Source of the DNA: a bacterium
GTDB lineage: Bacteria > Pseudomonadota > Gammaproteobacteria > Burkholderiales > Thiobacillaceae
DNA: 64,000 nucleotides
NCBI GenBank assembly: GCA_009772925.1
Contig: WOUQ01000008.1
Location: forward strand, 62,001 to 126,000
Reading direction: 5' to 3'
Made by a program: the position numbers and the translations under genes. The notes under the pieces were generated by a model. It did no database searches. It was not told the origin of the DNA and was given only the letters and a program-made list of their open reading frames with translations. Below, in pieces: positions 1 to 64,000 of the stretch (its first letter is position 1; each line of letters opens with the position of its first letter).

Positions 1-1443
1 GCCGAGTTTGCCCGCCTGGCAACCCGCCACGGTACCGTGGCGACGGTTTCCGACCCGCACGAGATCGCCAACGTGCTCGGCATCGAGGGGGTGCGCTTCA
101 TGCTGGACAACGCGCGCCGGGTACCCTTCAAGCTGTTCTTCGGCGCGCCCTCTTGCGTGCCGGCCACCCCCTTCGAGACCACTGGCGCGGAAATCGGCCT
201 GGCCGAGCTGGATATCCTGTTGCGGCGCGAGGGCCTCTCCTACCTGTCGGAAGTGATGAACTTCCCCGCCGTGCTGGCGCGCGACCCCGCGGTCATGGCC
301 AAGCTCACCCTGGCGCGGGACCTCGGACTGCCGGTGGACGGCCACGCCCCCGGCCTCACCGGCGAGCGCGCGCGGCGCTACGCCGAGGCGGGCATCGGCA
401 CGGACCATGAATGCACCAGCCTGGCCGAGGCGCACGACAAGATCGCGGCGGGCATGGCCATCCTCATCCGCGAGGGCTCGGCGGCGCGCGATTTCGACGC
501 CCTGCATCCGCTCATCGCCAGCCACCCGGAGCGGGTCATGTTCTGCAGCGACGACAAGCATCCGGACGACCTCGCGCGCGGCCACATCGACCGCCTGGTG
601 GCGCGGGCGGTGGCGGCGGGCCACGAGCGCATGGCCGTGCTGCGCTGCGCCTGCCTCAATCCCGTGCGCCACTATCGCCTGCCGGTCGGGCTGCTGCGCC
701 CCGGCGATCCCATGGATGCGGTGGAAGTGGCCGAGCTGCGCGAATTCCGGCCGCTGCGCACCTGGGTGGACGGCCATCGGGTGGCCGAGGCCGGTCGCAG
801 TCTGATCGAGCGGGTAGCGGTGACGCCCCTCAACCGCTTCGCCGCCGCGCGCATCACCCCGGCGGATCTGGCGGTGCCGGCCGGTCCGGGCCGCCTGCGC
901 GTGATCGACGCCGTCGACGGCGAACTGCTGACACGCGAGGCGCTGCTCGAACCGCGCATCGAGAACGGCTGCCTCGTGCCGGATCTGCTCCACGATGTGC
1001 TGCTGCTGGCCACGATCAACCGCTACCGCCCGGCGCCGCCGGCGGTCGCCTTCGCGCGCGGCTTCGGCCTGCGACACGGCGCGCTGGCCTCCAGCGTCGC
1101 CCACGATTCGCACAACATCGTGGCGGTCGGCGCCGACGCTGAAAGCCTCTGCCGCGCGGTCAACGTCCTGGTCGATGCCGGCGGCGGCATCGCCGTGGCC
1201 GACGGCGCAGGCGTGCAATGCCTGCCCCTGCCGGTGGCCGGCCTGATGAGCACGCAAGACGGGGACATGGTGGCCGCCCGCTACGCCGAACTGACGCGCG
1301 CGGCGAAGGCGCTCGGCTCGCCCCTGCGCTCGCCGTTCATGACCCTGTCGTTCATGGCCCTGCTGGTTATTCCCGAACTCAAGCTGAGCGACCGCGGCCT
1401 GTTCGACGCGCGCAAGTTTCGCTTCACCTCTCTGTTGGCATGA
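1..1443 (+). CDS. ade: Adenine deaminase, 5' end outside the window
   Basis: Hydrolyses adenine to hypoxanthine and ammonia in purine salvage (amidohydrolase superfamily, cytoplasmic). The reading frame is open from base 1, so about 100 N-terminal residues with the first metal ligands lie outside the window; 480 residues are present, against about 590 in E. coli Ade. Family signatures seen in order are HGTVATVSDPHEIANV, SCVPATPFETTGAEI, DGHAPGLTG, a TDHECTS stretch and CSDDKHPDDL, followed by the beta-rich C-terminal domain. It converges on the decarboxylase gene and the two coding ends overlap by 20 bases. The family assignment is firm; the true start cannot be seen. Confidence 0.93.
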   Translation, partial: AEFARLATRHGTVATVSDPHEIANVLGIEGVRFMLDNARRVPFKLFFGAPSCVPATPFETTGAEIGLAELDILLRREGLSYLSEVMNFPAVLARDPAVMAKLTLARDLGLPVDGHAPGLTGERARRYAEAGIGTDHECTSLAEAHDKIAAGMAILIREGSAARDFDALHPLIASHPERVMFCSDDKHPDDLARGHIDRLVARAVAAGHERMAVLRCACLNPVRHYRLPVGLLRPGDPMDAVEVAELREFRPLRTWVDGHRVAEAGRSLIERVAVTPLNRFAAARITPADLAVPAGPGRLRVIDAVDGELLTREALLEPRIENGCLVPDLLHDVLLLATINRYRPAPPAVAFARGFGLRHGALASSVAHDSHNIVAVGADAESLCRAVNVLVDAGGGIAVADGAGVQCLPLPVAGLMSTQDGDMVAARYAELTRAAKALGSPLRSPFMTLSFMALLVIPELKLSDRGLFDARKFRFTSLLA

Positions 1444-2368
1444 ACGTCGCCGCTGCCGCCTCGCCTCTCCCGCGGTCGGTAGCGGCGCCGGATGCCGCCG
1501 GAGCGAAGCCCATTCGCCGCTCCCATTCCCGCAAGGTGAGCCTCGCCAGGCCGGCGAAATCACCACCCGGCAGCGCCCGTCGGGCCAGCACCACATAGGG
1601 CGCCACGGCCAGGGCGATGCCCAGGTGGCCGGGCGGGACCATGGCGTGCGCGGCGCACAGGTAGGTGCGCTCGAACAGCAGGCCCTGGCCGCGACCGCAG
1701 GCGACGATGCTCTCCGCCACGCGCGGGCGGTGGCCGCCCAGCCAGGCTTCGAGGTCGGCTTCGCGATCGTTGCGCGTCCACACCCCCGCGTCCTCGATGA
1801 ACAGGTCGGCGGCGGCGCGCCGGTCGCGGGCGATCGACAGGGCCAGCACGCACCAGACGCCACAGGCCTGGCCGGCGGCCGCATCGATGTGCTGCGTGCG
1901 CGGCCGGTAGGCGGTCACGCTCTTGTTGGCGCAGATGACGTGGGCGCCCGGCGCCGGCGGGAAGCGTCGCGCCGCCGCCGTGCCGAACAGGGCCTTGCCC
2001 GCTTCCAGCAGGGGCTGGCCGTCGTACACCGGCAAGTCGGAGCCATCGTGCTGGGTGACGCTGAACAGGGGCTGCAGGCGGTGTTCGGCGATCGCCTCGG
2101 CCACCGCCAGGTCGTGTCCCCAGACCTGGCCGGCGATACCGCAGAAGGAGGAGGCGGTCTGCATGTTGATCTGGCCCAGGTAGGTCCCCGCCGCCTCGGC
2201 GCGGTCAAGGGCGACGATGCCGTCGAGCAGGGCGTCGTCGCTCTTTTCCACCGTGGCGGTGGCCACCTTCAGCACGCATACATAGCCCAGCCCCTCGGCG
2301 CCGGGCCGGGCATAGCCGTCGCAATAGTCGGCGAACGGACCGATGGCCCGATCGTCGCGGTCCCCCAT
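1424..2368 (-). CDS. hdcA: Pyruvoyl-dependent histidine decarboxylase homologue
   Basis: Predicted to decarboxylate histidine (or a related amino acid) using a protein-derived pyruvoyl group. The 314-residue product matches the Lactobacillus-type enzyme (about 310 aa) along its length. The self-cleavage site TASSF is at residues 71-75, so Ser73-Ser74 would split into beta and alpha chains and Ser74 would become pyruvoyl. LFIEDAGVW (189-197) carries the equivalents of catalytic Glu197 and Phe195, and DRAE (55-58) those of Asp63 and Glu66. The equivalent of substrate-contacting Tyr62 is Leu54. I chose the ATG at 2368, where similarity begins, 5 bases after the cupin stop; it has no strong ribosome-binding site and is probably coupled. 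No antiporter or HdcB-like gene is adjacent. Confidence 0.85.
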   Translation of the reverse strand: MGDRDDRAIGPFADYCDGYARPGAEGLGYVCVLKVATATVEKSDDALLDGIVALDRAEAAGTYLGQINMQTASSFCGIAGQVWGHDLAVAEAIAEHRLQPLFSVTQHDGSDLPVYDGQPLLEAGKALFGTAAARRFPPAPGAHVICANKSVTAYRPRTQHIDAAAGQACGVWCVLALSIARDRRAAADLFIEDAGVWTRNDREADLEAWLGGHRPRVAESIVACGRGQGLLFERTYLCAAHAMVPPGHLGIALAVAPYVVLARRALPGGDFAGLARLTLREWERRMGFAPAASGAATDRGRGEAAAATFMPTER

Positions 2369-2373
2369 GGCGT

Positions 2374-2850
2374 TCAGTGTCCGGGCGCGCCGGGATGCAG
2401 ATAGGTCGTGCCCGAGGGACCGACGCCGCTTACCTGGACGATGGCGTCCTCCTCGCCGACGCGGGCGAAGTGCGGGACTCCGGCCGGCTCGACGAAGAAG
2501 CTGCCGGCCGGCATGGCGCGCAGCCGCTCCGGTTCGAAGCGTTCGCCGAAACCGATGTGCAGCGTGCCGGAGAGCACGACCACCACGCGGTTCTCGGGGT
2601 GAAAATGGGGCTCCACCCGCAACCCGGCGGGCATGCGGATGCGCGCGGCGTAGAGGCCGGACTTCGCCATGTCGCCCGCCAGGGTGGCGATGGCCATGCC
2701 GCCGGGCCGGCTGGCGTCCGCCTCTAGGCGTATTTCCGCCGGAGTGAGGGTGAGGGGTAGGAAGCCTTCGCCGGCGGCCGGCTGGCCCCAGAAGAAGGCC
2801 GCAAGCGCCGCCAGGGCGAGGGCGCGGCGCGGCAGGTGCGGGAGTTTCAC
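2374..2850 (-). CDS. Secreted small cupin-domain protein
   Basis: A 158-residue protein with an N-terminal signal peptide (basic start, hydrophobic run, cleavage probably after QPAAG near residue 27) and one cupin barrel. Cupin motif 1 is PHFHPENRVVVVLSG and motif 2 is PAGSFFVEPAGVPHF; their His and Glu residues would bind a metal. Small periplasmic cupins of this kind have varied or unknown roles. The GTG start follows a strong GGAGGT ribosome-binding site (about 2859-2864). It is the first gene of a two-gene unit with the pyruvoyl decarboxylase. A link between the two functions is inferred only from that arrangement. Confidence 0.82.
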   Translation of the reverse strand: MKLPHLPRRALALAALAAFFWGQPAAGEGFLPLTLTPAEIRLEADASRPGGMAIATLAGDMAKSGLYAARIRMPAGLRVEPHFHPENRVVVVLSGTLHIGFGERFEPERLRAMPAGSFFVEPAGVPHFARVGEEDAIVQVSGVGPSGTTYLHPGAPGH

Positions 2851-2900
2851 GATGCTTACCTCCGGAAGGGGCGCGGGCCGTGGATGCCCGCGCTGCTTCC

Positions 2901-2928
2901 AGCATAGACCCCCGCTCGCCGATTTCAG
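2901..2928 (-). promoter_or_regulatory. Candidate sigma-70 promoter for the cupin-hdcA unit
   Basis: Read on the minus strand, CTGAAA (2928-2923) and TATGCT (2906-2901) are separated by 16 bases and lie about 50 bases before the cupin start. Both hexamers are imperfect. Read-through from aroG upstream is an alternative. Confidence 0.3.
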
Positions 2929-2962
2929 GGGGGTGGCCGCGCCGCCGTCGGCGCGCCGCGTC

Positions 2963-4048
2963 TCAGGCGGACGCGTTGCGGCGCGCGCGCACCGCCTCAG
3001 CCAGGCCGTTCATCACCGGCAGGGTCTGCTCCAGGCTGATGCAGGCATCGGTGACGGAAACGCCGGGCCGCAGCGGCTGGCCGGGCACGATGTCCTGGCG
3101 GCCTTCGTGCAGGTGGCTTTCGATCATCACGCCGACGATGCGGCGCTCGCCGGCGGCCACCTGGGCGGCGACCTCGGCGGCCACCTCGATCTGGCGCCGG
3201 TGTTCCTTGCCGCTGTTGGCGTGCGACACATCGATCATTACCTGCTCGCGCAGGCCCCGCGCGCGCAGCAGGGCGCAGGCGGCTTCGACGTCGGCGGCGG
3301 CGTAGTTGGGCTGTTTGCCGCCGCGCAGGATGACGTGGCAGTCGTCGTTGCCGCGCGTCTCGAACACGGCGGCCTGGCCCATCTTGGTCATGCCCATGAA
3401 GGCGTGCGGCGAGCGCGCGGCGACGATGGCGTCGGCCGCCACCTTGATGCCGCCGTCGGTGGCGTTCTTGAAGCCGACCGGGCAGGACAGGCCCGAGGCC
3501 AGTTGCCTGTGGGTCTGGCTTTCGGTGGTGCGCGCGCCGATCGCACCCCAGCTCACCAAGTCGCTGATGTACTGCGGACTGAGCAGATCCAGGAATTCGG
3601 TGCCCACGGGCAGGCCCAGGGCGAGAATGTCGAGCAGCAGCCGGCGGGCCTTTTCCAGGCCCTCGTTGATGGCGAAGCTGCCGTCCAGGTGGGGGTCGTT
3701 GATGTAGCCCTTCCAGCCCACGGTGGTGCGGGGCTTCTCGAAATACACCCGCATCACCAGCAGCAGTTCGCCGGCCAGGTCGCGCGTGCGCTCGATGAGC
3801 TCGCGGGCGTAGCGCATGGCCTGGTCGTGGTCGTGGATGGAGCAGGGCCCCACCACCACGATCAGGCGATCATCGTTGCCATGCAGCACGCGCGAGATGG
3901 CGACGCGGCTCGCCTCCACCGTGCCGCGCGCGGCGGCGTCGGCTGGCAGCCTTTCCTCCAGCAGGGCGGGCGTGATGAGTGGACGCACCGCCTTGATGCG
4001 CAGGTCGTCGATGCGGGTGGAGTCGAGGGTGGGGGGATGGGCGGGCAT
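2963..4048 (-). CDS. aroG: 3-deoxy-7-phosphoheptulonate synthase (DAHP synthase), class I
   Basis: Condenses phosphoenolpyruvate and erythrose 4-phosphate, the first step of the shikimate pathway. The 361 residues align end to end with E. coli AroG-type enzymes: DDLRIK near the N-terminus, VVVGPCSIHD, RVYFEKPRTTVGWKG, GAIGARTTESQ, SCPVGFKN, DVSHANSGK and VGVMIESHL. The pathway's later enzymes AroA, PheA and TyrA are encoded at 23.5-27.9 kb. The reading frame stays open upstream, but that part is tRNA-Ser read as protein, so I set the start at the ATG at 4048. Only 18 bases separate it from the tRNA 3' end, with no clear ribosome-binding site. The feedback inhibitor cannot be told from sequence. 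Confidence 0.95.
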   Translation of the reverse strand: MPAHPPTLDSTRIDDLRIKAVRPLITPALLEERLPADAAARGTVEASRVAISRVLHGNDDRLIVVVGPCSIHDHDQAMRYARELIERTRDLAGELLLVMRVYFEKPRTTVGWKGYINDPHLDGSFAINEGLEKARRLLLDILALGLPVGTEFLDLLSPQYISDLVSWGAIGARTTESQTHRQLASGLSCPVGFKNATDGGIKVAADAIVAARSPHAFMGMTKMGQAAVFETRGNDDCHVILRGGKQPNYAAADVEAACALLRARGLREQVMIDVSHANSGKEHRRQIEVAAEVAAQVAAGERRIVGVMIESHLHEGRQDIVPGQPLRPGVSVTDACISLEQTLPVMNGLAEAVRARRNASA

Positions 4049-4066
4049 GATGGGTGGCGTGGAACC

Positions 4067-4156
4067 TGGCGGAGAGAGGGGGATTCGAACCCCCGATAGT
4101 GCAAGCACTATGCCGGATTTCGAATCCGGTGCATTCGACCACTCTGCCATCTCTCC
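4067..4156 (-). tRNA. tRNA-Ser (anticodon CGA), CCA encoded
   Basis: The minus strand folds as a class II tRNA: acceptor GGAGAGA pairs with TCTCTCC, the anticodon arm is CCGGA-TTCGAAA-TCCGG with anticodon CGA (reads UCG), there is a long variable arm, the T loop is TTCGAAT, the discriminator is G and CCA is encoded (4069-4067). A possible -10 element TAGAAT lies at 4204-4199 with no convincing -35. aroG begins 18 bases downstream and may share the transcript. serS lies 1.5 kb away. Confidence 0.96.
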
Positions 4157-4230
4157 TGACTTTCCCGCCGGGGGTGGTCAGGGGCGGGAAAGGGCGGCAT
4201 TCTACCCGTAATGAAGCCGACGATAGAAAC

Positions 4231-5616
4231 ATGAGCTGCTGGCGGCGTTTGCGCGGCCTTGCCGTGCCGGCCTTTGTGCTGGGCGCGATGCTCCTGGCCG
4301 GGTGTTGGCGCGGCCCCGCGCCGTCCCCCGAGGAGTCCGGGGAGTTGGTGGTGGCGACGCGCAACAGCCCCACCACCTATTTCCTGGATGCGGATGGCAA
4401 CCCGGCGGGCTTCGAGCACGATCTGACGACGCTGTTCGCCGAGCGCCAGGGCTGGCGTGTGCGCTTCGAGGTGGCGGATACCCTGGAGGAACTGTTCGAC
4501 ATCGTCGCCAGCGGGCGTGCGCATATCGCCGCCGCCGGCATCACCGCCACGGAGGAACGGCGCGCCCGTGTTCGGTTCGGGCCCAACTACGGACAGGTGA
4601 AGGAATGGGTGGTGTGCCGGCAGGGCCTGAGTGCGCCCGCCGCGGTCAAGGATCTGGTTGGCCTGCGCCTGGAGGTGGTGGCGGGCAGCAGCCATGCCGA
4701 GCGCCTGCGCTTCCATCGCCGGCGCATGCCTGAGCTGCGCTGGACGGAAATGGAGCTGCCCGGCCCGGAGGAACTGATGGAACGACTCGACGTCGGCTTG
4801 GGGGATTGCGCGGTGGTCGATTCCGACAGCCTCGACGTGGGCCGCAATTTCCACCCCGGCCTGCGACCCGCCTTCGTGCTGGAGAGCGCGCAGCCCCAGG
4901 CCTGGGTGCTGGGGCGCGGCGTCGATCTGCGTTTGTCGCGCCGGGTGGTGGATTTCTTCAAGAAGCTGGAAGCGGGTGGCGATCTGGTGCGCCTGCGCGA
5001 ACGCTATTTCGGCCACGTCACCCGGCTCGCCGAGGTGGACGTCCTTGGGGTGCTGGACAAGCGCGCCACCCTGCTGAACGAACTACGCCCGCATTTCCAC
5101 GATGCCCAGGCGGAGACGGGGCTGGACTGGCGCCTGCTGGCGGCCATCGGCTACCAGGAGTCGCAATGGGACGCGCACGCCCAGTCGCCCACCGGCGTGC
5201 GCGGCCTCATGATGCTGACCCGGCAGACCGCCGATCACCTTGGTGTGAAGGACCGGCTGGACGCGCGCGAGAGCATCCTGGGCGGGGCACGTTACGTGGT
5301 CGAACTGAAAGCTGCGCTGCCGGAAACGGTGCCGGAGCCGGATCGCACCTGGCTCGCCCTGGCGGCTTACAACATCGGCATGGGGCACCTCAACGACGCC
5401 CGCGCCCTGGCGCGCAGGCTGGGCAAGAATCCGGACCAGTGGCGTGACATGAAGAACGTGCTGCCCCTGATCAGCCGCGCCGAATATGCCTCCAGTCTGC
5501 GCTATGGCTTCGCGCGCGGCGGCGAGGCGCGCGCCTTCGCCGAGAACGTGCGCATTTATTACGACATCTTGCGCAAGTACGAGAAACCTCACCGCGACCT
5601 GCTGGAGTTCGACTAG
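4231..5616 (+). CDS. mltF: Membrane-bound lytic murein transglycosylase F
   Basis: Cleaves peptidoglycan with 1,6-anhydro-muramyl products at the outer membrane. The 461-residue product starts with a lipoprotein signal whose lipobox LLAGC places the lipidated Cys at residue 25. An extracellular solute-binding (SBP_bac_3-like) domain at about 35-265 is followed by an SLT domain at about 285-455, with the catalytic Glu310 in GYQESQWDA and the downstream GLMMLTRQTA and AAYNIGMGH motifs. This two-domain order is that of MltF. The in-frame extension upstream of 4231 is antisense to the tRNA and is not coding. The gene is divergent from tRNA-Ser. Confidence 0.93.
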   Translation: MSCWRRLRGLAVPAFVLGAMLLAGCWRGPAPSPEESGELVVATRNSPTTYFLDADGNPAGFEHDLTTLFAERQGWRVRFEVADTLEELFDIVASGRAHIAAAGITATEERRARVRFGPNYGQVKEWVVCRQGLSAPAAVKDLVGLRLEVVAGSSHAERLRFHRRRMPELRWTEMELPGPEELMERLDVGLGDCAVVDSDSLDVGRNFHPGLRPAFVLESAQPQAWVLGRGVDLRLSRRVVDFFKKLEAGGDLVRLRERYFGHVTRLAEVDVLGVLDKRATLLNELRPHFHDAQAETGLDWRLLAAIGYQESQWDAHAQSPTGVRGLMMLTRQTADHLGVKDRLDARESILGGARYVVELKAALPETVPEPDRTWLALAAYNIGMGHLNDARALARRLGKNPDQWRDMKNVLPLISRAEYASSLRYGFARGGEARAFAENVRIYYDILRKYEKPHRDLLEFD

Positions 5617-5637
5617 CCCGCGCCGGCCGAAGGTCCG

Positions 5638-7008
<1,371 letters not shown>

Positions 7009-9642
7009 TCAATCGGCGTACTGTCCGATCTCCAGACGCAGGGCGATGAAGGCGGCCTCCAGATCATCCACCGTAGTGGCGCAGGCCTCCCAGGCCTCCG
7101 CCTTGGCCAGGTTTTCCACCTCGGCGGCCAGGGCGGTCAGCTCGGCGGCGCCCAGGTAGGCCGCGGCGCCCTTGAGCTGATGCGCCTGCCGGGCAGCTTG
7201 CGCGCCGTCCCTGCCGACCAGCGCGTCCGTCAGCGCCGCCAGCAGGCTTTCGCTGCTGCTGACGAACAACTCCAGCATTTCCCGCAACTTGTGCGCGTCG
7301 CCCTGGCACACGCGGCGCAGTTTCTCCAGATCGAAACGCCGTGAGGGCGCCACATCGGCGGTTTCCTGGCTGGCGGGCGCCGCACCGAGGTCGGCCGCGG
7401 CCGCGCGTCCGGGCAGTTGGCGCGCCAGCGCACGGGCCAGTTCTTCGGTTTGCAGGGGCTTGCTCAGATAGTCGTCCATGCCGGCTTCGCGGCAGGTTTC
7501 CGCGAAACCGGGCATGACGTTGGCGGTCAGGGCGATGACCGGCAGCCGCGCGCGTCCCTCGCGCGCCTCGCGATCACGGATGGCGCGGGTGGCGGTGAGA
7601 CCGTCCCACACGGGCATCTGCCAGTCCATCAGCACCAGATCCACGCCACCTTCGGCGAGCCGCTCATAGGCCGCCTTGCCGTCTTCCACCTGTGCCACGG
7701 TTACCCCCAGGTCCTCCAGCATGAAGCCGAGCAGTTTGCGGTTGACCGGGTTGTCCTCCGCCACCAGTATGCACGTGCCCGGGAAACGCAGGCCTGCGGC
7801 GTTGACTTCCGCCGTTGCCGGTGTGGCGGCGGGAGCGGCGGGCAGGGGCAGGCTGAGATGGAACGTGCTGCCCTTGCCCTCCTCGCTGTCGAGCGTCAGT
7901 TCCCCCCCCATCAGGGCAGCGAGCTGCCTGCAGATGGCAAGCCCCAGGCCGGTGCCACCGTACTTGCGGGTGACCGAACCGTCGGCCTGGGAAAAGGCCT
8001 CGAATACTCGCCCGCGGGCTTCCGCGGACATGCCGATGCCGCTGTCGCGCACGCTGAAGCGCAGCCAGCCCGGCTTGCCGGCGATGGCATCGACGCTGAG
8101 CCGGACCTGGCCGGCGTGCGTGAACTTGAGGGCGTTGTCGAGCAGATTCAGCAGCACCTGGCGCAAGCGGGTGGGATCGCCGCGGACCCAGTCGGGCACC
8201 GCCGCATCCACTTCCAGATCCAGGGCCAGCCCCTTGCTCTCGGCGCGGTGGCGATACAGTTGCAGCGCGGCACGCAGCAGCGGGCGCAGGTCGAAGGGGA
8301 TGTGCTCCACACTCAGGCGGCCCGCCTCGATTTTCGAGAAATCAAGCAGGTCGTTGATCATGCCCATGAGCGCCTTCGCGGAATCGGCGATGGTTTGCGC
8401 GTGGTCGTGTTGGCGCGGGGTCAGCGCGCTGTTCAACAGCAGGTGAGTCATGCCGAGGATGCCGTTCATGGGCGTGCGGATCTCGTGACTGACGTTGGCC
8501 ACGAACTGCGATTTCATCTCGGTGGCGGCCACCGCGGCGTCGCGCGCCGCCTCCAGGGCCGCCTCCGCCTCGCGCTGGGTGGAAACGTCGCGCATGATGG
8601 CCTGGATCACCGGCTCCCCATCCAGAGTCATCGAATGCAGGGCGATTTCGGCCGGGAAGGTGCTGCCATCGGGGCGGCGCGCGGTCCAGCGGAAGAAGGC
8701 GTGGCCTTTCTCCATCGCCTCGCGGATGTGCCGCTCGGCCAGCAGCGTGGGCGGCGTGCCGCAGGGTTGATCCTCGACGCCGAGCTCGTCCGGGCGGCGC
8801 CCGAGAAAATCCTCGACCCTGTCCATGTGGAACATCTCCAGGGTGGCGGGGTTGCAATCGGAGAAGCCGTGCCGGTCGAGAATGACGATGCCGTCGCTGT
8901 TGGTCTCGAACAGCGTCAGGAACTTGGTGCGCTCGCGCTCGCTGGCCGCCGCCAGCCGCGCGGCGCGGCGCATCACGGTGATGGCGACGACGATGGCCGC
9001 CAGCACGGCGACCAGGCCGAGGCCGATCATCAGCCAGCGCGTGCGCGCATAGTCGGCGCGCGCCGCCGCCGCCGCGGCCGCGGTCATGTCGCGCTGGATC
9101 TGGATCAGGCTGTCGAGCTCCTTCACCAATTGGCGCTGCAGGGGGATGCCCTCCCGTTGCAGTTCGTCGAAGGCCAGGAACGTATAGCCCTCCACCGCCA
9201 GATCGACGATGCGCACCATGACCGGCTGGTTGGCGCGGGTCAGGCCGTCGATGCGGGCGAGCACCTCGCGCTCCTCGGGCAGACGGATCAGCGGGTCCAG
9301 TTCCAGGCGAACCTGCTGGTAGGCGCCGCCGTAACGGTAGAACTGCAACATCTCCTGATCTTTCTCGAAGGCATCGCGACTGACCACGATGGACAGCATG
9401 GCGATGGCGCGGTCGCGCAGGATGTCGCGCATGCTGTTGGCCAGCCGGGCCTTCACGCTGTTCTCGCCGACGATGGATTCCAGGTGCGCGTTGGTGCTCG
9501 CGAGTTGGTGCAGGCCGACCATGGCCAGGGCGACGATAAGGCTCAGCGCCAGGCCGAAGCCGGCGCCGACGGTGGAGATGAGCTTGCGGGGCAGTTGGGC
9601 GATGCGGGCCGGCATGGTCTTTCCCGAGGGAGGCCCGGACAT
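7009..9642 (-). CDS. Hybrid sensor histidine kinase with receiver and Hpt domains
   Basis: A membrane-bound phosphorelay protein of 877 residues. Transmembrane segments at about 21-45 and 203-224 bracket a mostly helical periplasmic domain with no recognised ligand motif. Then come a PAS domain (240-355), HisKA with phospho-accepting His386 in VSHEIRTPMNG, HATPase_c (N box LLNLLDNALKF, G boxes DSGIGM and GGTGLGLAI), a receiver with Asp673 in VLMDWQMP, and a C-terminal Hpt with His821 in AHQLKGAAAYLG. This is the BarA/ArcB-type tripartite plan, so a separate response regulator should take the phosphate; none is encoded nearby. An alternative start is the ATG at 9615, preceded by GGGAAAG. The signal sensed is unknown. 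Confidence 0.92.
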   Translation of the reverse strand: MSGPPSGKTMPARIAQLPRKLISTVGAGFGLALSLIVALAMVGLHQLASTNAHLESIVGENSVKARLANSMRDILRDRAIAMLSIVVSRDAFEKDQEMLQFYRYGGAYQQVRLELDPLIRLPEEREVLARIDGLTRANQPVMVRIVDLAVEGYTFLAFDELQREGIPLQRQLVKELDSLIQIQRDMTAAAAAAARADYARTRWLMIGLGLVAVLAAIVVAITVMRRAARLAAASERERTKFLTLFETNSDGIVILDRHGFSDCNPATLEMFHMDRVEDFLGRRPDELGVEDQPCGTPPTLLAERHIREAMEKGHAFFRWTARRPDGSTFPAEIALHSMTLDGEPVIQAIMRDVSTQREAEAALEAARDAAVAATEMKSQFVANVSHEIRTPMNGILGMTHLLLNSALTPRQHDHAQTIADSAKALMGMINDLLDFSKIEAGRLSVEHIPFDLRPLLRAALQLYRHRAESKGLALDLEVDAAVPDWVRGDPTRLRQVLLNLLDNALKFTHAGQVRLSVDAIAGKPGWLRFSVRDSGIGMSAEARGRVFEAFSQADGSVTRKYGGTGLGLAICRQLAALMGGELTLDSEEGKGSTFHLSLPLPAAPAATPATAEVNAAGLRFPGTCILVAEDNPVNRKLLGFMLEDLGVTVAQVEDGKAAYERLAEGGVDLVLMDWQMPVWDGLTATRAIRDREAREGRARLPVIALTANVMPGFAETCREAGMDDYLSKPLQTEELARALARQLPGRAAAADLGAAPASQETADVAPSRRFDLEKLRRVCQGDAHKLREMLELFVSSSESLLAALTDALVGRDGAQAARQAHQLKGAAAYLGAAELTALAAEVENLAKAEAWEACATTVDDLEAAFIALRLEIGQYAD

Positions 9643-9687
9643 GTTAGCGCCTGAGCCGTGCCCGCGCGTATGGGACTAAATGCCTAG

Positions 9688-11277
9688 TCAGCCGATGGGC
9701 GTGTCCAGCCCCTGGCTCGCCTGACCCAGGGCGGCGCGGATGCGTGCCAGCGTGGCGTTGGCGTCGGCTTCCAGAGCAAGGACGTGGGGAGCCTCGTCGG
9801 CGGTGAAGGGTTCCCGCGCGGCGAGCTGCGACTCCAACACATCGAGGCCGGCCTCGGAGGCGTCCGCCCCCGCCGCCGCGCGCCGGGCGACGCGCTGACG
9901 GAGGACCTCGGGCGGGGCGTCGGCGGCGGCGAGGAACCAGGGCAGCTTGAGCTCCACCGCCAGCCCGGCGAAGGGCTGGCGCCAGTCGCGGCGGATGAAG
10001 GTGGCGTCGACGATGACGGGGAAGCCTGCGCGCAGCAGGGCGCCGGAGAGTTCCAACAGGCGCGCCAGGGTGCGCGCGCCGGCCTCGGCGCCATAGATGC
10101 CGCCGGGTACGCTGTCGCTGCGCGCCAGGGTGGAGAGGCCGTAGAGGCGTTTGCGTTCGACGTCGGAACGCAGGCGGATGGCGCCCAGTTCTTCCAGCAG
10201 GCGCTGCGAGTGCCAGGTCTTGCCGGAGCCGGACACACCATGCATGAGCACCAGCACGGTGCTATGAGGGGTGGCCAGGCGTTCGGCCAGGTCCAGGTAA
10301 GCGAAACACTCGGCGAAATCGGCGCCACCCTCGCCGGCATGCTGGCTGGCGAGGATGGCCGCCACCTTGGCCCGCACCATGGCCCGGTAGACCAGGTAAT
10401 AGGGCAGGGCGGCGAGGCCGGCGTAGTCGCCGGTATGTTCGAGGTAGCGGTTGAGGCAGCGCCAGGCCAGGGCCTCCCGCCCGCGGTGGAGGAGGTCCAT
10501 GACCAGGAAGGCGATCTCGTTGACGACGTCGATGTGGCGCAGGCCGGGATTGAACTCGATGGCGTCGAAGATGAGGGGGTGGCCGTCCACCCAGGCGATG
10601 TTGCCCAGATGCAGGTCGCCGTGGCACTCGCGCACGCAGCCGCCGGCCTTGCGCGCGGCGAAATGCGCGCGCAGCCGGCCGCCCTCGGTCAGGCTCCAGG
10701 CGTGCAGACGGTCGACTTGGCCGGCGCGCTCGGCGTCGGCGGCGAGCGGCAGGAGGGCGCGCAACTGCGCGAAATTGGCCGTCACCGGCAGCATGACCGC
10801 GTCGGCCGAGCCGTGCGGGTCTGCTGCGGGCGTCACCTCGGCCGCGTCATGGAAGGCGGCGACGCGGTCGGCGATGGCGTCGATCTGTGCGGCGGAGATC
10901 GCGACTTCGCGGTCCAGGGTGGCCTCGGCGGGGAAGGCGCGCATCTTGACCGCCCATTCCAGTACCGGGCCGTCGCCGTCGATGCGCGGCGCGTCCGCGT
11001 CGCCGGTGATGGCCACGACCTCGAGGTAGATGTCCGCGGCGAGCCGGCGGTTGAGGCGGATTTCCTCGCGGCAACAGGCCAGCCGCTTGTCGAGGGTGGA
11101 GAAGTCGAGGAAGCCCAGATCGAGGGGTTTCTTCAGCTTGTAGGCATAGTCCCCGGCCAGGATGACCCAGGAGATGTGGGTCTCGATCAGGCGCGGCGCG
11201 GGCGCCGGGTGGAGGTAGGCTTGCGGACGCAGCAGGCCGGCGATGAGCGGGGGCGGGGACTGCGGGGCCGGCCTCAC
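9688..11277 (-). CDS. Fusion of an APH-like kinase domain and a P-loop kinase domain
   Basis: A 529-residue two-domain protein. Residues about 20-330 resemble the aminoglycoside phosphotransferase/choline kinase fold, with the Brenner-like ECHGDLHLGNI and the metal-binding DAIEFN. Residues about 340-520 form a P-loop domain with Walker A GVSGSGKT. Proteins of this fused type are widespread in proteobacteria and the substrate is unknown; antibiotic resistance should not be inferred from the name. The GTG start at 11277 shares bases with the TGA of fbpC (GTGA overlap), implying translational coupling to the iron-transport ATPase. Confidence 0.85.
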   Translation of the reverse strand: MRPAPQSPPPLIAGLLRPQAYLHPAPAPRLIETHISWVILAGDYAYKLKKPLDLGFLDFSTLDKRLACCREEIRLNRRLAADIYLEVVAITGDADAPRIDGDGPVLEWAVKMRAFPAEATLDREVAISAAQIDAIADRVAAFHDAAEVTPAADPHGSADAVMLPVTANFAQLRALLPLAADAERAGQVDRLHAWSLTEGGRLRAHFAARKAGGCVRECHGDLHLGNIAWVDGHPLIFDAIEFNPGLRHIDVVNEIAFLVMDLLHRGREALAWRCLNRYLEHTGDYAGLAALPYYLVYRAMVRAKVAAILASQHAGEGGADFAECFAYLDLAERLATPHSTVLVLMHGVSGSGKTWHSQRLLEELGAIRLRSDVERKRLYGLSTLARSDSVPGGIYGAEAGARTLARLLELSGALLRAGFPVIVDATFIRRDWRQPFAGLAVELKLPWFLAAADAPPEVLRQRVARRAAAGADASEAGLDVLESQLAAREPFTADEAPHVLALEADANATLARIRAALGQASQGLDTPIG

Positions 11278-12344
11278 TTGCGGAACGCGACCACGTGGTC
11301 GACGCCCAGGCGGATGCCGATGCGCTCGCCGATGGCGTGATTGTGGTGCGAATCGACCTGCGCCAGTACCCGCTGTCCGCCGGGCAGGCGCAGGGTGTAG
11401 AGGAAATCGGCACCGCGGAAGGCCTTGCGCTCCACTTCCGCGAGCAGCAGGCTGGAATCGTCGTGGATGATGTCGTCCGGGCGGATCAACACTTCCACCT
11501 GGCAGCCCAGTTCACACCGCGAGCAGCCGCCGTCGTCGTCGCAGTCGCTGGGGATGTAGCCGTCCAGCACGCCCAGCTCGATCTCCACCTGGCGGTTGTT
11601 GATCACTTCACCCGGCAGCAGCACGCCCTGGCCGACGAAATCCGCGACGAAGCGGTTGACCGGCTGGTGATACAGGTTGTAGGGCGAGTCCCACTGCTGG
11701 ATGCGGCCCTGGTGCATGACGCCGATGACATCGGCCATGGCGAAGGCCTCGTGCTGGTCGTGCGTCACCAGCAGGGCGGTGATGCCTTCCTGCTTGAGGA
11801 TTTCGCGCACCTCCAGGGCGAGTTTTTCGCGCAGTTCGACGTCCAGATTGGAGAAGGGTTCGTCCAGCAGCAGCAGACGCGGACCCGGCGCCAGCGCGCG
11901 GGCCAGGGCGACGCGTTGCTGCTGGCCGCCCGAGAGCTCGTGCGGATAGGCCTCGGCGCGGCCGGCCAGGCCGACGGTGCGCAGCATGGCATCGACCCGC
12001 GCGGCGCGCGCCTGGGCATCCAGATGCCGCAGGCCGAAGGCGACGTTGCGGGCGATGGAAAGGTGCGGAAACAGGGCGTAATCCTGGAACACCATGCCGA
12101 TGCGGCGCGCCTCAGGCGGCAGCGCCCAGCCGGGCGCGCTGACGCGCTCGCCGGCCAGGCGGATGTCGCCGGCGCGCGGCGCGTCGAAGCCGGCGATGAG
12201 GCGCAGCACGGTGGTCTTGCCGCAGCCGGAGGGGCCCAGCAGACAGCCGATCTGGCCTTCCTCCAGGCTGAAGGAGACGCCGTCGAGCACGGGTTTGTCG
12301 GTAAAACGGTGACCCAGATCGGCCACTTCCAGGATGGAAGACAT
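11274..12344 (-). CDS. fbpC: Ferric iron ABC transporter, ATP-binding protein
   Basis: Energises ferric iron import with the permease encoded divergently (12431-14050) and the binding protein at 16133-17161. The 356 residues include Walker A GPSGCGKTT (38-46), Q-loop FQDYALFP, signature LSGGQQQRVALARAL (137-151), Walker B LLLLDEPF (157-164) and H-loop THDQHEA, followed by a C-terminal regulatory TOBE-type domain. That domain holds an unusual cluster Cys268, Cys274, Cys277, Cys281 next to an acidic run. I chose the ATG at 12344; the frame continues to a TTG at 12365 inside the Fur-like site. Iron as substrate is inferred from family and context. Confidence 0.9.
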   Translation of the reverse strand: MSSILEVADLGHRFTDKPVLDGVSFSLEEGQIGCLLGPSGCGKTTVLRLIAGFDAPRAGDIRLAGERVSAPGWALPPEARRIGMVFQDYALFPHLSIARNVAFGLRHLDAQARAARVDAMLRTVGLAGRAEAYPHELSGGQQQRVALARALAPGPRLLLLDEPFSNLDVELREKLALEVREILKQEGITALLVTHDQHEAFAMADVIGVMHQGRIQQWDSPYNLYHQPVNRFVADFVGQGVLLPGEVINNRQVEIELGVLDGYIPSDCDDDGGCSRCELGCQVEVLIRPDDIIHDDSSLLLAEVERKAFRGADFLYTLRLPGGQRVLAQVDSHHNHAIGERIGIRLGVDHVVAFRK

Positions 12345-12361
12345 GATTCCAGCGTAGGGTT

Positions 12362-12384
12362 CCAAATGAGAGTCATTATAATGA
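12362..12384. promoter_or_regulatory. Candidate Fur box between fbpC and fbpB
   Basis: Bases 12362-12380 match 13 of 19 positions of the Fur consensus GATAATGATAATCATTATC, and TCATTATAATGA at 12373-12384 is a perfect 12-base palindrome. The site lies in the 86-base divergent gap between fbpC and fbpB, where it could control both promoters in response to iron. Confidence 0.55.
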
Positions 12385-12430
12385 ACGGCTGAATCCGATG
12401 TCCGCCTCCGCTTATCTTTCCTGAATCCCG

Positions 12431-14050
12431 ATGAAATCCCGCTTCAGCGTCCTGCCCCTGGTGGCCGTTGTGCTGGCCGTGCTGGTGTCGCTGCCGGTGG
12501 CCAGCGTCATCGTCAACGTCTTCCAGCCGGATCGCGAGGGGGTGTGGGCGCATCTGGCCGAGACGGTGCTCGGCGAGTACGTCTTCAACAGTCTCGCCCT
12601 GGCCGCCGGCGCGGGCCTCGGCGCGGCCCTGCTCGGCACCGGCGCGGCCTGGATCGTCGCCATGTACCGCTTCCCGGGACGCCGCGTGCTGGAATGGGCG
12701 CTGCTCTTGCCGCTGGCCATGCCGACCTACGTCATCGCCTATGCCTACACCGATTTCCTGCAGTTCTCCGGGCCGCTGCAATCGGCGCTGCGCGAGGCCT
12801 TCGGCTGGTCCCGCGACGATTACTGGTTTCCCGAGGTGCGCTCGCTGCAGGGCGCCATCGTCACCTTCAGCCTGGTGTTCTACCCCTATGTCTATGTGCT
12901 GGCGCGCACCGCTTTTCTGGAGCGTTCTGGCGTCCTTATGGAGGCCGCCCGCGTGCTCGGCCACGGCCCGCGCGCCGCCTTCCTGCGCGTCGCCCTGCCG
13001 CTGGCGCGGCCTGCGGTGGCGGGCGGCGTCGCCCTGGTGGTGATGGAAAGCCTGGCGGAGTTCGGCGCGGTGTCCTATTTCGGCGTGCCCACCTTTACCA
13101 CCGGCATCTATCGGGCCTGGTATGCGTTCGGCGACCCGGTGGCGGCCTCGCAACTGGCCGCCAGCCTGCTTGGCGTGGTGGCCCTGGCGCTGATGCTGGA
13201 GAAGGCCAGCCGCGGCCGCGCCCGTTTCGACGACGCCGGCGGCCGACCCTCGCAGCGTCCGCGCCTGCTGGGCGGCCGCGCCCTGCTGGCCCTGGCTGCC
13301 TGCGCGCTACCGCTACTGGGCGGCTTCCTGCTGCCCGCCGGCCTGCTGCTGTCCATGGCCCTGAGCGAGGGCGACGCGCAGTTCGGCGTCAAATATCTGG
13401 ATCTGGCGGCCAACAGCCTGAGCCTGGCGGTCAGCGCCAGCCTGCTCGCGATCGTCGTCGCCCTGCTGCTGGCCTATGCCGGGCGCGCCAAGCCTGGACG
13501 CTTGATGGCCGCCGTCAAGCGCGTCGCCTCGCTGGGCTACGCGGTGCCCGGCACCGTCATCGCCGTCGGCGCCCTCATTCCCCTTACCGCCCTGGACCAT
13601 GCTCTCATCGCCTGGGCGCGCGAGCACTGGGGCATGAACCTGGGCCTGGTCATCACCGGCAGCGCCCTGGCCCTGGTGTTCGCCTATCTCGCCCGCTTTC
13701 TGGCGGTGGCGCTGAACGCCGTCGAATCCAGCCTGGCGCGCATCCGCCCCAGCCTGGACGAGGCGGCGCGCAGCCTGGGCGCAGGCCGCGCCGGGTTGCT
13801 GGCGCGGGTGCACGTGCCGCTGTTGAGCGGCGGGCTGATCTCCGGCCTGCTGCTGGTTTTCGTCGACGTGATGAAGGAACTGCCGGCGACCATCGTCCTG
13901 CGCCCGTTCAATTTCGAGACCCTGGCCACCCAGGTCTACATCCTCGCCGCCGACGAACGCCTCGCCGAGGCGGCCACGCCCTCCCTCATCATCGTCGCCG
14001 TCGGCCTCATTCCCGTGGTCATGCTGTCGCGCACCATGCGGCGTCCTTAG
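12431..14050 (+). CDS. fbpB: Ferric iron ABC transporter, permease
   Basis: An inner-membrane permease of 539 residues with about twelve hydrophobic segments in two homologous halves, as in FbpB/SfuB-type proteins. Each half carries an EAA-like loop: EAARVLGHGPRAAFLRVALP at about residues 175-195 and DEAARSLGAGRAGLLARVHVP at about 440-460. It pairs with FbpC. The ATG at 12431 directly precedes a short basic stretch and the first membrane helix. The upstream gap holds the Fur-like site shared with fbpC. Confidence 0.9.
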   Translation: MKSRFSVLPLVAVVLAVLVSLPVASVIVNVFQPDREGVWAHLAETVLGEYVFNSLALAAGAGLGAALLGTGAAWIVAMYRFPGRRVLEWALLLPLAMPTYVIAYAYTDFLQFSGPLQSALREAFGWSRDDYWFPEVRSLQGAIVTFSLVFYPYVYVLARTAFLERSGVLMEAARVLGHGPRAAFLRVALPLARPAVAGGVALVVMESLAEFGAVSYFGVPTFTTGIYRAWYAFGDPVAASQLAASLLGVVALALMLEKASRGRARFDDAGGRPSQRPRLLGGRALLALAACALPLLGGFLLPAGLLLSMALSEGDAQFGVKYLDLAANSLSLAVSASLLAIVVALLLAYAGRAKPGRLMAAVKRVASLGYAVPGTVIAVGALIPLTALDHALIAWAREHWGMNLGLVITGSALALVFAYLARFLAVALNAVESSLARIRPSLDEAARSLGAGRAGLLARVHVPLLSGGLISGLLLVFVDVMKELPATIVLRPFNFETLATQVYILAADERLAEAATPSLIIVAVGLIPVVMLSRTMRRP

Positions 14051-14235
14051 CGGCCTCTGAGCCTTCACCGGACCCCGCGCCACACGGCCCGCGGATAAAC
14101 CTGTACAAAACACTCGGGTATTAAGTAGCATGCGCTGCATCGGCGCGCGTCCGGCTTTCCGGAGAGGAGAACGGGGGGCTGCGCAGGCCCGAAGGCTTGA
14201 CGCTTCGCTTTCATGAACCGGAAAGGAGTCCCGCG

Positions 14236-16101
14236 ATGTTGGACCAAGACCATCGGACCTCTGTGTCCAGGAGTGCCTCGCTGCGTCTGTTCATCCTGCT
14301 CTTCACACCGGTGGCGCTGCTGATCCTCGGCGGTGCCTGGTATGTCGGCAAGGAACGCATCGAAGAGGAGGTCGCCCTCATCCGCACCAGCGAAATCGCC
14401 AACGTGGTGATGGGCGTGCGGCGCCTGGATGACGAACTGCGCGCACCGCTCAACCAGTTGCGCCTGCTCGCGGGCGAGGACGCGGTGCGCCGCGCCGTCG
14501 AGGCGGAAGGCGCGCGCGAGTTGCGCGAGCTGGAGTCGAGCTTCGCCCGGCTCATCGCCTACACCGGCCACTACGACAAGGTCCGCTGGATCGACGAGCA
14601 GGGGCGCGAACGGGCGCGCGTCAACAACGTCGCCGGCCAGGCGCAGGTCGTGGGGCCGGAATATCTGCAGCGGGTGGCGGACACGCATTACTTCAAGGCG
14701 GGCATGCAACTGCCTGCGGGGCAGGTCCATGTTTCGCCGCTCGACCTCAATGTCGAGCACGGCAAGCTGGAGACCCCGCGCCGGCCGGTGTTGCGCCTGA
14801 TCACCCCGTTGCACGGCGCGGACGGCGCGGCGCGCGGCATCCTGGTGCTCAACGTGGCCGGTCAGACCCTGCTGGACGCCTTCACCGACAGCCTGGAGGA
14901 GATCCGTGACCACGCCATGCTGGTGAACGAGGACGGCTACTGGCTGAAGCACCCCAACTCCGCCCTGGAATGGGGCTTCCTGTTCAATCGGCAGGACACT
15001 TTGGGCAAGCACCACCCCGAGGCCTGGCAGGCCATCCGCGCCATCCCCTCCGGCCAGGAGGAACTCGCCGATGGCTTGTGGACCTGGAGCACCGTGTATC
15101 CGCTGAAGCTGGAGGATGCGCAGGCGGCCTCCGCCCCGCCCACCTGGCTGGTGGTCAGCCATCTGTCCCGGCAACATCTCGAAGCACTGCGCCAGGCGGC
15201 GTGGCGCAGTGTGGGGGTGTACATGTTCGTCCTCCTGGTCGTCTACGCGGCCATCGCCGTCTGGCTGACCCGAGCCGTGTCCGAACGAACGCGGGCCATG
15301 GCAGCCGCTGCTCAGGCCCAGGCCGAGGCCGAGGCGGCGCAGCGCGTGAGCCAGGCCAAGGAACGCTTCCGCCTGGTGGTGGAGGCGAATATCAATGGCC
15401 TGCTGGTGGTGGACAGAGAGGGCCGTATCGTCCTCGTCAATCCGGCCCTGGCGGCGATGTTCGGCTATGCCAGGGAGGAACTCGTCGGCCAGCCGCTGGA
15501 CATGCTGCTGCCGGAAGCCGGCCGCAGCTTCCATGCCGGCTACTTCGCCGCCTACCTGCGTGATCCCGAGGCGCGTCCCATGGGCATGGGGCGCGAACTG
15601 TACGGCCGGCGCAAGGATGGCAGCCTGTTCCCCATCGAGATCAGTCTCAGCCCGTTCCACGAGAACGGCGAGTTGTTCGTCGATGCCTTTGTCGCCGACA
15701 TCTCCGAGCGCAGACGCAGCGAGCTCTTGCACCGGCGCATCGAGGCGCGTCTGCAACTGATGATGCAGACCAATCCCAACGGTCTGCTGGTGGTTGATGA
15801 TCAAGGCGCCATTGAAATGGCCAATCCGGCCCTGGAGCGCATGTTCGGCTATGCGCCGGGGGAACTCCTGAACCAGTCCCTGGAACGCCTCCTACCGGTC
15901 GATCTGCGGCAGCGCCACGTCCAATTGCGCGATGGCTACATGCGGCAGCCCTCGATCCGCGCCATGGGCGACGGCATGGTTCTGCACGGCCTGCGCAAGG
16001 ATGGCAACACCATCCCGATACGGGTGAGTCTGGCGAGCTTCGTCGAGGAGGGAAGAACCTACGCCCAGGCCACCGTGATCGACGCCAGCGGCCGGGGCTG
16101 A
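14236..16101 (+). CDS. Membrane receptor with periplasmic sensor and two PAS domains, no output domain
   Basis: A 621-residue signal receptor. The ATG at 14236 follows AAAGGAG (14222-14228). One transmembrane segment at about 17-39, a large periplasmic region (about 40-325) resembling a double-Cache sensor, and a second segment at about 328-352 lead through an Ala/Gln/Glu-rich helix to two tandem PAS domains (about 378-505 and 508-620). Both PAS domains carry NGLLVVD, NPAL and the MFGYA turn, and differ from each other enough not to be a recent duplication. The stop follows the second PAS with no kinase, GGDEF, EAL or MCP domain; the next gene is on the other strand, so a frameshifted output domain is not seen. 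It sits between fbpB and fbpA. Confidence 0.82.
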   Translation: MLDQDHRTSVSRSASLRLFILLFTPVALLILGGAWYVGKERIEEEVALIRTSEIANVVMGVRRLDDELRAPLNQLRLLAGEDAVRRAVEAEGARELRELESSFARLIAYTGHYDKVRWIDEQGRERARVNNVAGQAQVVGPEYLQRVADTHYFKAGMQLPAGQVHVSPLDLNVEHGKLETPRRPVLRLITPLHGADGAARGILVLNVAGQTLLDAFTDSLEEIRDHAMLVNEDGYWLKHPNSALEWGFLFNRQDTLGKHHPEAWQAIRAIPSGQEELADGLWTWSTVYPLKLEDAQAASAPPTWLVVSHLSRQHLEALRQAAWRSVGVYMFVLLVVYAAIAVWLTRAVSERTRAMAAAAQAQAEAEAAQRVSQAKERFRLVVEANINGLLVVDREGRIVLVNPALAAMFGYAREELVGQPLDMLLPEAGRSFHAGYFAAYLRDPEARPMGMGRELYGRRKDGSLFPIEISLSPFHENGELFVDAFVADISERRRSELLHRRIEARLQLMMQTNPNGLLVVDDQGAIEMANPALERMFGYAPGELLNQSLERLLPVDLRQRHVQLRDGYMRQPSIRAMGDGMVLHGLRKDGNTIPIRVSLASFVEEGRTYAQATVIDASGRG

Positions 16102-16132
16102 GCAGGGGAGGGGCGTTGCCCCCCCCGCGCGC

Positions 16133-17161
16133 TTACTTCCAGCCGGCGCGGTCGATGAAACGCTGCGCCTTGGGGGTGTACTGCGCCAGCACGCCGGCCG
16201 GCAACTGGTCCACCTTGAACTTGCCGAGGGCGTCCAGCTGCTTGTTGTCCAGCTTGGCGGAGGCCACCACCGGCCATTCGTTGTTGCCGTTGGCGAAATA
16301 GGCCTGGGCTTCGTCCGAGGCCAGGTATTCCAGGAACTTCACGGCGGCCGCCTTGTTGGGCGCGTTTTTCAGCATGCCGCCGCCGGAGATGTTGACGTGG
16401 GTGCCCTTGCCCTTCTGATCCGGGAAGACGATGCCCACTTTCTTCACCACTTCCTGGTCGGCCGGCTTGTCCGAGGCCATCAGGCGGGCGTAGTAATAGT
16501 GGTTGCTGATCGCCACGTCGCATTCGCCGGCGGCGACGGCGCGGATCTGGTCGGTATCGCCACCCTTGGGTGCCCGCGCCAGGTTGGCGACGATGCCGCG
16601 CGCCCAGTCGAGCGCGTTCTCGTCGCCGGTGTTGTAGATCATCGAGGCCATCAGCGTGCGGTTGTAGACGTGTCCGCCGCTGCGCACGCAGAGCTTGCCT
16701 TTCAGCTTCGGGCTGGCGAGGTCGGCATAGTTCTGCACGTCATTGGCATTGATCTTGTCCTTGTTGAAGACGATGACGCGCGCCCGGTAGGAGAAGCCGA
16801 ACCAGCGGTTGTCCTCGCCGCGGAACTGCTTGGGGATGCGTTGCTCGATGGCCTTTGAGCGCACCGGCGCGAAGAGGCCAGCGTCATCGGCCGCCTGCAG
16901 GTTGGCGGCGTCGACGGTGATGAACACGTCGGCGGGGCTGGCCGCGCCTTCGCGGCGGATGCGCTGGATCAGTTCGTCTTCCTTGCCGTCGATGCGGTTG
17001 ATGCGGATGCCGGTGGCCTTGGTGAAGTTGGCGTACATGACTTCGTCGGACTGGTAATGCCGCGACGAATACAGGTTGAGCACGCTTTCCTGGGCGAGGG
17101 CGGTTTGCGCCGTGCTGATCAGCACGGCGCCGGCGAGGGCAAACAGTGAGCTACGGTTCAT
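16133..17161 (-). CDS. fbpA: Ferric iron ABC transporter, periplasmic binding protein
   Basis: Binds ferric iron in the periplasm and delivers it to FbpBC. The 342-residue precursor has a signal peptide with cleavage likely at ALA-QE (after residue 23), the N-terminal LNLYSSRHY motif of the FbpA/FutA family, and Tyr222-Tyr224 in SNHYYYARL, the tyrosines expected to bind the metal. It is separated from fbpB by the PAS receptor gene and is transcribed in the opposite direction. The ATG at 17161 begins the signal peptide; the open frame upstream has no coding character. A weaker Fur-like site lies 55 bases upstream. Confidence 0.93.
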   Translation of the reverse strand: MNRSSLFALAGAVLISTAQTALAQESVLNLYSSRHYQSDEVMYANFTKATGIRINRIDGKEDELIQRIRREGAASPADVFITVDAANLQAADDAGLFAPVRSKAIEQRIPKQFRGEDNRWFGFSYRARVIVFNKDKINANDVQNYADLASPKLKGKLCVRSGGHVYNRTLMASMIYNTGDENALDWARGIVANLARAPKGGDTDQIRAVAAGECDVAISNHYYYARLMASDKPADQEVVKKVGIVFPDQKGKGTHVNISGGGMLKNAPNKAAAVKFLEYLASDEAQAYFANGNNEWPVVASAKLDNKQLDALGKFKVDQLPAGVLAQYTPKAQRFIDRAGWK

Positions 17162-17215
17162 GACGGGTTCCTGAGTAGTTGAACAGGCCGCGAGCGGCGC
17201 CCCGCCATGATAAAC

Positions 17216-17234
17216 ACAAATAGGAATGGTTATC
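17216..17234 (-). promoter_or_regulatory. Weak Fur-like site upstream of fbpA
   Basis: Bases 17216-17234 match 11 of 19 positions of the Fur consensus and end in GTTATC, within an AT-rich patch (17205-17262) in the 149-base gap upstream of fbpA. The patch contrasts with the GC-rich surroundings and is the likely promoter region. Confidence 0.35.
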
Positions 17235-17310
17235 AACATATATGCGAACAATTCTCAGGTGATGCGCCCGCGGTGCGGCGCGTGGTCGTCTACAACAGGC
17301 GGGGAGGCGC

Positions 17311-17973
17311 TCAGTCGCCGGCGAGGCGGAAACGCATGAGGGTGTTGAGGCGGCCTTCGAACCAGGCGTCGTAGCCGATCTCGGATGCGCCGATATCGAC
17401 GTTGAAGCCGGGTTGCGAGGCTGGTGTGACGTCCAGGAAGCGCAAGCCGGGGTGTTCAATGCGCACTCGCATGCTGACCCGCATAGGGTAGAAGCCGTCG
17501 AGGAACTGGCGCATGTAGGGGCCGTTGGCCAGGCTGTAACCCCCCGCGCCGTCGTCTTGCAGCGCCAGGGTCTCGCCACGGATGCAGATCAGCGCGTCGC
17601 GCGCGATCTGTTCCATCTGCACCGTGTTTTCGTGCACCCAGGCCCTGCCGATGTTCTCGCTTTGGACGATATTGAGGGCGCGAATGCGATCGGGCCGATA
17701 GACAATCTGCAGGCTGGCCACCGCGTCCAGGTGGTGATGGCATTGTTCCAGGCCGACCCAGCCACTGCTCAGGCTGTCGCGCGTGATGACAATCTTGTTC
17801 TGGTGGTGGTGCACCGGTCTGGCCGGCGGGGTGGCGAGAAAGCGCAGGGCCCCCTCGTTGACGTCGGCGACACTCTTGAAGAAGAGTTCCTCTTCCGTGG
17901 GGGTTGCCCAGGCGGTCGCGGCCGCGAGGAACAGCAGAACCGTGAAAGCGAGCTTATTCGACCGGTAGCACAC
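17311..17973 (-). CDS. Periplasmic protein of unknown function
   Basis: I do not recognise this 220-residue protein. It begins with a signal peptide (cleavage likely after ATAWA near residue 23). A His-rich VHHHQNK stretch and an EQCHHHLD stretch follow, and the rest looks like mixed alpha/beta with no catalytic motif I know. The two Cys residues (in QCHHH and ICIRGE) could form a disulfide. The GTG start at 17973 lies inside the end of the NlpC/P60 gene (20-base overlap) with no ribosome-binding site, so translation is probably coupled. The overlap suggests work alongside the peptidase in the cell envelope; this is inference. Confidence 0.72.
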   Translation of the reverse strand: MCYRSNKLAFTVLLFLAAATAWATPTEEELFFKSVADVNEGALRFLATPPARPVHHHQNKIVITRDSLSSGWVGLEQCHHHLDAVASLQIVYRPDRIRALNIVQSENIGRAWVHENTVQMEQIARDALICIRGETLALQDDGAGGYSLANGPYMRQFLDGFYPMRVSMRVRIEHPGLRFLDVTPASQPGFNVDIGASEIGYDAWFEGRLNTLMRFRLAGD

Positions 17974-18457
17974 GGCGCGCGCCGTTGAAGCGGGAAGCCC
18001 AGTACTTCTGGTCCATGCGCGAGACGGTCACGGCCTTGTGGCGGGTGCTGCTGGCGTGCACGAATTCGCCGTTGCCCTTGTAGATGCCGACATGTGAATT
18101 GGGCTGGCGCCGGGTGTTGAAGAAAACCAGATCGCCCGGCTTGAGATCGGATTTCGCCACCGACTCACCCAGGCTGCTCATGTCGCGCGCGCTGCGCGGC
18201 AGGGTCAGGTCGGCGGTTTCCTTGTACACGTGCTTGACGAAACCGCTGCAATCCATGCCCTGATCGGGATTGCTGCCGCCGAACTTGTAGGGTGTGCCCA
18301 GCATGCTGAGGGCCTTGAGGATGGGCCGGGCGGTGGCCTTGATGTCCTCGACCAGGCCAGGCTCGGACTCGGTCTCCGTCGCGCCGGCGCTAGGCAGGAC
18401 GATCAGCGCCACCAGCAGGAGGCCAAGCGTGGACAAACGTTTCGGCAGGGAAGACAT
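17954..18457 (-). CDS. NlpC/P60 family cell-wall endopeptidase
   Basis: Predicted periplasmic cysteine peptidase that cuts within peptidoglycan stem peptides. The 167-residue precursor has a signal peptide (cleavage near GATE, residue 26) and a single NlpC/P60 domain: catalytic Cys70 in MDCSGFV, His122 in SHVGIY and His134 in FVHASS. LPRSARDM and LKPGDLVFF are typical of the Spr/MepS-like branch. No lipobox is seen, so it is soluble rather than lipid-anchored. The downstream unknown periplasmic gene overlaps its 3' end. The 114-base gap to the divergent gene at 18572 contains both promoters. Confidence 0.9.
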   Translation of the reverse strand: MSSLPKRLSTLGLLLVALIVLPSAGATETESEPGLVEDIKATARPILKALSMLGTPYKFGGSNPDQGMDCSGFVKHVYKETADLTLPRSARDMSSLGESVAKSDLKPGDLVFFNTRRQPNSHVGIYKGNGEFVHASSTRHKAVTVSRMDQKYWASRFNGARRVLPVE

Positions 18458-18571
18458 TCGCGGCTTGTCGAAAAATTTGACACAAAAAGTGCGGCGATTA
18501 AGCCATCAAACCGGGAAGCTTGTCTACTATGGTAGTGTGACTGTTAACAACCAACATGAAGGAGATATTCC

Positions 18572-19207
18572 ATGTCCATGGAAAATAAACAAGAAGTTGC
18601 CGAAGCCATTCGTGCGTCTGCAGGCGATGACGCGCAATTGAGGGAAAAAGTGCGTGCCCTGGTCATGAAGGCGCTGGTCGATCACCAGGCTGATCCGGCC
18701 GCCATCCGCGAGATCATGCGCGACACCCTGGAAGGCGTCGGGGATGGCCTCATGGCGCGCGGCAACCAGGCCAGCGGCGCCCTGCGCGAGGCGGTGGTGG
18801 GCATGGACGAGGCGGTGGGGCGCTCGGTGTACGCCATGCAGATGGCGATGGAGGAGGCCTGGGGCATGGGCCAGAACTTCGCCGCCACCGACATGAAGGC
18901 GACCATGAGTCAGTTCAAGGGCCTTGAAGACGACCTGCTCGCCACGCTGAAGGAGGCTTCGAGCAAAACCCAGGGCTGGCTGAAGGGCGAGTACGCCGAT
19001 CTCGCCACCCATCTGGCGCGCACCGGCACCGATACCGGCAGCCAGGTGCTGGCGGTGATGCAGAAACTGAACAGCCGCATGACGGGCGTGGTGGCCGGCT
19101 CCGGGGCGGAGACCATGGCCACCGCCTCGGATGCGCGGCAGCGCCTGTCCGCCGTTGCCTCCGGCATCCTGCGGGGTCTCGCCGACGCCCTCGATTCCAA
19201 GCGCTGA
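18572..19207 (+). CDS. Helical protein of unknown function upstream of the UbiB-like gene
   Basis: I cannot assign a function to this 211-residue protein. It lacks Cys, signal peptide and membrane segments, is rich in Ala, Met, Glu and Lys, and is predicted almost wholly helical with amphipathic repeats, somewhat like phasins or apolipoprotein-like proteins. The ATG follows a very good ribosome-binding site (AAGGAG at 18558-18563). It lies 12 bases before the AarF/UbiB-type kinase gene, so the two are almost certainly co-transcribed. A role in membrane or quinone-lipid handling is possible but only inferred from that pairing. Confidence 0.8.
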   Translation: MSMENKQEVAEAIRASAGDDAQLREKVRALVMKALVDHQADPAAIREIMRDTLEGVGDGLMARGNQASGALREAVVGMDEAVGRSVYAMQMAMEEAWGMGQNFAATDMKATMSQFKGLEDDLLATLKEASSKTQGWLKGEYADLATHLARTGTDTGSQVLAVMQKLNSRMTGVVAGSGAETMATASDARQRLSAVASGILRGLADALDSKR

Positions 19208-19219
19208 CCGCGCCCCCCG

Positions 19220-20899
19220 ATGCTGCGTGAAACCCTGTCCATGGTGCGGGATCTCTCGCGCCTGCACGAGATCGCGTCGGTTCTGATCCGCTACGGCTGG
19301 GGGGACATGGTCCGCCTGCTGGGCGTGTCCCACCTGCTCGAGCGGGCCGGGCGCCTGCTGCACTGGCAGACCTCCAACGAAATCACCCGGCTCGACTTGC
19401 CGGTGCGCATCCGCATGGCCCTCACCGACCTGGGGCCGACCTTCGTCAAGCTCGGGCAGATCCTCGCCACGCGTGTCGATGTGTTCCCGCCGGCCTGGAT
19501 CAGGGAATTCGAACAACTGCACAGCCACGTGCCGCCGGTCCCGTTCGAGCTGATGCGGCCGGAACTGGAGAAGGTCTGGGGCGGCAAGGTGGAGGACGTG
19601 CTCGCAGACTTCCAGACGGAGCCCTTCGCCGCCGCTTCCATCGCGCAGGTGCACCGGGCGCGCCTGCCGGACGGCACGCCGGTGGTGGTGAAGATCCGGC
19701 GTCCCGACATCCTGCCCAAGATCGAGGCCGACCTGCGCATCCTCAATCACCTGGCCAGACTGATGGAACTGCAGATGCCGGATCTGCGCCGCTACCGGCC
19801 GGCGCAGATCGTCGGGCAACTGAAGCGCTCGCTGCTACGCGAATTCGACCTGATCAAGGAAGCGCGCAACCTGGAGTCGTTCGCCGAGCGCTTCAGCCAG
19901 GACGACACCGTGCGCGTGCCGCGTGTGTACTGGCAATACTGCGGCGAGACGGTCAACGTGCAGGAGGAGTTGATCGGCGTTCCCGGCACCGACATCGAGC
20001 GCGCCCGCGCCGAGGGCTATGACCTCGGCCTGATGGCGGCGCGCGGCGCCGACGCGGTGTTGCGCATGATCCTCATCGACGGCTATTTCCATGCCGATCC
20101 GCATCCGGGCAATGTCGTCTACATGCCCGGCAATCGACTCGGCTTGCTGGATTTCGGCATGGTCGGGCGCATTACCGACAGTCGTCGCGAACAGCTCATC
20201 GATTTCCTGGAAGCCCTCATCAAGAAGGACGAAGCCGGCATGCTCAACGTGCTGGTGCAGTGGTCGGGCGATGCCGAGATCGACGAGGAGCATCTGGCCT
20301 ACGACATCTCGGAGATGGTGTTCGGTTACGACAACCTGACCCTCAAGGACATCCGCGTCGGCGCGCTGCTCAACGAGGTCACCACGGTCATGCGTGACAA
20401 TCATCTGTCGCTGCCGCCGGACCTCACCCTGTTGTTCAAGGCGTTGATCACCCTGGAAGGGCTGGGCTACCAGCTCAACCCGGATTTCCACATGGTGGAC
20501 CACCTCACGCCCTTCGTGCGGCGGGTCATGGAGGCACGCTATGCGCCGCAGGCCCTGGCGCGGCGGGCCCGCCACGGCCTGCGCGAGATCGCCGAGATCG
20601 TCATCGGCCTGCCGCGCGACGTCGCGCGCCTGTTCCGCATGGCCCGCCGGGGGCGCCTGCGCATCGATCTGGACCTCAAGCGGCTCGACCATTTCGGCCT
20701 GCAGCTCGACCAGGCCGCCAACCGCCTGACCATGGGGGTGTTGACCGCCTCGCTGGTGGTGGGCTCCAGCATCATCATGACCGTGCAGGGCGGACCAGAG
20801 CTGTTTGGCCTGCCCCTGTTCGGCCTGCTCGGCTTCGTCGTGGCCTTCTTCAACAGCCTCTGGATCCTCTATTCCATCTGGCGCTCGGGCCGCGATTGA
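19220..20899 (+). CDS. AarF/ABC1/UbiB family kinase-like protein
   Basis: A 559-residue atypical kinase of the family that includes UbiB, needed for ubiquinone synthesis. The KxGQ motif is in TFVKLGQILATR; the Ala-rich loop is AAASIAQVH, where other kinases have a Gly-rich loop; VVVKIRRP has the ATP-binding Lys, HADPHPGN the catalytic loop and LLDFGMVG the metal-binding Asp. The C-terminus has two hydrophobic segments (about 508-530 and 533-552) that would anchor it in the inner membrane. It is likely an ortholog of UbiB or a paralog; no other ubi genes are adjacent, so I do not name it ubiB. Confidence 0.88.
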   Translation: MLRETLSMVRDLSRLHEIASVLIRYGWGDMVRLLGVSHLLERAGRLLHWQTSNEITRLDLPVRIRMALTDLGPTFVKLGQILATRVDVFPPAWIREFEQLHSHVPPVPFELMRPELEKVWGGKVEDVLADFQTEPFAAASIAQVHRARLPDGTPVVVKIRRPDILPKIEADLRILNHLARLMELQMPDLRRYRPAQIVGQLKRSLLREFDLIKEARNLESFAERFSQDDTVRVPRVYWQYCGETVNVQEELIGVPGTDIERARAEGYDLGLMAARGADAVLRMILIDGYFHADPHPGNVVYMPGNRLGLLDFGMVGRITDSRREQLIDFLEALIKKDEAGMLNVLVQWSGDAEIDEEHLAYDISEMVFGYDNLTLKDIRVGALLNEVTTVMRDNHLSLPPDLTLLFKALITLEGLGYQLNPDFHMVDHLTPFVRRVMEARYAPQALARRARHGLREIAEIVIGLPRDVARLFRMARRGRLRIDLDLKRLDHFGLQLDQAANRLTMGVLTASLVVGSSIIMTVQGGPELFGLPLFGLLGFVVAFFNSLWILYSIWRSGRD

Positions 20900-20978
20900 C
20901 CTGAATCATCCCGCCGAGTCGATGTTTCCGGCTCACCCCCGCAGATTTGGTTACAATTTTTTCTTTCAGGGGTGAACG

Positions 20979-21149
20979 ATGACATTTCCCGCAGGATCCA
21001 CCGGCATCCGTTTCCCGGCCCAGCGCATGCGCTGCGCCGGGGTGAGCCGCTTGCCGGGACATTGCCCACCCGCACCCGCTAGCGGGCGACGCGTCGATAC
21101 GCGCCAGGCTCCGTCCGGCGAAGCTTCCCCCGAAGCAGCGGAACACTAG
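20979..21149 (+). CDS. Possible small ORF in the leader of serC
   Basis: The 304-base gap between the UbiB-like gene and serC contains a 56-codon ORF starting with an ATG 7 bases after AGGGGTG. TACAAT (20952-20957) upstream could be a -10 element. The product is Arg/Pro/Ala-rich with no known motif and no run of Ser, Phe or Tyr codons as in an attenuation leader. It may be a chance ORF in the leader of the operon. Confidence 0.25.
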   Translation: MTFPAGSTGIRFPAQRMRCAGVSRLPGHCPPAPASGRRVDTRQAPSGEASPEAAEH

Positions 21150-21203
21150 CCGCCGCCAAGGACATCGCAAAGCAAGACTCCCACTCGAAGGAAAGTACGC
21201 ATC

Positions 21204-22286
21204 ATGGAACGCATCTACAACTTCAGCGCCGGCCCGGCGGTATTGCCCCGTGAAGTCCTCGAACAGGCCCGCGACGAGCTGGTCAACTGGCAGGGCTGCG
21301 GCATGTCGGTCATGGAAATGTCCCACCGTGGCAAGGAATACATGGGCATCCAGGCCCAGGCCGAGGCCGACCTGCGCGAGCTGATGGGCATTCCCGCCAA
21401 TTACAAGGTGCTGTTCGTGCAGGGCGGCGCCTCCAGCCAGTTCGCCATGGTTCCCATGAACCTGCTGCGCGGCAAGGCTTCCGCCGATTACCTGAACACC
21501 GGCGAGTGGTCGAAGAAGGCCATCAAGGAAGCCAAGAAGTACGGCGCCGTGAACGTGGTGGCGAGCTCCGAGGACAAGAATTTCTCCTACGCGCCCACCC
21601 AGGATGCCTGGAAGCTGGACCCCAACGCCGCCTACGTCCATTACACCCCCAACGAGACCATCGGCGGTGTGGAAATCTTCTGGACACCCCAGACCGGCGA
21701 CGTGCCCCTGGTGGCGGACATGTCCTCCACCATCCTGTCCCGGCCCATGGATGTGTCCAAATACGGTGTCATCTACGCCGGCGCGCAGAAGAACATCGGC
21801 CCGGCCGGCGTCACCGTGGTCATCGTGCGCGACGACCTGATCGGCCAGACCGTGGCCGGCACGCCGACCATGTTCGACTACAAGATCCACGCCGACAACG
21901 AATCCATGTACAACACGCCGCCCACCTACGGCATCTACACCGCCGGCCTGGTGTTCAAGCTGCTGAAGGCCAAGGGCGGCCTGGCGGCGATGGAAAAGAC
22001 CAATCGCCAGAAGGCCGCGTTGCTCTACGACTACATGGATTCCACCGGCTTCTACAACTCGCCGGTAGCGAAGGAGAACCGCTCCCTCATGAACGTGCCC
22101 TTCACCCTGAAGGACGCCGCCCTGGACGAGGACTTCCTCAAGGGTGCCAAGGCGCGCGGTCTGGTGCAGTTGAAGGGTCACCGTTCCGTCGGCGGTATGC
22201 GCGCCTCCATCTACAACGCCATGCCGGTCGAAGGCGTGCATGCGCTGGTGGAGTACATGAAGGAGTTCGAGAAGGCGCGCGGCTGA
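21204..22286 (+). CDS. serC: Phosphoserine aminotransferase
   Basis: Transaminates 3-phosphohydroxypyruvate to phosphoserine (serine synthesis) and the analogous step of pyridoxal phosphate synthesis. The 360 residues begin [12 protein letters not shown] and contain the PLP-binding Lys196 in [24 protein letters not shown] and the C-terminal [14 protein letters not shown] phosphate-binding motif. GAAAG precedes the ATG. It opens a long co-directional operon in which serA follows after 65 bases, so two consecutive serine-pathway steps are adjacent. Confidence 0.97.
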
Positions 22287-22351
22287 GCCCGGCCCCGTCC
22301 ACGGCCGGCGCCCCGCGCCGGCCTGTCTTTGTTTCCGGAGAGAACAGCACC

Positions 22352-23530
22352 ATGGCCAAGGCCCAGAAAATCCTCACCCTGAACGCCATTTCCAAGCGCG
22401 GCCTCGCCCGCCTTCCCAACACCTACACGGTGGGCAACGACATCGCCGACCCGGACGCCATCCTGGTGCGTTCCCAGGTCATGCACGAGATGCCCATCGC
22501 CGACAGCGTGCTCGCCATCGGCCGCGCCGGCGCCGGCACCAACAACATCCCCGTGAAAGCCATGAGCGAGCGCGGCGTGGTGGTGTTCAACGCCCCCGGC
22601 GCCAACGCCAACGCGGTGAAGGAACTGGTCATCGCCGGCATGCTGATGGGCGCGCGCAACCTGTTCCCGGCCCTGAATTTCGTCGCCGGTTTGCATGGCG
22701 ACGACGAGTCCCTGCACAAGCAGGTGGAAGCCGGCAAGAAGCACTTCGTCGGTCACGAACTGCCCGGCCGCACCCTCGGCGTCATCGGCCTGGGCGCCAT
22801 CGGCTCGCTGGTGGCGGACGCCGCCATCCGCCTGGGCATGCACGTCATCGGCTTCGATCCGGAGATCACCGTCGATGCCGCCTGGCGCCTGCCTTCCCAG
22901 GTGAAGAAGGCGGCCAGCGTCGACGACCTGGTCAGGCATGCCGACTTCATCAGCCTGCATACCCCCCTGGTGCCCGCCACCAAGGACCTGATCAACGCCG
23001 ATCGGGTGAAAATGATGAAGAAGGGCTGCGTGCTGCTCAACTTCGCCCGCGACGGCATCGTCAACGAGGAAGCCATCCTGGCCGGCCTCAACGACAACCG
23101 CCTGCACGCCTATGTCTGCGACTTCCCCAGCAACCTGCTGCGCCAGCATGCCCGCTTCGTCGCCCTGCCGCACCTGGGCGCTTCCACCGAGGAAGCCGAG
23201 GAGAACTGCGCCATCATGGTGGCCGAGCAGGTCAGCGACTACCTGGAGAACGGCCACATCCTCAACTCGGTGAATTTCCCCAACCTCAGCCTGCCGCGCG
23301 AGTCCGCCTATCGGCTGGCCATCGCCAACGCCAATGTGCCCAACATGCTGGGCCAGATTTCCACCACCCTGGCGGGCGCGGGCCTCAACATCCACAACAT
23401 GGTGAACAAGTCGAAGGGCGACCAGGCTTTCACCCTGGTGGACGTCGACAGCGCCGTGTCCGACGCGGTCATCGCGCAACTCGCCGCTATCCAGGGCGTG
23501 CTGCGCATCCGTTATCTGCCGGCGGATTGA
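22352..23530 (+). CDS. serA: D-3-phosphoglycerate dehydrogenase with ACT domain
   Basis: Oxidises 3-phosphoglycerate to 3-phosphohydroxypyruvate, the first step of serine synthesis and the substrate for SerC. The 392 residues include the NAD-binding GVIGLGAIGSLVA, catalytic Arg in NFARDGIVNE, Glu downstream, and His in LPHLGASTEEAEEN. A C-terminal ACT-like domain from about residue 320 (NVPNMLGQISTTLAGAGLNI) suggests feedback by serine, as in E. coli SerA. The ATG at 22352 is preceded by CGGAGAG. Its place between serC and pheA couples serine and aromatic amino-acid synthesis. Confidence 0.94.
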   Translation: MAKAQKILTLNAISKRGLARLPNTYTVGNDIADPDAILVRSQVMHEMPIADSVLAIGRAGAGTNNIPVKAMSERGVVVFNAPGANANAVKELVIAGMLMGARNLFPALNFVAGLHGDDESLHKQVEAGKKHFVGHELPGRTLGVIGLGAIGSLVADAAIRLGMHVIGFDPEITVDAAWRLPSQVKKAASVDDLVRHADFISLHTPLVPATKDLINADRVKMMKKGCVLLNFARDGIVNEEAILAGLNDNRLHAYVCDFPSNLLRQHARFVALPHLGASTEEAEENCAIMVAEQVSDYLENGHILNSVNFPNLSLPRESAYRLAIANANVPNMLGQISTTLAGAGLNIHNMVNKSKGDQAFTLVDVDSAVSDAVIAQLAAIQGVLRIRYLPAD

Positions 23531-23538
23531 ACCCGGTC

Positions 23539-24600
23539 ATGAGCGAGCAGCTTCTCGCCCTGCGCCGGCAGATCGACGCCGTCGATGACCAGGTCTTGCG
23601 CCTGCTCAACGAGCGGGCGCGGCTGGCCCAGGCCGTCGGCCATCTGAAGAACGGCATCATCTACAAGCCGGAGCGCGAAGCCCAGGTGGTGCGCCGCATG
23701 CAGGCGGCCAACGCGGGGCCGCTGACGGCGGAGTCGGTGTCGGTGATCTTCAAGGAAGTCATGTCGGCCTGCCGATCCCTCGAGCAGCCGCTGACCATCG
23801 CCTACCTGGGGCCGGAGGGCACCTTCTCCGAGGCCGCCGCCATCAAGCATTTCGGCCACGCCGCCATCGGCCTGCCCTGCGCCAGCATCGACGAGGTATT
23901 CCAGGCGGTGGAACGCGGCGAGGCGCATTACGGCGTGGCGCCGGTGGAGAACTCCACCGAGGGCGCGGTGAACCGTACCCTCGACCTGATGCTGAACAGT
24001 CCCCTGAATATCTGCGGCGAGGTGATGCTGCGCGTGCGCCAGCACCTGTTGCGCAAGCGGGACAGCCTGGAGGGCATCCGCGTGGTGTATTCGCACGCCC
24101 AGTCCCTGGCCCAGTGCCACGAGTGGCTCAGCCGCAACCTGCCGGGCGTCGACAGCATCCGCGTCACCAGCAACGGCGAGGCCGCGCGCATGGCGGCGGA
24201 GAACCCCGAGGCCGCCGCCATCGCCGGCGAGCTGGCGGCCGAGCGCCATGGCCTGGCCATCGTCGCCCGCGACATCGAGGACGAGCCCAACAACACCACG
24301 CGCTTCCTCGTGCTCGGCGCCGAGGAGACCGCCGCCTCGGGCAAGGACAAGACGTCCCTGGTCATCTCCGTGCGCAACCGTCCCGGCGCCCTCATGGAGC
24401 TGCTGGCGCCCTTCGCCGGCCACGGCATCGGCCTGTCCAAGCTGGAATCCCGGCCCGCGCGCAGCGGGGCCTGGGAATACGTGTTCTACGTCGACCTCGA
24501 AGGTCACATCAGCGATCCCAACATCCAGGGCGCCCTCAAGGAGGTGGAGGCCCACTCCATCTTCCTCAAGGTGCTGGGCGCCTATCCCCTAGCCGTCTGA
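23539..24600 (+). CDS. pheA: Chorismate mutase / prephenate dehydratase (P-protein)
   Basis: Bifunctional enzyme making prephenate and then phenylpyruvate for phenylalanine. The 353 residues have an N-terminal AroQ chorismate mutase (LLALRRQIDAVDDQVLRLLNERA, about 1-90), a prephenate dehydratase domain (YLGPEGTFSEAAA; VAPVENSTEGAV; the TRF motif in NNTTRFLVLG) and a C-terminal ACT domain with GALMELLAPFAGHGIGLSKLESRP, which includes the ESRP motif of phenylalanine feedback sites. I use the ATG at 23539; a TTG at 23527 overlapping the serA stop is an alternative. Confidence 0.96.
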   Translation: MSEQLLALRRQIDAVDDQVLRLLNERARLAQAVGHLKNGIIYKPEREAQVVRRMQAANAGPLTAESVSVIFKEVMSACRSLEQPLTIAYLGPEGTFSEAAAIKHFGHAAIGLPCASIDEVFQAVERGEAHYGVAPVENSTEGAVNRTLDLMLNSPLNICGEVMLRVRQHLLRKRDSLEGIRVVYSHAQSLAQCHEWLSRNLPGVDSIRVTSNGEAARMAAENPEAAAIAGELAAERHGLAIVARDIEDEPNNTTRFLVLGAEETAASGKDKTSLVISVRNRPGALMELLAPFAGHGIGLSKLESRPARSGAWEYVFYVDLEGHISDPNIQGALKEVEAHSIFLKVLGAYPLAV

Positions 24601-24612
24601 GCATCGACCGCC

Positions 24613-25728
24613 ATGTCCCTCGCCGAACTCTCCCCTCACTACATTCGCGCCATCGCTCCCTACCAGCCCGGCAAGCCCATCTCCGAACTGGCCCGGGAAA
24701 TGGGCCTGGACGAGGCCGCCATCGTCAAGCTGGCCTCCAACGAGAATCCCCTGGGCGTCAGCCCGAAGGCGAGGGCCGCGATTGCCGCCGAGAGCGGCGA
24801 ACTCGCCCTCTACCCGGACGGCAACGGTTTCGCGCTGAAGTCCGCCCTCAGCCGCAAGCTGGGGGTCGGGCTGGAGCAGATCGTCCTCGGCAACGGTTCC
24901 AACGACGTGCTGGAAATGGTGGCGCGGGCCTTCCTGGCGCCCGGCACCTCGGCCGTGTATGCCCGCCATGCCTTCGCCGTCTATCCACTGGCCACGCAGG
25001 CCGCGGGCGCCATCGGCATCGAGGCGCCGGCCAGGGATTTTGGCCACGACCTGGAAGCCATGCAGACGCGCGTGCAGCGGCACACACGGGTGGTGTGGAT
25101 TGCCAACCCGAACAATCCCACCGGCACCCTGCTTGGCAATGAGGCACTGCATGCCGCCCTGGCCGGCTTCGCCGCGACCTCGGCGGTGGTGGTGCTGGAC
25201 GAGGCCTACGTCGAATACCTCGATGCCGGGCGGCGGGCGCCTTCGCTGGAGTGGCTGCGCGAGTTCCCCAACCTCATCGTCTGCCGCACCTTCTCCAAGG
25301 CCTATGGCCTGGCCGGCCTGCGCGTCGGCTACGCGGTGTGCCGGCCCGAGGTGGCGGACCTGCTCAACCGCGTGCGCCAGCCCTTCAACGTCAACAGCCT
25401 GGCCCTCGCCGCGGCGACCGCGGCCCTCGACGATGCGGAATTCCTGGACCAGACCAAGCGTGTCAACGATGCGGGCATGCGCCAGTTGAGCGAGGGTTTC
25501 GCCCGGCTCGGCCTGGACTGGATTGCCTCCGCCGGCAACTTCGTCGCCGTGCGCGTCGCCCCCGGCGGCGATGCCATGCCCATCTTCCAGGCCCTGCTGC
25601 GCCGCGGCGTCATCGTGCGGCCGGTCGGCAATTACGGCATGCCGGAATACCTGCGCGTCAGCATCGGCCTGCCGGAGCAGAACGAGAAATGCCTCGCGGT
25701 CCTGGGCGACATCCTGGGGGGCCGGTGA
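24613..25728 (+). CDS. hisC: Histidinol-phosphate / aromatic aminotransferase
   Basis: A class II PLP aminotransferase of 371 residues. Family marks are KLASNENPLG near residue 40, IANPNNPTGTLL, DEAYVEY and PLP-binding Lys229 in CRTFSKAYGLAGLRVGY, with the C-terminal RPVGNYGMPEYLRVSIG. In this operon position, between pheA and tyrA, such HisC2-type enzymes are thought to transaminate phenylpyruvate or hydroxyphenylpyruvate as well as imidazole-acetol phosphate. The other his genes are not in the window. Its TGA overlaps the tyrA GTG. Confidence 0.93.
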   Translation: MSLAELSPHYIRAIAPYQPGKPISELAREMGLDEAAIVKLASNENPLGVSPKARAAIAAESGELALYPDGNGFALKSALSRKLGVGLEQIVLGNGSNDVLEMVARAFLAPGTSAVYARHAFAVYPLATQAAGAIGIEAPARDFGHDLEAMQTRVQRHTRVVWIANPNNPTGTLLGNEALHAALAGFAATSAVVVLDEAYVEYLDAGRRAPSLEWLREFPNLIVCRTFSKAYGLAGLRVGYAVCRPEVADLLNRVRQPFNVNSLALAAATAALDDAEFLDQTKRVNDAGMRQLSEGFARLGLDWIASAGNFVAVRVAPGGDAMPIFQALLRRGVIVRPVGNYGMPEYLRVSIGLPEQNEKCLAVLGDILGGR

Positions 25729-26594
25729 TCGGGCATCTGGTCGTCGTCGGCGTCGGCCTCATCGGCGGCTCCTTCGCCCTGGACCTCAGGAAGCAAGGCC
25801 TGGTCCGCCGTGTCACCGGGGTCGGGCGCGGTCGCGCCAACCTGGAGAAGGCGAGGCAACTCGGCATCATCGACGCCATCGCCGATTCCGTCGCGGAAGC
25901 GGTCGCGGACGCCGATCTGGTGCTTCTGGCCATTCCCGTCGGCGCCATGCCGGCGGTGTTTCGCGCCATCGCCCCGGCCCTGCCGCCCGCCTGCATTGTC
26001 ACCGACGCCGGCAGTACCAAGCAGGACGTGGTGGCCGCCGCCCGCGCCGCACTGGGGGACAAGCTTGGCCGCTTCGTCCCCGGCCACCCCATCGCCGGCG
26101 CCGAGACCAGCGGCGCCGAGGCGGCGCGGGCCGGGCTCTTCCAGCATAAGCCGGTCATCCTCACACCCCTGGCGGAGAACGCCCCGGCGACCGTCGATAC
26201 GATTGCCGATCTCTGGAAAGCCTGCGGCGCCCAGGTCAGCCTCATGCAGCCGGATCGTCACGACCATGTTTTCGCCGCCGTCAGCCATCTGCCGCACATG
26301 GTGGCCTTCGCCCTGATGGAAGAACTCGCCGGCCGCCCCGACGCCGACCTCTATTTCCACCACGCCGGCAGCGGCTTCCGCGATTTCACCCGCATCGCCG
26401 GCAGCCACCCGGAAATGTGGCGGGACATCAGCATGGCCAACAAGGAGGCGCTGGTGACCGAACTCGATGCCTTCATCGCCAAGCTGTCCGGCATGCGCAA
26501 TCTGCTCGCTTCGGGTGACAGCGCGGCGCTGGAAGCCTTGTTCGCGCGGGCCCGCGAGGCCCGCCTGCACCGCATAAAAGGGAGACCCCATTGA
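25725..26594 (+). CDS. tyrA: Prephenate/arogenate dehydrogenase
   Basis: Oxidatively decarboxylates prephenate (or arogenate) on the way to tyrosine. The 289-residue product has the NAD(P)-binding [14 protein letters not shown] at its N-terminus, then [17 protein letters not shown] and [16 protein letters not shown], with the conserved catalytic His in the last motif. No chorismate mutase or ACT domain is fused. The GTG start at 25725 shares bases with the hisC stop (GTGA), so translation is coupled. The 3' end overlaps aroA in the same way. Confidence 0.95.
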
Positions 26595-27895
26595 TCGATC
26601 ATCTGGATCTGCCGGCCCTGTCCGGCGCCCGCGGCACGCTGCGCCTGCCCGGCTCGAAAAGCATCTCCAACCGCATCCTGCTGCTCTCCGCACTGGCCTC
26701 CGGCGCCACCCTGGTGAAAGGCCTGCTCGATTCCGACGACACCCGCGTCATGCTCGATGCCCTGCATCGCCTGGGCGTCAACTGGCAGCGCATCGAAGGC
26801 ACGGATGACTATCGGGTCGCGGGTGTGGGCGGCCCCTTCCCGGTGAAATACGCCAACCTGTTCCTGGGCAACGCCGGTACCGCCTTCCGCAGCCTCACCG
26901 CCGCCTGCGCCTTCGCCCACGGCGACTACACCCTGTCCGGCGTGCCGCGCATGCACGAGCGTCCCATCGGCGACTTGGTGGAGGCCCTGCGCCAGGCCGG
27001 CGCCAACATCGACTACACGGAAAACGACGGCTTCCCGCCCCTGCACATCCTGCCCCCCGAACCCCAGGGCGGGGAGATTGCCGTCAAGGGCAACGTTTCC
27101 AGCCAATACCTGACAGGCTTGTTGCTGGCCGCGCCCCTGCTCGGCCGGGAAGTGATCATCAACGTGGTCGGGGAGCTGATTTCCAAGCCCTATGTGGAAA
27201 TCACCCTCAACCTCATGCAACGCTACGGCATCGACGTGGCGCGGGCAGGCTGGCAACGCTTCACCGTGCCGGCCGCCACCTACCGAAGCCCCGGTGAAAT
27301 CCTGGTCGAAGGCGACGCCTCCTCGGCTTCCTACTTCCTCGCAGCCGGCGCCATCGGCCACGGCCCGGTGCGGGTCCAGGGGGTGGGACGCAACAGCATC
27401 CAGGGCGACGTGCGCTTCGCCGAGGCCCTGGCCCGCATGGGCGCCGAGGTCGGCTTCGGCGCGGACTGGATCGAATGCCGCCTGGGCTGCGCCGACAAGC
27501 TGCACGCCATCGACCTGGACTGCAACCACATCCCCGACGCCGCCATGACCCTGGCGGTGCTGGCCTTGTTCGCCGACGGCACCACCACCCTGCGCAACAT
27601 CGCCAGTTGGCGCGTGAAGGAGACCGACCGCATCGCCGCCATGGCCACCGAATTGCGCAAGCTCGGCGCGACGGTGGAGGAGGGCGCCGACTTCATCAAG
27701 GTCACGCCGCCCGCCTCACGCCTCACACCGCACGCGAAAATCGACACCTACGACGACCACCGCATGGCCATGTGCTTTTCGCTCGTCGCCCTGGGCGGCG
27801 TGCCGGTGCGCATCCACGATCCCAAGTGCGTAGCGAAGACCTTCCCGGATTATTTCGAGAGGTTCGGCGCCATCACCACTACCGCGAAGTTCTGA
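26591..27895 (+). CDS. aroA: 3-phosphoshikimate 1-carboxyvinyltransferase (EPSP synthase)
   Basis: Makes 5-enolpyruvylshikimate 3-phosphate, the sixth shikimate step. The 434 residues contain [65 protein letters not shown] and the C-terminal [17 protein letters not shown] and the spacing around it are those of class I enzymes. The start is a TTG overlapping the tyrA stop (TTGA), preceded by GGAGA at 26581-26585. A weak start at this junction would keep the enzyme level low relative to upstream genes. Confidence 0.96.
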
Positions 27896-27899
27896 AACC

Positions 27900-28571
27900 A
27901 TGTCCAGCGCAACCATTCCCGTCATCGCCATCGACGGCCCTTCCGCCTCCGGCAAGGGCACGGTGGCCGCCCTGGTGGCCCAGGCCCTGGGCTTCCACTA
28001 CCTGGACAGCGGCGCCATCTACCGGGTTACCGCCCATGCCGGCCAGCGCGCCGGCGTGTCGCTGGACGACGAATCCGCCCTGGCGACTCTGGCCAGCGGG
28101 CTAGACCTGCGCTTCGACGGCGTCGAGGTCTATCTCAAAGGCGAGCCGGTGGGGGACGCGATTCGCACCGAGGAGGCCGGCCGCGCCGCCTCGAAGATCG
28201 CCGCCATGCCGGTGCTGCGGGCGGCCCTGCTGGAGCGCCAGCGCGCCTTTCGCCGGGCACCCGGGCTGGTCACCGACGGACGCGACATGGGCTCGGTGGT
28301 CTTTCCCGACGCGACGCTGAAAATCTTCCTTACAGCGAACTGCGAGGAGCGGGCGAAAAGACGCTATAAGCAGTTGATTGAAAAAGGATTCGATGCTAAC
28401 CTCGCCGCCCTGTTTGAGGACTTGAGCGAGCGGGATGCGCGCGATGCGGCGCGGGCCGTGGCTCCCCTGAAACAGTCGGCGGATGCCGTGTTGCTGGATA
28501 CCACCGGCCTCAGCATCGACGAGGCCGTGCAGCAGGTGCTGCGGGATTACCGCGCCGCTTCCGCCGTCTGA
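27900..28571 (+). CDS. cmk: Cytidylate kinase
   Basis: Phosphorylates CMP and dCMP to the diphosphates. The 223-residue protein has a P-loop GPSASGKGT at residues 14-22, the LDSGAIYR motif, [13 protein letters not shown] and the lid segment RAKRRYKQL. It starts four bases after aroA and precedes rpsA, the usual proteobacterial order. A strong hairpin follows before rpsA. Confidence 0.96.
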
Positions 28572-28575
28572 ACCG

Positions 28576-28627
28576 CCGAAAGGCCGTGCCCGGAAACACC
28601 GGTGCGCCTTTCGGTTTTTGTTTTTTT
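28576..28627 (+). terminator. Terminator-like hairpin between cmk and rpsA
   Basis: CCGAAAGGC (28576-28584) pairs perfectly with GCCTTTCGG (28606-28614). The loop can itself form a small CCGG/CCGG hairpin, and the stem is followed by TTTTTG and a run of seven T. It looks like an intrinsic terminator in the middle of the operon and may act as an attenuator that sets S1 expression. Confidence 0.7.
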
Positions 28628-28669
28628 AACCAACCCGCCGTGGCAACACGGTTTTTTCTAGGTTTCTAC

Positions 28670-30382
28670 ATGTCCACCGCAACCGCCAGCCAACCCATGG
28701 AATCCATGGAATCCTTTGCCGCCATGTTTGAAGAAAGCATTTCCAAGCAGGAAATGCGTCATGGCGAAGTCATCACCGCCGAGGTCGTCGGCATCGACGA
28801 CAACTTCGTCACCGTCAACGCCGGCCTCAAGTCCGAGAGCCTGATCCCCGTCGAGGAATTCAAGAACGACCGCGGCGAAGTGGAAGTGCAGGTGGGCGAC
28901 TTCATCCAGGTCGCCATCGAGTCCATCGAGGACGGTTACGGCTCCACCAAGCTCTCCCGCGATCGCGCCCGCCGCCTGGCCGCCTGGCTGGACCTGGAAG
29001 CCGCCATGGAAGAGGGCCGCGTGGTCAAGGGCGTGATCAACGGCAAGGTAAAGGGTGGCCTGACGGTCATGTGCAACGGCATCCGCGCCTTCCTGCCGGG
29101 CTCGCTGGTGGACGTGCGTCCCATCAAGGACACCACGCCGTTCGAGAATAAGGAATCCGAATTCAAGGTCATCAAGCTGGACCGCAAGCGCAACAACGTG
29201 GTGGTCTCCCGCAAGGCCGTGCTCGAGCAGAGCATGGGCGCCGAGCGCGAGAGCCTGCTGGCCAACCTGAAGGAAGGCGCCCAGGTCAAGGGCGTGGTCA
29301 AGAACATCACCGAATATGGCGCCTTCGTGGATCTGGGCGGCATCGACGGCCTGCTGCACATCACCGACCTGGCTTGGCGCCGGGTCAAGCATCCCTCCGA
29401 AGTGGTCACCGTCGGCGACGAGGTTACCGCCGTGGTGCTCAAGTTCGACCAGGACAAGAACCGCGTCTCCCTGGGCCTGAAGCAGCTGGGCGAGGATCCC
29501 TGGGTGGGTCTGTCGCGTCGCTACCCCACCGGCACCCGCATGTTCGGCAAGGTGGCCAACCTCACCGACTACGGCTGCTTCGTCGAGATCGAGCCCGGCA
29601 TCGAAGGCCTGGTGCACGTCTCCGAGATGGACTGGACCAACAAGAACGTCAACCCGTCGAAGATGGTCTCTCTGGGCGACGAGGTCGAAGTCATGGTGCT
29701 GGAGATCGACGAGGATCGCCGCCGCATCTCCCTGGGCATGAAGCAGTGCAAGTCCAATCCCTGGGACGATTTCGCCATGAACTTCAAGAAGGGCGACAAG
29801 GTGAAGGGCCAGATCAAGTCCATCACCGACTTCGGCGTCTTCATCGGCCTGTCCGGCGGCATCGACGGCCTGGTGCACCTGTCCGACCTGTCCTGGAGCC
29901 TGACCGGCGAGGAAGCCCTGCGCAACTATCGCAAGGGCGAGGAAGTGGAAGCCGTGGTGTTGGCCATCGACGTCGAGAAGGAGCGCATCTCCCTGGGCAT
30001 CAAGCAGATGGAGAACGACCCCTTCAACGCCTACGTGGCTACCCATGACAAGGGCTCCATCGTCAAGGGTGCTGTCAAGTCCCTGGATGCGAAGGGCGCG
30101 GTCATCACCCTGGACGGTGAGGTGGAAGGCTACCTGCGCGCCTCCGAGGTCTCCCGCGAGCGCGTCGAGGACATCCGCAACCACCTGAAGGAAGGCGACG
30201 CGGTGGAGGCGGTGATCATCAATCTTGACCGCAAGAACCGCCAGATCAACCTGTCCATCAAGGCCAAGGACGCTGCCGAGCAATCCGAAGCCCTGCGCAA
30301 GCTGGCGTCCGAGCAGTCCACCGGCACCACCAACCTGGGTGCCCTGCTCAAGGCCAAGCTCGACAACAAGAGCGCGGAATGA
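28670..30382 (+). CDS. rpsA: 30S ribosomal protein S1
   Basis: Binds mRNA on the 30S subunit and helps start translation. The 570-residue protein has six S1 (OB-fold) repeats, the middle ones with the typical [26 protein letters not shown] pattern (for example [20 protein letters not shown] from about residue 207). I take the ATG at 28670 (MSTATASQ), which matches the N-terminus usual for betaproteobacteria; the open frame upstream lies in the terminator hairpin. The stop overlaps an ATG (ATGA) just before ihfB. Confidence 0.96.
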
Positions 30383-30396
30383 TCGAGAAGGGCGCC

Positions 30397-30681
30397 ATGA
30401 CCAAGTCGGAGCTCATTGCCCGGCTGGCGGAGCGCCATCCTCATCTGGTGGCGGCGGACGCCGAACTGGCGGTGAAGACGATCCTCGATGCCATGACCAG
30501 CAGTCTGGTGGAAGGGGAACGCATCGAGATCCGCGGGTTTGGCAGCTTCAGCCTGAATTTCCGCCCGCCCCGGGTGGGTCGCAATCCCAAGACCGGCGAG
30601 AAGGTCCACGTCGAAGGCAAGCACGTGCCCCATTTCAAGGCGGGCAAGGAATTGCGCGACCGCGTGGATTTCAAGGACTGA
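30397..30681 (+). CDS. ihfB: Integration host factor, beta subunit
   Basis: DNA-bending architectural protein, active as a heterodimer with IhfA. The 94 residues start [12 protein letters not shown], contain [17 protein letters not shown] and the DNA-intercalating arm [10 protein letters not shown] with its conserved Pro, and end [16 protein letters not shown] use the ATG at 30397, preceded by GAAGG; the ATG at 30379, overlapping the rpsA stop, would add six residues that the family lacks. Confidence 0.95.
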
Positions 30682-30705
30682 TTCGCGTCGCCGCGGACAC
30701 TGGCG

Positions 30706-30731
30706 GGCGCTCCCTCGGGGGCGCCTTTTTG
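30706..30731 (+). terminator. Intrinsic terminator after ihfB
   Basis: GGCGCTCCC (30706-30714) and GGGGGCGCC (30717-30725) form a stem with one T-G pair and a two-base loop, followed by TTTTTG. It closes the serC-ihfB operon about 25 bases after the ihfB stop. Confidence 0.8.
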
Positions 30732-30873
30732 TTGGGCGCGCCGGCAGGGGGCAGTCACTTGGAGGTGGAAGTCCTCGATTCGCCCGGCAAGGGGAAGGGC
30801 CGGCCCGAACAACCGGAAGCGGACAAGGGCTGGGCGAAAACCGGTAGCCCGTTGCCGCCGGGCCGATCGCCGT

Positions 30874-31299
30874 CTATCGGTTGAATGCCGCGTCCAGCGC
30901 CTGGCGCAATTCTTCAACGCCGCGTGGATGATGCAGCCGGTCCACCAGATCACCGTTGCCGGCGAACAACAGCACGGTGCCATCCCCGGCGCGATATCGC
31001 TCGGCGAACGCCTGCCCATCCGCCAGGCCCAGATGCGCCACCAGGAAATCGACGCGTTGCGCGTAATCGCTGCGGATCACATTCATCAATTCCATGGCCG
31101 CCGCGCCGCCGCTGTAATTCATGTCGAAGGCCAATACCAGCGCCGGCCTGCCCGTCCCCACGCGGGACAGGTCGGTGGGGTAGGCGCCGCGCGGCAACTG
31201 GCTCCAGACCAAGGCGCCGACGATGGCGAACAACAGCACAACGACGATCGGCTTGCGCCAGCGCGGCGCGCGGGTCCGGGCTTCGGTGGGGTGCGGCAT
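30874..31299 (-). CDS. Membrane-anchored thioredoxin-fold-like protein lacking cysteines
   Basis: A 141-residue protein with a basic N-terminus, one transmembrane segment (about 18-36) and a presumably periplasmic domain. RPALVLAFDMNYSGGAAAMELMN followed by VDFLVAHLGLADGQAFAERYRAGDGTVLLFAGNGDLVDRL reads like a thioredoxin-like domain: first strand, helix, then the strand-loop before a GxxxxxF/V turn. The expected CxxC is replaced by YSGG and there are no Cys residues, so disulfide chemistry is excluded. The fold assignment is inference. It is convergent with ihfB and divergent from lapA. Confidence 0.62.
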   Translation of the reverse strand: MPHPTEARTRAPRWRKPIVVVLLFAIVGALVWSQLPRGAYPTDLSRVGTGRPALVLAFDMNYSGGAAAMELMNVIRSDYAQRVDFLVAHLGLADGQAFAERYRAGDGTVLLFAGNGDLVDRLHHPRGVEELRQALDAAFNR

Positions 31300-31443
31300 G
31301 GTGGTGTCCTTCGGCGTTGACAGCGGATGCGCGCACTGAGTCGTGCGGGCGCCTGGAGTTCCGCGAGTATGGTAGGGTCGAAATGTGGCCCGGCCCCGGC
31401 CATGCCGCTACAATCCAGGCCATTTCATCACCCGCCTGCTTCC

Positions 31444-31689
31444 GTGCGCACGCTGGCATTTCCCCTCAAGGTCATCCTGTTCCTGTTGCTGCTGGGGTTC
31501 GCCGCGCTCAACAGCGACAGCGTCACGCTGCGCTATTTCCTCGGCCTGGAATGGCAAGCGCCGCTGTCCCTGGTCATCCTTATCGTCTTCGCCGTCGGCC
31601 TGCTGACCGGCCTGCTCGCCTGCACCAGCCGACTCCTGCGCAGCCACCGCGAATTGCGCGACCTGCGCCGAGAACTGCACAAGGAATGA
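31444..31689 (+). CDS. lapA: Lipopolysaccharide assembly protein A
   Basis: Small inner-membrane partner of LapB. The 81-residue protein has two hydrophobic segments (about 3-20 and 38-60) around the short NSDSVTLRYFLGLEWQ loop, then a basic helical tail ([18 protein letters not shown]). E. coli LapA is about 100 residues. I set the start at the GTG at 31444, since the frame further upstream has no family similarity. Its stop overlaps the lapB ATG (ATGA), the usual lapAB arrangement. Confidence 0.85.
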   Translation: MRTLAFPLKVILFLLLLGFAALNSDSVTLRYFLGLEWQAPLSLVILIVFAVGLLTGLLACTSRLLRSHRELRDLRRELHKE

Positions 31690-32849
31690 GCTTGGAATTC
31701 GAATCCTGGTACCTGCTGGTCATACCGCTGTTCTTCGCCCTCGGCTGGGTCGCCGCCCGCATCGACATCCGCCACGTCATGCAGGAATCCCGCGCGGTGC
31801 CGCGCTCCTATTTCAAGGGCCTCAACTACCTGCTCAACGAGCAGCCTGACAAGGCCATCGAGGCATTCCTGGAAGTCGCCAAGATGGACCCCGACACCCT
31901 CGAACTGCATTTCGCGCTGGGCGCCCTGTTCCGCCGCCGGGGCGAACTGGACCGGGCCATCCGTATCCATCAGAACCTGGTGGACCGCGCCGATCTGTCG
32001 CAGGACCAGCGCATGAAGGCGCTCTACGAACTCGGCGAGGATTTCCTCAAGGCCGGGCTGCTGGACCGCGCCGAGTCGGTGTTCCGCCGCCTGGAATCGG
32101 GCAGCCACGCCCGCGAGGCCCTGCGCAACATCCTCGATATCCAGGTGCTCACCAAGGACTGGCCGCAAGCCATCCAGACCGCCGCCCGCCTGGAAAAATT
32201 GGGCTGTCCGGCGCAGAACGCGGATACCGCGCATTACTACAGCGAGATGGCCGTGGCCGCCCTGCTGAAGGACGATTTCGCGGCGGCGCGGGCGCACCTG
32301 GATGAGGCCTTGCGGGAAAACAAGCGTTCCGCGCGGGCCTGGATGCTGCGTGGCGACCTGGAGGCGAAGGCGGGACGCGATGAAGAAGCCATCGCCGCCT
32401 GGCGCCGGCTGGAGGAGATCAACCCCTCTTTCCTGCCCACCGTGGCCGAGCGCCTGGTGCAGGCCCACATCCGCCTGGGCCGGCAGGAGCAGGTCATTGT
32501 TCTGCTGAAAGCCTATCTCGACCGCCAGCCCAGCCCCGACCTGCTGCATCTGGTGTTCCAGACCGTGGCCGAGCATCAGGGCTGGTCGGCCGCCCGCCAG
32601 CTGGCCGCGGAGGAGCTCAAGCGGCATCCCAGCCTGCGTGCCCTCGACGACTATCTGCAGGCCAGCAATGCCGTGCAGCCGGAATCGGTGGAGGGGCGAC
32701 TGGCCCAGGACCTGGTGCATCGCCAGGTCAGCCGCACGGCCTATTACCTGTGCGGCAATTGCGGCTTCAAGGCGCGTCAGTTCTTCTGGCAGTGTCCGGC
32801 CTGCGCGCGCTGGGAAAGCATCCCGCCGGAACGGGTGGAGCATGACTGA
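31686..32849 (+). CDS. lapB: Lipopolysaccharide assembly protein B (YciM)
   Basis: Controls LpxC turnover by FtsH and so balances lipopolysaccharide with phospholipid synthesis. The 387-residue protein has an N-terminal membrane anchor (about 8-24), a series of TPR helices (about 45-330, including the [19 protein letters not shown] repeat) and a C-terminal rubredoxin-like knuckle with Cys356, Cys359, Cys370 and Cys373. All four metal ligands are present. The start overlaps the lapA stop and the stop overlaps the pyrF start by 8 bases. Confidence 0.95.
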
Positions 32850-33540
32850 ACCACGCGTCATCGTCGCCCTCGATTACGCCGACGCCGCCACCGCCCGCGC
32901 CGTGGTGGCGCGCCTGCGGCCGGACCTGTGCCGCCTGAAGGTGGGCAAGGAGCTGTTCGTCGCGGCCGGGCCCGATTTCGTGCGCGAGCTGGTGGGACAG
33001 GGCTTTGCCGTGTTCCTCGATCTGAAGTTCCACGACATCCCGAATACCGTCGCCCAGGCCTGCAAGGCCGCCGCCCGCCTCGGCGTGTGGATGCTGAACG
33101 TGCATGCCAGCGGCGGTCCGCGCATGCTCGCAGCCGCGCGCGAGGCCGTCGAGAGTGGCCCGGCGCGGCCGCTGCTGATCGCGGTGACGGTGCTGACCAG
33201 CATGCGTAGAGAGGAACTGCAAGCCATCGGCGTCGACGCCGACCCGGAGCAGCAGGTCCTGCGCCTGGCCGGACTGGCGGGCGACGCGGGTCTGGACGGC
33301 GTGGTCTGCTCAGCCCTGGAGGCCCCCGCGCTGCGGCGGCACATGGGCGCGCATTTCCGCCTGGTGACGCCCGGTATCCGCCCCGCCGGCAGTGCCGCCG
33401 GCGACCAGACCCGCATTCTCACGCCGGCTCAGGCGGTGCGCGCCGGCGCCGATGATCTGGTGATCGGCCGCCCCATTACCCAGGCGACCGATCCCGTGGC
33501 CGAACTGGAAAAAATCGCCGCCGAAATCGCCGCGTGTTGA
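32842..33540 (+). CDS. pyrF: Orotidine 5'-phosphate decarboxylase
   Basis: Last step of UMP synthesis. The 232-residue protein has the active-site array Asp11 (VALDYAD), Lys33 (RLKVGKELF), Asp60-Lys62-Asp65 ([12 protein letters not shown]), TVLTS, and the phosphate-binding [17 protein letters not shown] and VIGRPIT. This is the short group I enzyme typical of proteobacteria. The ATG overlaps the end of lapB, as in many beta- and gammaproteobacteria. Confidence 0.97.
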
Positions 33541-33611
33541 GGCCTCGCGGCGGCGTCGGGCGATCGCGCAGCAAGTAAAATCCTCAAGCAGTCCGCCATA
33601 GATCCTCCGCC

Positions 33612-34499
33612 ATGTACAAGACCATCGAAGATTTCGTCGGCAACACCCCCCTGGTGCGCTTGCGCAAGCTGCCGGGCGCAACTTCCAACGTCGTCCTGGT
33701 CAAGCTGGAAGGCAACAACCCGGCCGGCTCGGTGAAGGATCGGCCCGCCCTGTCGATGATCGCCAGGGCGGAGGCGCGTGGCGAGATTCGCCCCGGCGAT
33801 ACCCTGATCGAGGCCACCAGCGGCAATACCGGCATCGCCCTGGCGATGGCCGCCGCCATCCGCGGCTACCGCATGGTGCTGATCATGCCCGAGCACCTCT
33901 CCATCGAGCGCCGCCAGACCATGAAGGCCTATGGCGCGGAGTTGGTGCTGGTGAGCAAGGCGGAGGGCATGGAAGGTGCCCGCGACCTGGCCGAACGCAT
34001 GCAGCGCGAAGGCCGCGGCAAGATCCTCGACCAGTTTTCCAACCCCGACAATCCGGTGGCCCACTATGAAGCCACCGGCCCGGAAATCTGGCGGGATACC
34101 GAGGGTACGCTCACCCACTTTGTTTCCAGCATGGGCACCACCGGCACCATCATGGGGTGTTCGCGCTACCTCAAGGAAGTCAATCCGGCCGTCCAGATCG
34201 TCGGCGTGCAGCCGGAGGAGGGCGCCCAGATCCCCGGCATCCGCAAGTGGCCCGCCGAGTATGTGCCGAAGATCTGCGACTACGATCGGGTGGACCGCAT
34301 GATCTACGTCGGTCAGGCGGAGGCGGAGGAAACCGCCCGCCGCCTGGCGGCCGAGGAAGGCATCTTCGCCGGCATCTCCTCCGGCGGTGCCCTGTACGCG
34401 GCGCTGCAACTGTCCAAGGAAGTGGAACACGCGGTCATCGTCTCCATAGTCTGTGACCGCGGCGACCGCTACCTCTCCACCGGCGTGTTCCCGGCCTGA
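33612..34499 (+). CDS. cysM: Cysteine synthase B (O-acetylserine sulfhydrylase)
   Basis: Makes cysteine from O-acetylserine and sulfide, or S-sulfocysteine from thiosulfate. The 295-residue PLP enzyme has Lys42 in NPAGSVKDRPA, the TSGNTGIALA substrate loop, PEHLSIERRQTMKAYGAE, the GTTGTIMG phosphate loop and FAGISSGGAL. The KWPAEYVP region and the short length fit CysM rather than CysK. It precedes a cytochrome gene by two bases, so the two may share a transcript. Confidence 0.94.
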   Translation: MYKTIEDFVGNTPLVRLRKLPGATSNVVLVKLEGNNPAGSVKDRPALSMIARAEARGEIRPGDTLIEATSGNTGIALAMAAAIRGYRMVLIMPEHLSIERRQTMKAYGAELVLVSKAEGMEGARDLAERMQREGRGKILDQFSNPDNPVAHYEATGPEIWRDTEGTLTHFVSSMGTTGTIMGCSRYLKEVNPAVQIVGVQPEEGAQIPGIRKWPAEYVPKICDYDRVDRMIYVGQAEAEETARRLAAEEGIFAGISSGGALYAALQLSKEVEHAVIVSIVCDRGDRYLSTGVFPA

Positions 34500-34501
34500 G
34501 C

Positions 34502-35188
34502 ATGACCGGGCGCGTCTACGTCTGGGACCTGCCGACGCGGCTGTTCCATTGGCTATTGGTGGTGTTGATCGCGGCCGCCTATCTCACCGCGTCCTTCGAT
34601 GTGATGGACTGGCACCGGCGCATCGGCCTTACGCTGCTGGGTCTGGTGGTGTTCCGCCTGGTCTGGGGATTCGTCGGCAGCCGTCACGCCCGCTTCGCCG
34701 AATTCCTGCGCGGTCCCGCCGCCGTCCTTGCCTATCTGCGCGGCGCATGGCATGGCGTTGGGCACAATCCGCTGGGCGGTTGGTCGGTGCTGCTGCTGTT
34801 GCTGTTGCCGTTGGCCATGGTCGGCAGCGGCCTGTTCGCCAACGACGACGTGGCCTTCCAGGGCCCCCTGGCCGGTCTCGTCGACAAGGCGAGCAGCGAC
34901 CGCCTCACCAGCCTGCATCACCTCGCCTTCGATCTGCTGCTGGGCCTCATTGGCCTGCATCTGGCGGCGATCGCCTACTACCGCTTGGCGCGTCGGGAAA
35001 ACCTGGTGAAGCCCATGTTCAGCGGCTGGAAGGAGGGCGACTTCGCGGAGGAGCAGCCACGCCGCCCGGCGCGCTGGCCTGCCTTGCTGCTGGCCGTCGT
35101 GGTTGCCGGGGGGGTCGTCTATGCTGTGACGGCCCTGGAACCGCCGCCGCCCGCGCCGATTCCCGCCGAAGCCCTGCCGGACTGGTGA
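34502..35188 (+). CDS. Cytochrome b561-type membrane protein
   Basis: A 228-residue integral membrane cytochrome of the Ni,Fe-hydrogenase-type b561 family. Four core transmembrane helices and a fifth near the C-terminus are visible. His residues in LFHWLLV, DWHRRIG, LHHLAFD and GLHLAAI are positioned to bind two b hemes. HNPLGGWSVLLLL is a typical family signature. It would pass electrons between quinones and a periplasmic c-type cytochrome; the convergent cytochrome c' gene is a candidate partner, by position only. Confidence 0.9.
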   Translation: MTGRVYVWDLPTRLFHWLLVVLIAAAYLTASFDVMDWHRRIGLTLLGLVVFRLVWGFVGSRHARFAEFLRGPAAVLAYLRGAWHGVGHNPLGGWSVLLLLLLPLAMVGSGLFANDDVAFQGPLAGLVDKASSDRLTSLHHLAFDLLLGLIGLHLAAIAYYRLARRENLVKPMFSGWKEGDFAEEQPRRPARWPALLLAVVVAGGVVYAVTALEPPPPAPIPAEALPDW

Positions 35189-35238
35189 ACTGACAAGCTT
35201 GGCCGCACGGCTCAGGCTTGTATGTCGGGACGCGCGCC

Positions 35239-35709
35239 TTACTTGACGCGGTAGCGGTCGTGGCAGGCTTTGCAGGATTCACCCAGCTTGCCGAACTGGG
35301 CGCCGATCGCCTTGGCATCGCCTGTCGCGGCAATCTTCGCCATTTCGTTGGCCTGGGTGTTGAAGTTGACGGCGATCTCGCGCACTTTCTCGGGTTCCTG
35401 GAAGAACTCCGACTTCAGGCGGGTCTTTTCACCGCCGACGTCGCGGTCGGTGCCCGGCGCGTAGAGCGCGCCCAGCCCGGAATTGGCGACCGTGGCGATG
35501 GCTGCCGCGGCTTTCGCCACTTCGTCCTTGTTGAAGTTGCCTTCCAGGCTGCCCTTGATCTTGCCCATGTTCCAGGCCATGAAGTTGTAGCTGGCCTTGC
35601 GGAACTTGATCATCTCCTCCGGCTTGAGCGGGGTGTTGGCGAGGGCGCTGCCGGCGACCGACAGGGCCAGGGCGGCCAGGACGAGTTTCAGGGTGGACTT
35701 GCACGACAT
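35239..35709 (-). CDS. Cytochrome c' (periplasmic)
   Basis: A 156-residue precursor of a four-helix-bundle c-type cytochrome that binds nitric oxide and other diatomic gases. The signal peptide ends near GSALA-NT (residue 24). The only heme site, CKACH, is near the C-terminus (about residues 145-149) and is followed by DRYRVK, the hallmark layout of cytochromes c'. FRKASYNFMAWNMGKIK in helix 1 is typical. A role in NO tolerance fits a denitrifier or nitrifier, but no nitrogen-oxide genes are in the window. Confidence 0.93.
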   Translation of the reverse strand: MSCKSTLKLVLAALALSVAGSALANTPLKPEEMIKFRKASYNFMAWNMGKIKGSLEGNFNKDEVAKAAAAIATVANSGLGALYAPGTDRDVGGEKTRLKSEFFQEPEKVREIAVNFNTQANEMAKIAATGDAKAIGAQFGKLGESCKACHDRYRVK

Positions 35710-35757
35710 GCTGATCTCCTTGGTTGGGGGGGTGTTGGGGGCGGGCGCATTGTCGCC

Positions 35758-36486
35758 TCATTCGCGCCAGAGCAGGAAGACACAGGGGTACTTGCGGAGT
35801 TCCGGCGGGCTGGCCGGCCATGCCGCGACGCGGGCGCTGAGGATGAGTTCGTCGCGACCGGTGAGGTCGCGTGCCACGGCCAGCCGGGTATCGGCGCGGC
35901 AGACCGCGAGGATGCTCTCCAGCATGGCCGGGTTGCGGTAGGGCGTTTCGATGAAGATCTGGGTGGCGTTGTCGGCGGCGGCGCGCGCTTCCAGGTCGCG
36001 CAGGGCCTGGGCCCGCTCATCCGGCTTTGCCGGCAGATAGCCGTGGAAGGTGAAACGCTGGCCGACCATGCCCGCGGCCATCAGCGCCAGCAGGATGGAG
36101 GAGGGGCCGACCAGCGGGCGCACCGGGATGCCGCGGTCGTGGGCCAGGCGCACCAGTTCGGCGCCGGGGTCGGCCACGGCGGGACAACCGGCTTCTGACA
36201 GCAGCCCCGCGTCGTGGCCGTCGAGCAGGGGACGCAGCAGGCTTTCTAGTTCGGCATTCCGGGTGTGCTCGTTGAGCTCCAGCAGGGTCAGTTGCTGGAG
36301 CGGCAGCGTGGTGGGCAGTTGCTTGAGGAAGGCCCGCGCGGTCTTCGCGTGCTCGACGATGAAGGTGGAGAGGCTGGCGGCGATGCGCCGGGTTGCTTCG
36401 GGCAGCACCGATTCCAGTGGGGAGTCGCCCAGAGGCGTGGGAATCAGATAGAGGGTGCCCGGCGCTGTTTCCGCCGCACGCCGCAC
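35758..36486 (-). CDS. SAM-dependent tetrapyrrole-methylase-fold protein, RsmI-like
   Basis: A 242-residue member of the tetrapyrrole methylase superfamily (COG0313 group). Recognisable parts are TLYLIPTPLGD at the N-terminus, LSEAGCPAVADPGAELVRLAH, VRPLVGPSSILLALMAAG, FHGYLPAKPDER and IFIETPYRN. These follow RsmI, which 2'-O-methylates C1402 of 16S rRNA. The GDSP segment and short length suggest the paralogous group found beside maf genes rather than RsmI itself. It starts three bases after yceF ends. Confidence 0.85.
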   Translation of the reverse strand: MRRAAETAPGTLYLIPTPLGDSPLESVLPEATRRIAASLSTFIVEHAKTARAFLKQLPTTLPLQQLTLLELNEHTRNAELESLLRPLLDGHDAGLLSEAGCPAVADPGAELVRLAHDRGIPVRPLVGPSSILLALMAAGMVGQRFTFHGYLPAKPDERAQALRDLEARAAADNATQIFIETPYRNPAMLESILAVCRADTRLAVARDLTGRDELILSARVAAWPASPPELRKYPCVFLLWRE

Positions 36487-36489
36487 GCC

Positions 36490-37080
36490 TTACCCCTCAC
36501 GCCAGGTCAGCACATCCAGGCCCTCGTTGGCCAGCATCTCGGTGAGCTTGATGAGAGGCAGACCCACCAGGGCGTTGGGATCCTCGGTCTCGTAGCGAGC
36601 GATGAGGGCGATCCCCAGGGATTCGCTGCGGGCGCTGCCGCAGCAGTTGTATGGTTGGTCCTTGCGCAGATAGGCCTCGATCTGGGCATCGCTGTAGTGC
36701 CGCATCACCAGGCGTACCGGAACGTTGGCGGTCTGCACCGATCCGGTCCCGGCGTTGAGCAGGGTGAGGGCGGTATGGAATTCCAGGGTCTTGCCACGCA
36801 TCGCGCGGAGTTGTGCCACCGCCTTTTCATGGCTACCGGGTTTGCCCAGTTGCACCCCTTCCAGCAGAGCGACCTGGTCGGAACCGATGATGAGGGCGTC
36901 GGGAAAACGCGCCGCCACCGCACGAGCCTTGAGGACCGAAAGGCGCTGGGCGGTTTCGTCCGGGGACTCGCCCGGTAAGGGCGTTTCGTCCACGTCCGGG
37001 GCCGCCACCTCGAAGGGCACACCCAGGCGGGCGAGGAGTTCGCGTCGGTAGGGGGAGGTGGAAGCCAGGACCAGCTTCAT
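36490..37080 (-). CDS. yceF: Maf-family nucleotide pyrophosphatase, YceF type
   Basis: Hydrolyses modified nucleoside triphosphates; the E. coli YceF subgroup prefers m7GTP. The 196-residue protein shows ASTSPYRRELLARLG, AAPDVDETP, the ALIIGSDQV catalytic Asp segment, QLGKPGSHEKA and YNCCGSARSESLG. YRREL and CCGSARSE are features of the YceF subgroup, unlike the dTTP/UTPase subgroup. It is the first gene of a two-gene unit and is preceded by an inverted heptamer repeat that fills the gap to oadA. Confidence 0.92.
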   Translation of the reverse strand: MKLVLASTSPYRRELLARLGVPFEVAAPDVDETPLPGESPDETAQRLSVLKARAVAARFPDALIIGSDQVALLEGVQLGKPGSHEKAVAQLRAMRGKTLEFHTALTLLNAGTGSVQTANVPVRLVMRHYSDAQIEAYLRKDQPYNCCGSARSESLGIALIARYETEDPNALVGLPLIKLTEMLANEGLDVLTWREG

Positions 37081-37150
37081 AGGACTGAGGACTGAGGACT
37101 GAGGGGGCGAGGTGGTCTTGCTCAGTCCTCGCTACTCAGTCCTCAGTCCT
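37081..37150. repeat. Inverted array of AGGACTG heptamers between yceF and oadA
   Basis: The left arm is three tandem AGGACTG units (37081-37101) plus AGGGGGC. The right arm (37121-37150), read on the minus strand, is AGGACTG, AGGACTG, AGTAGCG, AGGACTG in the same 7-base register. The arms can pair over about 19 bases. The array exactly fills the 70 bases between the yceF start and the oadA stop; a terminator role is possible but no T run follows. Confidence 0.85.
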
Positions 37151-39013
37151 TCATTCTGGTTGTATCTCGACGAGAACCTGGTCCGGCGTCACCGCGTCGC
37201 CCTTGGCGACGAAGACATTGGTGACCACGCCGGACACCGGGGCCTGGACCTCGTTCTCCATCTTCATGGCCTCGATGACCAGGACACCGTCGCCGGCCTT
37301 GACCTTGTCGCCGGCCTTCACCTTCACGTCGACGATGGTGCCGGGCATGGCGGTGGTGACGCAGCCGGCGTGCGTGGGGCGCGGACGCTGCTTGCTGCCC
37401 ACGCCGGCAGCGCCCTTCTTGCCGCCGACCGATTTGCGCGGCGCGGCGGCGCCGGGGGTGACTTCCACCTCGTCCAGGGCCTCCAGCAGGACTTCCTCGG
37501 CGACCCCGTCGACGTGCACGTAGAACGGGCGCTGGCCCTCGCCGCCATGGCCGGTACCCTTGATGCGGATATGGTAGGTCTCGCCGTGCAGGGTGACGTT
37601 GAACTCACTGGGCGCGTAGATGGCCGGGCAGGAAGCGGCTTCCTTGGATGCCGCGGGCAACAGTTGCTCGGGAGTCAGGGTGCCGGCGGCCCGCTCCTGC
37701 AGGAAGGTGCGGCCGATGTCGGGGAACATGGCGTAGGTCAGCACGTCCTCGTCGGACTTGGCCAGCCCCTCGGCCTCGCCGCGCAGCTTGTCGAGTTCGT
37801 CGGTGAGCAGGTCGGCGGGGCGGCAGGTGATGACTTCCTGGTTGCCCACCGCGAGTTTCTTCACTTCCTCGTTGACCTTGCCCGGGGCGGCGCCGTAGCG
37901 GCCCAGGAGGTAGCTTTTCACCTCGTTGGTGACTGACTTGTAGCGCCCGCCGGTGAGCACGTTGAGCACGGCCTGGGTGCCGACGATCTGCGAAGTGGGC
38001 GTCACCAGGGGAGGGTAGCCGAGGTCCTCGCGCACGCGGGGAATCTCCGCCAGCACCTCGTCCATGCGGTTCAGCGCGCCTTGTTCACGGAGCTGGTTGG
38101 TGAGGTTGGAGATCATGCCGCCCGGCACCTGGGAGACCAGGATGCGGGTATCCACTTGCGGGCCGGACATCTCGAACTGCCAGTATTTCTTGCGCTGTTC
38201 GCGGAAGTAGGCGCTGATTTCCTGCAGCTTGGCCAGATTCAGGCCGGTGTCGTACTCGGTGCCGGCCAGGGCCGCCACCAGGCTTTCCGTGGTGGGATGG
38301 CTGGCGCCCTCGGAATAGGCGGACAGGCAGGTGTCGATCATGTTGGCGCCGGCCTCGACCGCCTTCAGATGCACCATGCTGGCCAGGCCGGAGGTGGCGT
38401 GGCTGTGGGTATGGATGGGGATGCTGATGGCGGCCTTGAGCGCCTTCACCAGCTTCTCGGTGTCGTAGGGCGTGAGCAGGCCGGCCATGTCCTTGATGGC
38501 CAGGGTGTTGCAGCCCATGGCTTCCAGTTCCTTGGCCATGGCGACGAAGTACTCGATGCCGTGCACCGGACTGGTGGTGTAGCTGAGGGTGCCTTCGGCG
38601 TGCTTGCCGGCCGCCTTCACCGCCTCGATGGAGACGCGCAGGTTGCGCAGGTCGTTCATGGCGTCGAACACGCGGAACACGTCGATGCCGTTGTCCGCGC
38701 ACTTCTTCACGAAGGCGCGCACCACGTCGTCCGGGTAATGGCGGTAGCCGAGCAGATTCTGGCCGCGCAGCAGCATCTGGATGCGCGAATTGGGCAGGGC
38801 GCGGCGCAGTTTCTGCAGACGCTCCCACGGATCCTCCTTGAGGAAGCGCACGCAGGCGTCGAACGTGGCGCCGCCCCAGGCTTCCAGCGACCAGTAGCCG
38901 GCGGCGTCGAGCGCGCCGCAGATGGGCAGCATGTCCTCGGTGCGCATGCGGGTGGCGATCAGGGACTGGTGGCCGTCGCGCAGGACCAGTTCGGTGACGT
39001 GTACTTTCGGCAT
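37151..39013 (-). CDS. oadA: Carboxyltransferase/biotin-carrier subunit (pyruvate carboxylase B / OadA type)
   Basis: A 620-residue protein with an N-terminal HMGL-like carboxyltransferase domain (VLRDGHQSLIATRMRT, WGGATFDACVRFL, HTHSHATSG), a PycA/OadA conserved central region, a Gly/Lys/Pro-rich linker (about 520-545) and a C-terminal biotinyl domain with Lys584 in EAMKMENEV. Next to a biotin carboxylase and without oadB or oadG it most likely forms a two-subunit pyruvate carboxylase, making oxaloacetate from pyruvate, rather than a sodium-pumping decarboxylase. A 2-oxoglutarate carboxylase is an alternative. The ATG at 39013 follows GAGGAT. Confidence 0.9.
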   Translation of the reverse strand: MPKVHVTELVLRDGHQSLIATRMRTEDMLPICGALDAAGYWSLEAWGGATFDACVRFLKEDPWERLQKLRRALPNSRIQMLLRGQNLLGYRHYPDDVVRAFVKKCADNGIDVFRVFDAMNDLRNLRVSIEAVKAAGKHAEGTLSYTTSPVHGIEYFVAMAKELEAMGCNTLAIKDMAGLLTPYDTEKLVKALKAAISIPIHTHSHATSGLASMVHLKAVEAGANMIDTCLSAYSEGASHPTTESLVAALAGTEYDTGLNLAKLQEISAYFREQRKKYWQFEMSGPQVDTRILVSQVPGGMISNLTNQLREQGALNRMDEVLAEIPRVREDLGYPPLVTPTSQIVGTQAVLNVLTGGRYKSVTNEVKSYLLGRYGAAPGKVNEEVKKLAVGNQEVITCRPADLLTDELDKLRGEAEGLAKSDEDVLTYAMFPDIGRTFLQERAAGTLTPEQLLPAASKEAASCPAIYAPSEFNVTLHGETYHIRIKGTGHGGEGQRPFYVHVDGVAEEVLLEALDEVEVTPGAAAPRKSVGGKKGAAGVGSKQRPRPTHAGCVTTAMPGTIVDVKVKAGDKVKAGDGVLVIEAMKMENEVQAPVSGVVTNVFVAKGDAVTPDQVLVEIQPE

Positions 39014-39025
39014 GGGACTATCCTC

Positions 39026-40444
39026 TTACAAGCCCATATGGGCGGCGATGGCCGCGGATAATGCGGCGGCCACATGTTCGGCGGGGCGCTTGACCGCGTA
39101 GTTGAGCAGTTCCGGGTGGGCTTCGACGAAGCCGGTGTTGAAGCGGCCGGAGCGAAAATCCGGGTTCTGCAGAATTTCCTGATAGTAGGGAATGGTGGTC
39201 TTGACGCCGTAGACCTTCATGTCGTCCAGGGAACGGCGGCCACGCTCGATCACCGCTTCCCAGGTCAGCGCCCAGACCGTCAGCTTGGCGCACATGGAGT
39301 CGTAGTAGGGCGGGATGGTGTAGCCCGAATACATGGCCGCGTCCACGCGCACGCCGGGGCCGCCGGGGGCGTAGTAGCGGGTGATGCGGCCGAAGCTGGG
39401 CAGGAAGCTGTTTTTTGGATCCTCGGCGTTGATGCGGAATTCCATGGCGAAACCGCGGTGGCGGATGTCCTCCTGCTTGTACTGCAGGGGCAGGCCGTCG
39501 GCGATGCGGATCTGCTCCTGGACGATGTCGATGCCGGTGATCGTCTCGGTGACGCAGTGTTCCACCTGCAAGCGGGTGTTCATCTCCATGAAGAAGAACT
39601 GGTTGTCCGCATCCAGCAGGAACTCGACTGTGCCGGCGTTCCTGTAGCCGACCGCCTTGGCGGCGCGCACCGCCAGCTTGCCGATGTATTCGCGCTGGGC
39701 CTCGCTGAGCTGCGGCGAGGGGGCGATCTCGATCAGCTTCTGGTTGCGGCGCTGGATGGAGCAGTCTCGTTCGTACAGGTGGACGCAATCGCCGTGGCTG
39801 TCGCCGATGATCTGCACCTCGATGTGCTTGGGGTTCACCACGCACTTCTCGATGAAGACCTCCGGCTTGCCGAAGGCCTTGGTGGCTTCGGAAACCACCC
39901 GCTCGTAGTTCTTCACCAGTTCATCGTCGGAATCGCAGCGGCGGATGCCGCGGCCACCGCCGCCGTTGGTGGCCTTGAGCATGACCGGGTAGCCGATCTC
40001 GCGGGCCAGTTCGAGGGCTTCCTCGGCGTTCTCCAGGTTGTGGTCGGAACCGGGTACCACCGGGATGCCGGCCTTGATCATGGCCTGGCGGGCCTGGATC
40101 TTGTCGCCCATCTGGGTGATAACCTCGGGGGTGGGGCCGATGAACTTGATGCCGCGTCGCGCGCACACCTCGGCCAGCACGGGGTTCTCCGAGAGGAATC
40201 CGTAGCCGGGGTGAAGCGCGTCGCAACCGGAGGCCACCGCCAGATTCACGATGTTGTGAGCGTTGAGGTAGCCCAGCACGGGATCCGAGCCGATGTTGTA
40301 GGCGACATCGGCCTTCTTGACATGGAGGGCGTGGCGGTCGGCATCGGTATAGATGGCGACTGACTGGATGCCCATCTCCTTGCAGGCCCGCACGATGCGG
40401 ACCGCGATTTCGCCCCGGTTGGCAATGAGTATCTTCTTGATCAC
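39026..40444 (-). CDS. accC: Biotin carboxylase subunit (pyruvate carboxylase A / AccC type)
   Basis: ATP-dependent carboxylation of biotin on the partner subunit. The 472 residues contain IKKILIANRGEIAVRIVRACKE, the Gly-rich ATP loop KATNGGGGRGIR, CSIQRRNQKLIEIAPSP, FFMEMNTRLQVEHCVTE and the catalytic RLQVEH region. No accB is nearby, whereas a biotinyl carboxyltransferase starts 12 bases downstream, so it probably serves that enzyme rather than acetyl-CoA carboxylase. I use the GTG at 40444, where similarity begins; an ATG at 40522 would add 26 residues overlapping the divergent promoter. Confidence 0.88.
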   Translation of the reverse strand: MIKKILIANRGEIAVRIVRACKEMGIQSVAIYTDADRHALHVKKADVAYNIGSDPVLGYLNAHNIVNLAVASGCDALHPGYGFLSENPVLAEVCARRGIKFIGPTPEVITQMGDKIQARQAMIKAGIPVVPGSDHNLENAEEALELAREIGYPVMLKATNGGGGRGIRRCDSDDELVKNYERVVSEATKAFGKPEVFIEKCVVNPKHIEVQIIGDSHGDCVHLYERDCSIQRRNQKLIEIAPSPQLSEAQREYIGKLAVRAAKAVGYRNAGTVEFLLDADNQFFFMEMNTRLQVEHCVTETITGIDIVQEQIRIADGLPLQYKQEDIRHRGFAMEFRINAEDPKNSFLPSFGRITRYYAPGGPGVRVDAAMYSGYTIPPYYDSMCAKLTVWALTWEAVIERGRRSLDDMKVYGVKTTIPYYQEILQNPDFRSGRFNTGFVEAHPELLNYAVKRPAEHVAAALSAAIAAHMGL

Positions 40445-40515
40445 GCTACAGCCTTTACTCGAGTGGAGCGGGGAGGATTCCGACACGGATGCGAAGTCGA
40501 AATAGTCCCGTAACT

Positions 40516-40544
40516 TTGACAAAAAAGGCCGTAAAGCTTAGCAT
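40516..40544 (+). promoter_or_regulatory. Sigma-70 promoter for the yceD-rpmF-fab operon
   Basis: A perfect -35 TTGACA (40516-40521) and TAGCAT (40539-40544) are spaced by 17 bases. Transcription would start near 40551, only about three bases before the yceD ATG, so the transcript may be almost leaderless. Confidence 0.65.
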
Positions 40545-40553
40545 TTACAGCTT

Positions 40554-40991
40554 ATGTCTGCACCGGGAACCCTGGACGCACTGAGTTTCGCCCGCTCCGG
40601 CGCGAGCCTGGAAGGAGAACTACGCGCCGATCAGCTGCCCCGCTTGCAAAGCAATTTGACCTCAGATGATGCTGCGGTGCAATACCGGATCGCGGGCATA
40701 GTCGAAGCCGGCCGGCCGGCTTTGAGCTTATGGATCGAGGCGGATGTCCGCCTGACCTGTCAGCGCTGCCTGGAATCCTTCCGGCAACGTGTGGAACTGG
40801 AGAATGTGTTGCCCGTCGCGCGGGACGAAGCCGAGCTGGCGCGATGGGAAACGGATGATCCCCTGGTGGATGCGCTGGTGGCCGATGACCGGTTGGACGT
40901 GGCATCCCTGGTGGAAGACGAAATTTTGTTGAGCCTGCCCGTTGCGCCCCGCCATCCGGAGGGGGAGTGCGGCGCGGGATTCCAGGCTTGA
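40554..40991 (+). CDS. yceD: DUF177/YceD protein, 23S rRNA accumulation factor family
   Basis: A 145-residue protein of the YceD family, linked in E. coli and plants to 23S rRNA accumulation and always found upstream of rpmF. The conserved metal-like pattern TCQRCLESF (Cys-x2-Cys) is present, followed by the acidic DDPLVDALVADDRLDVASLVEDEILLSLP region and the C-terminal PRHPEGECG. There is no ribosome-binding site before the ATG at 40554, which agrees with the near-leaderless promoter. Confidence 0.9.
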   Translation: MSAPGTLDALSFARSGASLEGELRADQLPRLQSNLTSDDAAVQYRIAGIVEAGRPALSLWIEADVRLTCQRCLESFRQRVELENVLPVARDEAELARWETDDPLVDALVADDRLDVASLVEDEILLSLPVAPRHPEGECGAGFQA

Positions 40992-41018
40992 CGCGAGATC
41001 GATGTAAAGGAGAACGAT

Positions 41019-41204
41019 ATGGCCGTTCAGCAGAACAAGAAATCCCCGTCCAAGCGCGGCATGCACCGCGCCCACGACTTCCTGAGCAATCCGCCCACCG
41101 CGGTGGAAGCCACCACCGGCGAGGTTCACATGCGCCACCACATCAGCCCCAACGGCTATTACCGTGGCCGCAAGGTCATCAGCGGCAAGGCCGACAACAG
41201 CTGA
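41019..41204 (+). CDS. rpmF: 50S ribosomal protein L32
   Basis: Small ribosomal protein of 61 residues, [20 protein letters not shown] at the start, followed by [14 protein letters not shown]. It lacks the Cys pairs of zinc-binding L32 forms, as in most proteobacteria. AAAGGAG precedes the ATG. It is followed by plsX, a conserved link between ribosome and lipid synthesis. Confidence 0.98.
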
Positions 41205-41254
41205 TCAACCGCCGCGATCCGGCCGGCCGTGGCCAGCGCCTCGGCTGATCGAAC

Positions 41255-42295
41255 ATGCGCGAAATCACCATCGCCATTGACGCCATGGGGGGCGACCACG
41301 GTCCCCACGTGACCGTCAAGGCCGCTTTGCAGGCCTTGCGCGCCGAACCGGACATCAACATAGTCCTGGTCGGCCTGGAGGACGTGATTCGCGCCGAGCT
41401 CAAGGCCAACCATGCCGAGACAGGGACCCACCTGCGCATCCACCACGCCAGCGAAGTGGTGAAGATGGATGACCCCCTGCCGGTCGCGCTGCGCATCAAG
41501 AAAGATTCCTCCATGCGGGTGACCGCCGATCTGGTCAAGCGCGGCGAGGCTGATGCTGGCGTGTCCGCCGGCAATACTGGCGCCCTCATGGCGGTTTCCC
41601 GCTTTGTCCTCAAGACCCTGCCTGGCATCGATCGGCCCGCCATTGCCACCACGCTGCCTTCCCGCAATGGCCAGACCTACATGCTGGACCTGGGCGCCAA
41701 CGTGGATTGTGGCGCCGAACACCTGTTGCAGTTCGGCATCATGGGGGCTGCCCTGGTTGCGGCCGTCGAGCATAAGGAGCGCCCCAGCGTGGGCTTGCTT
41801 AACATCGGCGAGGAAGACATCAAGGGCAACGAGGTGGTTAAACGCGCCGGTGAGCTCCTCAAGGAAAGCGGCCTGAATTTCCATGGCAACGTCGAGGGCG
41901 ACGACATCTACAAGGGCACCGTGGATGTGGTGGTGTGCGACGGATTCGTCGGCAACATCGCCCTGAAGACCTCCGAAGGCCTGGCCAAGCTGATCGGCGA
42001 TCAGTTGCGCACGGAGTTCAAAAGGAATCCCGTGACCATGCTGGCCGGACTCATCGCCCAGCCGGTCCTGCGCGCATTCAAGCGCAAACTGGATCCCCGC
42101 CGCTACAACGGCGCCAGCCTGCTCGGCCTCAACGGGGTGATCATCAAGAGCCACGGTTCCGCCGATGTATTCGCCTTCGCCCAGGCCGTGCACAAGGCCG
42201 TCGAGGAGGTGCGCGGCGGACTGTTGCGGCGCATCGCCGAACAGGTGGGCAACCACCGCAATGGCTTGCCGGAAGAAGAAGGAGAAGCGGCGTGA
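41255..42295 (+). CDS. plsX: Phosphate acyltransferase PlsX
   Basis: Makes acyl-phosphate from acyl-ACP for phospholipid synthesis. The 346-residue protein starts with [12 protein letters not shown] and contains [57 protein letters not shown] and the C-terminal [14 protein letters not shown]. All are family signatures and the length is normal. Its stop overlaps the fabH GTG start (GTGA). Confidence 0.97.
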
Positions 42296-43266
42296 GTCAA
42301 ACGCCAAGCATTTTTTCCCGCATCATCGGTACTGGCAGCCACTTGCCGGCCCGTGTGCTGACCAATGCCGACCTGGAAAAGCAGATTGAAACCACCAGCG
42401 AGTGGATCCTGGAGCGTACCGGCATCCGCGAGCGCCACATCGCCGCCGAGGGCGAGCTGACCAGCGATCTGGCGCAGCAGGCCGCGGAAGCGGCGATCGA
42501 GGCGGCCGGCATCGATGCCGCCGAGATCGGGCTCATCGTCGTCGCCACCACCACCTCCGACCGAATCTTTCCCAGTACCGCCTGCGCGCTGCAGGCCAAA
42601 CTGGGCATCACCAACGGCTGTCCCGCTTTCGATGTGCAGGCGGTGTGCAGCGGCTTCGTCTACGCGGTGTCCGTGGCCGACCAGTTCATCCGCTCCGGCC
42701 AGGTCAAGACCGCCCTTGTGGTGGGCGCGGAAACCCTGTCGCGCATCACCGACTGGAGCGATCGGGGCAACTGCATACTCTGGGGCGATGGCGCCGGTGC
42801 CGTGGTCCTGCAAGCCTCCGAACAGCCCGGCATTCTCAATACCCACCTGCATGCCGACGGCCGCTACCAGGATCTGCTGTTCGTCGATGGCGGCGTCTCC
42901 CTAAAGAAGGAAGGCGCCTGCTACATGCGCATGTCGGGCAACGCCGTGTTCAAGATGGCGGTGAATACCCTGGACGCCATCGTCGACGAGACTCTGGAAG
43001 CCAATGGACTGCAAAAGACCGACATCGACTGGCTGGTGCCCCACCAGGCCAACATCCGCATCATCCAGGCCACCGCCAGGAAGCTGGGCATGGGCATGGA
43101 GCGGGTGGTGGTCACCGTCGACCGCCACGGCAACACCTCCGCCGCCTCCATTCCCCTGGCTTTCGATACCGCCGTGCGGGAAGGCAAGATCAAGGCCGGC
43201 GAACTGGTGCTGATGGAAGCCTTCGGCGGCGGCTTCACCTGGGGCTCGGTGCTGGTGAGGATGTGA
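42292..43266 (+). CDS. fabH: 3-oxoacyl-ACP synthase III
   Basis: Condenses acetyl-CoA with malonyl-ACP to start fatty-acid synthesis. The 324-residue thiolase-fold enzyme has the catalytic triad Cys119 ([11 protein letters not shown]), His251 (VPHQANIRI) and Asn281 (RHGNTSAAS), with [16 protein letters not shown] near the N-terminus. The GTG start at 42292 overlaps the plsX stop and is preceded by AAGGAGA. A heptamer-based inverted repeat fills the gap to fabD. Confidence 0.97.
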
Positions 43267-43269
43267 TTT

Positions 43270-43371
43270 GGAGCCTGTAGCTCGTGGCTGGCAGCGGGTG
43301 GCTCCTGATTTCCGCGCCTGCGGCGCGCTGACTCAGGCTACGAGCTACCCTCTACGAGCTACCTGCTTCCC
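43270..43371. repeat. Inverted array of GTAGCNN heptamers, copy A, between fabH and fabD
   Basis: Left arm units GTAGCTC, GTGGCTG, GCAGCGG and GTGGCTC run in 7-base register from 43277. The right arm (43336-43371), read on the minus strand, has GTAGCTC, GTAGAGG, GTAGCTC and GTAGCCT. The core CCGCGCCTGCGGCGCGC (43312-43328) is itself a hairpin and is the exact reverse complement of the core of copy B at 50631-50647. Confidence 0.85.
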
Positions 43372-43383
43372 CAAGGAGACCCA

Positions 43384-44310
43384 ATGAAATTTGCTTTCGT
43401 ATTCCCCGGTCAGGGCTCCCAGTCCGTGGGCATGATGGCCCACTACGGCGATGCCGTCCGCGCAACTTTCGACGAGGCTTCCGCCGCCCTGGGCCAGGAT
43501 CTGTGGGGCATGGTGGCCGAGGGGCCGGCCGACGCCCTCAACCAGACCGTCAACACCCAGCCGGCGATGCTGGTCGCCGGCGTCGCCGCCTACCGGCTCT
43601 GGCTGGCCCAGGGCGGTCCCGCGCCGGCCCTGATGGCGGGCCACAGCCTGGGCGAGTACACCGCCCTCGTCTGCGCCGGCGCCCTGGGGTTCGCCGATGC
43701 AGTCCGTCTCGTGCGCCTGCGCGCAGAGGCCATGCAATCCGCCGTGCCCGAGGGTGTTGGCGCCATGGCCGCCGTGCTCGGCCTGGATGACGATCTGGTG
43801 CGCGCGGTCTGCGCCGAGGCCGCCCAGGACGAGGTACTGGAGGCGGTCAACTTCAATTCACCCGGCCAAGTGGTCATCGCCGGCAACAAGGCGGCCGTGG
43901 ACCGGGGTTGTGCCCTGGCCAAGGAGAAGGGCGCGAAGCGGGCGTTGCCGCTGCCGGTGTCCGTGCCTTCCCATTGCGCCCTGATGAAACCGGCGGCGGA
44001 GAAGCTTGTGGCCGCGCTGAACGGCATCGAGGTCAAGGCACCCGCCGTGCCGGTTCTGCACAATGCCGATGTGGCGGGACATACCGCCCCCGCGGCCATC
44101 CGCGACGCCCTGGCGCGGCAGCTCTTCAGCCCGGTGCGCTGGGTGGAGACGGTGCGGGCGATGGCCGCGCAAGGCGTCGAACTCATCGCCGAATGCGGGC
44201 CGGGCAAGGTGCTGGCCGGCCTCAACAAGCGCATCGTGGAGGTGCCCACCCTGGCCATCACCGACGCCGCCACTCTGGCGGACGTGCTGGGCAAGGTGAG
44301 GGGCGCCTGA
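43384..44310 (+). CDS. fabD: Malonyl-CoA:ACP transacylase
   Basis: Loads malonyl units onto acyl carrier protein. The 308-residue protein has FVFPGQGSQSVGM at the N-terminus, the nucleophile Ser88 in AGHSLGEYTALV, VPSHCALMKPAAEK with the second catalytic His, and AECGPGKVLAGLNKRI near the end. AAGGAG precedes the ATG at 43384. It follows the heptamer repeat, so its translation is separate from fabH. Confidence 0.97.
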   Translation: MKFAFVFPGQGSQSVGMMAHYGDAVRATFDEASAALGQDLWGMVAEGPADALNQTVNTQPAMLVAGVAAYRLWLAQGGPAPALMAGHSLGEYTALVCAGALGFADAVRLVRLRAEAMQSAVPEGVGAMAAVLGLDDDLVRAVCAEAAQDEVLEAVNFNSPGQVVIAGNKAAVDRGCALAKEKGAKRALPLPVSVPSHCALMKPAAEKLVAALNGIEVKAPAVPVLHNADVAGHTAPAAIRDALARQLFSPVRWVETVRAMAAQGVELIAECGPGKVLAGLNKRIVEVPTLAITDAATLADVLGKVRGA

Positions 44311-44360
44311 TCGTTTTTTTCCGGAAGCCGGGCATGGCTCGGCCCAGATAGGAGACAGAC

Positions 44361-45098
44361 ATGGAAACTCGCGTCGCTTTGGTCACCGGCGCTTCCCGCG
44401 GCATCGGCCAGGCCATCCTGCATGCCCTCGGCCGGGCCGGCTGCATCGTGGTGGGGACCGCCACCAGCGAAGCCGGCGCCGAGGCCATCGGCGCGGCTTT
44501 GGCGGGGGCCGGCCTGAAGGGCGAAGGCCTGATGCTCAACGTCAACGACGCCGCCCAGGTCGACGCGGCCATCGAGGGTATCCTGGCTCGCCATGGCCGC
44601 ATCGACATCCTGGTCAACAACGCCGGCATCACCCGCGACAACCTGCTCATGCGCATGAAGGACGAGGAATGGGCGGCCATCCTCGACACCAACCTCACCT
44701 CGGTGTTCCGCCTCTCCCGCGCCGTGCTGCGGCCCATGATGAAGGCCCGCTTTGGCCGCATCGTCAACATCGCCTCGGTGGTGGGGGTCTCCGGCAACGC
44801 CGGCCAGACCAACTACGCCGCCGCCAAGGCAGGCATGATCGGCTTCTCCAAGTCGCTGGCGCAGGAGGTGGGCAGCCGCGGAATCACCGTCAACTGCCTC
44901 GCGCCGGGCTTCATCGACACCGACATGACCAAGGCCCTGCCGGAAGCCGCCCGCGCCAAACTGATGGAACGCATCCCCCTGGGCAAGCTGGGCAGCCCCG
45001 AGGACATTGCCCACAGCGTGGCCTTCCTGGCCTCGGACGGGGCGGGCTACATCACCGGTGCCACCCTGCACGTCAATGGCGGTATGTACATGGATTGA
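44361..45098 (+). CDS. fabG: 3-oxoacyl-ACP reductase
   Basis: NADPH-dependent reduction of 3-ketoacyl-ACP. A 245-residue short-chain dehydrogenase with the cofactor loop [23 protein letters not shown], the Ser in [10 protein letters not shown], the catalytic YAAAK and [12 protein letters not shown]. These are typical of FabG. GGAGACAG precedes the ATG at 44361. Confidence 0.97.
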
Positions 45099-45149
45099 AC
45101 CGACAGGTCGTATTATTCGCATCCGACCTGATTCTCCAGCCGGGGTTTT

Positions 45150-45158
45150 TGCTAGAAT
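45150..45158 (+). promoter_or_regulatory. Extended -10 promoter for acpP
   Basis: TGCTAGAAT (45150-45158) is an extended -10 element 37 bases before the acpP start, in an AT-rich patch. There is no good -35 hexamer. A separate promoter fits the high level of ACP needed. Confidence 0.5.
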
Positions 45159-45195
45159 TTCCCCGCTTTTTTTCCTACCCGTAGGGAGTTTTCTG

Positions 45196-45435
45196 ATGAG
45201 TGATATTGAGCAGCGTGTCAAAAAGATCGTCGCCGAGCAGCTGGGCGCCAACGAAGCCGATGTGAAGCTGGAGTCCTCCTTCGTGGACGACCTGGGCGCC
45301 GACTCTCTGGACACGGTGGAATTGGTGATGGCCCTGGAAGAAGCCTTCGAGTGTGAAATTCCGGACGAGGAGGCCGAGAAGATCACGACCGTGCAGCAGG
45401 CTGTTGACTACATCAACACCCACCTGAGCAAGTAA
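45196..45435 (+). CDS. acpP: Acyl carrier protein
   Basis: Carries growing acyl chains on 4'-phosphopantetheine. The 79-residue acidic protein is [17 protein letters not shown] at the start, and Ser37 in [17 protein letters not shown] is the prosthetic-group site. The ATG at 45196 follows AGGGAG. It is flanked by its own promoter and a double hairpin, so its message can be made separately from fabF. Confidence 0.98.
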
Positions 45436-45446
45436 TCGTCCTCCAG

Positions 45447-45504
45447 GCGCGTCGCCGGCCCCAGGTCGGCGACGCGCGGGCCCGGCTATCGAGCCGGGTT
45501 TTTT
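45447..45504 (+). terminator. Double hairpin with T run between acpP and fabF
   Basis: An 11-bp hairpin (GCGCGTCGCCG at 45447-45457 with CGGCGACGCGC at 45467-45477) is followed by CCCGGCT-ATCG-AGCCGGG (45481-45498) and six T. The second is a canonical intrinsic terminator; the first may stabilise the acpP message. Confidence 0.85.
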
Positions 45505-45529
45505 CTTTATACCGTCGAGGAGTCGCATC

Positions 45530-46783
45530 TTGTCCCAGCATTCACGCCCCGCCAGACGTCGAGTGGTGATCACCGGTCTGGGCGTCATTTCCCCGCTCGG
45601 CAACAGCGTGTCGGAGGCCTGGGACAAGCTCGTGGCGGGCAAATCGGGGATCACGCGGATTACTCGCTTCGATCCCGCCGCCTTCTCGTCGCAGATCGCC
45701 GGCGAGGTCAAGGATTTCGACGTGGCCAAGTACCTGTCGCCGAAGGAGGCGCGGCGCATGGATGTGTTCATCCATTACGGTCTCGCGGCGGGTATCGATG
45801 CGGTGAAGGATTCCGGCCTGGAAATCACCGACGCGAACCGGGAACGCATCGGCGTCAACATCGGTTCGGGCATCGGCGGCCTGCCAATGATCGAGGACAC
45901 CCACAAGACTTACGTTGAAACGGGTGGCCCGCGTAAGATTTCGCCTTTCTTCATCCCGGGCACCATCATCAACATGATCTCCGGCAATCTGTCCATCCTG
46001 CTCGGTCTGAAGGGTCCCAATCTGGCCGTGGTCACCGCCTGCACCACGGGTCTGCACGCCATCGGCACCAGCGCCCGCATGATCGAGCACAACGACGCCG
46101 ACGTGATGGTCTGCGGCGGCGCCGAATCCACCGTTTGCCCTCTCGCTGTAGGCGGTTTCTCCGCCGCCAAGGCCCTGTCCACGCGCAACGACGATCCCGC
46201 CACCGCCAGCCGGCCCTGGGACAAGGATCGCGACGGATTCGTGCTGGGCGAAGGTGCCGGCGTCATGGTGCTGGAGGAATACGAGCACGCCAAGGCGCGC
46301 GGCGCCCGCATCTACGCGGAAATCTCCGGTTTCGGCATGAGCGGCGACGCCTTCCACATGACCGCGCCGGACACGGACGGCCCCAAGCGTTCCATGCTCA
46401 ACGCCCTGCGCGATGCCGGGGTGAACGCCGACGAGGTGCAATACATCAACGCCCACGGCACTTCCACGCCCCTGGGCGACAAGAACGAGACCGAGGCCAT
46501 CAAGCTGGCCTTCGGCGAGGCCGCGCGCAATCTCGTGGTCAATTCCACGAAATCCATGACCGGCCACCTGCTCGGTGGCGCTGGCGGCCTTGAATCGGTA
46601 TTCACCGCGCTGGCCGTGCATCACCAGGTCTCGCCGCCCACCATCAACATCTTTTCGCAGGATCCCGAGTGCGACCTGGACTACTGCGCCAATTTCGCCC
46701 GCGCCATGAAGATCGACGTCGCCCTGAAGAACAACTTCGGTTTCGGCGGCACCAACGGCACCCTGATCTTCCGCAAGGTGTGA
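45530..46783 (+). CDS. fabF: 3-oxoacyl-ACP synthase II
   Basis: Elongating condensing enzyme of fatty-acid synthesis. The 417 residues begin with RRVVITGLGVISPLG and carry the catalytic Cys171 in VTACTTGLHA, the two active-site His residues in NAHGTSTPLGD and KSMTGHLLGGAGG, and FGFGGTNGTLIF at the end. The start is a TTG at 45530 preceded by GAGGAG (45517-45522); no in-frame ATG lies before the conserved N-terminus. It is downstream of the acpP terminator, so part of its transcription must read through. Confidence 0.95.
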   Translation: MSQHSRPARRRVVITGLGVISPLGNSVSEAWDKLVAGKSGITRITRFDPAAFSSQIAGEVKDFDVAKYLSPKEARRMDVFIHYGLAAGIDAVKDSGLEITDANRERIGVNIGSGIGGLPMIEDTHKTYVETGGPRKISPFFIPGTIINMISGNLSILLGLKGPNLAVVTACTTGLHAIGTSARMIEHNDADVMVCGGAESTVCPLAVGGFSAAKALSTRNDDPATASRPWDKDRDGFVLGEGAGVMVLEEYEHAKARGARIYAEISGFGMSGDAFHMTAPDTDGPKRSMLNALRDAGVNADEVQYINAHGTSTPLGDKNETEAIKLAFGEAARNLVVNSTKSMTGHLLGGAGGLESVFTALAVHHQVSPPTINIFSQDPECDLDYCANFARAMKIDVALKNNFGFGGTNGTLIFRKV

Positions 46784-46804
46784 GCCCGGCCATCGGGCGG
46801 CTCG

Positions 46805-47626
46805 ATGGCACCCGCCGCTGAAGTGGCTCCCCGCATCCTCGTCAACGGCGAGGCGGTTGGCCACGTCAGCGCGCTGGACCGGGGCCTGGGCTATGGCGAC
46901 GGGGTGTTTCGCACGCTGCGCATCGAGGCCGGGCAGCCCCGCTGGTGGGACGAGCATCTGGCCCGGCTGGCCGAGGATTGCGCCCGCCTGCGCCTGGATT
47001 GCCCCAGCCGCGACACGCTGGAACGCGATCTGTCGGACTTGGCGCCGCTGCCGGCCTGGGGCGTATTGCGCATCACGCTGACGCGCGGCGAGGGGCCGCG
47101 CGGCTATCGTCCGCCATCTCCGGCCTGCGGCACCCGCATCCTCGCCTGCTGGCCCGACCCCCACGCCTTGCCGCGCGACAACATCCGGGCGCGCGTATGC
47201 GACTTGCGCCTGGCCTGGCAGCCCGCCTTGGCCGGCATCAAGCATCTCAACCGCCTCGAACAGGTCCTGGCGCGGGCGGAATGGGACGACGCCGACATCG
47301 ACGAAGGCATCCTGCTGGACCGCGACGGACGACTCGTCTGCGGCGTCTCGAGCAACCTGTTCTTCTGGCGGGACGATGGCCTGCACACCCCTGCCTTGCG
47401 TGGCTGTGGCGTCGCCGGAGTGAGCCGCGGCCGCCTGCTGCGCCGCGCCGCCTCGGCAGGCATCGCAGTGCACGAGGGCGAGTATGTCCTCGACGACCTC
47501 TGGCAGGCGCAAGAAGTCATGCTGACCAACAGCCTGACCGGTCTGCGGCGGGTGGCCAGGCTGGAGGAGAAGATCTGGGAGACGCCTGTCGTCAGCCCCC
47601 GTCTGCGCGAGTTGCTGGATGCTTAG
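46805..47626 (+). CDS. pabC: Aminodeoxychorismate lyase
   Basis: PLP enzyme that releases 4-aminobenzoate and pyruvate from aminodeoxychorismate, for folate. The 273-residue class IV aminotransferase-fold protein has RGLGYGDGVFRTLRI, the PLP-binding Lys146 in LAGIKHLNRLEQVLA, EGILLDRDGRLVCGVSSNLF and EVMLTNSLTGLRRV. It overlaps mltG by 8 bases. The pabC-mltG-tmk-holB order is the usual one. Confidence 0.94.
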   Translation: MAPAAEVAPRILVNGEAVGHVSALDRGLGYGDGVFRTLRIEAGQPRWWDEHLARLAEDCARLRLDCPSRDTLERDLSDLAPLPAWGVLRITLTRGEGPRGYRPPSPACGTRILACWPDPHALPRDNIRARVCDLRLAWQPALAGIKHLNRLEQVLARAEWDDADIDEGILLDRDGRLVCGVSSNLFFWRDDGLHTPALRGCGVAGVSRGRLLRRAASAGIAVHEGEYVLDDLWQAQEVMLTNSLTGLRRVARLEEKIWETPVVSPRLRELLDA

Positions 47627-48617
47627 ATTGATCCGTCGGCTCATTCTGCTCGCGCTACTCGTCGTCCTCGCCGCGGCCGGCTGGCTGCTGTACTACGCCG
47701 TCACGCCAATGCTCGGTGGCGGCGCCGCCTATCCGCTGGCCTTCTCCATCGAGCGTGGTGCCAGCCTGCGCGCCGCCAGCGAGGTTCTGCGCGCGGCAGG
47801 CGCCCTCGAGCGGCCCGAAGCCTTCGTCCTCATCGCGCGCATGCGCGGCATGGCCGGCGACATCCGGGCGGGCGGTTATGCCCTGGAAGCGCCGGTCAGT
47901 CCGCTGGATCTGTTGCGCAAGATCACCGCCGGGGAGACCGTGCTGCAGAAGATCACCTTCGTCGAGGGCTGGACTTTCGCCGAGATGCGCCGCGCCATCG
48001 AGGCCCATCCCGGCTTGCGGCAGGACACCGCGGGCCTGTCCGAAGTCGATCTGCTGAAGGCCGTGGGGGCCGAGGTGGAGCATCCCGAGGGCTGGTTCCT
48101 TCCCGATACCTATTTCTTCGACGCCGGCAGTTCCGACCTGGCCATCTATCGGCGCGCGCATCGCGCGATGCGCAAACTGCTGGAGGAGGAGTGGCCGCTG
48201 CGCGCCGGCGGCCTGCCCTATGCCTCGCCGTACGAGGCCCTGATCATGGCCTCCATCATCGAGAAGGAAACCGGAGCGCCGGAAGAACGCCCGCAGATCG
48301 CCTCCGTGTTCGTCAACCGCCTGCGCATCGGCATGCGCCTGCAGACCGACCCCACCGTGATCTATGGCCTGGGTGCGCGCTTCGACGGCAATCTGCGCAA
48401 GGTCGATCTGCAGACGGATACCGCCTACAACACCTATACGCGTGCTGGCCTGACGCCGACCCCCATCGCCCTGCCAGGGGCCGCCGCCCTGCGCGCGGCG
48501 CTGCACCCGGAGCAGACCCGCTATCTGTATTTCGTTTCCATGGGCAATGGCCTGCATGTGTTCTCGGAAAACCTGAACGCCCACAACCGGGCGGTGAACC
48601 GCTACCAGAGACGCTAG
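47619..48617 (+). CDS. mltG: Endolytic murein transglycosylase
   Basis: Cuts nascent glycan strands and helps set their length. The 332-residue protein has a single N-terminal membrane helix (about 8-28), a LysM-like region, and the YceG domain with catalytic Glu215 in MASIIEKETG, EGWFLPDTYFF, RMRLQTDPTVIYG-like LQTDPTVIYGLG and SPYNTY-type DTAYNTYTRAGLTPTPI. The periplasmic orientation follows from the basic N-terminus. It overlaps pabC by 8 bases. Confidence 0.95.
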   Translation: MLRLIRRLILLALLVVLAAAGWLLYYAVTPMLGGGAAYPLAFSIERGASLRAASEVLRAAGALERPEAFVLIARMRGMAGDIRAGGYALEAPVSPLDLLRKITAGETVLQKITFVEGWTFAEMRRAIEAHPGLRQDTAGLSEVDLLKAVGAEVEHPEGWFLPDTYFFDAGSSDLAIYRRAHRAMRKLLEEEWPLRAGGLPYASPYEALIMASIIEKETGAPEERPQIASVFVNRLRIGMRLQTDPTVIYGLGARFDGNLRKVDLQTDTAYNTYTRAGLTPTPIALPGAAALRAALHPEQTRYLYFVSMGNGLHVFSENLNAHNRAVNRYQRR

Positions 48618-48626
48618 GACACCCAC

Positions 48627-49235
48627 ATGAAGGGCATGTTTCTCACCCTGGAAGGCGTCGACGGCGCCGGCAAGAGCAGCCATCTGGAATGGCTGGCGAC
48701 GTGGTTCCGCAGCCACGGCCGCGAGGTGCGCATGACGCGGGAGCCGGGCGGCACGCCGGTCGGCGAGAAGCTGCGGGAGATCGTGCTGCACGAACCCATG
48801 CACGCGGAGACCGAGGCTTTGATCATGTTCGCCGCCCGCCTCGAGCACATCGAGCGGATCATCCGGCCAGCCCTGGCGGCGGGCGAGGTGGTTATCTCGG
48901 ACCGTTTCACCGATGCCAGTTTCGCCTACCAGTGCGGCGGCAGGGGCCTGCCCGAGGCCAGGCTGGAGATGCTGGAGGCATGGGTGCATGCCGATCTGCA
49001 GCCCGATCTGACCTTGCTGTTCGACCTGCCCACCGAAATCGCTGCGCGCCGCTTGGCGACGGCCCGTTCGCCGGACCGCTTCGAGCGGGAACAGGCGGAC
49101 TTCCACGCGCGCGTGCGCGCGACTTATCTGCGCCGGGCCGAGCGACACCCCGAGCGCATCCGCGTGGTGGACGGCGGCCAAGGCCTGGAGGCGGTGCGCG
49201 CCCAGTTGCTGGCGATTCTGGAGTCGCTGCCATGA
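48627..49235 (+). CDS. tmk: Thymidylate kinase
   Basis: Phosphorylates dTMP to dTDP. The 202-residue protein has the P-loop [11 protein letters not shown] at residues 9-19, the DR motif in [28 protein letters not shown] and a lid region [13 protein letters not shown] with basic residues. Its stop overlaps the holB ATG (ATGA). Confidence 0.96.
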
Positions 49236-50221
49236 TCCATCCCTGGAACCGGGCTCTGTTCGAGCGCCTGGGCGGCGACCGCGAGCGCCTGCCGCACGCT
49301 TTGCTGCTGCATGGCCGGGCCGGCGTCGGCAAGCGTGACCTGGCCCTCGATCTTGCGGCCTGGGTGTTGTGTGAATCCCCAAGCGGGGAGGGACCTTGCG
49401 GGCAGTGCGATGCCTGCAACTGGTTCGCTCAGGGCAATCACCCGGATTTCCGTCTGGTGGAACCTCAGGAAGAGGAAACCGACGACGCCGGCAAGGTGGT
49501 GAAGAAGGCCAGCCGGCAGATCAGTGTCGAAGCGGTGCGCGGCATCACGGAATTCCTCGGTCTCACCGCGCATCGCGGTGGCTGGCGCAGCGCGGTGATC
49601 CATCCGGCGGAGTACATGAATGCCGCGGCCGCCAACGCCTTGCTGAAGACGCTGGAGGAACCGCCGCCGCGCGTGCTGCTCCTGCTGGTATCGCATCAGC
49701 CGGGACGCCTGCCGGCCACCGTGCTTTCACGCTGCCGCCAGGTGGCGGTGATGCCGCCACCCGCCGCGGAGGCCCTGGAATGGCTGCGCCTGGCGCGCAT
49801 CGACGAGCCCGAGGCGGCGCTGGCCGAAGCCGGCGGGGCGCCCTTGCGCGCCCTGGAATACGCCGACGCGGAGCGGCGTGCCCGCATGGAGTCCTTCCTC
49901 GACGCACTGGCCGCGCCGGAAGCGCTCGAGGCCAGCGATCTGGCCCTGGCCTACAAGGACGCCCTGGCCGACTGCTGGGGCTGGCTGGCCCGCTGGATGC
50001 ACGACATGCTGGTCCTGCGCCTGGCCGGAAACGGCCGCTACTTTTCAGGACGCGCGGGAGTCCTGCGGCGACTGGGCGCCCATGCGGAACTGTCGGCCCT
50101 GCTCGACTTCCAGCGCGAGATCACCGAGGCGGCGCGCTGGTTGCGCCACCCGTTGAACGCCCAGTTGTTGCTAGAATCCTGGCTCATCCGCTACATCCAG
50201 GTCACGCGAGGCAACCCATGA
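49232..50221 (+). CDS. holB: DNA polymerase III subunit delta'
   Basis: Part of the clamp loader. The 329-residue AAA+-like protein has a modified P-loop [11 protein letters not shown], a zinc module with Cys47, Cys56, Cys59 and Cys62 (PCGQCDAC), the [11 protein letters not shown] sensor segment and LSRCRQV. A helical collar domain follows. The start overlaps the tmk stop and its own stop overlaps the pilZ ATG, so the three are translationally chained. Confidence 0.94.
50169..50177 (+). promoter_or_regulatory. Possible internal promoter for pilZ within holB
   Basis: TGCTAGAAT (50169-50177) inside the end of holB is the same extended -10 string as upstream of acpP and lies 40 bases before the pilZ ATG. 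No -35 is visible. Confidence 0.35.
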
Positions 50222-50583
50222 GCGATAGCGCGCGTCAGCAATCCGGCCGGGCGGGCATGCTTTCCCTGGCCATCAAGGAACGTTCCGCCCTGTTCGCCGC
50301 CTACATGCCCTACATCAAGGGCGGTGGCCTGTTCATCCCGACCAATCGGCCCTATCAGATGGGCGACCAGGTCTACATGTTGCTGACCCTCATGGACGAG
50401 CCCAACAAGTTACCGGTTTCCGGCAAGGTGGTCTGGATCACGCCTTCCGGCGCCCAGGGCAACCGCCAGCAGGGCATAGGCGTGCAGTTCGACGAGAGCG
50501 AGGGCGCCGTGTCGGTGCGCCACAAGATCGAGGGCATACTCGGCAACGCCATGAAGTCGACCCGCCTGACGCATACGATGTGA
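50218..50583 (+). CDS. pilZ: PilZ-domain protein, type IV pilus PilZ type
   Basis: A 121-residue single-domain PilZ protein. It contains MLSLAIKERSALFAAYMPYIKGGGLFIPT, VYMLLTLMDEPNKLPVSGKVVWITP and GIGVQF. As in the P. aeruginosa PilZ named for pilus assembly, the RxxxR and DxSxxG residues needed for cyclic di-GMP binding are not evident, so it probably acts through protein contacts rather than by binding the nucleotide. Location after holB is conserved in beta- and gammaproteobacteria. Pilus genes are not in the window. Confidence 0.9.
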   Translation: MSDSARQQSGRAGMLSLAIKERSALFAAYMPYIKGGGLFIPTNRPYQMGDQVYMLLTLMDEPNKLPVSGKVVWITPSGAQGNRQQGIGVQFDESEGAVSVRHKIEGILGNAMKSTRLTHTM

Positions 50584-50590
50584 TTGAGGT

Positions 50591-50690
50591 GCAGCTTGTA
50601 GCTGGTAGCTCGTAGCGGGTGGCTTTTATTGCGCGCCGCAGGCGCGGAAAAATACGGCTACAAGCTACCGGCTACGAGCTACCCGCTTAA
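50591..50690. repeat. Inverted array of GTAGCNN heptamers, copy B, between pilZ and tatD
   Basis: Left arm units GCAGCTT, GTAGCTG, GTAGCTC, GTAGCGG and GTGGCTT run in exact 7-base register from 50591. The right arm (50656-50690), read on the minus strand, has GTAGCTC, GTAGCCG, GTAGCTT and GTAGCC. The core 50631-50647 is the reverse complement of the copy A core. It fills nearly all of the pilZ-tatD gap. Confidence 0.88.
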
Positions 50691-50693
50691 AAA

Positions 50694-51464
50694 ATGTTCG
50701 TCGATTCCCACTGCCACATCGATTTCCCCGATTTCCAGGAAGGGGTGGAGCCCCTGCTGGCGCGCATGGCCGAGGCCGGCGTGGGGCATGCCCTGTGCGT
50801 GGCCGTGAACCTGGAAAACCTGCCACGGGTACTGGACCTGGCCCGCGCCCATGGCAACCTGTTCGCCTCGGTGGGCGTGCATCCCGACCATGACGAGGGC
50901 CGCGAACCCGGTGTCGAGGAACTGGTGGAACTCGCCGGCCTGCCCAAGGTGGTGGCCATCGGCGAAACCGGCCTGGATTACTACCGCATGCGACGCGAGG
51001 AGGTGGACTGGCAGCGGCAACGCTTCCGGGTCCACATCCGCGCCGCCCGTCGGGCGGGCAAGCCCCTCATCATCCATACCCGTAATGCCGCCGCCGACAC
51101 CCTGGCCATCATGCAGGAGGAGGGCGCGGACCAGGCCGGCGGGGTGATGCACTGTTTCACCGAATCCTGGGAGGTGGCGCAAGCCGCCCTGGACATGGGG
51201 TTCTACATTTCCTTCTCCGGCATCGTCAGTTTCAAGAATGCCCTGGAGTTGAAGGAGGTGGCCCGGCGGGTGTCGCTGGACCGCCTGCTGATCGAGACCG
51301 ACGCACCCTACCTCGCCCCGGTGCCGCATCGCGGGCGGCGCAACGAGCCCGCCTACGTGCGCCACGTGGCCGAGGAAATCGCCCGCTTGCGCGGGATTTC
51401 GCTGGAGGCGGTGGAGGCGGCCACCACCGCGAATTTCTTCAGGTTGTTCCGGGCCGCCGCCTGA
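50694..51464 (+). CDS. tatD: TatD-family metal-dependent deoxyribonuclease
   Basis: A 256-residue TIM-barrel hydrolase of the TatD/YcfH group. Metal ligands are in DSHCHIDFP (His6, His8), AIGETGLDYY (Glu), IIHTRNA (His), MHCFTES (His) and ETDAPYLAP (Asp). RRNEPAYVRHVAEEIARLRG near the end is typical of the YcfH subgroup, which commonly follows holB and pilZ. The ATG lies directly after repeat copy B, with no clear ribosome-binding site. Confidence 0.94.
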   Translation: MFVDSHCHIDFPDFQEGVEPLLARMAEAGVGHALCVAVNLENLPRVLDLARAHGNLFASVGVHPDHDEGREPGVEELVELAGLPKVVAIGETGLDYYRMRREEVDWQRQRFRVHIRAARRAGKPLIIHTRNAAADTLAIMQEEGADQAGGVMHCFTESWEVAQAALDMGFYISFSGIVSFKNALELKEVARRVSLDRLLIETDAPYLAPVPHRGRRNEPAYVRHVAEEIARLRGISLEAVEAATTANFFRLFRAAA

Positions 51465-51465
51465 A

Positions 51466-51499
51466 ACGCAAAACGGGCACTGGTGTGCCCGTTTTGCGT
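51466..51499. terminator. Bidirectional terminator between tatD and clpA
   Basis: ACGCAAAACGGGCAC (51466-51480) and GTGCCCGTTTTGCGT (51485-51499) form a perfect 15-bp stem with a four-base TGGT loop. It lies between the convergent stops of tatD and clpA and begins two bases after the tatD stop. Confidence 0.85.
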
Positions 51500-51511
51500 G
51501 TGCCCGCCGCA

Positions 51512-53776
51512 TCAGGCGGGTTCGAGTTCAGAGCTGAACTGCAGATGGAGGGTCCCGTCTTCGTCGACGTCCAGCGTTACCTCGCCCCCCTCGCTCAGTC
51601 GGCCGAACAACAGTTCGTCGGCAAGGGCCTTGCGGAGGCTGTCCTGGATCAACCTCGACATGGGCCGCGCACCCATCAGGGGATCGAAGCCCTTCTTCGC
51701 CAGCCAGGCGCGGAGTCCGTCGGTGAAGTGGGCTTCCACCTTTCTGGTGTTGAGTTGTTCCTCCAGTTGCATGAGGAACTTGTCCACCACGCGCAGGATG
51801 ACTTCCTCGGTGAGCGAGGCGAAGGAGATGGTGGCATCCAGCCGGTTGCGGAATTCCGGCGTGAACAGCCGCTTGATCTCCGCCATCTCGTCGCCGGCCT
51901 TCGAAGCCAGGGTGAAGCCGATGCCGGTCTTGTTCATGGCCTCGGCGCCGGCGTTGGTGGTCATGATGATGACCACGTTGCGGAAGTCGGCCTTGCGCCC
52001 GTTGTTGTCGGTCAGGGTGCCGTGGTCCATGACCTGCAGCAGCACGTTGAAGATGTCCGGATGGGCCTTCTCGATCTCGTCCAGCAACAATACCGCGTAG
52101 GGGTTCTTGGTAATGGCCTCGGTGAGCAGGCCACCCTGCTCGAAACCGACATAGCCGGGTGGCGCGCCGATGAGGCGGGAGACCGCGTGGCGTTCCATGT
52201 ACTCCGACATGTCGAAGCGGATCAGTTCGACGCCCAGGGTGTAGGCGAGTTGCCGCGCGACCTCGGTCTTGCCGACGCCGGTGGGGCCGGAGAAGAGGAA
52301 GGAACCGATGGGTTTGGCTGGATTGCCGAGGCCCGAGCGGGACATCTTGATGGCCGCGGAGAGGGCGTCGATGGCCTTGTCCTGGCCGAACACCACGGCC
52401 TTCAGGTCGCGGTCCAGGCTCTTCAGGGCGTTGCGCTCGTCGTTGGCGACGGTCTTCGCCGGCACCCGGGCGATCTTGGCGACGATATCCTCGATCTCCT
52501 TGGGTGTGATGACCTTCTTTTGCTTGGACTTGGGCTGGATGCGCTGGGCGGCGCCGGCCTCGTCGATGACGTCGATGGCCTTGTCCGGCAGATGGCGGTC
52601 GTTGATGTAGCGGGCGGACAGTTCGGCCGCGGTGGACAGGGCACCCTGCGTGTATTTGACGCCGTGGTGCGACTCGAAGCGGGATTTCAGGCCCTTGAGA
52701 ATCTGCACGGTCTCCTCGACGGAGGGTTCTTTCACGTCGATCTTCTGGAAACGGCGGGAGAGGGCGTGGTCCTTCTCGAAGATGCCGCGAAACTCGGTAT
52801 AGGTCGTGGCGCCGATGCAGCGCAACTGCCCGGCCGACAAGGCGGGCTTCAACAGATTGGACGCGTCCAGGGTGCCGCCGGAAGCCGCGCCGGCACCGAT
52901 GACGGTATGGATCTCGTCGATGAACAGAATGGCCTTGGGATTGCCGGCCAGTTGCTTGATGACGGCCTTCATGCGCTGTTCGAAATCCCCCCGGTACTTG
53001 GTGCCGGCGAGCAGGGCGCCCATGTCCAGGGCATAGACCGTCGAGCCTTCGAGAATCTCTGGCACATTGTGTTCGACCAGGCGCCGCGCCAGGCCTTCCG
53101 CGATGGCGGTCTTGCCGACGCCGGCCTCGCCCACCAGCAGCGGATTGTTCTTGCGCCGGCGGCACAGGGTCTGGATCACCCGTTCCAGTTCCAGATCACG
53201 GCCGATGAGGGGGTCGATCTTGCCGGACAGGGCCAGCGCGTTGAGATTGTTGGTGAAGGATTCCAGCGGCGAGGCGGCCTTATCCTCGCCTTCCTGTGCC
53301 TCGCCCGCGCTGTCGCCACGGGCTCCGGCGGAGGATTCCTGGGGCGTCTTGGCGATGCCGTGCGAGATGAAGTTGACCACATCGAGCCGGCTGAGGCCCT
53401 GCTGGGACAGAAAGTGCAGGGCGTGGGAATCCTTCTCGCCGAAAATGGCCACCAGTACGTTGGCGCCGGTGACCTCCTTCTTGCCGGAGGATTGCACATG
53501 CAGGATGGCGCGCTGGATGACGCGCTGGAAACCCAGAGTGGGCTGGGTGTCGACGTCGGCCTCGCCAGGCACTCGCGGTGTATGACGCTCGATGAAATCG
53601 GCCAGCTTCTTGCGCAGGTCCTCGATATTCGCCGTGCAGGCCCGCAGCACTTCCGCCGCCGAGGGATTGTCGAGCATGGCCAGCAGCAGATGCTCCACGG
53701 TGATGAATTCGTGGCGTTTCTGCCTGGCGTCCATGAAGGCCATGTGCAGACTGACTTCCAACTCCTGGGCGATCAT
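51512..53776 (-). CDS. clpA: ATP-dependent Clp protease ATP-binding subunit ClpA
   Basis: Unfoldase of the ClpAP protease. The 754-residue protein has an N-terminal Clp_N domain (about 1-140) that docks ClpS, D1 ATPase with GEAGVGKT and FIDEIH, D2 ATPase with GPTGVGKT and [10 protein letters not shown], and a ClpP-contact loop TGIGFTL with the IGF tripeptide. The ATG at 53776 follows GGAGGAAAA and overlaps the clpS stop (ATGA), so adaptor and unfoldase are translated together. Family length is about 758. Confidence 0.97.
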
Positions 53777-54084
53777 TCGTTTTCCTCCATCACGCACTGC
53801 AGTGGGTGCTGGTGTTCGCGCGCATGATCCGTCACCTGTCGCACCTTGGTTTCCGCCACGTCGCGGGGGTAGACGCCAGCCAACCCCGCACCCTCATTAT
53901 GCACTTTGAGCATGACCCGTGTGGCTTGTTCACGGTCCATGAGAAAAAAACGCTGCAGCACGCCGATGACGAAATCCATGGGCGTGAAATCGTCATTAAG
54001 AAGCAAAACCTTATATAGCGGTGGCGGCGGGCGGACGCTTAATTCCGTGCCCGAGTCCAATTGTTCGAGATGCCTGACTGCCAT
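53773..54084 (-). CDS. clpS: ClpA adaptor protein ClpS
   Basis: Delivers N-end-rule substrates to ClpAP. The 103-residue protein has a flexible N-terminus and the ClpS core: [20 protein letters not shown] with the substrate-binding NDD, then [16 protein letters not shown] with the conserved His, and [16 protein letters not shown] use the ATG at 54084; the open frame further upstream reads through a hairpin region and is not conserved. Confidence 0.95.
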
Positions 54085-54175
54085 GGTTGCGAGCCGATGC
54101 GCTGTGGAATTGATTGTGGCGGCGTGAAGATTTTTTTCAAGCCGATTGACGGAATGGATATTTGCCGGGTAAAAA

Positions 54176-54191
54176 GCCGCCGTTTGGCGGC
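54176..54191 (-). terminator. Hairpin in the clpS-cspA divergent gap
   Basis: GCCGCC and GGCGGC (54176-54181 and 54186-54191) form a short stem. Read on the minus strand it is followed by TTTTT, which looks like an intrinsic terminator protecting clpS from upstream read-through. On the plus strand it would lie in the cspA leader, followed by a T6 run at 54199-54204, and might instead act as a cold-responsive leader structure. Confidence 0.5.
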
Positions 54192-54251
54192 GGAGCGCTT
54201 TTTTCCGGGCTGAACGGGTCAATTGTTTTGTTTTGCTTAGGAGCAGTTTAG

Positions 54252-54455
54252 ATGGCCACTGGCACTGTGAAATGGTTCAACGATTCAAAAGGCTTCGGCT
54301 TCATCACCCCGGACGGCGGTGGTGACGACGTGTTTGCCCACTTTTCCGCCATTCAGAGCAAAGGCTTCAAGAGCCTGAAGGAAAACCAGCGTGTGACCTT
54401 CGATGTGGTGGATGGTCCCAAGGGCAAACAAGCCTCCAATATCCAGCCGATGTAA
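54252..54455 (+). CDS. cspA: Cold-shock-domain protein, CspA family
   Basis: A 67-residue nucleic-acid-binding OB-fold protein. RNP1 is SKGFGFI, RNP2 is [29 protein letters not shown] is the family N-terminus and [10 protein letters not shown] the usual end. RNA chaperone activity is expected. The ATG follows AGGAG (54239-54243). Whether it is cold-induced cannot be told; the 167-base upstream gap has a hairpin and U-rich tracts that could form a regulatory leader. Confidence 0.95.
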
Positions 54456-54464
54456 GAGTCGGTG

Positions 54465-54510
54465 CCGGTGTAATCCGGTTTTTCGGCGGGCGGGGCCATT
54501 GCCGCCCGCC
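54465..54510 (+). terminator. Possible terminator region after cspA
   Basis: A small CCGG-TGTAAT-CCGG hairpin (54465-54478) is followed by TTTTT, and a stronger GGCGGGCGG/CCGCCCGCC stem (54485-54493 with 54502-54510) comes next without a T run. Confidence 0.4.
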
Positions 54511-54565
54511 AACCCCGGCCCCCTGTGCTATACGTCAAACAAGACGTTGGCGCAGGAGAGGCCAG

Positions 54566-54749
54566 ATGAACACCCCCCATCAGGTTCCACCCATTGACGT
54601 GACACCGGGCAAAGCGCCGGGGAGCGAACTTGCGCATCTGCTTGCGGGCCTGGAACGCCAGAAGGAAGAACTGGGTCCCATCGCCGACGAGTTGATCGGC
54701 CTGCTGCACCACCTCGGGGTGGATCTCCCGCCCCGAGGCGACAAGCGCC

Positions 54750-54769
<20 letters not shown>
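54566..54769 (+). CDS. Small protein of unknown function
   Basis: A 67-residue protein I do not recognise. It follows a clear ribosome-binding site (CAGGAGAGG at 54553-54561) and has a Pro-rich start, then a Leu-rich amphipathic helical region (residues about 20-50, [18 protein letters not shown]) and a charged tail. No Cys, signal or membrane segment. Its last 20 bases overlap the 3' end of the convergent icd gene. The strong translation signal supports a real gene. Confidence 0.6.
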
Positions 54770-55991
<1,222 letters not shown>

Positions 55992-56025
55992 GATGACTCC
56001 TGGTCGAGATACGAAAAAACCGCTG

Positions 56026-56562
56026 ATGGCCCGCATTCTCCTGTTCAACAAACCTTATGGCGTATTGAGCCAGTTCACGTCCGAGGACGGACATCCGGGG
56101 CTCAAGGAATTCATCCCGATACCGGGGGTGTACGCGGCGGGGCGCCTGGATGCGGATAGTGAAGGCCTGCTGATTCTAACCGACGATGGTGCGCTACAGC
56201 ATCGGCTGGCCGATCCACGCCACAAGCTGCCCAAAACTTACTGGGCCCAGGTCGAGGGGGCGCCGGACGACACCGACCTTGAGCCTCTGCGCCGGCCCAT
56301 GGACCTGGGTGATTTCATCAGCCTACCGGCGCGCGTCCGCCTGATGGACGAGCCGACGCAGCTCTGGCCGCGCGATCCGCCGGTGCGATTCCGCAAGGCC
56401 ATTCCCACCACCTGGATCGAGCTGGTCCTGCTTGAAGGCAAGAACCGCCAGGTACGGCGCATGACCGCCAAGGCCGGATTTCCCACCTTGCGCCTGGTTC
56501 GCGCTGCCATCGGCGATTACACCCTGCAAGGACTGGCGTCCGGGCAGTGGCGCGAGGCATGA
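56026..56562 (+). CDS. rluE: 23S rRNA pseudouridine synthase E
   Basis: Isomerises a uridine (U2457 in E. coli) of 23S rRNA. The 178-residue protein has the catalytic Asp in [39 protein letters not shown] at the start and [23 protein letters not shown] near the end. The lack of an S4 domain and the small size fit RluE. It is divergent from icd with 34 bases between starts. Confidence 0.94.
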
Positions 56563-56592
56563 CGCGAAACGGCTGACGGCGCCCTCCGGCGC

Positions 56593-57924
56593 TCAATGTC
56601 GGCCGGCGATGCGTTCGCGCCAGGCGTGGGCTCGGGCCAGGGCCTCCGAGGCATCCACCCGTATGCTTTGCCCGCCGGCGACGACGGCCCGGCCGTTGAC
56701 CCAGACATGGCTCACCTGTTCCCGTCCGGCGCAGTAGACCAGTTGGGAGACCGGGTCGTAACAGGGCTGGCTGCGCAGCGCCGCCAGATCCACCGCCACC
56801 ACGTCGGCCGACTTGCCGACCTCCAGGGAGCCGATGCGATCGTCCAGTCCGAGGGCGCGGGCGCCCGCCAGGGTGGCCATTTCCAGCGCACGGTGCGCCG
56901 GCAGCACGGCCGGGTCGCCCGCCACGCCCTTCGCCAGCAGCGCGGCCAGGCGCATTTCCGCGAACAGGTCCAGGCGGTTGTTGCTGGCCGCGCCGTCGCT
57001 GCCGATGCCGACGTTGACGCCCGCCGCCAGCAGCCTGGCCACCGGCGCGAAGCCGCTGGCCAGCTTGAGATTGGAGGCGGGGCAGTGGGCGACGTGGCAG
57101 CCGTGGGTGGCCAGCGTGTCGATCTCCTCTTCGCTCACATGCACTGCGTGCACCGCCGTCAGATTCGGCCCCAGCAGGCCCAGGCCCCGGAGCCGGGCGA
57201 GGGGGCGCAGGCCGTGGTGCTGCAGGCTGTGGCGGATCTCGTCCTCGGTTTCGTGGACGTGCATGTGCACCGGCAGGTCCAACTGGGCGGCATAGGTGAC
57301 GACCTTCTCCAGTGCCCGGTCGCCCACGCTGTAGGGTGCGTGCGGAGCCAGGCAGAAACGGACCAGTTCATGGTCCCGCCACGTATCCCGCACCGCCAGG
57401 CCCTTGCCCAGATAGTCGTCCGGGTCGGCGGCGTAGGGGGTGGTCGCATCCAGCACGATGATGCCGGCGGCGATGCGCATGCCGGTTTCCACCGCCGCTT
57501 CCACCGCCGCTTCCGGAAAGAAGTACATGTCGTTGAAACAGGTGATGCCGCCTTCCAGCATTTCCAAGCAGGCCAGACGGGTGCCGTCGCGCACGAAATC
57601 GGCGCATACGTGGCGGCCCTCGGCCGGCCAGATGTGTTGCGTCAGCCAGCTCATCAGCGGCAGGTCGTCGGCGTAACCGCGTAGCAGGTTCATGGCCGCG
57701 TGCGTGTGCAGGTTGACCAGGCCGGGCATGAGGACATGGCCCGGCAGGCGCAGGCGTTCGGCCACCTTCCAGGCATCGGCCTGGGAAGTCGGCGCCAGCG
57801 CGGCGATGCGGCCGTCGCGCAGCAGCAGGCTGTGCTGCTCCAGGACCCGGCCGCTCGGTCGCACCGGCACGATCCAGCCGGCATCGATGCGCAGATCGGC
57901 GTGCGGGTCGGGCGGTGGGCTCAT
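56593..57924 (-). CDS. TRZ/ATZ-family amidohydrolase (MtaD-like deaminase)
   Basis: A 443-residue zinc hydrolase of the family that includes 5-methylthioadenosine/S-adenosylhomocysteine deaminase. Metal ligands are in GLVNLHTHAAMNLLRG, VHMHVHETEDEI and AVHAVHVSE (His), and NVGIGSDGAASNN (Asp). The last part is a beta-rich domain (IGSLEVGKSADVVAVD). In betaproteobacteria this gene lies upstream of gyrA, often with ubiG; here ubiG is absent and gyrA is divergent. The substrate, either methylthioadenosine or a related purine, cannot be decided from sequence. Confidence 0.88.
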   Translation of the reverse strand: MSPPPDPHADLRIDAGWIVPVRPSGRVLEQHSLLLRDGRIAALAPTSQADAWKVAERLRLPGHVLMPGLVNLHTHAAMNLLRGYADDLPLMSWLTQHIWPAEGRHVCADFVRDGTRLACLEMLEGGITCFNDMYFFPEAAVEAAVETGMRIAAGIIVLDATTPYAADPDDYLGKGLAVRDTWRDHELVRFCLAPHAPYSVGDRALEKVVTYAAQLDLPVHMHVHETEDEIRHSLQHHGLRPLARLRGLGLLGPNLTAVHAVHVSEEEIDTLATHGCHVAHCPASNLKLASGFAPVARLLAAGVNVGIGSDGAASNNRLDLFAEMRLAALLAKGVAGDPAVLPAHRALEMATLAGARALGLDDRIGSLEVGKSADVVAVDLAALRSQPCYDPVSQLVYCAGREQVSHVWVNGRAVVAGGQSIRVDASEALARAHAWRERIAGRH

Positions 57925-58012
57925 GGCGGGCTCCGGACGGGCGGGAAGGGGGGCAATGCTACCGGCAAGGCGGGTTTCGAGTCACTTTTCCGGGGGTTGC
58001 AGGGGGGGTACG

Positions 58013-58021
58013 TGCTAAAAT
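58013..58021 (+). promoter_or_regulatory. Extended -10 promoter for gyrA
   Basis: TGCTAAAAT (58013-58021) is an extended -10 element 52 bases before the gyrA ATG, in the divergent gap with the TRZ/ATZ hydrolase gene. No clear -35 lies at the right distance. Confidence 0.5.
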
Positions 58022-58072
58022 CGCGCGGATTTTTGCCCACCATAACAACTCCTTAAAGAGACCGCTTCCCCC

Positions 58073-60640
58073 ATGGAAAACCAGTTCGCCAAAGAGACGC
58101 TCCCGGTCAGCCTGGAAGAGGAGATGCGCCGCTCCTACCTCGATTACGCCATGAGCGTGATCGTCGGCCGGGCACTGCCGGACGTGCGTGATGGCTTGAA
58201 GCCGGTGCACCGGCGCGTGCTGTTCGCCATGCACGAGCTGAACAACGACTGGAACAAGGCCTACAAGAAATCCGCCCGCGTGGTCGGCGACGTTATCGGT
58301 AAATACCACCCCCACGGTGACACGGCGGTGTACGACACCATCGTGCGTATGGCCCAGGACTTCTCCCTGCGCTACCCCCTGGTGGACGGCCAGGGCAACT
58401 TCGGTTCCGTGGACGGCGACAACGCCGCCGCCATGCGTTACACAGAAATCCGCATGGCCAAGCTGGCCCACGAACTGCTGGCCGACATCGACAGGGAGAC
58501 CGTCGACTTCGGCCCCAACTACGACGGTTCGGAGCAGGAACCCCTGATCCTGCCGGCCAAGTTTCCCAACCTGCTGGTGAACGGCTCCACCGGCATTGCC
58601 GTGGGCATGGCGACCAACATCCCGCCCCACAACATGAACGAGATCGTCGATGCCTGCCTGGCGGTGCTGCGCGATCCGTTCATCGACATCGAAGACCTGA
58701 TCGACATCGTCCCCGCCCCCGATTTCCCCACCGCCGGCATCATCTATGGCACGGCGGGCGTGAAGGACGGCTACCGCACCGGCCGCGGCCGCGTGGTGAT
58801 GCGCGCCAAGTGCCATTTCGAGGACATCGACAAGGCCGGCGGCCGCCAGTCGGTGATCATCGACGAGCTGCCCTATCAGGTGAACAAGGCCAACCTGTGC
58901 GCCAAGATCGGCGAGCTGGTGCGCGAGAAGCGCCTGGAAGGCATCAGCGAGATCCGCGACGAGTCGGACAAGTCCGGCATGCGTGTGGTCATCGAGTTGA
59001 AGCGCGGCGAAGTGCCGGAAGTGATCCTGAACAATCTGTACAAAGAGACGCAGATGCAGGACACCTTCGGCATGAACATGGTGGCCCTGCTGGACGGCCA
59101 GCCGCGTCTGTTGAACCTGAAGCAGTTCCTGGAAGCCTTCCTCAAGCACCGCCGCGAGGTGGTGACCCGGCGCACCCAGTTCGAGCTGAAGAAGGCCCGC
59201 GACCGCGGCCACATCCTCGAAGGCCTGGCCGTGGCCCTGGCCAACGTCGACGAGATCATCGCCCTGATCAAGGCCAGCGCCACCCCGCCGGAAGCCAAGG
59301 CCGCCCTGCTGTCGCGGCCCTGGCGCTCGAAGGTGGTGGAAGACATGCTGATCCGCGCCGCCGGCGATCTGCTGGGGCCCAAGACCGACGCCTTCCGGCC
59401 CCAGGACCTGGCGCCCGAGTTCGGTCTGCACAAGCAGGGTTACTTCCTCACCGAAGTCCAGGCCCAGGCCATCCTGGATCTGCGCCTGCAGCGCCTCACC
59501 GGCCTGGAGCAGGACAAGATCGTCGGCGAATACGGCGAGGTCATGGAGCGCATCGCCGACCTGCTGGACATCCTCGACAAGCCCGAGCGGGTCACCGAGA
59601 TCATCGCCACCGAACTGGCAGAAATCAAAGCCGCCTTTGGCGACAAGCGCCGTTCCGAGATCGTCGTCCATGCACAGGAAATGTCCATGGAAGACCTCAT
59701 CACGCCGCAGGATGTGGTGGTGACCCTCTCTAGCACTGGCTACATCAAGGCCCAGGTTCTCGACGAATACCGCACCCAGAAGCGTGGCGGCCGGGGCAAG
59801 ATGGCGGCGGGCACCAAGGAAGAGGATTTCATCGACAACCTGTTCATTGCCAACACCCACGACTACATTCTCTGCTTCACCAGCCGGGGCCGCATGTTCT
59901 GGCTCAAGGTCTACGAGGTGCCGCAGGGCGGCCGCGCGGCGCGGGGCAAGCCCATCGTCAACCTGCTCAAGCTGGAGGAGAACGAGAAGGTCACCGCCAT
60001 CCTGCCGGTGAAGGAGTTCGACGATCAGCACTACGTGTTCATGGCCACCGCCCTGGGCACGGTCAAGAAGACCCCGCTTTCCGATTTCTCCCGCCCGCGC
60101 AGCGCCGGCATCATCGCCGTCAACCTGGACGAGGGCGACCATCTGGTGGGCGTCGCCATCACCAACGGCATGCAGCAGATCATGCTGTTCTCCGACGAGG
60201 GCAAGGCCAACCGCTTCGATGAGGAAGAGGTGCGCTCCATGGGCCGTCTGGCCCGCGGCGTGCGCGGCATCAAGCTGCCCGCCGGCGCCGAGGTGATCGC
60301 CCTGCTGGTCACGGAAAACGACGAACAGCAGGTGCTGGCCGCCACCGAGAACGGCTACGGCAAGCGCACCCCGGTGGGCGAATACTCCAAGCACGGCCGC
60401 GGCGGCCAGGGCGTCATCGCCATCTCCACCTCGGCGCGCAACGGCAAGGTGGTGGGCGCGGTGCTGGTGGAGTCGGACGACGAGGTCATGCTCATCACCA
60501 CCGGCGGCGTGCTGATCCGCACCCGGGTCAAGGAAATCCGCGCGGCCGGCCGCTCCACCATGGGCGTCACCCTCATCAATCTGGGCGAGGGCGAGAAGCT
60601 GTCGGGCCTGCAGCCGGTGCTGGACTCGGAAGAAGACTGA
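58073..60640 (+). CDS. gyrA: DNA gyrase subunit A
   Basis: Breakage-reunion subunit of gyrase. The 855-residue protein has the quinolone-determining region [12 protein letters not shown] with Thr84 and Asp88 at the positions of E. coli Ser83 and Asp87, and the active-site Tyr123 in [10 protein letters not shown]. The GyrA box QKRGGRG in the C-terminal pinwheel and an acidic DSEED tail are present. Thr at the first position is natural in many species. lemA follows rather than serC, unlike in many betaproteobacteria. Confidence 0.98.
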
Positions 60641-60738
60641 GCGCCCCCATCCCGGACCTATCCGCCACGCAGCCGGCGCCGCCCGCCTCAAGCCGTGGCG
60701 GTACGTGCCGATAATCCACGGTCAAAGGAGGAAACAAC

Positions 60739-61326
60739 ATGTCCACCGCCATCATCTTCTGGACCCTGGTCGTCATCCTGCTGATCTACGGCGTGGTGAT
60801 CTACAACGCCCTGGTGCAGCTCAAGCACAACGTTTCCAAGGCCTGGTCGAACATCGACGTGCTGCTCAAGCAGCGCCACGACGAGTTGCCCAAGCTGGTG
60901 GAAGCCTGCCGCCAGTACAAGCAGTTCGAGCAGGACACCCTGCAGAAGGTGACCGAGGCGCGCGCCCGCGTGCAGGCCGCCAGCCAGGCCCAGGACATCC
61001 CCGCCCTGGGGCTCGCCGAAAGCGCCCTGCGCGCTGGCCTGGGCCAGATCTTCGCGGTGGTCGAGGCCTATCCGGAACTGCGCGCCAACGAGCAGTTCAA
61101 CCAGCTCATGGCCCGCATCACCGGCCTGGAGGAAGCCATTGCCGACCGGCGCGAGTTCTACAACGAGAGCGTCAATGTCCACAACGTGCGGGTCGAGCAG
61201 TTCCCGGACAACTTCGTCGCCCGCCTGTTCGGCTTCGCCCTGCGTCCCCTGCTCAGCTTCCCGGCCTCGGACCTCAAGGACGTCGACGTGAAGGCCCTGT
61301 TCGCAGGCGGCAACGCCCAGGCCTGA
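60739..61326 (+). CDS. lemA: LemA family protein
   Basis: A 195-residue protein with one N-terminal membrane helix (about 4-24, outside-in) and a LemA coiled-coil domain: NVSKAWSNIDVLLKQRHDELPKLVE, a YPELRANEQFNQLMARITGLEE segment and REFYNESVNVHN. Function is not established in general. An excellent ribosome-binding site (AAAGGAGGAAAC) precedes the ATG. The next gene, a GIDE-like membrane protein, is 16 bases downstream, and pairing of lemA with such genes is common. Confidence 0.93.
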   Translation: MSTAIIFWTLVVILLIYGVVIYNALVQLKHNVSKAWSNIDVLLKQRHDELPKLVEACRQYKQFEQDTLQKVTEARARVQAASQAQDIPALGLAESALRAGLGQIFAVVEAYPELRANEQFNQLMARITGLEEAIADRREFYNESVNVHNVRVEQFPDNFVARLFGFALRPLLSFPASDLKDVDVKALFAGGNAQA

Positions 61327-61342
61327 GCCCCCGCGTCCGGCC

Positions 61343-62242
61343 ATGTCCATACTGCGGGCCTGGCGCGGCCGCTTTTATTCCATCCTGTTCATCGCCCAGG
61401 CGGCCTTGCTGGGTTTCGCCCTGCAACTGGGCGACGCCAAGGTCTGGACGCTGGTCCTGGGCATCGCCGCCGCCCTAAACCTGTTCGGCTGGCTGCGCGC
61501 ACAGCGCATCGCCCGCGCCATCGCCGACACCCCCACCTCGCGCGTCGCCTCCGCCGCCCAGGGTTACGTCGAACTGCACGGCCAGGCCCAGGCACATGAC
61601 GACGTGCAACTTCTCACCCCGCACAGCCAGTTGCCCTGTGTTTGGTATCGCTATCTGCTGGAGCGTCGCGAGGGCGACAAATGGCGGCACGTGGACAGCG
61701 CGGAGAGCGAGTTGGCCTTCGACCTCCGGGATGCCAGCGGCCGCTGCATCGTCTACCCCGCTGGCGCCCACATCGAAACCACGCGCAAGGAAGTACGCCG
61801 CCAGGGCGACCTGCGCCATACCGAATGGGTACTGCTGAAGGATGACCGGCTCTACGCCCTCGGTGCCTTCGACAGCCTGCGGCCGGAACAGCAGGTATTG
61901 AATGCGCGCGTCGACGAGGGCGATCTGCTGGCCGAGTGGAAGCAGGACCAGGAAGAACTGCGCCGGCGCTTCGACCTGGACGGCGACGGCACCATCAGCC
62001 CCAAGGAATGGATGCTGGCGCGCCAGGCCGCGCGCCGCGAGATCGCCCGCCGGCATGCCGAACTGCGCGCGGAATCCACGCGGCATACCCTGTCCAAGCC
62101 GCGGAATGGCCGCCCGTACCTCATCAGCAACCTGCCCCCGGACCAACTGGGCCGCCGTTATGCCTGGCTAGCCCGTCTGTTCATGGCCTTGCTGCTCGGC
62201 TGCCTGGGTGTCATCACCTACCTTCTGAAAACGGGGCGCTGA
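61343..62242 (+). CDS. GIDE-like membrane protein with an EF-hand calcium loop
   Basis: A 299-residue protein with hydrophobic segments at about 12-48 and 275-295 that bracket a soluble region. Residues about 70-190 resemble the GIDE domain of the eukaryotic mitochondrial ubiquitin ligase MAPL/MUL1, which bacteria have without the RING: SAAQGYVELHGQA, CVWYRYLLERRE, ASGRCIVYPAGAHI. A canonical 12-residue EF-hand loop follows at 211-222 (DLDGDGTISPKE), with all calcium-binding positions intact. It partners lemA by position; the role is unknown. Confidence 0.82.
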   Translation: MSILRAWRGRFYSILFIAQAALLGFALQLGDAKVWTLVLGIAAALNLFGWLRAQRIARAIADTPTSRVASAAQGYVELHGQAQAHDDVQLLTPHSQLPCVWYRYLLERREGDKWRHVDSAESELAFDLRDASGRCIVYPAGAHIETTRKEVRRQGDLRHTEWVLLKDDRLYALGAFDSLRPEQQVLNARVDEGDLLAEWKQDQEELRRRFDLDGDGTISPKEWMLARQAARREIARRHAELRAESTRHTLSKPRNGRPYLISNLPPDQLGRRYAWLARLFMALLLGCLGVITYLLKTGR

Positions 62243-62321
62243 ACCGGCCTGGGGGAGGGCGCCTGGGTCATCTGTCGTCGCAGAAAGTGCGCGACAGTTC
62301 CGGCCGTTCGTGAATCAGACC

Positions 62322-64000
62322 TTACTTTGGCCGCCAGCGCTTGAGCAGCAGCGAATTGCTCACCACCGACACCGAGGACAGGGCCATGGCCGCCCCGGCG
62401 ATGACCGGGTTGAGATAGCCCAGGGCCGCCAGTGGCAGGGCGAGGACGTTGTAGAAGAAGGCGAAGAACAGGTTCTGGCGGATCTTGGCCATGACCGCGC
62501 GGGACAGGGCCACCGCATCGGCGACACCGTTCAGATCGGCGCGCATGAGGGTGATGTCGGCCGCTTCCAGGGCGATGTCACTGCCGCCGGCCATGGCGAA
62601 GCTGACGTCGGCGGCTGCCAGGGCGGGAGCGTCATTGACGCCGTCGCCGGCCATCCCCACCAGCCGGCCATGGCTTTTCAGCGCGGACACGGCGGCGGCC
62701 TTGTCCTGGGGTTTCACGCGGGCGCGGAAGTCGGCGATGCCGGCTTGCCGGGCGATGGCGGCGGCGGTGTCCTGGTGGTCGCCAGTGAGCATGATTGGGG
62801 TGATGCCGAGAGTCTGGAGCCGGGCCAGGGCCGCGACCGAGGTGGGGCGCAGGCGGTCGGAGAGGTCCAGGCGTCCAAGCGGTTTGCTGTTTTCGGACAG
62901 ATGGATGGAGGTGACGCCGGCGCCGCCCGCCATCCTCTCCTCGACCCCTCCCTCTCCCGCGCTGCCGCTCACCCCTCCCTCGCTTGCGGGGGGCGAAGGC
63001 GGGAATTCGGCAAGCATCGCTTGCCGCCGCCGCAGCCGGACGGCTGTGCAAAGCCGTCCGTGGACGGGGCTGGGGGAGAGGGCGCCGTTCAGGCCCGCGC
63101 GTTCCAGATCCGTAACGGCCGCACCCAGCCGGAGATGACGGCCTTCCACTTCTCCGGCCACACCCTCGCCCGGCCGGTTCTCGAAGCCGGAAACGGGCGG
63201 AAAATCGATGCTCCGTTCTTTCGCGGCGAGCAGAAGCGCGGCGGCGATGGGATGGGTACTGCCCTGTTCCAGAGCGGCGGCAAGCCGCAGCAATTCGTCC
63301 TCGGATACGCCCGGCGCGGGTTGCAGGCCCACCAGGGCCATCTTGCCTTCGGTGAGGGTGCCGGTCTTGTCCACGGCCAGCACGGCGAGCTTTTCCGCCC
63401 GTTCCAGGGCCTCCGCGGAGCGCACCAGGATGCCCAGTTGCGCGCCACGCCCCAGGCCCACCATCACCGCCGTGGGGGTGGCCAGGCCCAGAGCGCAGGG
63501 ACAGGCAATGACGAGCACAGCGACGGCGGGGATGAGGCTGTCGGTGAAGTCGCCGCTGGCCAGCCACCAGCCGGCGAAGGTGAGCAGGGCGAGGCCGATC
63601 ACGGCCGGTACGAAAACGCCGGAAATCCGGTCCGCCAGCTTCTGGATGGGCGCCTTCGAGCCCTGCGCGGCCTCGGTGAGGCGGACGATCTCCATGAGCT
63701 GGGTATGCGCGCCCACGCCCTCGGCGCGGATGCGCAGGCTGCCATCGAGGTTCTGGGTGCCGGCGTGCACCGTGTCGCCCGCGGCCTTGTCCACCGGCAG
63801 GCTTTCGCCGGTAAGCAGACTTTCGTCCAGGCTGGAGGCACCGTCCAGCACCAAGCCGTCCACCGGCACCCGCTCGCCGGCCCGCACCCGCACCAGGTCG
63901 CCAACCTGCAAGAGGGCCGCGTCCACCTCCCTGGTTTCACCGCCTTTCTCGACCCAGGCGGTGCGGGGTTGCAGGCCCACCAGTTGCTCGATGGCCGCTG
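62322..64000 (-). CDS. copA: Copper-type P1B ATPase, N-terminal part outside the window
   Basis: Heavy-metal exporting P-type ATPase, probably copper. The 559 residues present include the actuator TGES, the transmembrane metal site ACPCALGLATP, phosphorylation Asp in LAVDKTGTLTEG, the HP motif STHPIAAALL, TGDHQDTA and AGDGVNDAPALAAADV, and two C-terminal helices. The N-terminal metal-binding domains lie beyond base 64000. The nucleotide-binding domain contains an insert of about 58 residues (62930-63099) that families of this type lack; the frame is kept. CPC favours Cu+; substrate is otherwise inferred. Confidence 0.92.
   Translation of the reverse strand, partial: AAIEQLVGLQPRTAWVEKGGETREVDAALLQVGDLVRVRAGERVPVDGLVLDGASSLDESLLTGESLPVDKAAGDTVHAGTQNLDGSLRIRAEGVGAHTQLMEIVRLTEAAQGSKAPIQKLADRISGVFVPAVIGLALLTFAGWWLASGDFTDSLIPAVAVLVIACPCALGLATPTAVMVGLGRGAQLGILVRSAEALERAEKLAVLAVDKTGTLTEGKMALVGLQPAPGVSEDELLRLAAALEQGSTHPIAAALLLAAKERSIDFPPVSGFENRPGEGVAGEVEGRHLRLGAAVTDLERAGLNGALSPSPVHGRLCTAVRLRRRQAMLAEFPPSPPASEGGVSGSAGEGGVEERMAGGAGVTSIHLSENSKPLGRLDLSDRLRPTSVAALARLQTLGITPIMLTGDHQDTAAAIARQAGIADFRARVKPQDKAAAVSALKSHGRLVGMAGDGVNDAPALAAADVSFAMAGGSDIALEAADITLMRADLNGVADAVALSRAVMAKIRQNLFFAFFYNVLALPLAALGYLNPVIAGAAMALSSVSVVSNSLLLKRWRPK
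62930..63099. repeat. Palindrome-rich repeat inserted in frame in copA
   Basis: The segment carries two perfect hairpins (GGCAAGC-ATC-GCTTGCC at 63009-63025 and CGGACGGCT-GTGCAA-AGCCGTCCG at 63037-63060) and an 11-base direct repeat ACCCCTCCCTC (62944-62954 and 62971-62981). Its translation is low-complexity (LSPSPVHG, PPSPPASEGGV, GSAGEGGV) and has no counterpart in P-type ATPases. Confidence 0.75.

Follow-up and report, generated by a model that had tools for sequence, protein, structure and literature searches.

The stretch of DNA analysed here, 64,000 nucleotides in length and hereafter called the window, carries near its beginning a gene for a pyruvoyl-type histidine decarboxylase, set tail-to-tail against an adenine deaminase gene and preceded by the gene of a small cupin (Table 1). 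Beyond the cupin lie a gene whose product looks AroG-like from its sequence, as well as a tRNA-Ser and a lytic transglycosylase gene.

Table 1. Genes and key codons at the decarboxylase locus of the window.
Feature	Position	Strand	Basis or remark
Adenine deaminase, 5' end before the window	1..1443	+	Convergent; 3' end overlaps decarboxylase by 20 bases (1424-1443)
Pyruvoyl-type histidine decarboxylase, 314 aa, Leu54 variant	1424..2368	-	ORF; ATG at 2368, stop at 1424
Codon of Glu192 (catalytic Glu197 equivalent), kept	1793..1795	-	Alignment
Codons of Ser73-Ser74, expected self-cleavage pair (Ser81-Ser82 of 30a)	2147..2152	-	Alignment
Codon of Glu58 (Glu66 equivalent), kept	2195..2197	-	Alignment
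Codon of Asp55 (Asp63 equivalent), kept	2204..2206	-	Alignment
Codon of Leu54 (CTT), equivalent of ligand-binding Tyr62	2207..2209	-	Alignment
Small cupin with Sec-like signal peptide (judged by eye), likely co-transcribed	2374..2850	-	5 bases upstream of decarboxylase

The decarboxylase scored 378 bits against the Pfam family HDC (PF02329; cut-off 25), over positions 9-292 of the 294 in the profile, and 352.0 bits against the NCBIfam equivalog TIGR00541, a narrow margin over its cut-off of 346.65. With phmmer against the PDB, its residues 5-73 and 75-292 matched the beta chain (E 3e-15) and the alpha chain (E 2e-48), respectively, of the Lactobacillus 30a enzyme, to which it is 44.4% identical. 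A sequence-only reading of this DNA had proposed a whole-length alignment with the Lactobacillus-type enzyme as well as the identity of the key residues, and both proposals hold up in these matches and in the phmmer alignment, where Ser73-Ser74 of the window protein correspond to Ser81-Ser82 of 30a, Leu54 to Tyr62, Asp55 to Asp63, Glu58 to Glu66 and Glu192 to Glu197. That reading had also suggested a profile search as a check, and the TIGR00541 match places the protein inside the pyruvoyl histidine decarboxylases. With a near whole-length profile match above a curated cut-off, the Ser-Ser pair and the catalytic Glu, the window gene is a member of this family. Within the ligand-binding pair Tyr62/Asp63, the Asp is kept and the Tyr is replaced by Leu; five of the 57 sequences outside its clade likewise lack the Tyr. 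Inspection of the N-terminus by eye revealed no hydrophobic stretch.

Our alignment of 61 sequences comprised the window protein, the three other members of its genus-level clade (L005, L006 and L007), the 30a enzyme and relatives drawn from genome contigs (located through exact matches to peptide patterns in the query), whole-genome searches and plasmids (5 of 20 plasmid records); some of the 57 non-clade sequences are near copies of each other, so the counts refer to sequences and not to independent events. At the Tyr62 position, all four clade members have Leu and none of the 57 others does, these having Tyr (52), Phe (2), Gly (2) or Ser (1), with the Ser found in L055, a partial and poorly aligned sequence, and the Phe and Gly in divergent members. 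The Leu54 codon varies synonymously within the clade, being CTT in the window and L007 and CTC in L005 and L006. The self-cleavage pair is nearly universal, with Ser at 73 in 59/61 and at 74 in 60/61 sequences. Among 12 positions examined, the clade members all carry the 30a residue except at the Tyr62 and Asp54 equivalents, the equivalents of Asp63, Glu66, Ile59, Phe83 and Phe195 being unchanged. The Asp54 equivalent is Ala in the clade, and among the 57 others it is Asp in 9, another residue in 47 and a gap in 1. Two further clade-specific changes, Gly38 to Ala and Asp227 to Gly, fall at near-invariant sites.

The equivalents of Asp53 and Asp198, described in a 2021 survey (PMC8465708) as a pH-regulating bridge, are kept in the clade, and hence pH regulation of the clade enzyme is still possible. 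The survey names Tyr62 and Asp63 as ligand-binding and reports that its models agree in the key residues; the Leu54 variant falls outside that picture and outside the antiporter-neighbour criterion used there. A literature search covering few subscription papers turned up neither changes at Tyr62 nor members that lack an antiporter, and no naturally altered specificity among the enzymes of this family. As a separate observation, a divergent member lying among transposases on the Rhizobium leguminosarum plasmid NZ_CP018231.1 (L078:2506-8884) has Gly in place of Tyr62 and Thr in place of Ser81.

The decarboxylase is under purifying selection within the clade, with dN/dS of 0.23-0.31 in all six pairs of the four species. 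In the window/L005 pair it is constrained, yet less so than any of the three genes compared with it, its dN/dS being 0.31 (0.28 for the core, residues 5-290, and 0.62 for the last 24 codons) vs. 0.12 (cupin), 0.19 (adenine deaminase) and 0.18 (AroG-like gene). In the window/L007 pair, the decarboxylase core (0.23) is close to the adenine deaminase (0.25), and the cupin reaches 0.39 in the window/L006 pair.

The spacing of cupin and decarboxylase suggests that one transcript may cover both, and the two genes adjoin in three of the four clade species. In the fourth, L007, a cupin was not recovered by tblastn, and by eye just the ends of the cupin frame can be made out; the decarboxylase beside this relic is intact. 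We considered the cupin as a fixed partner and found the case weak, given this relic and the presence of the cupin in 2 genus genomes lacking the decarboxylase; among solved structures, even its nearest matches are weak (germin-type oxalate oxidase, E 5e-4) and point to no clear function. The adenine deaminase is linked to the decarboxylase in all four clade species, with the 20-base overlap shared by the window, L005 and L007 and a phosphatase gene lying in between in L006. As a functional partner we set it aside too, since the tail-to-tail arrangement means that the two genes are not co-transcribed and, although 6 of 23 genus genomes carry the deaminase, including all 4 with the decarboxylase, 2 have it alone. 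The outer flanks differ between the window/L005 and L006/L007 pairs, indicating that decarboxylase and deaminase stayed joined while their surroundings changed, and descent or joint transfer alone would be enough to explain the linkage. The tRNA-Ser (CGA) lies at 4067-4156, approximately 1.7 kb from the decarboxylase and past the AroG-like gene; tRNA genes are common integration sites.

Among 51 related loci, an APC transporter gene lies no more than 4 kb from the decarboxylase in 27. Where at least 4 kb was available on both sides (31 loci), such a gene was found in 20 and was lacking in 11, namely the clade locus L006, five loci of the Roseibium group, L014, L034, L037, L047 and L055; the other 13 loci with no APC gene have one short flank. 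In L014, a weakly similar APC gene sits 4.07 kb from the decarboxylase, just past our limit. No APC gene was found next to the decarboxylase in the window, nor in the surrounding 4 kb in L005-L007, where two loci are short-flanked on one side. In the source genome, rated 100% complete, there was no match to AA_permease_2 (PF13520), found in 11 of 14 control genomes. At E 0.001, his_histam_anti (TIGR04298) matched 17 of the 30 genomes searched, none of them reaching the model's own cut-off, and none of the four clade genomes (completeness of the other three 98%, 92% and 84%). HdcB likewise gave no match in the four clade genomes in a search that recovered the genome from which the HdcB query came, but this absence says little, since HdcB lies beside only 7 of the 51 loci, some of them short-flanked, and all 7 belong to the Lactobacillus-type branch. 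Histidine ammonia-lyase was matched in none of the four clade genomes, and a PLP histidine decarboxylase in the same genome could be set aside, with no match to the group II PLP decarboxylases (PF00282, the sole Pfam family tested) in any of the four. The sequence-only reading had seen no antiporter or HdcB-like gene next to the decarboxylase and judged acid resistance by histidine/histamine exchange unlikely; the neighbours listed above confirm the former, and the absence of AA_permease_2 extends the latter to the whole source genome. With no AA_permease_2, HdcB, histidine ammonia-lyase or group II PLP decarboxylase matched there, classical histidine/histamine exchange in the source organism is very unlikely. 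The tally in PMC8465708 took in hdcA genes whose antiporter lay less than three genes away, and a type with no nearby antiporter would thus have been left out by design.

The decarboxylase gene is sporadic in its distribution. In a search of 41 genomes it was present in 4/23 of the genus and 0/18 other relatives, and in a class-level sample 4 of 369 genomes matched at E 0.001, with two, one of them the source genome, exceeding the family cut-off; in the class of a Roseibium genome, 3 of 385 genomes have it, that genome included. In a tree of 50 rows, the clade of four is fully supported (100/100) on a long stem of 0.67 changes per column, and its sister is the Roseibium/Labrenzia/Stappia group of Alphaproteobacteria with support of 90/84, which by the tree program's standard falls short of being shown but is not rejected either. 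A Lactobacillus-like origin can be dismissed, as grouping the clade with the Lactobacillus type was rejected (p-AU 0.008), and a plasmid-borne near source found no backing among 72,556 plasmid records, of which 20 encode a relative, all less than 60% identical. By record title, the 51 loci come from Alpha-, Beta- and Gammaproteobacteria, Bacteroidota, Fusobacteriota, Planctomycetota, Nitrospirota, Acidobacteriota and Cyanobacteriota, and also from Gram-positives; many of them are metagenome-assembled genomes. The view, held in the sequence-only reading, that the family is known mainly from Gram-positives is therefore out of date, the more so as the 2021 survey (PMC8465708) already lists pyruvoyl histidine decarboxylases in Proteobacteria, Bacteroidota, Fusobacteriota and Verrucomicrobiota, with six phyla in all. 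The Endozoicomonas homologue (L051:3436-4315) is split into two overlapping frames, indicating a frameshift or a sequencing error; the contig title gives low coverage.

Several homologues elsewhere deserve mention in their own right. Those of a Bacteroidales member (L008:4229-5218), Thiodictyon (L014:7722-8855) and a Planctomycetota member (L034:7809-8825), all Gram-negative, have no adjacent antiporter and carry a hydrophobic, signal-peptide-like N-terminus ahead of the conserved part, making them possible exported pyruvoyl decarboxylases; L072 (8017-9141), judged by eye, may be another such candidate, and the N-terminus scan picked out L027 and L055 too, the starts of which seem too long or out of alignment. 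In L034:8905-12581 (Planctomycetota) and L047:8891-11956 (Nitrospirota), a divergent homologue is followed by a protein of 566-568 residues and then a phospholipase-B-like hydrolase, possibly an uncharacterised gene set. The middle protein is an aminotransferase class I/II in L034 and a different one in L047, weakly DUF885-like but below cut-off. Distant homologues in L047:8891-10597 (Nitrospirota), L052:9221-10645 (Nocardioides) and L055:8621-9544 (Streptomyces) precede what seems by eye to be one protein family, with weak DUF885 likeness, below cut-off, in two of the three.

In this family, the chain is cut before a Ser which then becomes the pyruvoyl group, and a Glu serves as the acid in decarboxylation. 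The enzymes are trimers, with the pocket situated between subunits. By analogy, the window protein would cut itself between Ser73 and Ser74, giving chains of about 73 and 241 residues, Ser74 would be converted to the pyruvoyl group, the substrate would form a Schiff base with that group and Glu192 would act as the acid in decarboxylation. Because the imidazole-binding Asp55 and Glu58 are kept, we surmise that histidine or a closely related imidazole amino acid is the likeliest substrate. As no recognised amino-acid/amine antiporter was found in the genome, we propose no proton-consuming exchange cycle; the amine would serve some purpose within the cell, or escape passively and slowly, in a lineage that gave no match to histidine ammonia-lyase. 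Taken together, we lean, with some reserve, toward a functional cytoplasmic decarboxylase of histidine or a close imidazole amino acid, its amine serving an internal use with no exchange cycle, even though our analysis identified no histamine-using enzyme or gene. Against this reading, the loss of the ligand-binding Tyr62 may change or weaken histidine binding, and the long stem, the changes at Gly38 and Asp227 and the highest dN/dS of the four genes in the window/L005 pair weigh in the same direction.

The replacement of Tyr62 by Leu and the other stem changes might reflect a shift to another amino acid, such as a modified or bulkier imidazole or a non-polar one, with a different amine as product; the residue fixed in the clade and seen in none of the 57 others, its varying codon and the long, fully supported stem all fit, but the unchanged Asp63, Glu66, Ile59, Phe83 and Phe195 equivalents make the imidazole site look kept, and we regard such a shift as a tentative alternative. 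One obvious vacancy is filled, as PanD was found in all four clade genomes, and we accordingly dropped the idea that the decarboxylase replaces a missing PanD. Should the Leu54 clade indeed supply an internal pathway with an amine other than histamine, this would be a change of specificity that arose naturally among the histidine decarboxylases, an outcome that we consider rather unlikely. Ordinary histamine secretion, with histidine/histamine exchange through an unrecognised transporter encoded elsewhere, draws on the frequency of APC genes near related loci, which shows exchange to be common in the family; we deem it improbable here in view of the missing AA_permease_2 and his_histam_anti matches and of the five full-flank Roseibium-group loci that also have no APC gene nearby. 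A transferred gene now in decay, or no longer catalytic, could account for the sporadic presence in the genus, the rank in dN/dS among the four window/L005 genes and the loose last 24 codons, but the open frame and all catalytic residues are maintained in four species, dN/dS is well below 1 in every pair and the core evolves much like the adenine deaminase between the window and L007, so that such a relic seems quite improbable.

Set against HdcA of Lactobacillus 30a (L. saerimneri; PDB 1PYA / 1HQ6 / 1IBT-1IBW), the window protein aligns over nearly its whole length and shares the Ser-Ser pair, the catalytic Glu and the equivalents of Asp63, Glu66, Ile59, Phe83, Phe195, Asp53 and Asp198, but differs in having Leu for Tyr62 and Ala for Asp54 and in lacking an adjacent HdcP or HdcB. 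The HdcA proteins of Roseibium, Labrenzia and Stappia are its nearest full-length relatives outside the clade (60-62% identity) and are likewise antiporter-less, in five loci; unlike the clade, they keep Tyr62, and neither the linked cupin nor the adenine deaminase has a match in their loci. The hdcA/hdcP histamine-secretion clusters, as presented in PMC8465708, encode the same enzyme family in several Gram-negative phyla, but there with an antiporter nearby.

When bacteria make histamine, the usual interpretation is acid resistance or energy gain by exchange. One large survey (PMC8465708) defined histamine makers by a neighbouring antiporter. What we regard as new is that Leu54 is fixed in one clade and seen nowhere else in our alignment, on synonymously varying codons and under purifying selection. 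In the clade, as in its probable sister and in other relatives from the environment, the decarboxylase has no antiporter neighbour; since such members exist, and since the clade gene is kept by selection, the histidine decarboxylase family probably has at least one other use besides exchange. A fixed Leu at a ligand-contact site offers a direct and simple handle on whether the substrate has changed.
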